The translations under genes were made by a program, and so were the position numbers. A DNA stretch of 30,959 bases from the IMG/VR virus record IMGVR_UViG_3300019776_000136, positions 1 through 30,959 of that record; one strand, 5' to 3'. Below the pieces are notes generated by a model. That model was not told the origin of the DNA, did no database searches, and saw only the letters and a program-made list of their open reading frames with translations. Source of the stretch: a virus. The first letter of the stretch is position 1; each line of letters opens with the position of its first letter. Of this stretch, positions 1 to 30,959 are shown piece after piece.

Positions 1-27
1 TCACTTAAAAACCCATTAATCAAATGA
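1..27 (+). CDS. possible 3' end of an upstream gene (partial)
   Basis: Frame 1 is open from the window edge and reads SLKNPLIK before a TGA at 25-27. That stop overlaps the next ATG as ATGA, the coupling used elsewhere in this genome. Nothing can be said about function from eight residues. If the window is a circular genome cut at this point, the frame crosses a stop at 30939-30941 without a start codon, and this would not be a gene. Confidence 0.25.
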   Translation, partial: SLKNPLIK

Positions 28-107
28 ACCAACTAATAATATTTTCGCTGATATTGTCAGCATTAGCATTAATAATTTCAATTTCAAGAATCTTTAAAGC
101 CAAATAA
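24..107 (+). CDS. tiny hydrophobic protein (27 aa)
   Basis: A 27-codon ORF that begins directly after the leader TTAATCAA (16-23), a sequence found before several other starts in this genome. Residues 3-20 are almost wholly hydrophobic (Leu, Ile, Ala, Ser), followed by a short basic tail (SRIFKAK). It would make a single membrane span with a positive C-terminus. The family is not recognised. Very short ORFs arise by chance, so the leader and the ATGA overlap are the main support. Confidence 0.4.
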   Translation: MNQLIIFSLILSALALIISISRIFKAK

Positions 108-170
108 AAACATTGAAAGGCTTTATGCCAAGCTATTAATTATTCAGCTATTAAAAATGTATTTTAAGCA

Positions 171-512
171 ATGAATCAGCCAGAGCATGAATTTCAAAAG
201 GTAGTAGTTAGATATTTAAATTTAAAAAAAATACCTTTTTTTGCAGTTCCAAATGGAGGAAAGCGAAATCCAATAACTGCTAAAAAATTAAAAGCTGAAG
301 GAGTATTAGCTGGAGTGGCTGATCTATTTATAATGATTGGGAATTCTAAGTATCATGGCTTATTTCTTGAATTAAAAATTAAGCCTAATTCTCAGGAAGT
401 AAACCAAAAAAAGTTTGAAGATTTGGCTAAAAACAATCATTATTGCTATAAATTAGCTTTTAATATTGATGAAGTCATTGAAATATTGGATATTTATTTA
501 AAAATAGTTTAA
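171..512 (+). CDS. VRR-NUC domain nuclease (113 aa)
   Basis: A small PD-(D/E)XK nuclease of the VRR-NUC family, whose members cut branched or structured DNA such as Holliday junctions. The whole protein is the domain. Residues 27-33 are PNGGKRN, followed by KLKAEGVLAGVAD with the metal-binding Asp51. The core strand FLELK carries Glu67 and Lys69, and a Gln/Lys-rich helix follows around residues 75-85. In phages, single-domain VRR-NUC proteins are usually thought to resolve branched replication or recombination intermediates before packaging, and this gene sits three genes upstream of the terminase. The start follows an A/T-rich leader with no Shine-Dalgarno. The family call is firm; the packaging role is inferred from position. 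Confidence 0.85.
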   Translation: MNQPEHEFQKVVVRYLNLKKIPFFAVPNGGKRNPITAKKLKAEGVLAGVADLFIMIGNSKYHGLFLELKIKPNSQEVNQKKFEDLAKNNHYCYKLAFNIDEVIEILDIYLKIV

Positions 513-524
513 ACAAAAAAAAAT

Positions 525-722
525 ATGGCAAAGTTTGTAAAATTGACGCAATTACTAGAAGATGGTTCTTATTTAAGAACTTGGATTCCAATTGAGAATA
601 TTGGGGTTTTAAGCCAAAATTCTGTAACTCAAGAAGGAGAAAACAGAGGCTCTTGTACTTTAATAGATGGGCAATTATTACAATTAATCGCTTTCAATGA
701 AACATTGGATAGTTTGAAGTAA
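525..722 (+). CDS. small protein of unknown function (65 aa)
   Basis: The start ATG follows an A-run leader (ACAAAAAAAAATATG) 12 nt after the nuclease gene. The protein looks like one small all-beta fold: alternating hydrophobic strands FVKLTQLL and TWIPIENIGVL, then DGQLLQLIAF followed by a short amphipathic end. The pattern of an early strand, a variable loop and a late DGxxLxLI strand recalls short FlbD-like or PH-like beta proteins, but I do not recognise the family. Its place between a nuclease and the terminase suggests a DNA or packaging accessory role, which is only a guess. Confidence 0.65.
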   Translation: MAKFVKLTQLLEDGSYLRTWIPIENIGVLSQNSVTQEGENRGSCTLIDGQLLQLIAFNETLDSLK

Positions 723-729
723 TGAGTTT

Positions 730-814
730 GGTCAGGTGGCAGACATTGGTGGCTCCTACCTAAGTGGCATGAGTTTGTTAATGGTTTCTATGTGTTCGAA
801 TCACATCCTGACCA
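730..814 (+). tRNA. tRNA or tRNA-like element, anticodon uncertain
   Basis: A 7-bp acceptor stem, GGTCAGG (730-736) with CCTGACC (807-813), encloses a perfect 5-bp T-stem, ATGTG (790-794) with CACAT (802-806), around the standard 7-nt loop TTCGAAT. TG fills positions 8-9, a D-loop GG is present (748-749), and the total of 85 nt is that of a class II (Leu/Ser) tRNA. The middle is poor. The best anticodon arm, 755-759 with 767-771, has two mismatches; its 7-nt loop CTAAGTG would give anticodon AAG (Leu) with an unusual U37. The long variable region shows no stem, and CCA is not encoded. A weak hairpin (GGGT 819-822 with ACCC 829-832) follows. It may be a decayed tRNA or a tRNA mimic. Confidence 0.5.
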
Positions 815-895
815 CAATGGGTGTTGTTACCCTTGGTTACGACTAAAAATAAAAACATGACAGCTGGAAAGACAGCAAATTAAACCAATTGAAAT

Positions 896-1378
896 ATGGC
901 AAAGAAGCAGGTAATTCAAAAACAAGAAAATAAATCAGCTGGTAGGCCAAGTAAATACACTCAAGAAATCGCTGATTTAATTTGTGAGCAAATAGCTACA
1001 ACTACCAAAAGCCTTAAAAATATTTGTAAGGATGAAAGATTTCCTTCAACTACTACAATATTAAATTGGCTAAGGGAGGATATTAATGGTTTTCTTTTGC
1101 AATACACGCGCGCGAAAGAGCAGCAGGCCGATATGATGGCAGATGAAATCATTGAAATTTCAGATAATAGTGAAAATGATTTGCTTACCGGAGGAGTAAA
1201 TGTTCAAAGAGATAGGCTGAGAATTGATGCTAGAAAATGGGTAGCTGCTAAGCTAAAACCTAAAGCCTATGGAGATAAGCTTGATGTAACTTCAAAAGGG
1301 GAGCAGATAGGGCTTGTTAGCGCTATAAGTGAGGAGGCAAAAGCTAAAGTAAACGAGATTTTAGACAAGGAGTATTGA
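896..1378 (+). CDS. terS: terminase small subunit
   Basis: TerS binds the packaging site on phage DNA and hands it to the large subunit for cutting and packaging. The 160-aa protein has the usual layout. A basic GRPSKYT motif at 16-22 opens a helix-turn-helix DNA-binding region (about 16-62, containing ICKDE and STTTILNWL). A helical oligomerisation region follows (about 63-90), then the conserved RDRLRIDARKWVAAKLKPK stretch (105-123) and YGDK (125-128). The ATG follows an AATTGAAAT leader. Its TGA overlaps the ATG of the large subunit (TGATG), so the two are translationally coupled. Whether packaging uses a cos or a pac site cannot be read here. Confidence 0.93.
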   Translation: MAKKQVIQKQENKSAGRPSKYTQEIADLICEQIATTTKSLKNICKDERFPSTTTILNWLREDINGFLLQYTRAKEQQADMMADEIIEISDNSENDLLTGGVNVQRDRLRIDARKWVAAKLKPKAYGDKLDVTSKGEQIGLVSAISEEAKAKVNEILDKEY

Positions 1379-2730
1379 TGCTAGCTGATATTATTAAGGA
1401 GAAATGTGAGGAATCGCTATTATTTTTTACCAGATACATTTTTAAAGAAAATACTGGTTCAAAATTTACGGTTAAACCATTTCATGAAAAGTTAGCATCT
1501 ACATTAGAAGCGGTCAATAGAGGAGAAATTAAAAGGCTAATTATTAACATTCCTCCTAGATATGGAAAAACTGAAATAGCAGTTAAATCATATATGGCTT
1601 GGAGTATAGCCAAAAATCCTAAATCAAAATTCATTCATTTATCTTATTCTGATTCATTAGCCTTGGATAATTCCTCTCAGACCAGAGATATTATCAAAAG
1701 CGATGCATTTCAAGCTATTTGGAATGTAGGCATTAAAAATGATGATGATTCAAAAAAGAAATGGTACACTACTCAAGGTGGTGGAGTTTATGCAGTAGCA
1801 TCTGGTGGAGCCATTACAGGTTTTGGAGCTGGTTCTGGTGGAGCAATCATTATTGATGATCCATTAAAGCCAGATGATGCATTAAGTGATGTGAGAAGAA
1901 ACTTTATCAATAATAGATATAATACCACAATAAGAAGCAGAACCAATGGGCCAGAGGTTCCTATTATTGTAATTATGCAAAGGCTTCATGAAAAGGATAT
2001 GACAGGTTTTCTTTTAGATGGAGGATCAAAGGAAGATTGGCATCATTTATGCATTCCAGCGCTTGATGAAGAAAATAATCCAATATGGCCTGAAAAACAC
2101 AGCTTCGAGGAACTAGAATTAATAAGGCAAGCAGACAGATATACATTTTCTGGCCAATATATGCAAAAGCCAAGCCCTCAAGAAGGTGGAGAGTGGAGAA
2201 AGCAATGGTTTAGCATAATTAAAAAAGCTGAACTTCCTGCTGGCATTTATTGGGAAATGTTTATTGATGGAGCTTATACCAATAATACTAAAAATGATCC
2301 TACCGGCATTCAAATATCTGGAAAGCATGATGGTAATTTATACATTCTTTCAAGTATTGATAAATATCTTGAAATGCCTGAGCTTAAAGAATTTGTAACT
2401 AAATTTATTCAATCAGTAGGAGTAGAGGTAAAGCTTATTCTAGTGGAGCCAAAGGCTTCAGGTAAATCATTGGTTCAGCTTTTAAGAAGGGAAACAAAAT
2501 TACCAATAACTGAGCTTAATACAGATTTTGTTAAATACTCAAAAATTGAACGAGCAAGAGCCTCCTCTCCATTTATTGAAGGTGGTAGAGTTATTTTAGT
2601 TGAAGGTTCTTGGAATGAATCATTTTTACATCAAGTTTCAGTTTTTCCTAATGCTCAGCATGATGAACATATAGACTTAACTAGCTATGCAATTGAGCGT
2701 AATTTGATTAAATCTTTCTTTGTGGTTTAA
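1378..2730 (+). CDS. terL: terminase large subunit
   Basis: TerL is the ATP-driven packaging motor and the nuclease that cuts concatemers. Using the ATG at 1378 (450 aa), the ATPase domain shows a Walker A-like PPRYGKTE at about 59-66, a Walker B strand GAIIIDDP at about 156-163, and a coupling region around 180-205 (RSRTNGPEVPIIVIMQRLHE). The C-terminal RNase H-like nuclease domain has Asp297 in FIDGAYT and Glu357 in LVEPKASGKS. The length is near the family norm. A TTG one codon upstream (1375) is possible, but the ATG overlapping the TerS stop as TGATG is the better start. Confidence 0.95.
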   Translation: MLADIIKEKCEESLLFFTRYIFKENTGSKFTVKPFHEKLASTLEAVNRGEIKRLIINIPPRYGKTEIAVKSYMAWSIAKNPKSKFIHLSYSDSLALDNSSQTRDIIKSDAFQAIWNVGIKNDDDSKKKWYTTQGGGVYAVASGGAITGFGAGSGGAIIIDDPLKPDDALSDVRRNFINNRYNTTIRSRTNGPEVPIIVIMQRLHEKDMTGFLLDGGSKEDWHHLCIPALDEENNPIWPEKHSFEELELIRQADRYTFSGQYMQKPSPQEGGEWRKQWFSIIKKAELPAGIYWEMFIDGAYTNNTKNDPTGIQISGKHDGNLYILSSIDKYLEMPELKEFVTKFIQSVGVEVKLILVEPKASGKSLVQLLRRETKLPITELNTDFVKYSKIERARASSPFIEGGRVILVEGSWNESFLHQVSVFPNAQHDEHIDLTSYAIERNLIKSFFVV

Positions 2731-2747
2731 TCTAATAAAAAAATAAC

Positions 2748-2755
2748 TATTTTTG
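2748..2755 (+). promoter_or_regulatory. -7 promoter element before the portal gene
   Basis: TATTTTTG matches the Bacteroidetes -7 consensus TAnnTTTG and lies 20 nt before the portal ATG, in one of the few gaps of the late region. A TTTG at 2719-2722 is 25 nt upstream, longer than the usual spacing of about 19-21, so the -33 half is weak. Confidence 0.35.
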
Positions 2756-2775
2756 ATAAATTTTAATCTAAGAAA

Positions 2776-4131
2776 ATGGCAGGTATTTTAAGTACTTTAA
2801 GGCAAAATGTAGCTAAATTTCTTTTACAAAATAATCCAGCTTTCAATAAAGTTTTTTATCAATGGCTTGGAAATGCTATTGTCTGGAATACGCAAAATAA
2901 TCAAACTTTTATCAAAGAAGGTTATCAAGGGAATGCTACTGTTTATTCAATAATCAATAGAATTACAGCAGCGGCCTCTACCGTTCCATACATTATTTAT
3001 CAGGTAAAAGATGCTAACAGCGCCAAAAGATATAAATCTTTGATGTCTGGAACCTTTGATGAATCTGTAAAACATAAGGCTGAATTTATCAAAAAGCAGG
3101 CATTTGAGGAGGTTTATGTTCCTGAATTGGAACAGCTTCTTCAAAATCCTAATAATTCTCAAGGTTATGCCTCATTCATTACTAATTTAATTGCATTTGG
3201 TAAATTGACTGGTAACAGATATATCTGGGGAATTTCTCCAATATCGGGGCCTAATACGGGAAAGCCTCAAGAGCTTCACATTTTGCCAAGTCAAGAAACT
3301 GAAATTATTTCTGGTGGAATGCTTAGGCCGGTAGCTGGCTACAAGGTTAGCTGGAATCCTGATCAGGAAATTCCTGCATCTGATGTATGCCACATAAAAG
3401 ATTTCAATCCAGATTATAATTCAGCTGGTACTCAGTTATATGGCCAAAGCCCTTTGCAAGCTGGATTTAAGGTTTTAACTCAGAACAATGAAGCAGCTAC
3501 TACTGGAGTAAAATATCTTCAGAATCAGATGGCTAGAGGTATGCTTACTAATAAAGATGGAAATTTAACGGAAGTACAAGCCACACAGCTAAAGCAAAAA
3601 TTTAAAGATAAATATCAAGGGCCAGAAAATGCTGGAGATATTGTTATCACTCCAGCTAATTTAGAATGGGTAAACTTTGGTTTACCTGCTTCAGATTTAT
3701 CGTTGATTGAACAATACAATGCCTCAGTAAAAGATCTTTGTAATATTTATGGGGTTCCTGTGCAATTGTTAAATAATACCGATTCAAGCACTTTCAATAA
3801 TATGAAAGAGGCTAAAAAATCGCTTTATCAAAATGCTATTATTCCAGAGCTTATTAAAATCAGGGATGAATTAAATCGCTGGTTAGTTCCTAAGTTTGGA
3901 GAGGATTTATATCTTGATTTTGACTTTTCAGCTATTCCTGAGCTTCAGGATGATATGGATAAGCTTGTAAATCAATTGTCTGCTGCTTGGTGGATTACTC
4001 CAAACGAAAAGAGAGAAGCCATGAATTATGGGCAGGATCAAGAAAATGAAACTTTCAATGATTATTACATTCCTGCTAATTTAGCGCCAAGCCAAATAAG
4101 TTTGCCTCCATTTGAACCTTCTAATACATAA
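2776..4131 (+). CDS. portal protein (HK97 type)
   Basis: The portal forms the ring at one capsid vertex through which DNA enters and to which the tail attaches. The 451-aa protein is of usual HK97-portal length. Recognisable segments are VYSIINRITAAASTVPYIIY near residues 56-75, GNRYIWGI and HILPSQ (about 147-178), and the DVCHIKDF strand (about 203-210). SPLQAG at about 224-229 marks the start of the central wing. GVPVQLLNNTDSSTFNNMKEAKKSLYQ (about 326-352) is the conserved clip/stem signature. A final helical region ends the protein. Its TAA overlaps the next ATG (TAATG), coupling it to the minor head protein. Confidence 0.93.
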   Translation: MAGILSTLRQNVAKFLLQNNPAFNKVFYQWLGNAIVWNTQNNQTFIKEGYQGNATVYSIINRITAAASTVPYIIYQVKDANSAKRYKSLMSGTFDESVKHKAEFIKKQAFEEVYVPELEQLLQNPNNSQGYASFITNLIAFGKLTGNRYIWGISPISGPNTGKPQELHILPSQETEIISGGMLRPVAGYKVSWNPDQEIPASDVCHIKDFNPDYNSAGTQLYGQSPLQAGFKVLTQNNEAATTGVKYLQNQMARGMLTNKDGNLTEVQATQLKQKFKDKYQGPENAGDIVITPANLEWVNFGLPASDLSLIEQYNASVKDLCNIYGVPVQLLNNTDSSTFNNMKEAKKSLYQNAIIPELIKIRDELNRWLVPKFGEDLYLDFDFSAIPELQDDMDKLVNQLSAAWWITPNEKREAMNYGQDQENETFNDYYIPANLAPSQISLPPFEPSNT

Positions 4132-4994
4132 TGGATTTTAAAGATTATTCTGAAAGATATTCACTAGCTTTTGAAAAAGCTTTATCTGGTTTTGAAAAGA
4201 AATCAATAAATGCTGCTTTCAAGTATTATCAAGATGAATATTACAAAGCCATTAAATATAATTTAGAAGTAGCTCAATTAAATGCCTCAAATGTTCAATC
4301 ATTTTTTAAAATTGAAGATTTTGAGAAAATTTATGAACAGATTTATACTGATATTGGCTTAAAGTTTGCCAATTGGTATTACAAAAATGGAGAAAAGTAT
4401 TTACCTAAATCGCTAAGTGAATATCAGACTTTATGGGCTGGAATGTTTGCAAGCTATGGCAAGCAGATTGCCGCTCAAAGAGTTTCATTAGTTAGTGGAA
4501 CAGCTAAACAAACATTGATCAGCATTACTCAAAGGCTTTTGACCGATGAAGATTATCAAAAGCTAGGGCCTCAAGAGCAAGCAAGAATTTTAAGAAATCA
4601 ATTTAATAGGTACGCTCAATACCAAGCTGAAAGATTGGTTAGGACAGAAAGCACTAATGCCGCTAATTATGCTGCTGAAGTGGCTGCAAGTTCTTTATTT
4701 GATGGTCAGAGCCTTACAAAGACTTGGATAACTGCAAGAGATGCCAGAGTAAGAATGGCACATCAATCAATGAATGGTAAAAATATTCCTATAAATGAAG
4801 TTTTTATTGTTAATGGGGAGCAGATGAAAAGGCCGGGAGATACTAGCCTAGGAGCCAGCGCTTCAAATGTGATCAATTGCAGGTGTTCACTTCTTTACAT
4901 TCCTGATGATAATGCTCAAGCCTCCTCTGGTAATGTTGAAAATATTGGTTTTGGTATTGGTTTGGCTATTTTTGAAAATTTATTGAAAGAATAA
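4131..4994 (+). CDS. minor head protein (Mu F / SPP1 gp7-like)
   Basis: Head morphogenesis proteins of this family bind the portal and the inside of the capsid and help start head assembly. The first 160 residues are helical. The family signature is C-terminal: RLVRTEST (168-175), then TWITARDARVRMAHQSMNGK (198-217), a PGD at 235-237, and the conserved NCRC cysteine motif at 249-252. At 287 aa the length is ordinary. The gene shares TAATG with the portal stop, and the portal / minor head / protease order is the standard one. Confidence 0.9.
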   Translation: MDFKDYSERYSLAFEKALSGFEKKSINAAFKYYQDEYYKAIKYNLEVAQLNASNVQSFFKIEDFEKIYEQIYTDIGLKFANWYYKNGEKYLPKSLSEYQTLWAGMFASYGKQIAAQRVSLVSGTAKQTLISITQRLLTDEDYQKLGPQEQARILRNQFNRYAQYQAERLVRTESTNAANYAAEVAASSLFDGQSLTKTWITARDARVRMAHQSMNGKNIPINEVFIVNGEQMKRPGDTSLGASASNVINCRCSLLYIPDDNAQASSGNVENIGFGIGLAIFENLLKE

Positions 4995-5015
4995 ATAATT
5001 ATTTAGCATAATTAC

Positions 5016-5023
5016 TAACTTTG
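5016..5023 (+). promoter_or_regulatory. -7 promoter element before protease and capsid genes
   Basis: TAACTTTG matches the Bacteroidetes -7 consensus TAnnTTTG and ends 11 nt before the protease ATG, inside a 40-nt gap. No well-placed TTTG is visible at -33. It could boost protease and capsid transcription, and the block it would start ends at the terminator at 6954-6986. Confidence 0.38.
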
Positions 5024-5034
5024 GTATAAAATTT

Positions 5035-5724
5035 ATGAATATGGAATTTAAGAGCGCTCCAATAGATGTTGAGGATATTGATGAAGCTAATGGCACAATA
5101 AAAGGCTATGGCTCCGTATTTGGAAATATAGATTCAGATGAAGATATTATTTTGAAAGGGGCTTATGCCAAAACTTTATCTGAAAATAAATCTCGGATCA
5201 AGTACGTTTGGCAGCATAGAATAGATAAGCTTCTTGGCTCATTTACTGAGCTTTATGAGGATGATAAGGGCCTTGCATTTGTGGCTTCTATTCCTCCTAC
5301 TCAATTGGGTAAGGATGCATTGATACTAATGAAAAATGGAGTTTTAAATGAAAACTCTGTTGGCATTAGCGTAATTAAATCAGATTATAATGGGGATGGC
5401 ATTAGATTAATCAGAGAAGCAAAGCTTTGGGAAATTTCTGCTGTTACTTTAGCAGCTAATCCATTGGCAATGATTACTGATGCTAAAGGCAATGTAGATA
5501 CTGATGCCATTGTAAAAAGATATGATTCATTAATTAGAATCATTAAAAAAGAAAGCATTTCTGATGAAATCGGGTATGCTATTGAAGCAGAAATTGAAAA
5601 GTTAAAGCATATTTTTAAAGCAAGCACTTTGCCGAAGGCTGAAGCCTCCACAGAGCCGCAACCAGAAAAAGCTGAAACTTCAGAAATTTATAAATATTTG
5701 TTGAACAATTTAAAAGCAAAATAA
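5035..5724 (+). CDS. prohead protease (HK97 family)
   Basis: A serine protease that matures the procapsid by removing the N-terminal scaffold domain of the capsid protein. The fold signature is complete: GYGSVFGNIDSDEDIILKGA at 24-43, the catalytic His61 in YVWQHR, the catalytic Ser108 in NENSVGIS, and LWEISAVTLAANPLA at 131-145. The tail from about 165 is helical and charged, as usual. A second ATG two codons downstream (5041) is an equally possible start. It lies 1 nt upstream of the capsid gene, so the two are co-expressed. Confidence 0.93.
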   Translation: MNMEFKSAPIDVEDIDEANGTIKGYGSVFGNIDSDEDIILKGAYAKTLSENKSRIKYVWQHRIDKLLGSFTELYEDDKGLAFVASIPPTQLGKDALILMKNGVLNENSVGISVIKSDYNGDGIRLIREAKLWEISAVTLAANPLAMITDAKGNVDTDAIVKRYDSLIRIIKKESISDEIGYAIEAEIEKLKHIFKASTLPKAEASTEPQPEKAETSEIYKYLLNNLKAK

Positions 5725-5725
5725 A

Positions 5726-6928
5726 ATGGCTTTAGATGAAGAAGTAAAAAAATCGCTTGATGCAATTTCAGCAGCTATTGATGAAAAAGTTGAGAAAGCG
5801 CAAAAGCAAGCAGAAAGCAATGCTGAGGCAAAAGCTGATTCTGTAATAAAAGGAGAAATCAAGAACTTGGAAGCCAAGTTCACAGAATTAAACGGACGCT
5901 TGGATAAAGCTGAAGTTGAAGCTCAAAAGGCTCTTTCTGGTGTAACTCCAAAAGATTTCAAAAGTGCTTTGATTCATTCAATTAAGGATGGTGCATTTGA
6001 TGGCATGACTAAGAACGGCCAGCGTGAATGTGCTATCTTGGTTAAAGCTGGAGACATGACTACTGCAAACAGCTTTACTGGAGAAGTAATTCCAGCACAG
6101 CGAGTTACGGGCATTGGTTATGATCCAACAAGACCGGTTCACATGAGACAACTTTTACCAGTTGGCGCTGCATCTTCTAATGCAATTCGCTACGTTCGTG
6201 AAAGTGCTTATGACAATGGAGCCTCTACAAAAGCTGAAGGAGCTACATTGACTGAATCAGATTTTGATTTGACTGCTTACACTACTCCAATTGAGAAAAT
6301 CGGTACATATTTAAGAATTTCCGATGAAATGTTGGATGACACTCCGCAGTTAATTTCTTACTTGTCAGCTCGTGTTCCACAGAAATTGTTGCAAGTTGAA
6401 GATACTCAAATCCTTTCAGGAAACGGTACTTCTCCAAACTTGGACGGTTTGATCGGCAATGCTACGGCTTTTGCTGCAGGTGGATTTGCTGGCGCCGTAA
6501 ACGCTGCTAACCAATTTGACGTTTTGATAGCAGCTATCAACCAATTGTCATTGGTAAACTACAGACCTACGTCTATTTTGATGCACCCAACTGATTTCCA
6601 CAAGATCTTGTTATTGAAGTCTACGACTAACGAGTACTTAAAAGATCAGGCTTACATGGGATTAGCTCCTCAATTTAACGGTATTCCTGTTGCTCTATCT
6701 AACGCTATGCCTATTGGAGATTACTTAATGGGAGATTTCACTACTGGAGCTCAATTCTGGGTTCGTAATGATGTTTCTTTAGAATTCTTCAGAGAAGATG
6801 GCACAAACGTTCGTGATGGCTTTGTAACAGTTCGAGTTAAAGAAAGAGTAGCTTTGACTACTTATTCTTCTTTAGCATTTGTTACAGGAGACTTTGCTAC
6901 TGATATGGCAGCTTTAGAAACTCCATAG
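5726..6928 (+). CDS. major capsid protein (HK97 fold)
   Basis: This is the main shell subunit. Residues 1 to about 100 form a charged, coiled-coil-like segment rich in Lys, Glu and Ala (an HK97 delta/scaffold domain), expected to be removed by the upstream protease. The mature part begins around 100-115 (ECAILVKAGDMTTANSFTGE) and carries the family's P-domain and A-domain regions, ending with VRVKERVALTTYSSLAFVTG. Codon use differs from neighbours: many C-ending codons (AAC, TTC, GAC, CGT), as expected for a very highly expressed gene. A strong terminator follows 25 nt downstream. Confidence 0.94.
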   Translation: MALDEEVKKSLDAISAAIDEKVEKAQKQAESNAEAKADSVIKGEIKNLEAKFTELNGRLDKAEVEAQKALSGVTPKDFKSALIHSIKDGAFDGMTKNGQRECAILVKAGDMTTANSFTGEVIPAQRVTGIGYDPTRPVHMRQLLPVGAASSNAIRYVRESAYDNGASTKAEGATLTESDFDLTAYTTPIEKIGTYLRISDEMLDDTPQLISYLSARVPQKLLQVEDTQILSGNGTSPNLDGLIGNATAFAAGGFAGAVNAANQFDVLIAAINQLSLVNYRPTSILMHPTDFHKILLLKSTTNEYLKDQAYMGLAPQFNGIPVALSNAMPIGDYLMGDFTTGAQFWVRNDVSLEFFREDGTNVRDGFVTVRVKERVALTTYSSLAFVTGDFATDMAALETP

Positions 6929-6953
6929 TTTCAATGATTTATTGAATTAAGTT

Positions 6954-6986
6954 AAGGCACTCTATTAATGAGTGCCTTTTCTTTTT
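6954..6986 (+). terminator. rho-independent terminator after the capsid gene
   Basis: AAGGCACTC (6954-6962) pairs perfectly with GAGTGCCTT (6970-6978) around a 7-nt loop and is followed by a T-rich tract to 6986. It would end or dampen transcription after the most abundant structural gene. Confidence 0.85.
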
Positions 6987-7011
6987 ATATTTACAAAAAA
7001 AATAAAATATT

Positions 7012-7242
7012 ATGGCAAAGGTATTGATGAACAGAACAGTCTATGATGGTAAGATTTATCATAGAGCTGGAGAGAAAGTAAATATTTCTGGTCAAATATT
7101 GGCTAGATATTTATCAAAGAATTGGGCCTCATTAATTGAAGAAGAAGCCGAAAAAGTGGAAATTAAAGAAATTGAAATTCCTCAAGCTGCTGAAATTATT
7201 GAGACAAAAGAGAAGAAATTCAAATCTAAAAAAAATAAATAA
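7012..7242 (+). CDS. small head-region protein, unknown (76 aa)
   Basis: A 76-aa protein between the capsid and connector genes. Residues 1-40 look like a small beta domain (VLMNRTVYDGKIYHRAGEKVNIS), then comes a short helix. The C-terminal third is very rich in Glu and Lys and ends KFKSKKNK, so it is probably disordered. Small proteins at this position are common in HK97-like phages and are usually of unknown function; some decorate the head. The TAA overlaps the next ATG. The start follows the leader AAATATTATG. Confidence 0.75.
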   Translation: MAKVLMNRTVYDGKIYHRAGEKVNISGQILARYLSKNWASLIEEEAEKVEIKEIEIPQAAEIIETKEKKFKSKKNK

Positions 7243-7754
7243 TGTATCAGGTAGATATTGTAAATACCGTAGGTGATGAATTAGTAACTCTTGAAGAGGC
7301 TAAAAATTATTGCCGTATTGATACAAGTGCAGACGATACGCTTATTGAATTGCTTATTGCTTCAGCTAGACAACAAATTGAAAGCTATCTTTCTAGGGAT
7401 ATAGTGGCTAAGGATCGTTCATTATTTTTGGATTATACCGATGGGAATATTTATCTGCCTTGGGGCCCAATTGATATCGTTACGGCTGTCTATATTGATT
7501 CAGCAATGACGACAGATTTTACTACCATAGGCATTAAGGAAATTAATGTTTTGTTAGGCAGTGGGCCAGCTAAGCTAGTTCAAGTTTTATACACTACCTT
7601 AGGAATGAATGATGCTGCAATTAAGCAGGCCATGTTACAGCTTATATCGACCTTGTATGAAAACAGGGCGGATTTTAAGACAGGAACTATTGTAAGTACT
7701 ATTGATACTACTACCAAAGTAATTTTGGCAGGATTTAAAAACGTATTTATCTAA
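7242..7754 (+). CDS. head-tail connector (gp6-like)
   Basis: The connector ring that docks below the portal. The signature LEEAKNYCRIDTSADDTLIE near residues 17-36 and ASARQQIESYLSR at about 41-53 are typical of the phage gp6/gp15 connector family, which is mainly helical. The central PWGPIDIV and the C-terminal helix (AIKQAMLQLISTLYENR) also fit. At 170 aa it is a little long for the family. TAATG overlaps join it to both neighbours, in the normal connector / adaptor / gp10 order. Confidence 0.85.
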   Translation: MYQVDIVNTVGDELVTLEEAKNYCRIDTSADDTLIELLIASARQQIESYLSRDIVAKDRSLFLDYTDGNIYLPWGPIDIVTAVYIDSAMTTDFTTIGIKEINVLLGSGPAKLVQVLYTTLGMNDAAIKQAMLQLISTLYENRADFKTGTIVSTIDTTTKVILAGFKNVFI

Positions 7755-8092
7755 TGGATGCAGGTCAATTAAATAGAAGGATTACGGTATTAAGGCCAAC
7801 AAAAGTGGCAGATGGGTATGGAGGAATAACTTCAAGCGCATCCACGATTATTGGCACATTTTGGGCTAAAATTCAGGAAATGGATGGTAACATTGATTCT
7901 AAAAATGAAGGACCAAGATTACGTGAATTATCTACCGAATTAGTTTTACGTTCGGAAGTCGCTTATTTGATTCATTTTCAGGATATTGTTACCATTGAAG
8001 GTTCAAATACTGAATATCGTATTAATTCAATATTCGAAAATATCCATAATTTTTGGGCTAAATGCTCAATAACAGCAGCCGATAATGTTTAA
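7754..8092 (+). CDS. head-tail adaptor (SPP1 gp16-like joining protein)
   Basis: A 112-aa protein of the phage head-tail joining family, which closes the connector and forms the junction to the tail. The N-terminal signature is clear: DAGQLNRRITVLRPTKVADG followed by YGG (residues 2-24), then a beta-barrel with FWAKIQEMDG (about 36-45) and a final strand FWAKCSITAA. The start ATG overlaps the previous stop as TAATG. The last codons overlap the ATG at 8085 of the next gene. Confidence 0.85.
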   Translation: MDAGQLNRRITVLRPTKVADGYGGITSSASTIIGTFWAKIQEMDGNIDSKNEGPRLRELSTELVLRSEVAYLIHFQDIVTIEGSNTEYRINSIFENIHNFWAKCSITAADNV

Positions 8093-8528
8093 AATGCGAC
8101 TTGATAATAAGGGTTTAGTAATGCTTCAAAAGAAGCTAGCAAAGCTAAAAGAGATTTCTGCTCAGGAATTATCTAATGAGTTGAGCCGTACAGCCCTAAT
8201 GTCAGTTAATGCAGCGAAGTTATTTGTACCCGTAGATACAGGAGGTCTTAGTAATTCAATAGCAGCTGAGAAGTTAAATGATAGAAATATAAGAATATAT
8301 GCAGGCAAAGAATATGGACCATATATTGAGTTCGGAACTGGTCGATTTGTAACATTTAAATATTTGCAGTCATTGGGTATTCCTGCGAGCTATGCAAATC
8401 AATTCAAGGGAAATGGAATTAAGAAAGTAAACATAAGACCTAATCCATTCTTTTTTCAGGGTATCAAAAGAGAGGTAATAGAGTTAGAAAGAAGGATTGA
8501 TGAAAAACTAAGAAAAGCCGTAGCATAA
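8085..8528 (+). CDS. HK97 gp10-like tail completion protein
   Basis: This family works at the head-tail joining step. The signature FVPVDTGGLSNSI at residues 46-58 is followed by IYAGKEYGPYIEFGTGR (about 71-87), the standard gp10-like core; PNPFFFQG near 118-125 and a terminal helix complete it. The start at 8085 overlaps the adaptor gene by 8 nt. An ATG at 8094, three codons in, would leave a 1-nt gap and is a fair alternative. Length (147 aa) is typical. The TAATG overlap leads to the tail terminator gene. Confidence 0.85.
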   Translation: MFKMRLDNKGLVMLQKKLAKLKEISAQELSNELSRTALMSVNAAKLFVPVDTGGLSNSIAAEKLNDRNIRIYAGKEYGPYIEFGTGRFVTFKYLQSLGIPASYANQFKGNGIKKVNIRPNPFFFQGIKREVIELERRIDEKLRKAVA

Positions 8529-8965
8529 TGAAATCACCAAATGCAGCGATAAGAAAAGGGTTAATTACTAAGCTAACAAATCAGGTTAGCTTAAACGGAT
8601 CTTATCTACCTATCTATAACCGTGTACCATCTACGGCTACATTTCCTTATATTTTCATTACTACCGTGGGTGATGGTGAGGACTTCCAGAATAGAGATAG
8701 CTTTATTGTTGAAACACTTACTCGCATTGAGGTTGTAACTAGGTATAAAGGTGATGTGGGCGGTGAACTAGATTGCGATTTGGCTATTGGACAAATTTTG
8801 TCCAAAGTGCGCACTAGGGCGGACGAATACATGGACTTGACAGCCGACGGATTCAATGTAATTGCGCAAACATCCAATGGCACTACTCCATTCAATGAAG
8901 ACGACAAAGACTATACTTATTTCAGAAGAATTTTAGAACTATCAGTATTAACACAACAGCTTTAA
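8528..8965 (+). CDS. tail terminator / tail completion protein (DUF3168-like)
   Basis: Tail terminator proteins cap the growing tail tube and join it to the head. This 145-aa protein has the expected alpha/beta pattern: an N-terminal helix (NAAIRKGLITKLT), an IYNRVPSTATFPYIFITT segment at about 29-46, then a strand with TRIEVVTRY (about 65-73) and the final strands FRRILELSVL. In related phages the tail tube gene comes next, but here a lysis block and fibre intervene. The family call rests on pattern and position. Confidence 0.78.
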   Translation: MKSPNAAIRKGLITKLTNQVSLNGSYLPIYNRVPSTATFPYIFITTVGDGEDFQNRDSFIVETLTRIEVVTRYKGDVGGELDCDLAIGQILSKVRTRADEYMDLTADGFNVIAQTSNGTTPFNEDDKDYTYFRRILELSVLTQQL

Positions 8966-8969
8966 TTTT

Positions 8970-9179
8970 ATGACTACCGACGACAACAGCAACGAGCCAT
9001 TTGGTAAAATATTAGTACTACTTACTTGGGCATTCGCTTGGATAAGCAATGACAGCGTTCAGGACATTATAGGTATTATGTCTGGCTTTGTGGCTATTAC
9101 TTCGGGTAGTTGTGCTACTGTTTACTACATAGTTAAGACCAAAAACGCCTTAAAAGCAAAGAAGGACGATGAAGAATAG
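8970..9179 (+). CDS. small membrane protein, holin candidate (69 aa)
   Basis: A short polar N-terminus is followed by two hydrophobic segments, about residues 13-25 (ILVLLTWAFAWIS) and 33-55 (IIGIMSGFVAITSG then SCATVYYIV). The tail is highly charged (KTKNALKAKKDDEE). Small size, two spans, a charged tail and a place just ahead of an endolysin are what class II holins look like. It overlaps the next membrane gene by 11 nt. No holin family is recognised by sequence, so the role is inferred from structure and context. Confidence 0.7.
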   Translation: MTTDDNSNEPFGKILVLLTWAFAWISNDSVQDIIGIMSGFVAITSGSCATVYYIVKTKNALKAKKDDEE

Positions 9180-9492
9180 ATGGGATTTAAGGGATTTTGT
9201 TGGCCATAATGGCGTTTATTCGAGTGCAAGGCTAGTATTTATTTTAACATCATTGGTAGCATTGGGTATTTTCATTTATGATCACGAAAACCAAGGAGTT
9301 CAAAATATTATCATTACATTACTTGGGGCTTCAGGAATTGCATTCACAGCTCCAAAATTTGCTAAACCAGATAACATAAATCAAATTGATAATGGACAAA
9401 ATAACATTGGAGAGGATCCAGAAATTGCATCCGAATTTGAGGAGGGAAGCAGAATCAATTCTAGCAGAAATAGAAGAAGCTCTAAAAGGTAG
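9169..9492 (+). CDS. small membrane protein, second holin or antiholin candidate (107 aa)
   Basis: Two hydrophobic segments are seen, about residues 20-38 (ARLVFILTSLVALGIFIYD) and 45-63 (VQNIIITLLGASGIAFTAP). A long polar tail rich in Asn, Glu, Ser and Arg follows. The last 34 codons share DNA with the start of the endolysin in another frame, so part of this tail may be shaped by that overlap. With the preceding gene it makes a pair of two-span proteins in front of an endolysin, possibly holin and antiholin. This is inferred from context only. Confidence 0.7.
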   Translation: MKNRWDLRDFVGHNGVYSSARLVFILTSLVALGIFIYDHENQGVQNIIITLLGASGIAFTAPKFAKPDNINQIDNGQNNIGEDPEIASEFEEGSRINSSRNRRSSKR

Positions 9493-9877
9493 GGCTTTTT
9501 GTCGTTTTTCTTACACGCTTAGGACTTTTTTAGAACAAAATGAGCTTTATGCTTTAGGCAGGACAAAAAAGGGCAAAATCGTAACAAATGCCAGCGCTGG
9601 ATTGTCGTATCATAATTATGGCCTAGCAGTAGATATTGTTCTTATTGTCGACGGCAAAACGGCTGTTTGGGATATTAAAAAAGATTTTGACGGGGACGGT
9701 AAATCGGATTGGATTGAAGTAGTAAATGTCTTTAAGCAATACGGATGGGAGTGGGGTGGCGATTGGAAGTTCGTTGATTATCCGCATTTCCAAAAGACAT
9801 TTGGCTATTCTGTTAGACAACTATTGCAAATGCACAAAAATCAATTATTAGACAACGAAGGATACGTAATTATTTAA
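9392..9877 (+). CDS. endolysin, M15-family peptidoglycan peptidase
   Basis: A zinc peptidase (VanY / L-Ala-D-Glu endopeptidase type) that cuts peptide cross-links in the host cell wall. From the ATG at 9392 (161 aa), CRFSYTLRTFLEQNELYALG (37-56) leads into the zinc motif SYHNYGLAVD (72-81, with His74 and Asp81). GWEWGGDW (118-125) precedes the last zinc ligand in PHFQ (131-134, His132). There is no signal peptide, so it needs the upstream membrane proteins for release. The N-terminus MDKITLERIQKLHP resembles family starts and supports this ATG, which lies 101 nt inside the previous gene. A TTG two codons earlier is less likely. Confidence 0.92.
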   Translation: MDKITLERIQKLHPNLRREAESILAEIEEALKGRAFCRFSYTLRTFLEQNELYALGRTKKGKIVTNASAGLSYHNYGLAVDIVLIVDGKTAVWDIKKDFDGDGKSDWIEVVNVFKQYGWEWGGDWKFVDYPHFQKTFGYSVRQLLQMHKNQLLDNEGYVII

Positions 9878-9879
9878 CC

Positions 9880-10131
9880 ATGAAACCAAACATAGACTTT
9901 ATTAAGCAACTAGTATTTTTAATAGGCTTTAGCTTAGTACTTATACTGATAGGTTTTTTTATTGGCAAAGAATATGCCAAAAATCAATCCGAACAATCAA
10001 TTATTCCACAAAAAGACATACAATATCATGAGAAAAGAGATTCAATTAACGCTGTTATTAAGCGTATTCCTTTTTATTACACCGACAGCGCAAGGTCAGA
10101 AGTCCTCCGTAATTACTCCAAGTATCGATAA
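9880..10131 (+). CDS. inner-membrane protein, possible spanin component (83 aa)
   Basis: One N-terminal membrane span (about residues 11-28, LVFLIGFSLV then LILIGFFI) is followed by a polar, probably periplasmic region of about 55 residues with charged helical stretches. This is the layout of Rz-like inner-membrane spanins. It follows the endolysin by 2 nt, and its last 104 nt overlap the next gene in another frame, as Rz/Rz1 genes do in many phages. No sequence motif confirms the family. Confidence 0.65.
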   Translation: MKPNIDFIKQLVFLIGFSLVLILIGFFIGKEYAKNQSEQSIIPQKDIQYHEKRDSINAVIKRIPFYYTDSARSEVLRNYSKYR

Positions 10132-10384
10132 GACATGTATTCCAAATACTTTATTGGATAGCATGATTCATGATATTCAGGTGGGCAAGGTACTTAGATC
10201 CAAGGATTCGCTTTCAACAGCTCAAATTTTGAAGCTGGAGCGAGATAAAGCAATTGTTTATACAAGTTACAATGACACTCAAATTAAGCTCTTAAAAAGC
10301 GATATTAAAAGGGCCAGAAACGGATGGCAAAGAAACATTTTTATAGCAATTTCCATTGGTTTAGGTATATTTGTGTTCAAGTAA
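10028..10384 (+). CDS. exported membrane protein, possible spanin partner (118 aa)
   Basis: Starting at the ATG at 10028, the protein opens with a convincing signal peptide: basic MRKE, a hydrophobic core (LTLLLSVFLFI), then PTAQGQ as the likely cleavage site near residues 20-24. There is no lipobox. The middle (about 60-98) is helical and charged, and residues 102-117 (NIFIAISIGLGIFVFK) form a membrane span ending the chain. The open frame extends to an ATG at 9962, but that would bury the signal sequence. The gene is half-nested in the previous one, like a spanin pair; the final span argues against a classic outer-membrane Rz1. Confidence 0.65.
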   Translation: MRKEIQLTLLLSVFLFITPTAQGQKSSVITPSIDKTCIPNTLLDSMIHDIQVGKVLRSKDSLSTAQILKLERDKAIVYTSYNDTQIKLLKSDIKRARNGWQRNIFIAISIGLGIFVFK

Positions 10385-10422
10385 ATAGTTTTCATTGGTT
10401 ATACGATTTTGATTAAATTCAT

Positions 10423-10462
10423 AAAAAGGCAGTTTCTGATAGATTCTGTCTTTTTTGTTTTT
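10423..10462 (+). terminator. rho-independent terminator closing the lysis block
   Basis: AAAAAGGCAG (10423-10432) pairs along its whole length, with one G-T pair, with CTGTCTTTTT (10446-10455). The loop is 13 nt and a T-rich stretch runs on to 10462. It separates the lysis block from the fibre gene. Confidence 0.75.
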
Positions 10463-10491
10463 AAATTGCATTAAAAAAAATACCTACAAAT

Positions 10492-13400
10492 ATGGCTTCA
10501 TTATATGGTAAAAGGGTAAAAGATACATTCAAAAGCCTTTTAAAGCTGAATGATAATGACATAATTTCAGCTACAGAAAAACAAATTACTGATGGCCTAG
10601 GAGGAAGTACTTCAGTTTTCATAGATACTTATGGAAATTTAAGGGCCTCAAAATATAAAGTAACAGGAGCTGGCTCAGGGGCATTTTTAAAAGGGGATGG
10701 TTCCCTAGATACAAATGCTTATTTAACTGAAGCCTTAGCTGCAAGCACATATTTAAAAATCACAGATGCAGCAGCAACCTACCTAACCATAACAAATGCC
10801 GCTGCTACTTATTTGCCAATTGGAGCAGATACAGATGATATTCCTGAGGGTACGACAAATAAATACTTCACTAATTCAAGGGCTATAAATTCTACACTCA
10901 CAGGATTTACGCCTATTATTGGAACGGTAACAAGTTCCGATACGGTAATAAGTGCTATTGAGAAGATTTACGCTTCACTAGGCGGTGGAGGCGGAGGCGG
11001 TGGCGATTTTGTGCCCTATATTGGGGCTGATGATAATGTGGATTTGGGGGAGTTTGGAATGCTGTCAGGATTTATTCAGTTTGATACTACGCCCACAGGC
11101 ACACCAACGGCCCAAGGTACAGAATACTGGGATGAAAATGAGGAAACCGTAGCCCTTGTTATGAATGGCACTACTGGCCATTATATGCAGGATATGTTTT
11201 TTAATGTTAAAAATCAGACCGGGTTTACTATTGCTAAGGGAACAAACGTAGGTTTTGCTGGAACACTTGGTTCAAGTGGGAGATTACTTATTCAGGAGTT
11301 TACTGCTGATGGATCAATGCCTGCTGAGTATTACATGGGTGTAACTAATGAGGAAATTTTAGATGGTGCTGATGGTAAAGTTTTGGCATTTGGCAAAATT
11401 AAAAAAATAGATACAAGCGCTTTTCCTGAAGGAACTTTGCTTTATTGCTCTGATGTAGCTGGAAACTTTACAGACATCAAACCAACTTCTCCAATGCTTA
11501 CTATTTTGGTAGCTGCTGTTGTTCATTCAGATGATACCAATGGAGTTATTCAGGTTAGGCCAACATACGCTCAAAAAATATCAGATGCAAGTGATGTTAG
11601 AATAGCTGATCTTGCTGATGATGATATTTTGCAATGGAAGGAGGTTAATTTATCATGGGAAAATATCAATATTTTTACGGCCCTTGGAGCTACTGATGTA
11701 GGAAAGGCTTTACTTTCTATTCCTCCAGCAGGATTAACTATTCCTCCTACTACAAAGCCAAGAGGAATAAGAATCAATGTAGATAACACAGTAACTGCAA
11801 AAGAAGTTGGAGATCAAGGGTATATTCCATATTATGATGAAACAGACTTTTACATTAATTCTCCAATTTTTGTAGATTCTTATGGAAAAGTAATTGTAAA
11901 TGGAGAAGTAGGTTTTTATGAATTTACGGTAAATGGAGAATTCAAGGCAGATAATCTTTATGTAAATACTTTTAGCAAAATTATTGCTGAAACTGCTGAT
12001 GATTCGCTTTCATTTAGCACTTATGATGGTACGGACTGGATCCAGAATTTAAGGCTTTACAATGATGGTAGCATTAAACAAAGTGCTGTTACTAATGCAT
12101 TAATAGGAACAACAAATACGGGTGTTTTAAGAGCTGGAACTAAAACTGATTTAGAAACTATCCTTGGTGCTCCAGCTACATCTGGAACGCTTACTGCTAA
12201 TTATGTTCCTGTTGCTACTGATGTGGATTCCATTACTGATTCAATGCTTTATCAGGATGGTAGCTTTGGCCTTGTAGTTAATGGAACCAGCGCTGCATAT
12301 AAATTTCAGGTTAATGGAACCTTTGGAGCTGATGAAATAAACATTTTTAGTACTGGTAAAATCACAGCTAACCTAGTTAGTGGTTATATTACTAATCAAG
12401 TTCTTGATGTAACTTATAAGAACGTATTAAGGCTTCATAAGAACCAAGATATACAACAATTTAAAATATTTGATGGCATTGTTTATGCAGATTCAAGCGG
12501 TTATTTATCGGAGGCTACAAGTGGCCAAATTATTGCAGGCTTAGGCTATGTTCCTTATAACTCTACAAATCCCGATGGATTTATAGCTCCGGGAACTTTT
12601 TTTGCTACAAGTCCTTTAAGTTGGGATTTATATACCAATACTATTTCAATGTCACAAGCAAGTGATTTGAATAATGGTTGGTTGTCGGCAAGTGATTGGA
12701 CTACATTTAATAATAAAGGTAATGGTAGTGTAACAAGTGTTGCAATGTCCGTTCCTACGGGATTATCCGTATCGGGTTCTCCTATTACTACATCGGGAAC
12801 TTTAGCGGTTACATTTACGGCAGGATATTCTATTCCTACAACGGCAAAGCAAAGTGAGTGGGATTCAGCTTATTCTAATCGTATAACTTCGGCTAGTTCT
12901 CCATTGTCTATTAGTTCAAATGTTATCTCTATAAGCCAAGCAAATACTTCTACTAATGGTTTTCTTAGTTCAACCGATTGGAATACGTTTAATGGCAAAC
13001 AAAATGCTTTAGGCTACACTCCCGTTCCTACAACTAGAACATTAACAATCAATGGCACAGGTTATGATTTAAGTGCCGACAGAAGTTGGACAATAAGTGG
13101 TACAATAAGTGGTTTGACTTCTGGGTATGTGCCTTATGCTAATACTACTTCTACTTTATCCGATAGCCCTATTTATAGGCATTCTTCTGGTAGAATAATA
13201 GTCGGAGGTGTAACAGATGATACCGTATCTGCCTTTCAAGTGATCGGTGCTGGTAAATTCAGCTCTACTGTTACGGCTACTTACTTCAACGGGGCATTAC
13301 AAGTAGATGGAACAACGAGCGCAGGACGAATATCATACAATGGTGCTTATGGCGTATTGATTCAAGGCAAAACAGGCTCTATTGCTGATACTGCAATATT

Positions 13401-15666
13401 CACGCCTGCTGGTTCAGTTGTCTGGGAAAATACAACGGCTACTACTAATTCTCGATTCTATGGCAATGTAACAGTTGCTAGTATTATCCGAAACGGTGGA
13501 ACTTCTGGGCAGTTCTTAAAGGCAGATGGTTCTGTTGATTCTACTTCCTACCAACCATTATTAACCAACCCCATAACGGGTAGTTTAACGGCAGGTTTTG
13601 TCCCATTGGCTAATACTACTACGGTTATTGGTAATAGTCAAATTTATGATAATGGTAGTGCTATTGGCATAGGAACAACTAGTGCTGGTTCTGTTTATGG
13701 AGAGCGATTTAATGTTACTAATACGGCTACGGGGCGGATTGTAGTTAATCATACTAATACAAGTGGGGCTAGGCAAAGCGATGTTCTTTTTACCGAAAAT
13801 TCTACCGCATTTGCTCAATTTGGGGCGGTTTATGATGCTCCTGGTCTTGATAATAGATTTTGGATTAGAGGTATTGCGAATATTCCAATAGTTTTTGCGA
13901 CTAATGATACTGAAAGATTTAGGATAACAGCTTCTGGGTATATAGGTAATACTTCCACGCCTGAATTAAATGTACATTGGCAGGGTACAAATGGCTTACC
14001 AGCTACAACTGGAACAACGCAAACGGGTGTACTTAGATTAAGTCAAAGTGCTGGGCAATCTATATTAGACTTCGGTATCAATGGTGGTACGGGGGCATGG
14101 TTACAAGTGACCAATAGAACAGATTTATCTTTGACTTATCCGCTATTATTACAACCTAATGGCAATAGTGTTATTGTTGGTACTTATACTGGTGTAAGTG
14201 GAGGCGGAGCGTTACAGGTTACAGGGGATATAAACGTTACGGGTACATTTAAAATAAATGGAACAGCAATAACAACAAGTGGAATAACAGGTAGCGGAAC
14301 AACTAACTATATTACAAAATGGAACAGTTCAAGTGCTGTTACTAATTCGGTAGCATACGACGATGGCACAAATATTACCATCGGAGGAACTTCATCACTT
14401 TATAAGTTGACCGTTACCCCATTATCGGGGATTAACTTTGGTGCAGGCGTAGGCTCTTATGGTGGCACAAATAATGCTGTTTCCTTAAATGCTGTCAACG
14501 GTTCTTATACATCTATTCCAATGATAATGAATGGTTCTGTCATTGGATTTTTTACAGGGTATACCGAGGCTGGCAAAATTGATGCTTCCCAAAATTGGAC
14601 ATTGGGAACTTCATCGGTTACAGGTGGAGGAAAATTACAAGTTAATGGTGATGTGAATATTACGGGTGCATTTAAGATTTCAAATGTTACCGTACCTACG
14701 GGATCCGGTACGTCAGGATATATCAACTTTTGGTCGGGTTCATCTACTATGTCGGGAAGTTCAAATTTGTATTGGGATAATACAAACAAATTACTAGGAT
14801 TAGGGACTTCTTCTCCCACATTATCATCAGGTCGTCAAGGTATGACCATTAGAGGTAGTTCATCGGGTGCAGAATTAGTCCTACAATCAACCAATTCAAC
14901 TAATGGAACTTATGATGGCTTGTCAATAGCTATGGATGGCGATACCGCTTATATATTCAATAAGAGAAATGGAGATTTACAACTAGGGGCAAATAACGCT
15001 AGACGTGCTACATTGACAGTAGGAGGTGATTTTGATATTACGGGTACCTATAAGGTGAACGGGGTAGCCATTGGAGGAATAGGAGGAACTGGTTCATCAG
15101 GTTATTTTACTTATTGGACAGCATCGTCAACAGTGGCATCAAGCCCTCTTTATAATGCAGGAGGATCAACTATTGCTATAACGCTAGGGGGTACAACGGC
15201 AGGAACAGCTCCCTTAACATTGGATAGTTATGGTTCCATAACTTATAATATGGCATCAAATTATAATGCTGGATTGTTTAAGTATTCAGGAACAACAGTT
15301 GGATCTATTAGCGTTAACAATACATCAACAGCATATAATACATCCTCAGACTATCGACTAAAAGAGGATTTAAGAAGTATTAAAGGAATAGAATTATTAA
15401 GCAAAATTAACGTATATGATTTTGCATGGAAGATTGATGGTTCTCGTTCTTATGGTGTAATGGCTCATGAGCTTCAAGAAGTTATTCCTTATGCTGTTAC
15501 CGGAATAAAAGATGGCAAAGATTTTCAGTCTGTGGATTACTCTAAATTAGTTCCAATTGTTATTCAAGCAACAAAAGAACACGAGGACAGAATTAAAGTG
15601 CTTGAAAGACAAAATAGAGATCAGCAAAATGAAATTGAAATGCTTAAATTAATAATTGCAAAATAG
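10492..15666 (+). CDS. large tail fibre with S74 self-cleaving chaperone
   Basis: A 1724-aa receptor-binding fibre. Residues 1-60 are the likely attachment end. YLTEALAASTYLKITDAAAT and similar short repeats lie at about 83-115, and an eight-glycine linker at 164-171. A long region (about 560-1600) is built from repeated modules, each with an SGYVPYA- or SGYINFW-like strand, an (I/L)Y-D/DG turn, and a VTGDINVTGTFKINGTAI-type end. The C-terminus (about 1618-1724) is a peptidase S74 intramolecular chaperone, with SDYRLKED (Ser1619, Lys1624), YGVMAHELQEVIP and a final coiled coil; it cuts itself off after the trimer folds. Codon use shifts to ACG/GGG/TCG-rich between about 12700 and 15100, suggesting a module acquired from elsewhere. 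Confidence 0.93.
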   Translation: MASLYGKRVKDTFKSLLKLNDNDIISATEKQITDGLGGSTSVFIDTYGNLRASKYKVTGAGSGAFLKGDGSLDTNAYLTEALAASTYLKITDAAATYLTITNAAATYLPIGADTDDIPEGTTNKYFTNSRAINSTLTGFTPIIGTVTSSDTVISAIEKIYASLGGGGGGGGDFVPYIGADDNVDLGEFGMLSGFIQFDTTPTGTPTAQGTEYWDENEETVALVMNGTTGHYMQDMFFNVKNQTGFTIAKGTNVGFAGTLGSSGRLLIQEFTADGSMPAEYYMGVTNEEILDGADGKVLAFGKIKKIDTSAFPEGTLLYCSDVAGNFTDIKPTSPMLTILVAAVVHSDDTNGVIQVRPTYAQKISDASDVRIADLADDDILQWKEVNLSWENINIFTALGATDVGKALLSIPPAGLTIPPTTKPRGIRINVDNTVTAKEVGDQGYIPYYDETDFYINSPIFVDSYGKVIVNGEVGFYEFTVNGEFKADNLYVNTFSKIIAETADDSLSFSTYDGTDWIQNLRLYNDGSIKQSAVTNALIGTTNTGVLRAGTKTDLETILGAPATSGTLTANYVPVATDVDSITDSMLYQDGSFGLVVNGTSAAYKFQVNGTFGADEINIFSTGKITANLVSGYITNQVLDVTYKNVLRLHKNQDIQQFKIFDGIVYADSSGYLSEATSGQIIAGLGYVPYNSTNPDGFIAPGTFFATSPLSWDLYTNTISMSQASDLNNGWLSASDWTTFNNKGNGSVTSVAMSVPTGLSVSGSPITTSGTLAVTFTAGYSIPTTAKQSEWDSAYSNRITSASSPLSISSNVISISQANTSTNGFLSSTDWNTFNGKQNALGYTPVPTTRTLTINGTGYDLSADRSWTISGTISGLTSGYVPYANTTSTLSDSPIYRHSSGRIIVGGVTDDTVSAFQVIGAGKFSSTVTATYFNGALQVDGTTSAGRISYNGAYGVLIQGKTGSIADTAIFTPAGSVVWENTTATTNSRFYGNVTVASIIRNGGTSGQFLKADGSVDSTSYQPLLTNPITGSLTAGFVPLANTTTVIGNSQIYDNGSAIGIGTTSAGSVYGERFNVTNTATGRIVVNHTNTSGARQSDVLFTENSTAFAQFGAVYDAPGLDNRFWIRGIANIPIVFATNDTERFRITASGYIGNTSTPELNVHWQGTNGLPATTGTTQTGVLRLSQSAGQSILDFGINGGTGAWLQVTNRTDLSLTYPLLLQPNGNSVIVGTYTGVSGGGALQVTGDINVTGTFKINGTAITTSGITGSGTTNYITKWNSSSAVTNSVAYDDGTNITIGGTSSLYKLTVTPLSGINFGAGVGSYGGTNNAVSLNAVNGSYTSIPMIMNGSVIGFFTGYTEAGKIDASQNWTLGTSSVTGGGKLQVNGDVNITGAFKISNVTVPTGSGTSGYINFWSGSSTMSGSSNLYWDNTNKLLGLGTSSPTLSSGRQGMTIRGSSSGAELVLQSTNSTNGTYDGLSIAMDGDTAYIFNKRNGDLQLGANNARRATLTVGGDFDITGTYKVNGVAIGGIGGTGSSGYFTYWTASSTVASSPLYNAGGSTIAITLGGTTAGTAPLTLDSYGSITYNMASNYNAGLFKYSGTTVGSISVNNTSTAYNTSSDYRLKEDLRSIKGIELLSKINVYDFAWKIDGSRSYGVMAHELQEVIPYAVTGIKDGKDFQSVDYSKLVPIVIQATKEHEDRIKVLERQNRDQQNEIEMLKLIIAK
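14218..15300 (+). repeat. protein-level tandem modules in the fibre gene
   Basis: Three related modules of about 125-140 codons follow one another. Each contains a G-D-(I/V/F)-(N/D)-(V/I)-T-G-(T/A)-(F/Y)-K stretch (at about 14224, 14647 and 15025) followed within about 25 codons by GSGTTNYITKW-, GSGTSGYINFW- or GTGSSGYFTYW-type sequence. Weaker relatives occur earlier (GLTSGYVPYA, GSLTAGFVPLA, GTLTANYVPVA). They probably fold as repeated beta units along the shaft. Confidence 0.6.
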
Positions 15667-15670
15667 TTAT

Positions 15671-15678
15671 TACATTTG
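15671..15678 (+). promoter_or_regulatory. -7 promoter element before the tail operon
   Basis: TACATTTG matches the Bacteroidetes -7 consensus TAnnTTTG and lies 31 nt before the next ATG, in the 42-nt gap after the fibre gene. No properly spaced -33 TTTG is seen. Confidence 0.33.
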
Positions 15679-15708
15679 AAATAAAATATCATTAAACAAT
15701 CAAAAAGA

Positions 15709-16179
15709 ATGGGAAAAAATGTAAAATTAGAGCCAAATGTGGCTTTTGCTGAAAAAGGTAAAAAAACCTACAAAGAATTAATTGAATTGGTAGAGATTAA
15801 CAACTACATTCAAAAGGTTAGCAAGCAAAAAACAAAATCTAGTGCTAAAATGGTCAAGATTGTTGAAAAGCTAAAATTCCATACTGAGGATTACAACGAA
15901 AAGATGGAGGAAATTAGACTAGATTTAGCCTCAGTAGATAAGGATGGGAATTTAGTTACAAATGAAAAGACTGGAGCCTATGTTTTTACAAAGGATAGCC
16001 AGCGTAAATTTAAGGAGAAGGTTAAAGAGCTTCTTGAAAGTGAATTTGAATTTAATATTATTCAAATTTTGAATCCTGTTGCTGGAAAAGAAGATTTAGG
16101 AGATTTTCATTTCTTAGAAGGATGGGTTTCAGGATTAGAATTTAACCCTAAAGATGAAATAGAAGATGTCGAGCTTTAA
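15709..16179 (+). CDS. tail-region protein of unknown function (156 aa)
   Basis: Mostly helical: KTYKELIELVEINNYIQKVSK, AKMVKIVEKLKFHTEDYNEKMEEIR (about 46-70) and a third helix around residues 103-117 (RKFKEKVKELLESEFEF), then a short strand-rich end. A GNLVTNEKTGAYVFTKD turn (about 80-96) separates the helices. The pattern of a long helical hairpin, then Tyr-x-Phe-Thr, then a short helix loosely resembles DUF1617-type phage proteins, but I would not assign it. It precedes the tail tube genes and overlaps the next gene by 14 nt. Confidence 0.7.
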   Translation: MGKNVKLEPNVAFAEKGKKTYKELIELVEINNYIQKVSKQKTKSSAKMVKIVEKLKFHTEDYNEKMEEIRLDLASVDKDGNLVTNEKTGAYVFTKDSQRKFKEKVKELLESEFEFNIIQILNPVAGKEDLGDFHFLEGWVSGLEFNPKDEIEDVEL

Positions 16180-16546
16180 CATTGATGGCCAAGAAATTAC
16201 CTTTGAATGGGGATTACAAGGCAAAACTCCATTTGAGGTTTTAACAAGTGGAGAATCCAAGGGATATGTCCTAAAAGTTCATTGGACATTATCAGCTTCA
16301 GTAGGAGAACATGTTGTTTCTACTTATGGAGAGCAAATTTTTCAGGAAAAAACTGAAGAAGAATTAATTGCTGATGGAGATACTTTTATCCCATTTGAAG
16401 AATTGACTAGCCAAATAGTATTTAGCTGGCTTGGCAAATCTGATTTTGCAAATCCAACAAAAGAAAATTTAGCAAAATTGCTAAATAATGTCATGCATCC
16501 TGTTACTCAGATTGCTGAAATTCCTTGGGAGAAAACTGCTGAGTAA
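16166..16546 (+). CDS. tail-region protein of unknown function (126 aa)
   Basis: A beta-rich N-terminus (ITFEWGLQGKTPFEVLTSG then GYVLKVHWTLSASVG, residues 11-47) is followed by an acidic helical part (EKTEEELIADG) and a helix near 90-115 (PTKENLAKLLNNVMHPVTQI). The early strands with two Trp residues resemble small phage proteins of the DUF7936 kind, which is tentative. It starts inside the end of the previous gene and its TAA overlaps the ATG of the first tail tube gene, so all three are coupled. Confidence 0.7.
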   Translation: MSSFNIDGQEITFEWGLQGKTPFEVLTSGESKGYVLKVHWTLSASVGEHVVSTYGEQIFQEKTEEELIADGDTFIPFEELTSQIVFSWLGKSDFANPTKENLAKLLNNVMHPVTQIAEIPWEKTAE

Positions 16547-16995
16547 TGGCAATAGTAAATGGTTCTAGCTTTGTGATTTATGAAAATGATATTGGGCTTG
16601 GACATACTAGGTCCTGCTCAATATTGTTTAATAATGATATGCCAGAAAGTACATCCAAAACAAGCCAAGGATGGAAAGAGGTTATAGCTGGCAAAAGAAA
16701 GGCCACAATTAAAGCTGAAGGGCTAGTAGATTATTCAGATCAAGTTACTTTTGAAGATTTTTATCTTAGGATAATCAATAGAGAATATACTAAATGGGTT
16801 TTTACTGATGGCACTCAATTCTATATGGGGGCAGGATTTATTAAGTCATGTGAGCAAATTGCAGACATGGAAAGTGCTGTTAAATTCTCAATAGAAATAG
16901 AAATTTCTGGAGAAGTTTATCTTGATTATCACTTACCTTGGAATCTAGTTTTTGCAAATTGGGAAGATATTGATATTGATTGGAATAATGTATAA
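16546..16995 (+). CDS. tail tube protein, TP901-1 type, copy A
   Basis: A 149-aa member of the TP901-1 major tail protein family, whose subunits stack as rings to form the tail tube. It shares with the next gene the segment GHTRSCSILFNNDMPESTSK, then SQGWKEVIAGKRKATIKAEG and LVDYSD (about residues 19-65), and the later ADMESAVKFS (about 105-114). It also has its own C-terminal extension rich in Trp and Asp (about 128-149). The tandem copy may be a minor tube or tip-proximal ring. Its codons are more AT-rich than those of copy B, so it is probably the less abundant form. Confidence 0.8.
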   Translation: MAIVNGSSFVIYENDIGLGHTRSCSILFNNDMPESTSKTSQGWKEVIAGKRKATIKAEGLVDYSDQVTFEDFYLRIINREYTKWVFTDGTQFYMGAGFIKSCEQIADMESAVKFSIEIEISGEVYLDYHLPWNLVFANWEDIDIDWNNV

Positions 16996-17004
16996 AAATT
17001 AATT

Positions 17005-17012
17005 TATATTTG
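17005..17012 (+). promoter_or_regulatory. -7 promoter element before the second tail tube gene
   Basis: TATATTTG is a perfect match to the Bacteroidetes -7 consensus TAnnTTTG, 43 nt before the ATG of tube copy B. A TTG at 16980-16982 is 22 nt upstream, close to the expected -33 spacing. The downstream gene has high-expression codon use and a terminator-like hairpin after it, so a dedicated promoter makes sense. Confidence 0.45.
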
Positions 17013-17055
17013 CATTATTCAATAAATGATTTAGAAAACTAAAATTATTACAAAT

Positions 17056-17469
17056 ATGGCTACTACCGGTGTTTTTAACGGAACTAACCTACTTTTAAAG
17101 GTCGATACCGTAGTTATTGGGCACACAACATCTTGCTCGATTTCTTTTACTCATGATTTACCAGACGCAACTACAAAAGACAGCCAAGGCTGGAGCGAAG
17201 TTATCTCTGGCGTGCGTGGTGCTACTATCACGTTTGATGGTTTGGTAGACTATTCAGATGCTACAAACGTAATAGATTTGTTTGATCTAATTGCAAATAG
17301 AACAAAAGTGGATGTAACTTTTGGAACAGCTACATCTGGTGATACTATTTTTTCTGCAGAAGCATACTTGGATTCTTTAGAAAATACAGCAGACATGGAG
17401 TCGCCTGTAGCTTATTCTGGAAGCTTAACAATCACAGGCCCTGTTACTAAAGTAGTTAACGGAGCTTAG
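17056..17469 (+). CDS. major tail tube protein, TP901-1 type, copy B
   Basis: A 137-aa tail tube subunit. Shared with copy A are GHTTSCSISFTHDLPDATTK, SQGWSEVISGVRGATITFDG and LVDYSD (about residues 22-68), and ADMESPVAYSGSL near 114-126. Codon choice differs sharply from copy A: more C-ending codons (GAC, AAC, ATC) and CGT, as in the capsid gene. With its own promoter element and a hairpin at 17481-17510, it is the likely main tube protein. Copy A lacks these features. Confidence 0.88.
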   Translation: MATTGVFNGTNLLLKVDTVVIGHTTSCSISFTHDLPDATTKDSQGWSEVISGVRGATITFDGLVDYSDATNVIDLFDLIANRTKVDVTFGTATSGDTIFSAEAYLDSLENTADMESPVAYSGSLTITGPVTKVVNGA

Positions 17470-17480
17470 AGCAAATAATA

Positions 17481-17510
17481 AAACCTCTCTCATTAAGTTG
17501 GGAGAGGTTT
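17481..17510 (+). terminator. hairpin after the major tail tube gene
   Basis: AAACCTCTC (17481-17489) pairs perfectly with GAGAGGTTT (17502-17510) across a 12-nt loop. The arm ends in three T residues but no long T tract follows, so termination may be partial, or the hairpin may protect the 3' end of the tube mRNA. Confidence 0.6.
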
Positions 17511-17536
17511 AAATAATTAACTAAATCAAAAAAAAT

Positions 17537-17917
17537 ATGAATAATCCACAAAGAGGCTACCTAGAGATGAATTTAGGTGGCATTACTCGTACATTGCATT
17601 TTTCAATGAATTTTTGGGCTTTTTTTGAAAAGCAATCCGGTAGATCTATCTCTGAATTAGCTCAAACTTTTGCAAATGGATTTACTATTGATAGCCTTAG
17701 GAATATAATTTATTGTGCTTTAATGGCACACGATCTAGAAGAAGGAAACGAGATAGATTACAACGAGATTAAGGTAGGCATGTGGATGGATGATATAGAA
17801 GTTTCTGATATTGAAAAAATTACAATAGGCATGATGTCTAGTAAAATGCTTAATCCTGAAAGCAATAACGCTGGATTAAGAAGAGGTGTTTCTAAATCAA
17901 CTAAAAGCCCAAAGTAA
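17537..17917 (+). CDS. tail assembly chaperone (gpG-like, unshifted product)
   Basis: A 126-aa protein directly after the tube and before the tape measure, the place of lambda G. A beta-strand start (GYLEMNLGGITRTLHFSMNF) leads to a helical part (NFWAFFEKQSGRSISELAQTF, then IDSLRNIIYCALMAHDLEEG), as in other siphophage chaperones that hold the tape measure during tail assembly. It ends with LRRGVSKSTKSPK and a TAA at 17915-17917. The codons just before the stop form a -1 slip site, so this is the shorter of two products. Confidence 0.8.
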   Translation: MNNPQRGYLEMNLGGITRTLHFSMNFWAFFEKQSGRSISELAQTFANGFTIDSLRNIIYCALMAHDLEEGNEIDYNEIKVGMWMDDIEVSDIEKITIGMMSSKMLNPESNNAGLRRGVSKSTKSPK

Positions 17918-18261
17918 ATACTCCTATAACGTGGGATTCTTTACTTGATTTTTACATTGGACAAGTAGGCATCCCTCCTGAAAGTTTTTGGCGAAACACT
18001 TGGAAGGAGAACGCTTTACTAGGAGAAAGTTGGTCTGTCAATGTAAACCTTCAATGGGAAATGACAAGGTACATTTCAGCTATGGTATGGAATGCTAGAG
18101 CAAAGAAAAAAAGTCAATTTATTGCTCCAGATAAATTATTTCCGTTGCCGCAGGATGTTTTAGTGCAGAAAGGTATTCAAAAAAGCACTTATGAGCAAAT
18201 GAAATCTTTTCTTGATCAAATCAAAAAAATAAAAGAAAAGGGTAGCCTTCCTAGTAAATAG
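17537..18261 (+). CDS. tail assembly chaperone fusion (gpGT-like, -1 frameshift product)
   Basis: A -1 shift at CCCAAAG (17908-17914) bypasses the stop at 17915 and continues in the next frame from GTA (17914) to TAG (18259-18261), giving about 241 aa. The added part starts VNTPITWDSLLDFYIGQVGI and runs through PPESFW, WKENALLGESW and MTRYISAMVWNARAKKKSQF to a Lys-rich end. It has no good start codon near its beginning; the ATG at 18061 falls in the middle of the domain. Open reading with no stop from 17905, the slip site in the right frame, and the position before the tape measure all match the lambda G/GT arrangement. Confidence 0.78.
17908..17914 (+). other. programmed -1 ribosomal slippery site CCCAAAG
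   Basis: The heptamer reads C CCA AAG in the zero frame, the X XXY YYZ form needed for a -1 slip, and the zero-frame stop TAA follows at once. After slipping, CCC AAA GTA continues into an open frame. Lambda uses GGGAAAG at the same place. No strong downstream stem is obvious. Confidence 0.75.
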
Positions 18262-18273
18262 GAGGGCTTTTTT
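18244..18273 (+). terminator. terminator overlapping the end of the gpGT frame
   Basis: AGCCTTCCTA (18244-18253) pairs with TAGGAGGGCT (18259-18268) over 10 bp with one T-G pair and a 5-nt loop, followed by six Ts (18268-18273). The TAG stop codon of the GT frame opens the 3' arm. Ribosomes finishing GT could melt this hairpin and so affect transcription into the tape measure gene. Confidence 0.75.
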
Positions 18274-18287
18274 ATTAATTTTAGGAT

Positions 18288-20510
18288 ATGGGAAAAAATG
18301 TTCTTGAAGTAATACTTAGCGGAAGTAGCAAGGAGCTAGATGCCGCATTGGCAAAAGCGGATAAATCTTTAACCGCTTACGGTCAAAAAATTAAGGATAT
18401 TGGTAGTTCTATGACTACTAGATTGTCTTTGCCTATGGCTTTGGCTGGTGGGGCCGCTATTAAAATGGCTTCAGATTTTAATGAATCACTAAATAAGGTT
18501 GAAGTTGCATTTAAAGATTCATCAAGCGAGGTAAAAGACTTTGCTAAAACGACATTAAAGTCTTTTGGTATTGCCGAGGGTTCAGCATTGGACATGGCCG
18601 CATTATTTGGCGACATGAGTACATCGATGGGCTTAACCACTCAACAAGCTGCCAAAATGAGTACTTCATTAGTGGGGCTTGCTGGGGATATGGCTTCGTT
18701 TAAAAATATGAACATTGAAGAAGTAACTACCGCTTTGAATGGCATATTTACGGGCGAAACTGAATCATTGAAAAGGCTTGGTATTGTAATGACAGAAACA
18801 AATGTCAAGCAATATGCTATGACACAGGGAATTACTAAGCAGTATGAGGCTATGACACAAGCCGAAAAGACAATGCTTCGCTATAACTATGTAATGAGCG
18901 TTACGGCTAATTCGCAGGGGGATTTTGAGCGAACAGGAGGTGGTGCTGCAAATCAAATGAGGCTATTTCAAGAATCAATGAAGGAGCTTGGGAATACGTT
19001 TGGGCAAATTGTGTTACCTGCATTTACTAAGCTGGTGAAGTATGCTAATGAAGTTTTATCGTCACTAAAAGACCTTTCTCCAGAAGCTAAAACGGTTATT
19101 GTTGCTTTGGCTGGATTTGCTGCGGTGGCTGGCCCGATTATGTACATAGCTGGATCGGTAATGCCAAAATTTACGGCTGCTATGGTTTTGGCTAATAAGG
19201 TTTCAACTACTTTAGGATTAACTTTATCTACTGGACTTGGGCTAGGGGCTTTAGTAGTTGGGCTAGGGTTTGCCATTAATAAAATTTACGACTATAATAA
19301 GGCTTTAGGTGGTAATAATGGATTGAATGATGTTCAAAAACAATCAACCGAAAATATCCTATCCAATAATAAGGAGATAGAGAAGTCTATTGCGCTTTTA
19401 GAGCAGCGCAAAATGGCCTCTAAAAATGCGGTTATTACGGGATTTGGATCTGAAACTGGAAGCTCTGTAAACTATCAAAAGCAGATTGATGAACAAAAAA
19501 GACTTTTGGCAATAAACAAAAAGGTATTAGCCGAAAGGGCAAAAACACCAAAGGTTGCACCTAATACCAATACAGGCGTAGATTTCAAAATGGTCGGAGG
19601 TGGTGCTGGCGTTGAAGATTTAACAAAATCACTAGACTTTCAGGAAAAAATGAAAGAAATCCAGCGAAAAGGAGAGGAAGAAAGGTACAAAATGAGGCAG
19701 GAGGCAGGGGCTGCGGATATTGCAGAGCAAGACCTACTTTACAAAAAATTGCTTTTAAATACAGGCGAAAAAGGCAAAGAAACATTAGAGTTATTAAGGC
19801 AATGGTTTAGCTATGACATTTCAACGAGCGATTTTTTTAAGTCCTTTCAAAAGCTAAATGGTGTTGTATCGGGTATAAAAACGCCAATGTCCGTAATGGA
19901 TGAAGCAATTAGAAAATCAGAGGAGGCAAAAAGAGCTGAGTTAGAAAAAACAAATTTAGCTTTTGAGCAAGGAGTATTGATTCAGCAAGCTATTGGTAAT
20001 TCTATGGCCCAAGTATTTACAAACATGGGAGAAACTATTGTTCAATCAATGGGCCTTGCAAAAACAGGAATTGATGGTTTTGTTGGAGGAATGATGAAAA
20101 CATTGATTGATTTAGGTGCTATTGTAGTCAAGCAATTAGCTATGAACTTAGCAGCATCATTAGGCTGGGGAATTAGTGGAGCGGCTCAATCTGGAGCTGC
20201 AACAGGGCCTGCCGCAATATTTTCTACTCCAGCATTTATTGCCACAGCGATTGGAGGAATTACAGCAGCATTTGCTTCAATTCCAGCTTTTGCTGAAGGC
20301 GGTATTGTTTCGGGGCCTACCATGGGATTAATAGGTGAATACCCAGGGGCTAAATCAAATCCAGAGGTTATCGCTCCATTAAATAAATTACAAGGAATGA
20401 TTGACAGTTCTAGAGGCGACACGGCAATGGTAGGTGAATTTAGGTTACAAGGTCAAGATTTAGTTCTTGCTTTACAAAGAGCAAATAACCAAAAAGGAAG
20501 GATTTCGTAA
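18288..20510 (+). CDS. tape measure protein
   Basis: This protein sets tail length and sits in the tube lumen. It has 740 aa. An N-terminal tape measure domain (about 50-260) includes ALAGGAAIKMASDFNESLNK, FGDMSTSMGLTTQQAAKMST and LNGIFTGETESLKRLGI, the last being highly typical of the family. Hydrophobic stretches follow at about 270-330 (VIVALAGFAAVAGPIMYIAG, LGLTLSTGLGLGALVVGLGF) and 640-690. Charged coiled-coil parts lie at about 350-550, and the end is soluble. At about 0.15 nm per residue a tail near 110 nm would be expected; that is an estimate by analogy with lambda. TAATG links it to the tail-tip gene. Confidence 0.92.
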   Translation: MGKNVLEVILSGSSKELDAALAKADKSLTAYGQKIKDIGSSMTTRLSLPMALAGGAAIKMASDFNESLNKVEVAFKDSSSEVKDFAKTTLKSFGIAEGSALDMAALFGDMSTSMGLTTQQAAKMSTSLVGLAGDMASFKNMNIEEVTTALNGIFTGETESLKRLGIVMTETNVKQYAMTQGITKQYEAMTQAEKTMLRYNYVMSVTANSQGDFERTGGGAANQMRLFQESMKELGNTFGQIVLPAFTKLVKYANEVLSSLKDLSPEAKTVIVALAGFAAVAGPIMYIAGSVMPKFTAAMVLANKVSTTLGLTLSTGLGLGALVVGLGFAINKIYDYNKALGGNNGLNDVQKQSTENILSNNKEIEKSIALLEQRKMASKNAVITGFGSETGSSVNYQKQIDEQKRLLAINKKVLAERAKTPKVAPNTNTGVDFKMVGGGAGVEDLTKSLDFQEKMKEIQRKGEEERYKMRQEAGAADIAEQDLLYKKLLLNTGEKGKETLELLRQWFSYDISTSDFFKSFQKLNGVVSGIKTPMSVMDEAIRKSEEAKRAELEKTNLAFEQGVLIQQAIGNSMAQVFTNMGETIVQSMGLAKTGIDGFVGGMMKTLIDLGAIVVKQLAMNLAASLGWGISGAAQSGAATGPAAIFSTPAFIATAIGGITAAFASIPAFAEGGIVSGPTMGLIGEYPGAKSNPEVIAPLNKLQGMIDSSRGDTAMVGEFRLQGQDLVLALQRANNQKGRIS

Positions 20511-22429
20511 TGGCATACAACGTAAAATACAGGCTTAATTTTGCTGATGTTCAAGGCAAAAAAAGAAGATTAGACATTCTTAAAAAAGACTACGGAGGAG
20601 GAATTTTGCCTTTGTATTCTGATGGAGAGCCAGTTGTTATTTCAACAAATGCTGATCAAGATTTTTATGAACCTATTATTGGCTCTCAATGTACTATAAA
20701 TTTGATAGTAACTGATGAAGTTACTTATGATAATTTTTATGAGTATGACGAAAGGGAATACCAAGTTAAGGTTTATTGGGAATCAAGCGCTGGTGTTTAT
20801 TCACTTTATTGGGTAGGCTGGATTTCAAATGATATTTATCAGGAAGCAATAATTTCAACTCCTTATGTTTTAACATTAAATGCTAATGATGGCCTAGGAA
20901 CTTTAAATGGATACAATTCTTGGTTCCCTACTGATGCCGATTCTACTACATTGTGGAAAATAATTTGGAAGAATCTTCAGAACATTGGTTTAGAACAAGA
21001 CATTTGGATTTCTAATGAAACAAGACTTTCAACAGATGTATCTTGGAAAAACGTTTTTAATGACATTACAATTGATAAGCGAGGCATATTTCATGATAAT
21101 TACACTCTATGGGATGCTAAAACTATGCTTAGAACAATACTTTTAGCTTTAAATTGTAAAATATTTCAGGCCCAAGGTAGAATTCATATTGTTAATGCTT
21201 CTTCTTATGGAGATCAGCGAATAATTTCTGGAACTCAGGATGGAACTTATAGTGGAGCTGGAATTCTTAGCGCTAAACAAGCGTTTTTGGCTTCAGCAAG
21301 TGAGGAAATAAAATACTACATTTTTAACTATAATGGAACGGAAACTGGCAATTTAACAGCCAATTTTATTAGAAGGGTAAAAAATGATTTGATTCCAGTA
21401 GGGCAAACTCTTATGAGAGAAGTAAGAAGGCCATTAAAGAAATATTCTATGGTGGCTGATATTTCACAGCAGGAAATTGATTTAAATTACAATGCCAGCT
21501 TTGAATTTGATATGCAGAATTGGGATGTTGTTGCTGGATCATACGTTCTTGATGCAACTCCATTTTCAGGCTTAAAAAACTTTAAATTTGATGATTTTGT
21601 AAGCACTTTAGGAGCTTATACAGAAAAGCTAGAAACTATTGATTGTGGATCAATTGTAAAAGGTTTAAGCTATGATTTTATCTGTTCAGTTCGAGTAGAT
21701 ACAGCCTCAACATTAGTTAAATTTCCTTGGTATGCTAAATATTATGATGCAGATTCTGGGAATGACATCTATTGGGTAAATTCTAACAAATCATGGAGCG
21801 CTAATGCTTCTATTTTGTGGAACGAACATACTGTTGAAAATCGAGGCAAATATGAGCAAATCAAAGCCTCATTAACAAATCCTCCTGCTGGTGGTGTTTG
21901 CACTATTGGTATTGGTGTTCCCTATATTGATGGAGTTTCAGTTACAAATTATGTGGATAATTTAGCCATAAGGCCCAATGATGAAGGCATAGTTTACAAG
22001 TCAATTGACTTTAATAGAACAATTTCTGGAACCATAAAAAATAGTGATGTCCTTCAACATGAAGAAATAACTATTGCCAATGTAGCTCAATCTACATTTT
22101 TAGGAGCATTCCTTGGCAATGTAGCCTTTAAAAGGTGTATTGATACTACCGGAAAGACTATGGAGGAAATAGTCACTCAGCAAAGGCTTAATGACTTTAG
22201 AGCATTTTCAAAGTCTTATGATGGAGATTTTGTAGTAAATGATCAATATAATATTGTATCTATGGCTAACAAAATTTTCATTAATTTTTCAAATCTAACA
22301 GAAACCGATTCAGGAATTATTGATAGCATTCAATTTTCTGTGAAAAGTGGTGTTTATCATGTTAGATTTCACATTCCTAATAATTATACTGATGTTTCAA
22401 GTTCTTTTATAGCATCATTTCAAGAATAG
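20510..22429 (+). CDS. tail-tip protein with carbohydrate-binding-like module
   Basis: A 639-aa protein directly after the tape measure, where distal tail and tail-tip proteins are encoded. The first 230 residues are beta-rich: MAYNVKYRLNF, LDILKKDYGGGI, then YWVGWISNDIYQEAIISTPY and LNANDGLGTLNGY. Part of the middle (about 325-490), starting YNASFEFDMQNWDVVAGS and ending YIDGVSVTNYVDNLAI, has the look of a jelly-roll carbohydrate-binding module. The end (about 500-639) includes VLQHEEITIANVAQSTFLGA and resembles the closing part of similar Bacteroidetes phage tail proteins. It probably forms the tip and may help host recognition. The exact family name is uncertain. Confidence 0.75.
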   Translation: MAYNVKYRLNFADVQGKKRRLDILKKDYGGGILPLYSDGEPVVISTNADQDFYEPIIGSQCTINLIVTDEVTYDNFYEYDEREYQVKVYWESSAGVYSLYWVGWISNDIYQEAIISTPYVLTLNANDGLGTLNGYNSWFPTDADSTTLWKIIWKNLQNIGLEQDIWISNETRLSTDVSWKNVFNDITIDKRGIFHDNYTLWDAKTMLRTILLALNCKIFQAQGRIHIVNASSYGDQRIISGTQDGTYSGAGILSAKQAFLASASEEIKYYIFNYNGTETGNLTANFIRRVKNDLIPVGQTLMREVRRPLKKYSMVADISQQEIDLNYNASFEFDMQNWDVVAGSYVLDATPFSGLKNFKFDDFVSTLGAYTEKLETIDCGSIVKGLSYDFICSVRVDTASTLVKFPWYAKYYDADSGNDIYWVNSNKSWSANASILWNEHTVENRGKYEQIKASLTNPPAGGVCTIGIGVPYIDGVSVTNYVDNLAIRPNDEGIVYKSIDFNRTISGTIKNSDVLQHEEITIANVAQSTFLGAFLGNVAFKRCIDTTGKTMEEIVTQQRLNDFRAFSKSYDGDFVVNDQYNIVSMANKIFINFSNLTETDSGIIDSIQFSVKSGVYHVRFHIPNNYTDVSSSFIASFQE

Positions 22430-22464
22430 TTTTTGGTTTTGATTGGTTAATTTTGGTTTCATTT

Positions 22465-22496
22465 AAAGCCTCTTTCTTTTAGATTGAGGCTTTTTT
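22465..22496 (+). terminator. rho-independent terminator ending the late operon
   Basis: AAAGCCTC (22465-22472) pairs with GAGGCTTT (22486-22493) across a 13-nt loop and is followed by TTTTTTG from 22491. It lies directly upstream of the early promoter region and insulates the two. Confidence 0.85.
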
Positions 22497-22497
22497 G

Positions 22498-22513
22498 TAC
22501 CGTTAGATAAATA
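22498..22513 (+). promoter_or_regulatory. 16-bp early upstream element, copy 1
   Basis: TACCGTTAGATAAATA sits 62 nt upstream of the -7 box at 22560. A copy differing at one base occurs at 29804-29819, 66 nt upstream of a similar box. Its first 8 bp (TACCGTTA) also recur inverted as TAACGGTA at 22577-22584, so the promoter is flanked by inverted copies. An activator or repressor site is the natural reading. Confidence 0.5.
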
Positions 22514-22536
22514 GTTGAAATAGTTATTTACAATTA

Positions 22537-22567
22537 TTTGTTTCCAAAAAAACAACTACTATCTTTG
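22537..22567 (+). promoter_or_regulatory. early promoter (Bacteroidetes type)
   Basis: TTTG at 22537-22540 and TATCTTTG at 22560-22567 are separated by 19 nt, an ideal -33 / -7 pair for the primary sigma factor of Bacteroidetes. Transcription should start near 22572-22575, just before the inverted TAACGGTA at 22577-22584, and runs into the recombination genes. Confidence 0.75.
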
Positions 22568-22576
22568 TTATACCAA

Positions 22577-22584
22577 TAACGGTA
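22577..22584 (+). promoter_or_regulatory. inverted half-site just after the early start point
   Basis: TAACGGTA is the exact reverse complement of the start of the element at 22498-22505. It lies at or just after the predicted transcription start, a common operator position. Confidence 0.4.
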
Positions 22585-22604
22585 AAACTTAATCAATCAA
22601 TCAA

Positions 22605-22871
22605 ATGGCAAAGCGCATAATCACAATTACAAGTCAGGTTGAAATCGAATTAGAATTTCCATTTTATGTAAGGCTTAATAAATACGGAGTAGTTAAATTC
22701 TATTCTGAATTAACTGATGGAGTTTATGTAGCCAATTATAATGATAATTGGTATGAAATTCACTTAAAGAATAGGATGCCTGAGAATTGGCTAAATAGTG
22801 ATATTATCACCAAAGAAGAATTTGAATTAGAGTTTAAAAAAGTACAAGAAAAAATCAATCAATTAATCTAA
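22605..22871 (+). CDS. first early-operon gene, unknown (88 aa)
   Basis: The first gene after the early promoter. The leader contains TTAATCAATCAATCAA directly before ATG. The protein begins with a beta-rich part (AKRIITITSQVEIELEFPF, YVRLNKYGVVKFYSEL) and a Tyr/Asn-rich middle (DGVYVANYNDNWYEIHL), then ends with a charged helix (TKEEFELEFKKVQEKINQLI). No family is recognised. First early genes often encode host-takeover or regulatory proteins, but nothing in the sequence shows that here. Its TAA overlaps the next ATG. Confidence 0.72.
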   Translation: MAKRIITITSQVEIELEFPFYVRLNKYGVVKFYSELTDGVYVANYNDNWYEIHLKNRMPENWLNSDIITKEEFELEFKKVQEKINQLI

Positions 22872-23080
22872 TGAAGAAAAAACCATCAATTCGAGATTTG
22901 TTCGCTAAGACTGCGGACAATCTAAACAAATCAAATGTATTGCCTCCACGTTCAAGACAATGGACTGCCAAAGGCGTTCAATCGGCATATTACCGAGTTA
23001 AAGACCAAATATACCACGATAAAAATGACGTAGTATTTTTGACTGCCATTTACGAAGCTAAAAAAGAACTTAATTATTAA
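22871..23080 (+). CDS. small basic protein, unknown (69 aa)
   Basis: Coupled to the previous gene by TAATG. The sequence is basic and polar (MKKKPSIRDLFAKTADNLNK, PPRSRQWTAKGVQSAYYRVK). The segment RQWTAKGVQSAYYR followed by an acidic DKNDVVFLTAIYEAKKE helix could be a small DNA-binding unit, but no known motif is clear. Confidence 0.68.
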   Translation: MKKKPSIRDLFAKTADNLNKSNVLPPRSRQWTAKGVQSAYYRVKDQIYHDKNDVVFLTAIYEAKKELNY

Positions 23081-23098
23081 TGAATCAAATTTTTAAAC

Positions 23099-24097
23099 AT
23101 GAGCAATCAAATCGAATTAACCCAAAAGCCCGTTATTAATCACAAATTGCAAGAAATTGGGGCAAAAGTTACAGGCCGATTATCGGAATTGAACCTAGAA
23201 AATCAGGTGGCTACTTCGGAAACCATCCAAACGCTCAAAAGCCTAAGGGCGGAATTAAACAAGGAGTTAGCTGATTTTGAAGGCCAACGCAAAGCCATTA
23301 AAGAAGGCGTAAATAATCCTTATTTAGAATTTGAGGCAATCTATAAAGTTGAAATTTCGGAAAAATACAAGGCTGGAATTGATACTTTGAAAGATAAAAT
23401 TGCAGCTTTTGAGGATAAAATCAAGACCGATAAAAGTAATGCCGTTGAGGCTTATCTTAACGAGCTTTGTATCAGCGAAAAAATCGACTTTATCAAGTTT
23501 GAAAATCTAGGACTTGATATTAATTTGACCATTTCTGAAAAGAAATACAAGGAGCAGGTTAATGAGTTTATAGCTAAAGTTCAGGATGATTTGGCTTTGA
23601 TCAAAACTACTGATTTTGAGGCCGAAATTTTAACCGAGTACAAGGCTACATTGAATGTTTCGCAATCTATTGTAAGAGTTAAAGAGCGCAAAGATGCCGA
23701 GGCAAAAGAGGCGCAAAGAATTAAAGCGGATGCCACTTTAAAGCGTCAAAATGCTTGCATTCAATTGGGCTTAAAATGGTCGGAAATTACATCAGCCTAC
23801 GAGTATAGTCCTGATACTTATATCACTAAAGATGATGTTCAAAACCTTTCAAATGAGGAATTTATCGCTAAATTTGCAAGTGTAGAAGCGTTGATTTTGG
23901 AGGCGAAAAGATTAGAACAAAGTCAAGCATCAAGCGCACCCGTTGTACCTCCAGTATCAGCACCAGTACAAGCCCCAATAGTTACGCAACCAGAGCCAAT
24001 CAAAACAGCTTCTTTTGAAGTTATGGCAACCATGAGCCAATTGCGTGGCCTAGGCGAATACATGAGAGCAAACGGCATTACTTACAAGAATATTTAA
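23099..24097 (+). CDS. DUF1351-like recombination-associated protein
   Basis: A 332-aa, strongly helical and charged protein with coiled-coil regions (about 25-110 and 190-230, including LKSLRAELNKELADFEGQRK). A Pro/Val/Gln-rich linker lies at about 275-305, and the end ASFEVMATMSQLRGLGEYMR then ANGITYKNI is characteristic of DUF1351 proteins. Members are regularly encoded just ahead of recT or exonuclease genes in phages, as here. They are thought to help recombination or replication, with no proven activity that I can cite. The leader of the next gene follows directly. Confidence 0.78.
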   Translation: MSNQIELTQKPVINHKLQEIGAKVTGRLSELNLENQVATSETIQTLKSLRAELNKELADFEGQRKAIKEGVNNPYLEFEAIYKVEISEKYKAGIDTLKDKIAAFEDKIKTDKSNAVEAYLNELCISEKIDFIKFENLGLDINLTISEKKYKEQVNEFIAKVQDDLALIKTTDFEAEILTEYKATLNVSQSIVRVKERKDAEAKEAQRIKADATLKRQNACIQLGLKWSEITSAYEYSPDTYITKDDVQNLSNEEFIAKFASVEALILEAKRLEQSQASSAPVVPPVSAPVQAPIVTQPEPIKTASFEVMATMSQLRGLGEYMRANGITYKNI

Positions 24098-24119
24098 ACA
24101 ATTTAATCAATTCAAAAAC

Positions 24120-24938
24120 ATGACACAAGTCGCACAAAGTATCCAAAAAATGACTATTGGAAATTTCTTAAATTTCCCAAATACTCAAAAGTTTTTAGCC
24201 GACAATTTGCAAGAAAATAAAAAGGAATTTGTATCCAATTTATTAGCTCTTTGCGATGGGGATGCTAATTTAGCAGAATGCGAGCCGCATCGTTTAATGA
24301 TGTGCGCAATGAATGCAACTGCCTTAAATCTTCCTTTAAACAAGAACTTAGGATACGCCTACATTATCCCTTACAAAGGCATTCCGTCATTCCAAATTGG
24401 ATACAAGGGATTAATCCAGTTAGCTTTGCGTTCAGGGCAATACAAGTATCTAAATGCCACCGAGGTAAGGGAAGGGGAATTATCACGCAATAAAATTACG
24501 GGAGAAATTAAATTTACTGGGGATAATCCAGACGGTGCAATTGTTGGATATGTGGCATTTTTAGAGCTTAAAAATGGGTTTACAGCTTCACTTTACATGA
24601 GTGAAGCCGAAATTGAAAAACACGCTTTGCGTTTTAGCAAAATGTACCAAAGTGATAAGCAATATGGCAAAAGGGTAAGCAAATGGAGCGATACAGATGC
24701 ACGCCCTAAGATGGCCATTAAAACCGTATTAAAGGGGCTACTTGGTACTTATGGAGTTTTATCTACCGAAATGCAGAAAGCTTTTGAAATTGATTCATCA
24801 GAAGAAAATGGAAGTTACGAAGATGTTACACCCGCAAAACGTGGAACGGTAGAATCTATTGTTATCCTACAGGATGAGCCAAAAGAGCCGCAGGCTGCCT
24901 CTACGGAATTATTTGAAGCTGAAAAAGTTCAAATATAA
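24120..24938 (+). CDS. recT: RecT-family single-strand annealing protein
   Basis: RecT anneals complementary single strands and drives recombination and strand invasion in phages. Clear family signatures: LLALCDGDANLAECEPHRLM at about 41-60, MNATALNLPLNKNLGYAYII (64-83), YKGIPSFQIGYKGLIQLALR (85-104), then SGQYKYLNATEVREGEL and GAIVGYVAFLEL. DTDARPKMAIKTVLKGLLGTYG near 190-212 is the second core region. The C-terminus is acidic and flexible, as usual. The ATG follows TTAATCAATTCAAAAAC. A TAATG overlap couples it to the nuclease gene, so both products should be made together. Confidence 0.94.
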   Translation: MTQVAQSIQKMTIGNFLNFPNTQKFLADNLQENKKEFVSNLLALCDGDANLAECEPHRLMMCAMNATALNLPLNKNLGYAYIIPYKGIPSFQIGYKGLIQLALRSGQYKYLNATEVREGELSRNKITGEIKFTGDNPDGAIVGYVAFLELKNGFTASLYMSEAEIEKHALRFSKMYQSDKQYGKRVSKWSDTDARPKMAIKTVLKGLLGTYGVLSTEMQKAFEIDSSEENGSYEDVTPAKRGTVESIVILQDEPKEPQAASTELFEAEKVQI

Positions 24939-25558
24939 TGCACAACGTTTTAGCATCTGGAAGCCTAGGGAACTGCGTAATTTACCACGAATCTATTGTG
25001 GTGGATATGGGGGTTCCCTACTCCAAAATCGAGCCTTACATCAAAAGTCTGCAAATCGTTCTGTTATCGCACGAGCATGGTGACCATATTAATTTATCAA
25101 CGATTAAAAGATTGGCATTCGAGCGGCCAGCTCTGCGCTTTGCCTGTGGTGACTTTTTGGTTCATAAAATAGAAGGAATTAAAAACATCGATATTTTGGA
25201 GCATGGTAAAATGTACGATTACGGCCAATTTCAAATTTCTCCAGTCGTTTTGTATCACAACGTAAAAAACTACGGATTCCGAATCTTTAAGGATGGAACC
25301 AAGATTTTTCACGCCACCGATACAGCGCATTTGGATGGTATCTCGGCTAAAGGTTACGACCTATACGCAATCGAACACAATTGGAACGAAGATACTGCAT
25401 TTGACATTATCCAGAAAAAGCGTGAACTAGGGGAATTTTCTCACATTGAAGGGGCAATAAATAGCCACCTTTCAGAGCAAAAAGCACGAGATTTTATTTT
25501 TAAAAACAAATCGGAGCATTCAAAAGTTTTGAGGCTTCATGAATCTAAATCAAATTAA
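24938..25558 (+). CDS. metallo-beta-lactamase-fold nuclease, RecT partner
   Basis: A 206-aa metal-dependent hydrolase. The zinc motif SHEHGDH (residues 44-50, giving His45, His47, Asp49 and His50) is complete. Further ligands are likely His107, Asp128 in FHATDTAH and His147 in IEHNWNE. The start MHNVLASGSLGNCVIY resembles the YycJ/WalJ branch of the fold, whose members act on DNA. RecT is normally paired with a 5'-3' exonuclease. None of the usual YqaJ or lambda Exo type is present here, so this gene, coupled to recT by TAATG, probably fills that role. Confidence 0.85.
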   Translation: MHNVLASGSLGNCVIYHESIVVDMGVPYSKIEPYIKSLQIVLLSHEHGDHINLSTIKRLAFERPALRFACGDFLVHKIEGIKNIDILEHGKMYDYGQFQISPVVLYHNVKNYGFRIFKDGTKIFHATDTAHLDGISAKGYDLYAIEHNWNEDTAFDIIQKKRELGEFSHIEGAINSHLSEQKARDFIFKNKSEHSKVLRLHESKSN

Positions 25559-25560
25559 TT

Positions 25561-25788
25561 ATGGCAAATGACAAAGTTTTTGCACAAGGTATTTACTTTA
25601 AAATAAAAGATAGTGATCCTGTATTCGTACTTGGTCAATTATCTTTTAGCGTTGATAGGGCTATTGAGTTTTTGCTAGCCCACAAAAATAGTTCAGGGTA
25701 TGTAAACTGCGATGTTAAGCGGAATTTTGAAGGTAAAATTTACATTGAATTGGACACTTTTCAACCAAACCAACAAAATGGCAATTAA
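25561..25788 (+). CDS. small recombination-operon protein, unknown (75 aa)
   Basis: Begins 2 nt after the nuclease gene. The sequence (VFAQGIYFKIKDSDPVFVLG, QLSFSVDRAIEFLLAHKN, GYVNCDVKRNFEGKIYIELD) reads as a compact beta-alpha-beta domain and recalls small phage proteins found near single-strand binding and recombination genes. No activity can be assigned. The next gene starts within its last codons. Confidence 0.72.
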   Translation: MANDKVFAQGIYFKIKDSDPVFVLGQLSFSVDRAIEFLLAHKNSSGYVNCDVKRNFEGKIYIELDTFQPNQQNGN

Positions 25789-26074
25789 ACCAATCGAGCA
25801 GTACATCAAAGAAAATCCAGCGGTTTGGGATTACTTTCAAAAGTATGCATTTGAGCTTATCAATAACGGATCAAAGCGTTTAGGCTCTAAGATGATATTT
25901 GAACGTATCAGGTACGAGGCTAAATTCAGGAAATTGACTGAATTTAAATGCGACAATAACTATACCGCCGAAATGGCCCGAAAATTTGAGCAGGTTTATC
26001 CAATGTATGCAGGTATTTTTGAAAAAAGGATTTGCAAGTCTACAATCGGGGATAAAAATAATCGAATTAATTAA
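25778..26074 (+). CDS. small helical protein, unknown (98 aa)
   Basis: The ATG at 25778 (leader CAACAAA) gives MAIKPIEQYIKENPAVWDYF and fits better than an ATG 66 nt upstream, which would lie deep in the previous gene. The protein is helical and basic: FQKYAFELINNGSKRLGSKM, IFERIRYEAKFRKLTEFKCD, MARKFEQVYPMYAGIFEKRI. The layout (a helix-rich body with NNGSKRLGSKMIFERIR) suggests nucleic-acid binding. It overlaps the previous gene by 11 nt. Confidence 0.72.
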   Translation: MAIKPIEQYIKENPAVWDYFQKYAFELINNGSKRLGSKMIFERIRYEAKFRKLTEFKCDNNYTAEMARKFEQVYPMYAGIFEKRICKSTIGDKNNRIN

Positions 26075-26094
26075 TTAAAAATTTAATCAAAAAA

Positions 26095-26649
26095 ATGAAA
26101 GCACTACACAAAATCGCTGGCCATGATGATTTAAGGCCATCATTCCGTTACATAGAACTGAAAGACAAATATTTTTCGGTTACAGATGCACACATGTTGT
26201 TGCGCATACCGCAGGAGGAAGTCTTTACGCCAGAAACCTTGGCGCAACTACCTGAACATTGCTACTTTGATTCCTATTTCTGGAACATGTCAAATGTCAG
26301 CAAGTCGAAATATCAAGCACTTCAAAATGGCCTAATAAAGTGCTACAATAAAGACCTAAAAATAATAGGTTTTTTGCCTTTTCTTACCCTTGATGAGTTT
26401 AACGATAAAGTTGGTAAATACGTGGATATTTTAACGGCTATTCCATCAAAAGACCAGCGCATGATGGTGAACCGAATTAGCCTTAATGCAAATTATCTGA
26501 AAACAATGTCCGATGTGATGGGCGGGGTTCCATTTTGCCTTGAGTTTAACGGAGAGAACAAAGGAATAGTAATGGAGTTTTCAGGAAGCGGGGCTATTGG
26601 CTTAGTTATGCCAATGTTAATAAGCCAATATGATCATAGTTTTAATTAA
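26095..26649 (+). CDS. sliding-clamp-like protein (184 aa)
   Basis: The order of segments recalls part of a DNA polymerase III beta clamp. FRYIELKDKYFSVTDAHMLL (residues 17-36) matches the strand / TD / strand opening of a clamp domain. Then come DKVGKYVDILTAIP (about 104-117, like the Y-P-x-x-x-I-P linker), ISLNANYLKTMSDVMGG (about 127-143, like the domain 3 opening) and GIVMEFSGSGAIGLVMPMLI at the end (like the closing MPM strand). At 184 aa it is about half a bacterial clamp. It would raise polymerase processivity or tether phage proteins to DNA. The call is from pattern alone. Confidence 0.7.
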   Translation: MKALHKIAGHDDLRPSFRYIELKDKYFSVTDAHMLLRIPQEEVFTPETLAQLPEHCYFDSYFWNMSNVSKSKYQALQNGLIKCYNKDLKIIGFLPFLTLDEFNDKVGKYVDILTAIPSKDQRMMVNRISLNANYLKTMSDVMGGVPFCLEFNGENKGIVMEFSGSGAIGLVMPMLISQYDHSFN

Positions 26650-26671
26650 TTACAAAATTTTGTAATTAATT
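26644..26671 (+). repeat. 28-bp perfect palindrome
   Basis: AATTAATTACAAAA (26644-26657) is followed at once by its exact reverse complement TTTTGTAATTAATT (26658-26671). It contains the stop codon of the upstream gene and lies just ahead of a possible -7 box (TATATTG, 26674-26680). It may be an operator for the structured RNA, or a weak 3' hairpin for the upstream mRNA. Confidence 0.75.
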
Positions 26672-26689
26672 GTTATATTGCAGTATAAA

Positions 26690-26781
26690 ATTAGCTTAGA
26701 GGGTAGGAGTTCTAAGGTAATTGAGGTTTCCAAGACCAAGCCCCGATTTGCACTCCTACGCATTTTGGGGCTATTTTTTTT
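26690..26781 (+). ncRNA. structured RNA with two hairpins and a kissing loop
   Basis: This 151-nt gap has no gene. Hairpin 1 pairs CTTAGA (26695-26700) with TCTAAG (26711-26716) around GGGTAGGAGT. Hairpin 2 pairs AGCCCCGA (26739-26746) with TTGGGGCT (26765-26772), then TGC with GCA closing an 8-nt loop ACTCCTAC (26752-26759). That loop is the exact complement of GTAGGAGT (26703-26710) in loop 1. Eight Ts (26774-26781) make hairpin 2 a terminator. The region ends 19 nt before the next ATG. It may be a free small RNA or an attenuator leader for the replication genes; the 5' end near 26690 is estimated. Confidence 0.65.
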
Positions 26782-26800
26782 ATGCTTAATCAAATAATTT

Positions 26801-27037
26801 ATGACACATTCACCTGCATATATAAATTTGTTTTGCGAATTATTTCCGGAACATAAAGAAGTTGCACATTCCGAACTTAGCATCATTATGGTTGTCGATT
26901 GTTTGACACCTGAAGCCATTTTGAATTGCAAAACGATTAAACAATCACATTATCTTGCAACAAGGCAAATAATGGTCAATCGTTTGCGACGTTTGGATGA
27001 ACAAGATAAATTGCATTCACGAAATAAAGTAAATTAA
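26801..27037 (+). CDS. small protein before the replication initiator, unknown (78 aa)
   Basis: First gene after the structured RNA; the leader CTTAATCAAATAATTT precedes the ATG. The body appears helical (SELSIIMVVDCLTPEAIL), with a basic C-terminal half (KQSHYLATRQIMVNRLRRLD) that could bind nucleic acid. It ends 1 nt before the initiator gene. No family recognised. Confidence 0.7.
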   Translation: MTHSPAYINLFCELFPEHKEVAHSELSIIMVVDCLTPEAILNCKTIKQSHYLATRQIMVNRLRRLDEQDKLHSRNKVN

Positions 27038-27038
27038 A

Positions 27039-27899
27039 ATGGCACGTCTTAGAAGTATATCCACCGCATTTTGGAGTGATCCATTTATTGAAGATTGCAC
27101 ACCAAATGAAAAATTGCTTTTTCTTTATTTAATTACAAATGAAAAAACAAACATGCTTGGAATTTATGAAGCAAGTGTGAAGAAGATTGCATTTGAAACA
27201 GGAATACCAATGGAAGTCGTTCGAAAGTCTTTGGAACGATTTGAAACCATTGGAAGATTGCGATATATTCAAAATCATGTTGTGTTAATTAACTTCATGA
27301 AGCATCAAAATTTCAATTTTAACATGAAAAAATCTGCAATAGAGGCTTATAACGAACTTCCAGAGTTTTTAAAGCTTGAAAATTTGCAAGAAATACCAAA
27401 GGATTCGGAAGGGTTCGAAACCCTTTGCAAAGCATTCGGAATGGTTCGGAAAGAAGAATATGAAGTAGAAGAAGAAGTTGAATATGAAGTAGAAGAAGAA
27501 ATAGAAGTAATGAAGGGTTTCGATTTTTTTTGGAATTCTTATCCTTTAAAAACTGGGAAAGCAAAATCCTTAATTGCCTTTAAAAAAATCAAACTGGGGG
27601 CGCGCGAAAATTTCTTTGAATATTTGCGAGAATATTGCGAATATCTGGAAGTCGCAAAGTGGAGGCAAGCATCAGCACCAGTAGTCTTTATCAACAAGTT
27701 TCTGAAAAATGGGAGGGATGAAGATTACCAGGAGCTGAAAAGGGTTGAACTTGAAAAACAAAATCAAGGATCTAATCAAAACCAAGATCCAAAGCAAGGC
27801 AAAATGGCAAAGCACTTGGAAATAATGACACCAGTTTATGAAGAAGCTAAACAACAAATGAGAGATGGAACTTATCGGAATCCCTTTAAAATTAGCTAA
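27039..27899 (+). CDS. replication initiator, winged-helix type
   Basis: A 286-aa protein of the phage replication initiator type. The N-terminal winged helix (about 1-110) contains ISTAFWSDPFIEDCTPNEKL, LFLYLITNEKTNMLGIYEAS and KIAFETGIPMEVVRKSLERF, as in lambda O-like and DnaD-like proteins. A very acidic linker follows (about 137-155, Glu/Val/Tyr repeats). A second helical domain (about 158-228) contains FDFFWNSYPLKTGKAKSLIA, LREYCEYLEVAKWRQASAPV and FINKFLKNGRDEDY, typical of phage replication proteins. The tail is Gln/Asn-rich. The linker DNA holds direct repeats that may be the origin, as in lambda O. It overlaps the next gene by 35 nt. Confidence 0.85.
   Translation: MARLRSISTAFWSDPFIEDCTPNEKLLFLYLITNEKTNMLGIYEASVKKIAFETGIPMEVVRKSLERFETIGRLRYIQNHVVLINFMKHQNFNFNMKKSAIEAYNELPEFLKLENLQEIPKDSEGFETLCKAFGMVRKEEYEVEEEVEYEVEEEIEVMKGFDFFWNSYPLKTGKAKSLIAFKKIKLGARENFFEYLREYCEYLEVAKWRQASAPVVFINKFLKNGRDEDYQELKRVELEKQNQGSNQNQDPKQGKMAKHLEIMTPVYEEAKQQMRDGTYRNPFKIS
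27403..27500 (+). repeat. iteron-like repeats, candidate replication origin
   Basis: Inside the initiator gene, ATTCGGAAGGGTTCG (27403-27417) recurs as ATTCGGAATGGTTCG (27434-27448), one mismatch, 31-nt period. Between them is an inverted repeat AAGGGTT-CGA-AACCCTT (27409-27425). Two perfect 21-bp direct repeats follow (27456-27476 and 27480-27500, period 24), almost pure purine on this strand. Iterons followed by an easily melted purine tract within the initiator gene is the layout of the lambda origin. Confidence 0.5.
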
Positions 27900-28587
27900 C
27901 AGCACTTTAACGGTGCATGAGCAAAGAATTTATGACGCTACATTATCGGTTAGGCTGGTAAATCTGGATGAAGAAGCAAAATTGAATATTGTCGGAAAGA
28001 TATTTTTGACGGCAAAATCAAGGCTTGGATTAAATACGACTTCAAAGGAAGATGAAATGATACTTAGGGACGTACTTCTAGAGGATTTAGAGCAGTTTAA
28101 AGGCTTGACCGAGGTGGAAGTATTATCGGCCTTAAAATCGGGCCTTAATGGGGAGTATTTGGGTAAAAATGAATCAAGCGTTTTTTTTAATTCTTCAAAC
28201 TTTGTGCAATGGGTAAAAAAGTACATCGAGCAAAAAGCCGAGGTTATGAAAAAAGTCGCACTAGCTAAAAAGATTGAACCAGCAAAACCAAAGCCAACAG
28301 ATGCCGAAATGAAAGCGGAGGCAATATCTATCGCAAATTCGTATGTTCGAAAGGTTGCGGAGGCTGAAAATAAAGAAGATGTTTACCAATGGGCAGGAGG
28401 ATTAAATTTTCTTTATGACATAGCTAATAATCATAAATTGATACCTTTTACAGGCCCAAGAAAGCGAGAAATATTGGCTTTATGCAATAACGATATTGAT
28501 TTAGCAAAGTCAGAAACTTACAAACTTTGGATTACCGAAATGGCAGAAAATGGAATGAGTTTAGATGAAAATGGGGGAATGGTATGA
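27865..28587 (+). CDS. replication-region protein, unknown (240 aa)
   Basis: Begins 35 nt inside the initiator gene and ends in an ATGA overlap with the HNH gene, so it is part of the replication operon. The protein is helical. The segment TVHEQRIYDATLSVRLVNLD at about 16-35 is followed by GKIFLTAKSRLGL, LRDVLLEDLEQFKGLTEVEV (about 68-87) and VQWVKKYIEQKAEVMKKVAL (about 114-133). A Lys/Pro/Ala linker follows (about 134-145), then a C-terminal helical part. In lambda-like phages the gene after the initiator encodes a helicase loader, and this protein could do that job, but I see no AAA+ motif. Not recognised by sequence. Confidence 0.75.
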   Translation: MELIGIPLKLANSTLTVHEQRIYDATLSVRLVNLDEEAKLNIVGKIFLTAKSRLGLNTTSKEDEMILRDVLLEDLEQFKGLTEVEVLSALKSGLNGEYLGKNESSVFFNSSNFVQWVKKYIEQKAEVMKKVALAKKIEPAKPKPTDAEMKAEAISIANSYVRKVAEAENKEDVYQWAGGLNFLYDIANNHKLIPFTGPRKREILALCNNDIDLAKSETYKLWITEMAENGMSLDENGGMV

Positions 28588-28940
28588 AAATAGATAGAAT
28601 AAAAGTTTACGAAAAATATAATGGCCATTGTGGTTATTGTGGCAAAGAAATAGCATTAAAAGAAATGCAAGTGGATCACATGATTCCAAAATCTGCAATT
28701 GGATATTATTTAAGAAATGATTCAAGCGCATTTGACAAAATTCATTCTTTTGATAACCTAATGCCAAGTTGTCGTCGATGCAATCACTACAAAAGAGCGG
28801 ATAATGTAGAGCAATTTAGATTTTCAATGAAAGATTTACATAAAAGGATTGAAAAAATTTATATTAATAAGGTGGCCGTAGATTTTAAAATGATTGAAAT
28901 AAAGCCATTTGACGGTAAATTTTATTTTGAAAAACAATGA
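28584..28940 (+). CDS. HNH endonuclease (118 aa)
   Basis: A small HNH nuclease. CGYCG (16-20) and CRRC (63-66) form a structural zinc site. The catalytic core is VDHMIP (30-35, with His32), NLMPSCRRCN (58-67) and His68. It could be a homing-type nuclease or part of phage DNA processing; packaging-type HNH genes usually sit next to the terminase, and this one does not. ATGA overlaps link it to genes on both sides, so it is an integral part of this operon rather than a loose insertion. Confidence 0.92.
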   Translation: MKIDRIKVYEKYNGHCGYCGKEIALKEMQVDHMIPKSAIGYYLRNDSSAFDKIHSFDNLMPSCRRCNHYKRADNVEQFRFSMKDLHKRIEKIYINKVAVDFKMIEIKPFDGKFYFEKQ

Positions 28941-29131
28941 CTGGACAATACAAAAATAAACACGATGGAAGCATTTTAGAGGTTTATCAGGAAGTAATAC
29001 GGAAGCAAATTATCTGGAAAGCCAGATGGATCAAGTCAGAAACCAAGCAAGGCGAATTTGATTTGACCGAAAATTTTAACAAGTTCGAAACTTTTAACTT
29101 AATCAAAAATGACAACCAAAGAAGCAAATAA
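28937..29131 (+). CDS. small protein, unknown (64 aa)
   Basis: Starts in an ATGA overlap with the HNH gene and ends 23 nt inside the next gene. It is a charged mixed-fold sequence (GQYKNKHDGSILEVYQEVIR, KQIIWKARWIKSETKQGEFD) that may form a small beta-sheet domain. No family recognised. Confidence 0.68.
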   Translation: MTGQYKNKHDGSILEVYQEVIRKQIIWKARWIKSETKQGEFDLTENFNKFETFNLIKNDNQRSK

Positions 29132-29468
29132 ATACCTTACATATTATTCAATGTGTAATTTCATGACCGATTTTATAGAAGATAAATGGGTTAGGTCAAA
29201 TGGGAATATTAAAAAGGTTAAGTATCTTACTAACCAACTTAAGCCTGAATTAGAAAAATCAATCAATCATATTTTTCAATCAAAGGAAACCGAAGGAGTG
29301 CAGATGTCTAATGTCTTAGACCAATTTGTTCAAGCTAGTTATGTTATGGAACACCTTTTTAAAATAGGCTTGGAAATGGATAACTTGGAAGATTCTAAAA
29401 AATATGAATTAAACCAAACGATGAATGATTTATTGCTTGAATATGGGATTAAACTAAACGATAATTAA
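29109..29468 (+). CDS. helical protein, unknown (119 aa)
   Basis: The ATG is preceded by ACTTAATCAAAA, the TTAATCAA leader seen before other early genes. Its sequence is strongly helical (LTYYSMCNFMTDFIEDKWVR, VKYLTNQLKPELEKSINHIF, VLDQFVQASYVMEHLFKIGL). It overlaps the gene before it by 23 nt and is followed 2 nt later by the next ATG. Function unknown. Confidence 0.72.
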   Translation: MTTKEANKYLTYYSMCNFMTDFIEDKWVRSNGNIKKVKYLTNQLKPELEKSINHIFQSKETEGVQMSNVLDQFVQASYVMEHLFKIGLEMDNLEDSKKYELNQTMNDLLLEYGIKLNDN

Positions 29469-29470
29469 TT

Positions 29471-29803
29471 ATGGAAACTAACTTAAAAGATTCAATAGTG
29501 GAAGAAGTTGTACAAGACTTGCAATCACGATCCGAAGTGGGAATTAAGAAGTACAATACCACATTAGACCGAGAAGATTTGACAACGGAGGATTGGATCC
29601 AACACGCATACGAGGAGGCGTTAGATTTTGCCTTGTACCTTAAACGGTTAAAAAAAGATATAATCGAGCAGAACCAGCAATTTGACCAGCTAGTGAAAGA
29701 GAATATTGCAATGAGTATCAACCTAAATACGGTTAAAAATGAGTTAGCAGAACTTAAAAAAGATGCTCACAATCTAAATAAACGCAGAAACTGGCATCAT
29801 TGA
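29471..29803 (+). CDS. MazG-like or related helical protein (110 aa)
   Basis: The first 60 residues contain DLQSRSEVGIKKYNTTLDRE then DLTTEDWIQHAYEEALDFAL and YLKRL. A motif of this kind (RS-x-VG-x-x-KY ... DWxQHAxEEAxDxAxYL) is typical of small phage proteins often labelled MazG-like nucleotide pyrophosphohydrolases, where the Glu/Asp cluster would bind metal. Residues 60-100 form a coiled coil. The catalytic assignment is uncertain, since the second acidic motif of MazG is not clear. Its TGA ends exactly where the second upstream element begins. Confidence 0.7.
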   Translation: METNLKDSIVEEVVQDLQSRSEVGIKKYNTTLDREDLTTEDWIQHAYEEALDFALYLKRLKKDIIEQNQQFDQLVKENIAMSINLNTVKNELAELKKDAHNLNKRRNWHH

Positions 29804-29819
29804 TACCGTTTGATAAATA
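29804..29819 (+). promoter_or_regulatory. 16-bp early upstream element, copy 2
   Basis: TACCGTTTGATAAATA differs at one base from the element at 22498-22513. It begins immediately after the stop of the previous gene and lies 66 nt upstream of TATCTTTC, a near match to the -7 consensus. Confidence 0.5.
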
Positions 29820-29869
29820 ATATAAATATTTTCAATATATTTCTACAAAACATTAGGAATCTATTATTA

Positions 29870-29877
29870 TATCTTTC
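29870..29877 (+). promoter_or_regulatory. possible second early promoter -7 box
   Basis: TATCTTTC differs by the last base from the early -7 box TATCTTTG (22560-22567) and is at a similar distance from its upstream element (66 versus 62 nt). No TTTG lies at a good -33 spacing. It sits 27 nt before the next ATG. Confidence 0.42.
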
Positions 29878-29903
29878 ATATTTACAAAACAAAACGATGT
29901 AAA

Positions 29904-30080
29904 ATGAAAAGACAGAATATAATAGTAGTAATTATTGATGGCGAAATAGAACTATGGAGCAATTTCAAGAAACTTTGCATAGCAAAAGGATTTGATGTTC
30001 TTCCTTATCACTCTTTAAAAGCATTGAAATTTCCAATAGAACACGGAGATTTTCAGATATACAAAGTGCCAGTAATGTAA
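29904..30080 (+). CDS. small protein, unknown (58 aa)
   Basis: An ORF of 58 codons after an A-rich leader (GATGTAAA). The product begins MKRQNIIVVIIDGEIELWSN, continues FKKLCIAKGFDVLPYHSLKA and ends LKFPIEHGDFQIYKVPVM. The strand / turn / helix / strand order and its even composition look like a real small domain. I recognise no family, though similar small conserved proteins are common in Bacteroidetes phages. It is the first gene after the second upstream element. Confidence 0.7.
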   Translation: MKRQNIIVVIIDGEIELWSNFKKLCIAKGFDVLPYHSLKALKFPIEHGDFQIYKVPVM

Positions 30081-30106
30081 ATTAAACTTAATCAATTCTA
30101 AAAAAC

Positions 30107-30340
30107 ATGAAAAAACCCATCATTTTAGGCATTTTAGCACTAGGATTGCTTTATGCCTTAACTCCGAAAAACGAACCCGATGTAAGGGTTTACGACTATG
30201 CCACGATCACAGAAATTCCAAACGATTTTCATGAGGATTACGATTCTACGTTTGTCGATGGCACAACTGATTGTATCCATTTTACATTTAAGGCAAAACA
30301 TAATTGCGATTTTATAGAAAACAATCCAATTTTTAAATAG
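30107..30340 (+). CDS. small membrane-anchored or exported protein (77 aa)
   Basis: The leader TTAATCAATTCTAAAAAAC precedes the ATG. MKKPIILGILALGLLYALTP is a basic start followed by a hydrophobic segment (residues 4-19), so the protein is exported or anchored with the rest outside the cytoplasm. The remainder is acidic (PNDFHEDYDSTFVDG) with two Cys residues (about 56 and 67) that could pair outside the membrane. There is no lipobox. Function unknown. Confidence 0.7.
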   Translation: MKKPIILGILALGLLYALTPKNEPDVRVYDYATITEIPNDFHEDYDSTFVDGTTDCIHFTFKAKHNCDFIENNPIFK

Positions 30341-30342
30341 TT

Positions 30343-30621
30343 ATGACAGCACAAGAACTATTACCAATCTTTGAACAAGCAGTAGAGGATTGGCGCAAAC
30401 CAGTAGAGTTAAGCACGTGTTTTAGTTTAGCATGGTATCTTGCTAATAGGTATCCTAAAACAGTTATAAAGTTTGCCGAAATGTCATTAGGTAATATCTG
30501 TAAATCAAAGTCTGATGCTATTTATTTCATTTCATATAATGCTACAAGTGAACAATGTCGCAATAAAATAGCTAAATGTTTAAAGCTAATAGTACATGGT
30601 TTAAAACAAGAAATTAAATAA
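30343..30621 (+). CDS. small protein, unknown (92 aa)
   Basis: Starts 2 nt after the previous gene. Helical throughout: ELLPIFEQAVEDWRKPVELS, FSLAWYLANRYPKTVIKFAE and a Lys-rich end. Cys residues are at about 26, 52, 71 and 78. No family recognised. Confidence 0.68.
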   Translation: MTAQELLPIFEQAVEDWRKPVELSTCFSLAWYLANRYPKTVIKFAEMSLGNICKSKSDAIYFISYNATSEQCRNKIAKCLKLIVHGLKQEIK

Positions 30622-30628
30622 TAATAAA

Positions 30629-30832
30629 ATGGCAAATACAGTAATACACTATGAGCTAACCGATGCTCAACAAAAAAAGTACGATGAATGGGCATCTCAC
30701 ATTAAAGCTTTATATGGTCAATATGGAACATTTACTTGGTCTATAACATCCTATGGAATAGGAGATGGTATTAAAGTTTATAGTGATTTAGCAAAAACAG
30801 AACTTGATTTAACAGATGTGGGATCTTGGTAA
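30629..30832 (+). CDS. small protein, unknown (67 aa)
   Basis: Preceded by an ATAATAAA leader. A helical start (HYELTDAQQKKYDEWASHIK) leads to an aromatic, strand-like second half (YGQYGTFTWSITSYGIGDGI). The TAA at 30830-30832 is 1 nt before the next ATG. Function unknown. Confidence 0.68.
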   Translation: MANTVIHYELTDAQQKKYDEWASHIKALYGQYGTFTWSITSYGIGDGIKVYSDLAKTELDLTDVGSW

Positions 30833-30833
30833 T

Positions 30834-30941
30834 ATGGCAATAAATAACCCATTAGATCGCAAACAAAGACTTGAAGCATTGAAGTTAGTAGTAAGAGATT
30901 TAAAAGAAAAAATTAAACAACAGCAAAATGAAACCAACTAA
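30834..30941 (+). CDS. tiny helical protein (35 aa)
   Basis: An ORF of 35 codons reading MAINNPLDRKQRLEALKLVV followed by RDLKEKIKQQQNETN. It looks like one amphipathic, charged helix. Its start lies 1 nt after the previous stop and its end overlaps the next ATG, the same tight packing as its neighbours, which supports it as real. Confidence 0.55.
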   Translation: MAINNPLDRKQRLEALKLVVRDLKEKIKQQQNETN

Positions 30942-30959
30942 ATTTCACTCGATGAAAGA
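30928..30959 (+). CDS. start of a gene cut by the window edge (partial)
   Basis: An ATG at 30928 overlaps the end of the 35-codon gene and opens MKPTKFHSMK before the window ends. If the sequence is joined to position 1 as a circle, this frame stops after 16 codons, so it would not be a gene in a circular molecule. Confidence 0.3.
   Translation, partial: MKPTKFHSMK

Follow-up and report, generated by a model that had tools for sequence, protein, structure and literature searches.

A putative kissing-loop leader RNA with a terminator hairpin ahead of replication genes in Bacteroidota phages

Here, we provide comparative evidence for a phage leader RNA in which two hairpins carry mutually complementary loops and the second hairpin is a predicted intrinsic terminator that abuts the opening start codon of replication operons. 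More than 110 viral contigs contain the leader RNA, as do isolated phages of Flavobacterium, Cellulophaga, Olleya and Tenacibaculum. This widespread element is conserved almost only in its architecture, i.e., promoter, hairpin, linker, terminator hairpin with matching loop, and start codon, and about 25 different loop pairs were found, such as GUAGGAG/CUCCUAC and GUGGUAG/CUACCAC. Both hairpins, the loop-loop pairing, the position as a leader and the promoter motif are well supported by comparison among relatives; that the leader pairs in cis and affects termination, in which direction, and under what controlling signal, if any, is what we infer. We regard as the probable explanation a cis-acting kissing-loop leader of the phage replication operon, which would control how often transcription passes the terminator and enters the replication genes.

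The window, i.e., the whole stretch of 30,959 nucleotides that was analysed (positions 1-30,959 of IMG/VR record IMGVR_UViG_3300019776_000136), carries the leader RNA on the plus strand at about 26686-26781, where it folds into hairpin 1, a small middle hairpin and the terminator hairpin 2. A predicted -7 promoter box, TATATTG (26674-26680), of the Bacteroidota sigmaA type (consensus TAnnTTTG) places the expected transcript start near 26686. Hairpin 1 (26689-26722) consists of an outer stem (26689-26693/26718-26722), a G.G mismatch (26694/26717), an inner stem (26695-26701/26710-26716) and the loop GGUAGGAG (26702-26709), with 26703-26709 (GUAGGAG), possibly also U26710, as the kissing bases. 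The linker contains the middle hairpin GGUUU-CCA-AGACC (26725-26737), and middle hairpins of this GGTT..AACC type are present in most members of the window clade and missing in many distant members. Hairpin 2, the predicted intrinsic terminator (26739-26781 including the U-run), has a stem at 26739-26746/26765-26772, an apical TGC/GCA stem at 26749-26751/26760-26762, the loop ACUCCUAC (26752-26759) with kissing bases 26753-26759 (CUCCUAC), and a U8 run at 26774-26781. The two loops match over 7-8 base pairs. Positions 26680-26790 have a folding energy of -37.5 kcal/mol (z = -3.9), and 1 of 200 shuffles was as good. A preliminary description, made from the sequence alone, had placed a two-hairpin RNA with complementary loops here, and sequence and fold agree with it; it captured the core of both hairpins, missed the outer half of hairpin 1 behind the G.G mismatch, and overlooked the middle hairpin and the -7 box. 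The folds revealed no antiterminator hairpin that would compete with these. Just 5' of the -7 box, the window holds a perfect AT-rich palindrome, TTAATTACAAAATTTTGTAATTAA (26648-26671), which could be an operator or the transcript end of the upstream gene.

The element is not traceable by sequence, as BLASTN of the leader RNA against 50,697 phage records yielded chance matches or none. Scanning viral contigs for GTAGGAGT...ACTCCTAC returned at least 120 stretches, many of them by chance. Among the matches listed, the spacings between the loops clustered at 57-60 nt, and loci with this spacing share two or three hairpins, a T-run and an upstream -7 box, with compensated differences in the stems. 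Further scans brought the collection to 117 loci with exactly one leader copy each. Because the first scan required complementary loops, three scans were run with one stem fixed and the loop left free. They recovered ACTCCTAC, ACTCCGAC or TCTACCAC as loop 2 and GTAGGAG, GTCGGAG or GTGGTAG in hairpin 1, and every readable member has complementary loops. The one exception, L180, was rejected as an unrelated match in which the rest of the element is absent. The pair GTCGGAG/CTCCGAC was found on two different terminator stems. Loops that had drifted and kept their complementarity include GUGGUAG, GUGAGAG, GUCAGAG, GUCGUCG and GCAUCCUAC. The preliminary description had named loops that vary without staying complementary as the observation that would speak against it; the loops do vary, and complementarity is retained.

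An independent route used the protein only. An alignment of the initiators of the window, two relatives and Tenacibaculum phage JQ led to 80 loci, three of them truncated. The leader lies upstream of the initiator in 49 of the 77 evaluable loci, including two with a weak hairpin 1 that were read by eye (L200 and L215), and in two more it lies 3.1 kb downstream, before an HNH gene. It was not found in the other 26 evaluable loci, which belong mostly to a few related clades, and is thus not essential to the initiator gene. Leaders found in this way added many loop pairs, all of them complementary, including GTGAGAG/CTCTCAC, GTCAGAGT/ACTCTGAC, GTGGAATTC/GAATTCCAC, ACTGGTACT/AGTACCAGT, GGTCTGAC/GTCAGACC and GTTGCAG/CTGCAAC, besides the 6-nt pairs CCGCCA/TGGCGG and GTGCCT/AGGCAC. 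In Tenacibaculum phage JQ, with loops GCATCCTAC/GTAGGATGC (GCAUCCUAC/GUAGGAUGC in the RNA), the purine-rich and pyrimidine-rich roles are exchanged. Relatives of DUF6291-type initiators led to further isolated phages, namely Flavobacterium phages 11b (CGGGCAGG/CCTGCCCG), elemoA (TGAGAGC/GCTCTCA), and tooticki and lillamy (GTGAGACG/CGTCTCAC), Olleya phage Harreka_1 (GTGGTGG/CCACCAC, read by eye) and Cellulophaga phage phi19:3 (CTCTCACA/TGTGAGAG). Searches of whole records added FCL-2 (CATCCAC/GTGGATG) and Cellulophaga phage phi19:1 (GTACGAC/GTCGTAC), the latter read by eye because its T-run is too short for the fold-based descriptor described below. The leader of L282 (~1525-1637; GTTGCAG/CTGCAAC) stands directly 5' of a NUMOD4/HNH_3 endonuclease gene, with the initiator 3.1 kb upstream. 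A second leader in tooticki6-1 (L299, ~1085-1190), with the unrelated loops GTCGTCG/CGACGAC, also directly precedes an HNH endonuclease gene.

A covariance model (R1) recovered the window clade and scored distant types at noise, and a fold-based descriptor was therefore used, which demands a 7-nt Watson-Crick match between the loops of two hairpins and a T-run after the second one. Searched on both strands of the window, it matched exactly one site, the leader, and none in 60 dinucleotide shuffles, in keeping with the earlier judgement that the loop match is improbable by chance. Over 4.66 Mb of fetched loci it gave 214 matches, of which all but about three are the same element; its specificity is high. 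The descriptor had no match in Riemerella phage RAP44, Vibrio phage D478, Elizabethkingia phage TCUEAP2, Bacteroides phages BKO1-3 and Alistipes phage AS73P1, nor, when applied alone, in phage 6H, Nonlabens phage P12024S and the first 50 kb of Cellulophaga phage phi38:1. Bacterial and archaeal genomes were covered by a strict scan for window-type loops in 84,980 species genomes, which gave no match. A protein search of the same collection returned 58 loci, one of which has the leader: in L319, a Saprospiraceae MAG, the loops GTAGGAG/CTCCTAC sit on unrelated stems at 1065-1162, before a DnaG/Toprim-DnaB primase-helicase gene. The element is hence not strictly absent from genome assemblies.

Compensatory change, which the preliminary description had proposed to look for in relatives, is strong in the stems, and the loop pairs stay matched. 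We aligned 48 distinct members of the window clade in a fixed register, leaving out L082, which looks like a chance match, and L056, which has another stem register. In this alignment, 98.8% of the cells are paired. Both partners have changed among the members in each of the 12 pairs of stem 1 and in the three apical pairs of stem 2. Covariation scored 0.556, whereas shuffles scored 0.175 (sd 0.010) and slid structures no more than 0.10. In the kissing helix, 100% of the cells are paired, and both partners have changed in three of its pairs. These rows were preselected for complementarity, so that the unbiased evidence for the helix comes from the loop-free scans, the protein-found loci and the isolated phages. 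Across 23 loop-pair types, the longest match of a loop to its own partner averages 7.7 nt versus 3.4 nt between types, a few of which cross-match because they are nearly identical words. Both loops thus drift freely and are constrained only to pair with each other, which indicates that the two loops are each other's partners. This drift speaks against a fixed target in trans and against ribosome mimicry. The suggestion that the AGGAG/CTCCT words in the loops touch the ribosome, as a Shine-Dalgarno mimic, or act as an antisense decoy is not borne out, as homologous loops lose the AGGAG and CCUCC words and stay complementary.

Of 121 distinct relatives, 107 have a -7 box no more than 45 nt from hairpin 1. 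The box nearly always stands 12-14 nt 5' of the stem, and TTG-like bases precede it by 22-20 nt. The leader promoter resembles the flavobacterial sigmaA -7 consensus TAnnTTTG (PMC9723704), and given its fixed spacing, transcription is expected to start at the foot of hairpin 1. At the other end, a GC-rich stem with 5-8 Ts directly after it is conserved across very different members. In 136 of 149 window-clade members, an open reading frame begins with an ATG 5-19 nt, mostly 8-11 nt, past the end of the T-run (19 nt in the window). The earlier reading of hairpin 2 and its T-run as a terminator ahead of replication genes is supported by these data. In the window, the leader is followed by three plus-strand genes. 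The first open reading frame (78 aa, 26801-27037) starts 19 nt past the T-run; a protein search found no relative, and it had no PHROG or Pfam match. It is followed by the replication initiator, a DnaD-like helicase loader or replisome organizer (27039-27899; PHROG 1701 and 6251, E ~1e-20), relatives of which sit behind the leader in most loci, and by a conserved second operon gene (protein cluster 0, 240 aa, 27865-28587) with relatives in 86 leader loci and no Pfam match. Leaders of the window type are followed by initiators of the DnaD-like/replisome-organizer class, other leaders by Lin1244_N, HTH_36 or DUF6291 proteins, and next comes a conserved uncharacterised protein or a DnaB helicase. 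The leader is kept although the downstream gene differs, in some cases being an HNH endonuclease or primase-helicase gene. Among the putative initiators behind the leader in L006, L016, L124, L003 and the window, the N-terminal domain families differ and the leader is constant, as if origin-binding modules had been swapped behind it.

The proposed cis-acting leader would operate as follows. RNA polymerase would start a few nucleotides 5' of hairpin 1 and transcribe hairpin 1, a linker of about 15-30 nt and hairpin 2, which, with its U-run, would act as an intrinsic terminator ending just 5' of the first start codon. Through 6-9 base pairs between the hairpin 1 loop and the apical hairpin 2 loop, the leader would become a folded unit of about 95 nt. 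This kissing contact may then determine the amount of transcription, or of translation just after the hairpin, that arrives at the replication genes. There is almost no room for a second promoter between terminator and start codon, so the replication genes would be expressed only from transcripts that pass the terminator, and the kissing interaction thus most likely sets the flow into them. With a predicted promoter, a structured leader and a terminator before the start codon all present, the element can be classed as a putative leader terminator or transcription attenuator, and also as a candidate intramolecular kissing-loop RNA, its loops being kept complementary by compensatory change and presumed to pair in cis. 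Termination could also be unregulated, with the kissing contact serving stability only.

The preliminary description had left the choice between a stable small RNA and a leader of the initiator operon. The second option is favoured, since in nearly all window-clade relatives the T-run lies right next to the start codon and since the loops drift freely. Alternatively, the locus could encode an independent small RNA (about 95 nt) that owes its stability to the kissing fold and acts in trans on targets in the host or the phage; its place before the replication genes would then simply be inherited gene order. Such an RNA would fit the predicted promoter motif and terminator of its own, the compact stable fold and the single copy per locus. 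We nevertheless consider it unlikely, given the tight spacing from T-run to ATG, which points to a role in cis, and the association of the leader with HNH and primase-helicase genes. Moreover, distant members share no sequence and their loops only track each other, leaving no shared target recognisable by base pairing. It is more doubtful still that the leader is primarily a 5' stability or translation element, whose kissing fold shields the mRNA 5' end and whose hairpin 2 tunes ribosome access, with little termination at the T-run. The expected transcript start at the foot of hairpin 1 and a start codon about 8-20 nt past the T-run are compatible with this idea, as is the reported dependence of flavobacterial initiation on mRNA structure instead of Shine-Dalgarno pairing (PMC6847099), but a conserved GC-rich stem with 5-8 Ts would be superfluous for a pure translation element.

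Two further alternatives are very improbable in our view. The constant replication-gene neighbourhood could suggest that the RNA primes or marks a replication origin, like the R-loop primer of ColE1, and would for that reason lie beside the initiator gene. However, the leader moves with other genes (HNH, primase-helicase), keeps no primary sequence, and the same leader type occurs with initiators of different families. Similarly, complementary loops of one RNA are able to pair between molecules, forming dimers or rings like phi29 pRNA, and covariation alone does not tell cis from trans pairing. Yet the linkers of distant members, about 15-30 nt and mostly AU-rich, are as expected for a span in cis and would favour cis pairing, and the adjoining genes function in replication, not packaging. 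A further reading, which we regard as rather improbable, is that the leader serves as its own antisense: short terminated copies would build up with phage genome number, swap kissing partners in trans with nascent leaders and feed back on initiator expression. If so, each lineage would own a private loop pair, and the system would mirror, on the sense strand, the copy-number and incompatibility control of plasmids.

Comparison with Rfam 15 gave no family match in the window, and none that was meaningful at permissive E-values, in line with the earlier statement that no named RNA family is recognisable; 15 related loci had no match at the leader and only one tRNA. No description of the leader element was found in the open-access literature. 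Several known systems share parts of its design. RNA I and RNA II of ColE1 form a 7-base loop-loop kissing complex between two molecules, by which an antisense RNA controls the primer. The phage leader resembles them in a loop-loop contact bearing on DNA replication, but carries both loops on one sense strand, with no antisense RNA seen. In pT181-type plasmids, attenuation controls the rep gene. In I-complex plasmids, RNAI kisses the leader of the rep mRNA (PMC10724649). These plasmids likewise have a structured leader at a replication initiator and loop bases that set specificity and diverge into compatible types; they use an antisense RNA, however, whereas the partner loop here, in phages of another phylum, would be that of the leader's own terminator. 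Read on the reverse strand, the structure does not end in a T-run. Downstream of it, 50 of 121 members have a degenerate -7 box on the opposite strand, a count that carries no chance estimate. Purine riboswitches are 5' leaders with kissing loops and a terminator before the gene. Riboswitch and attenuator leaders of this kind have the same 5' leader position, loop-loop tertiary contact and terminator, but the phage leader has no conserved ligand-binding core, retains only architecture and complementarity, and its terminator loop itself would kiss. In the pRNA of phi29 and its relatives, loops pair between molecules in the packaging motor. There, too, two loops of one phage RNA are complementary while the sequence changes between phages; fold, genes and hosts are different, and our leader adjoins replication genes. 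What appears to be new is the combination, in one sense-strand leader across Bacteroidota phages, of three known elements: kissing loops, leader terminators and the control of replication initiators by RNA.

The leader heads replication operons in phages of Flavobacteriia and relatives, where gene control is little known, and points to a possible, undescribed RNA switch or brake on phage replication. It raises the testable question whether the strength of an intrinsic terminator can be set by an RNA tertiary contact made with its loop. The many natural loop pairs, two of them within one phage, also represent a set of orthogonal parts. In L209 (~2370-2500), TATATTTG is followed by a hairpin with a GCAGAAC loop and a long hairpin with GTTCTGC in its loop and no T-run, perhaps a non-terminating variant of the leader. 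At 730-815, the window also contains a tRNA-Arg gene with anticodon CCT.
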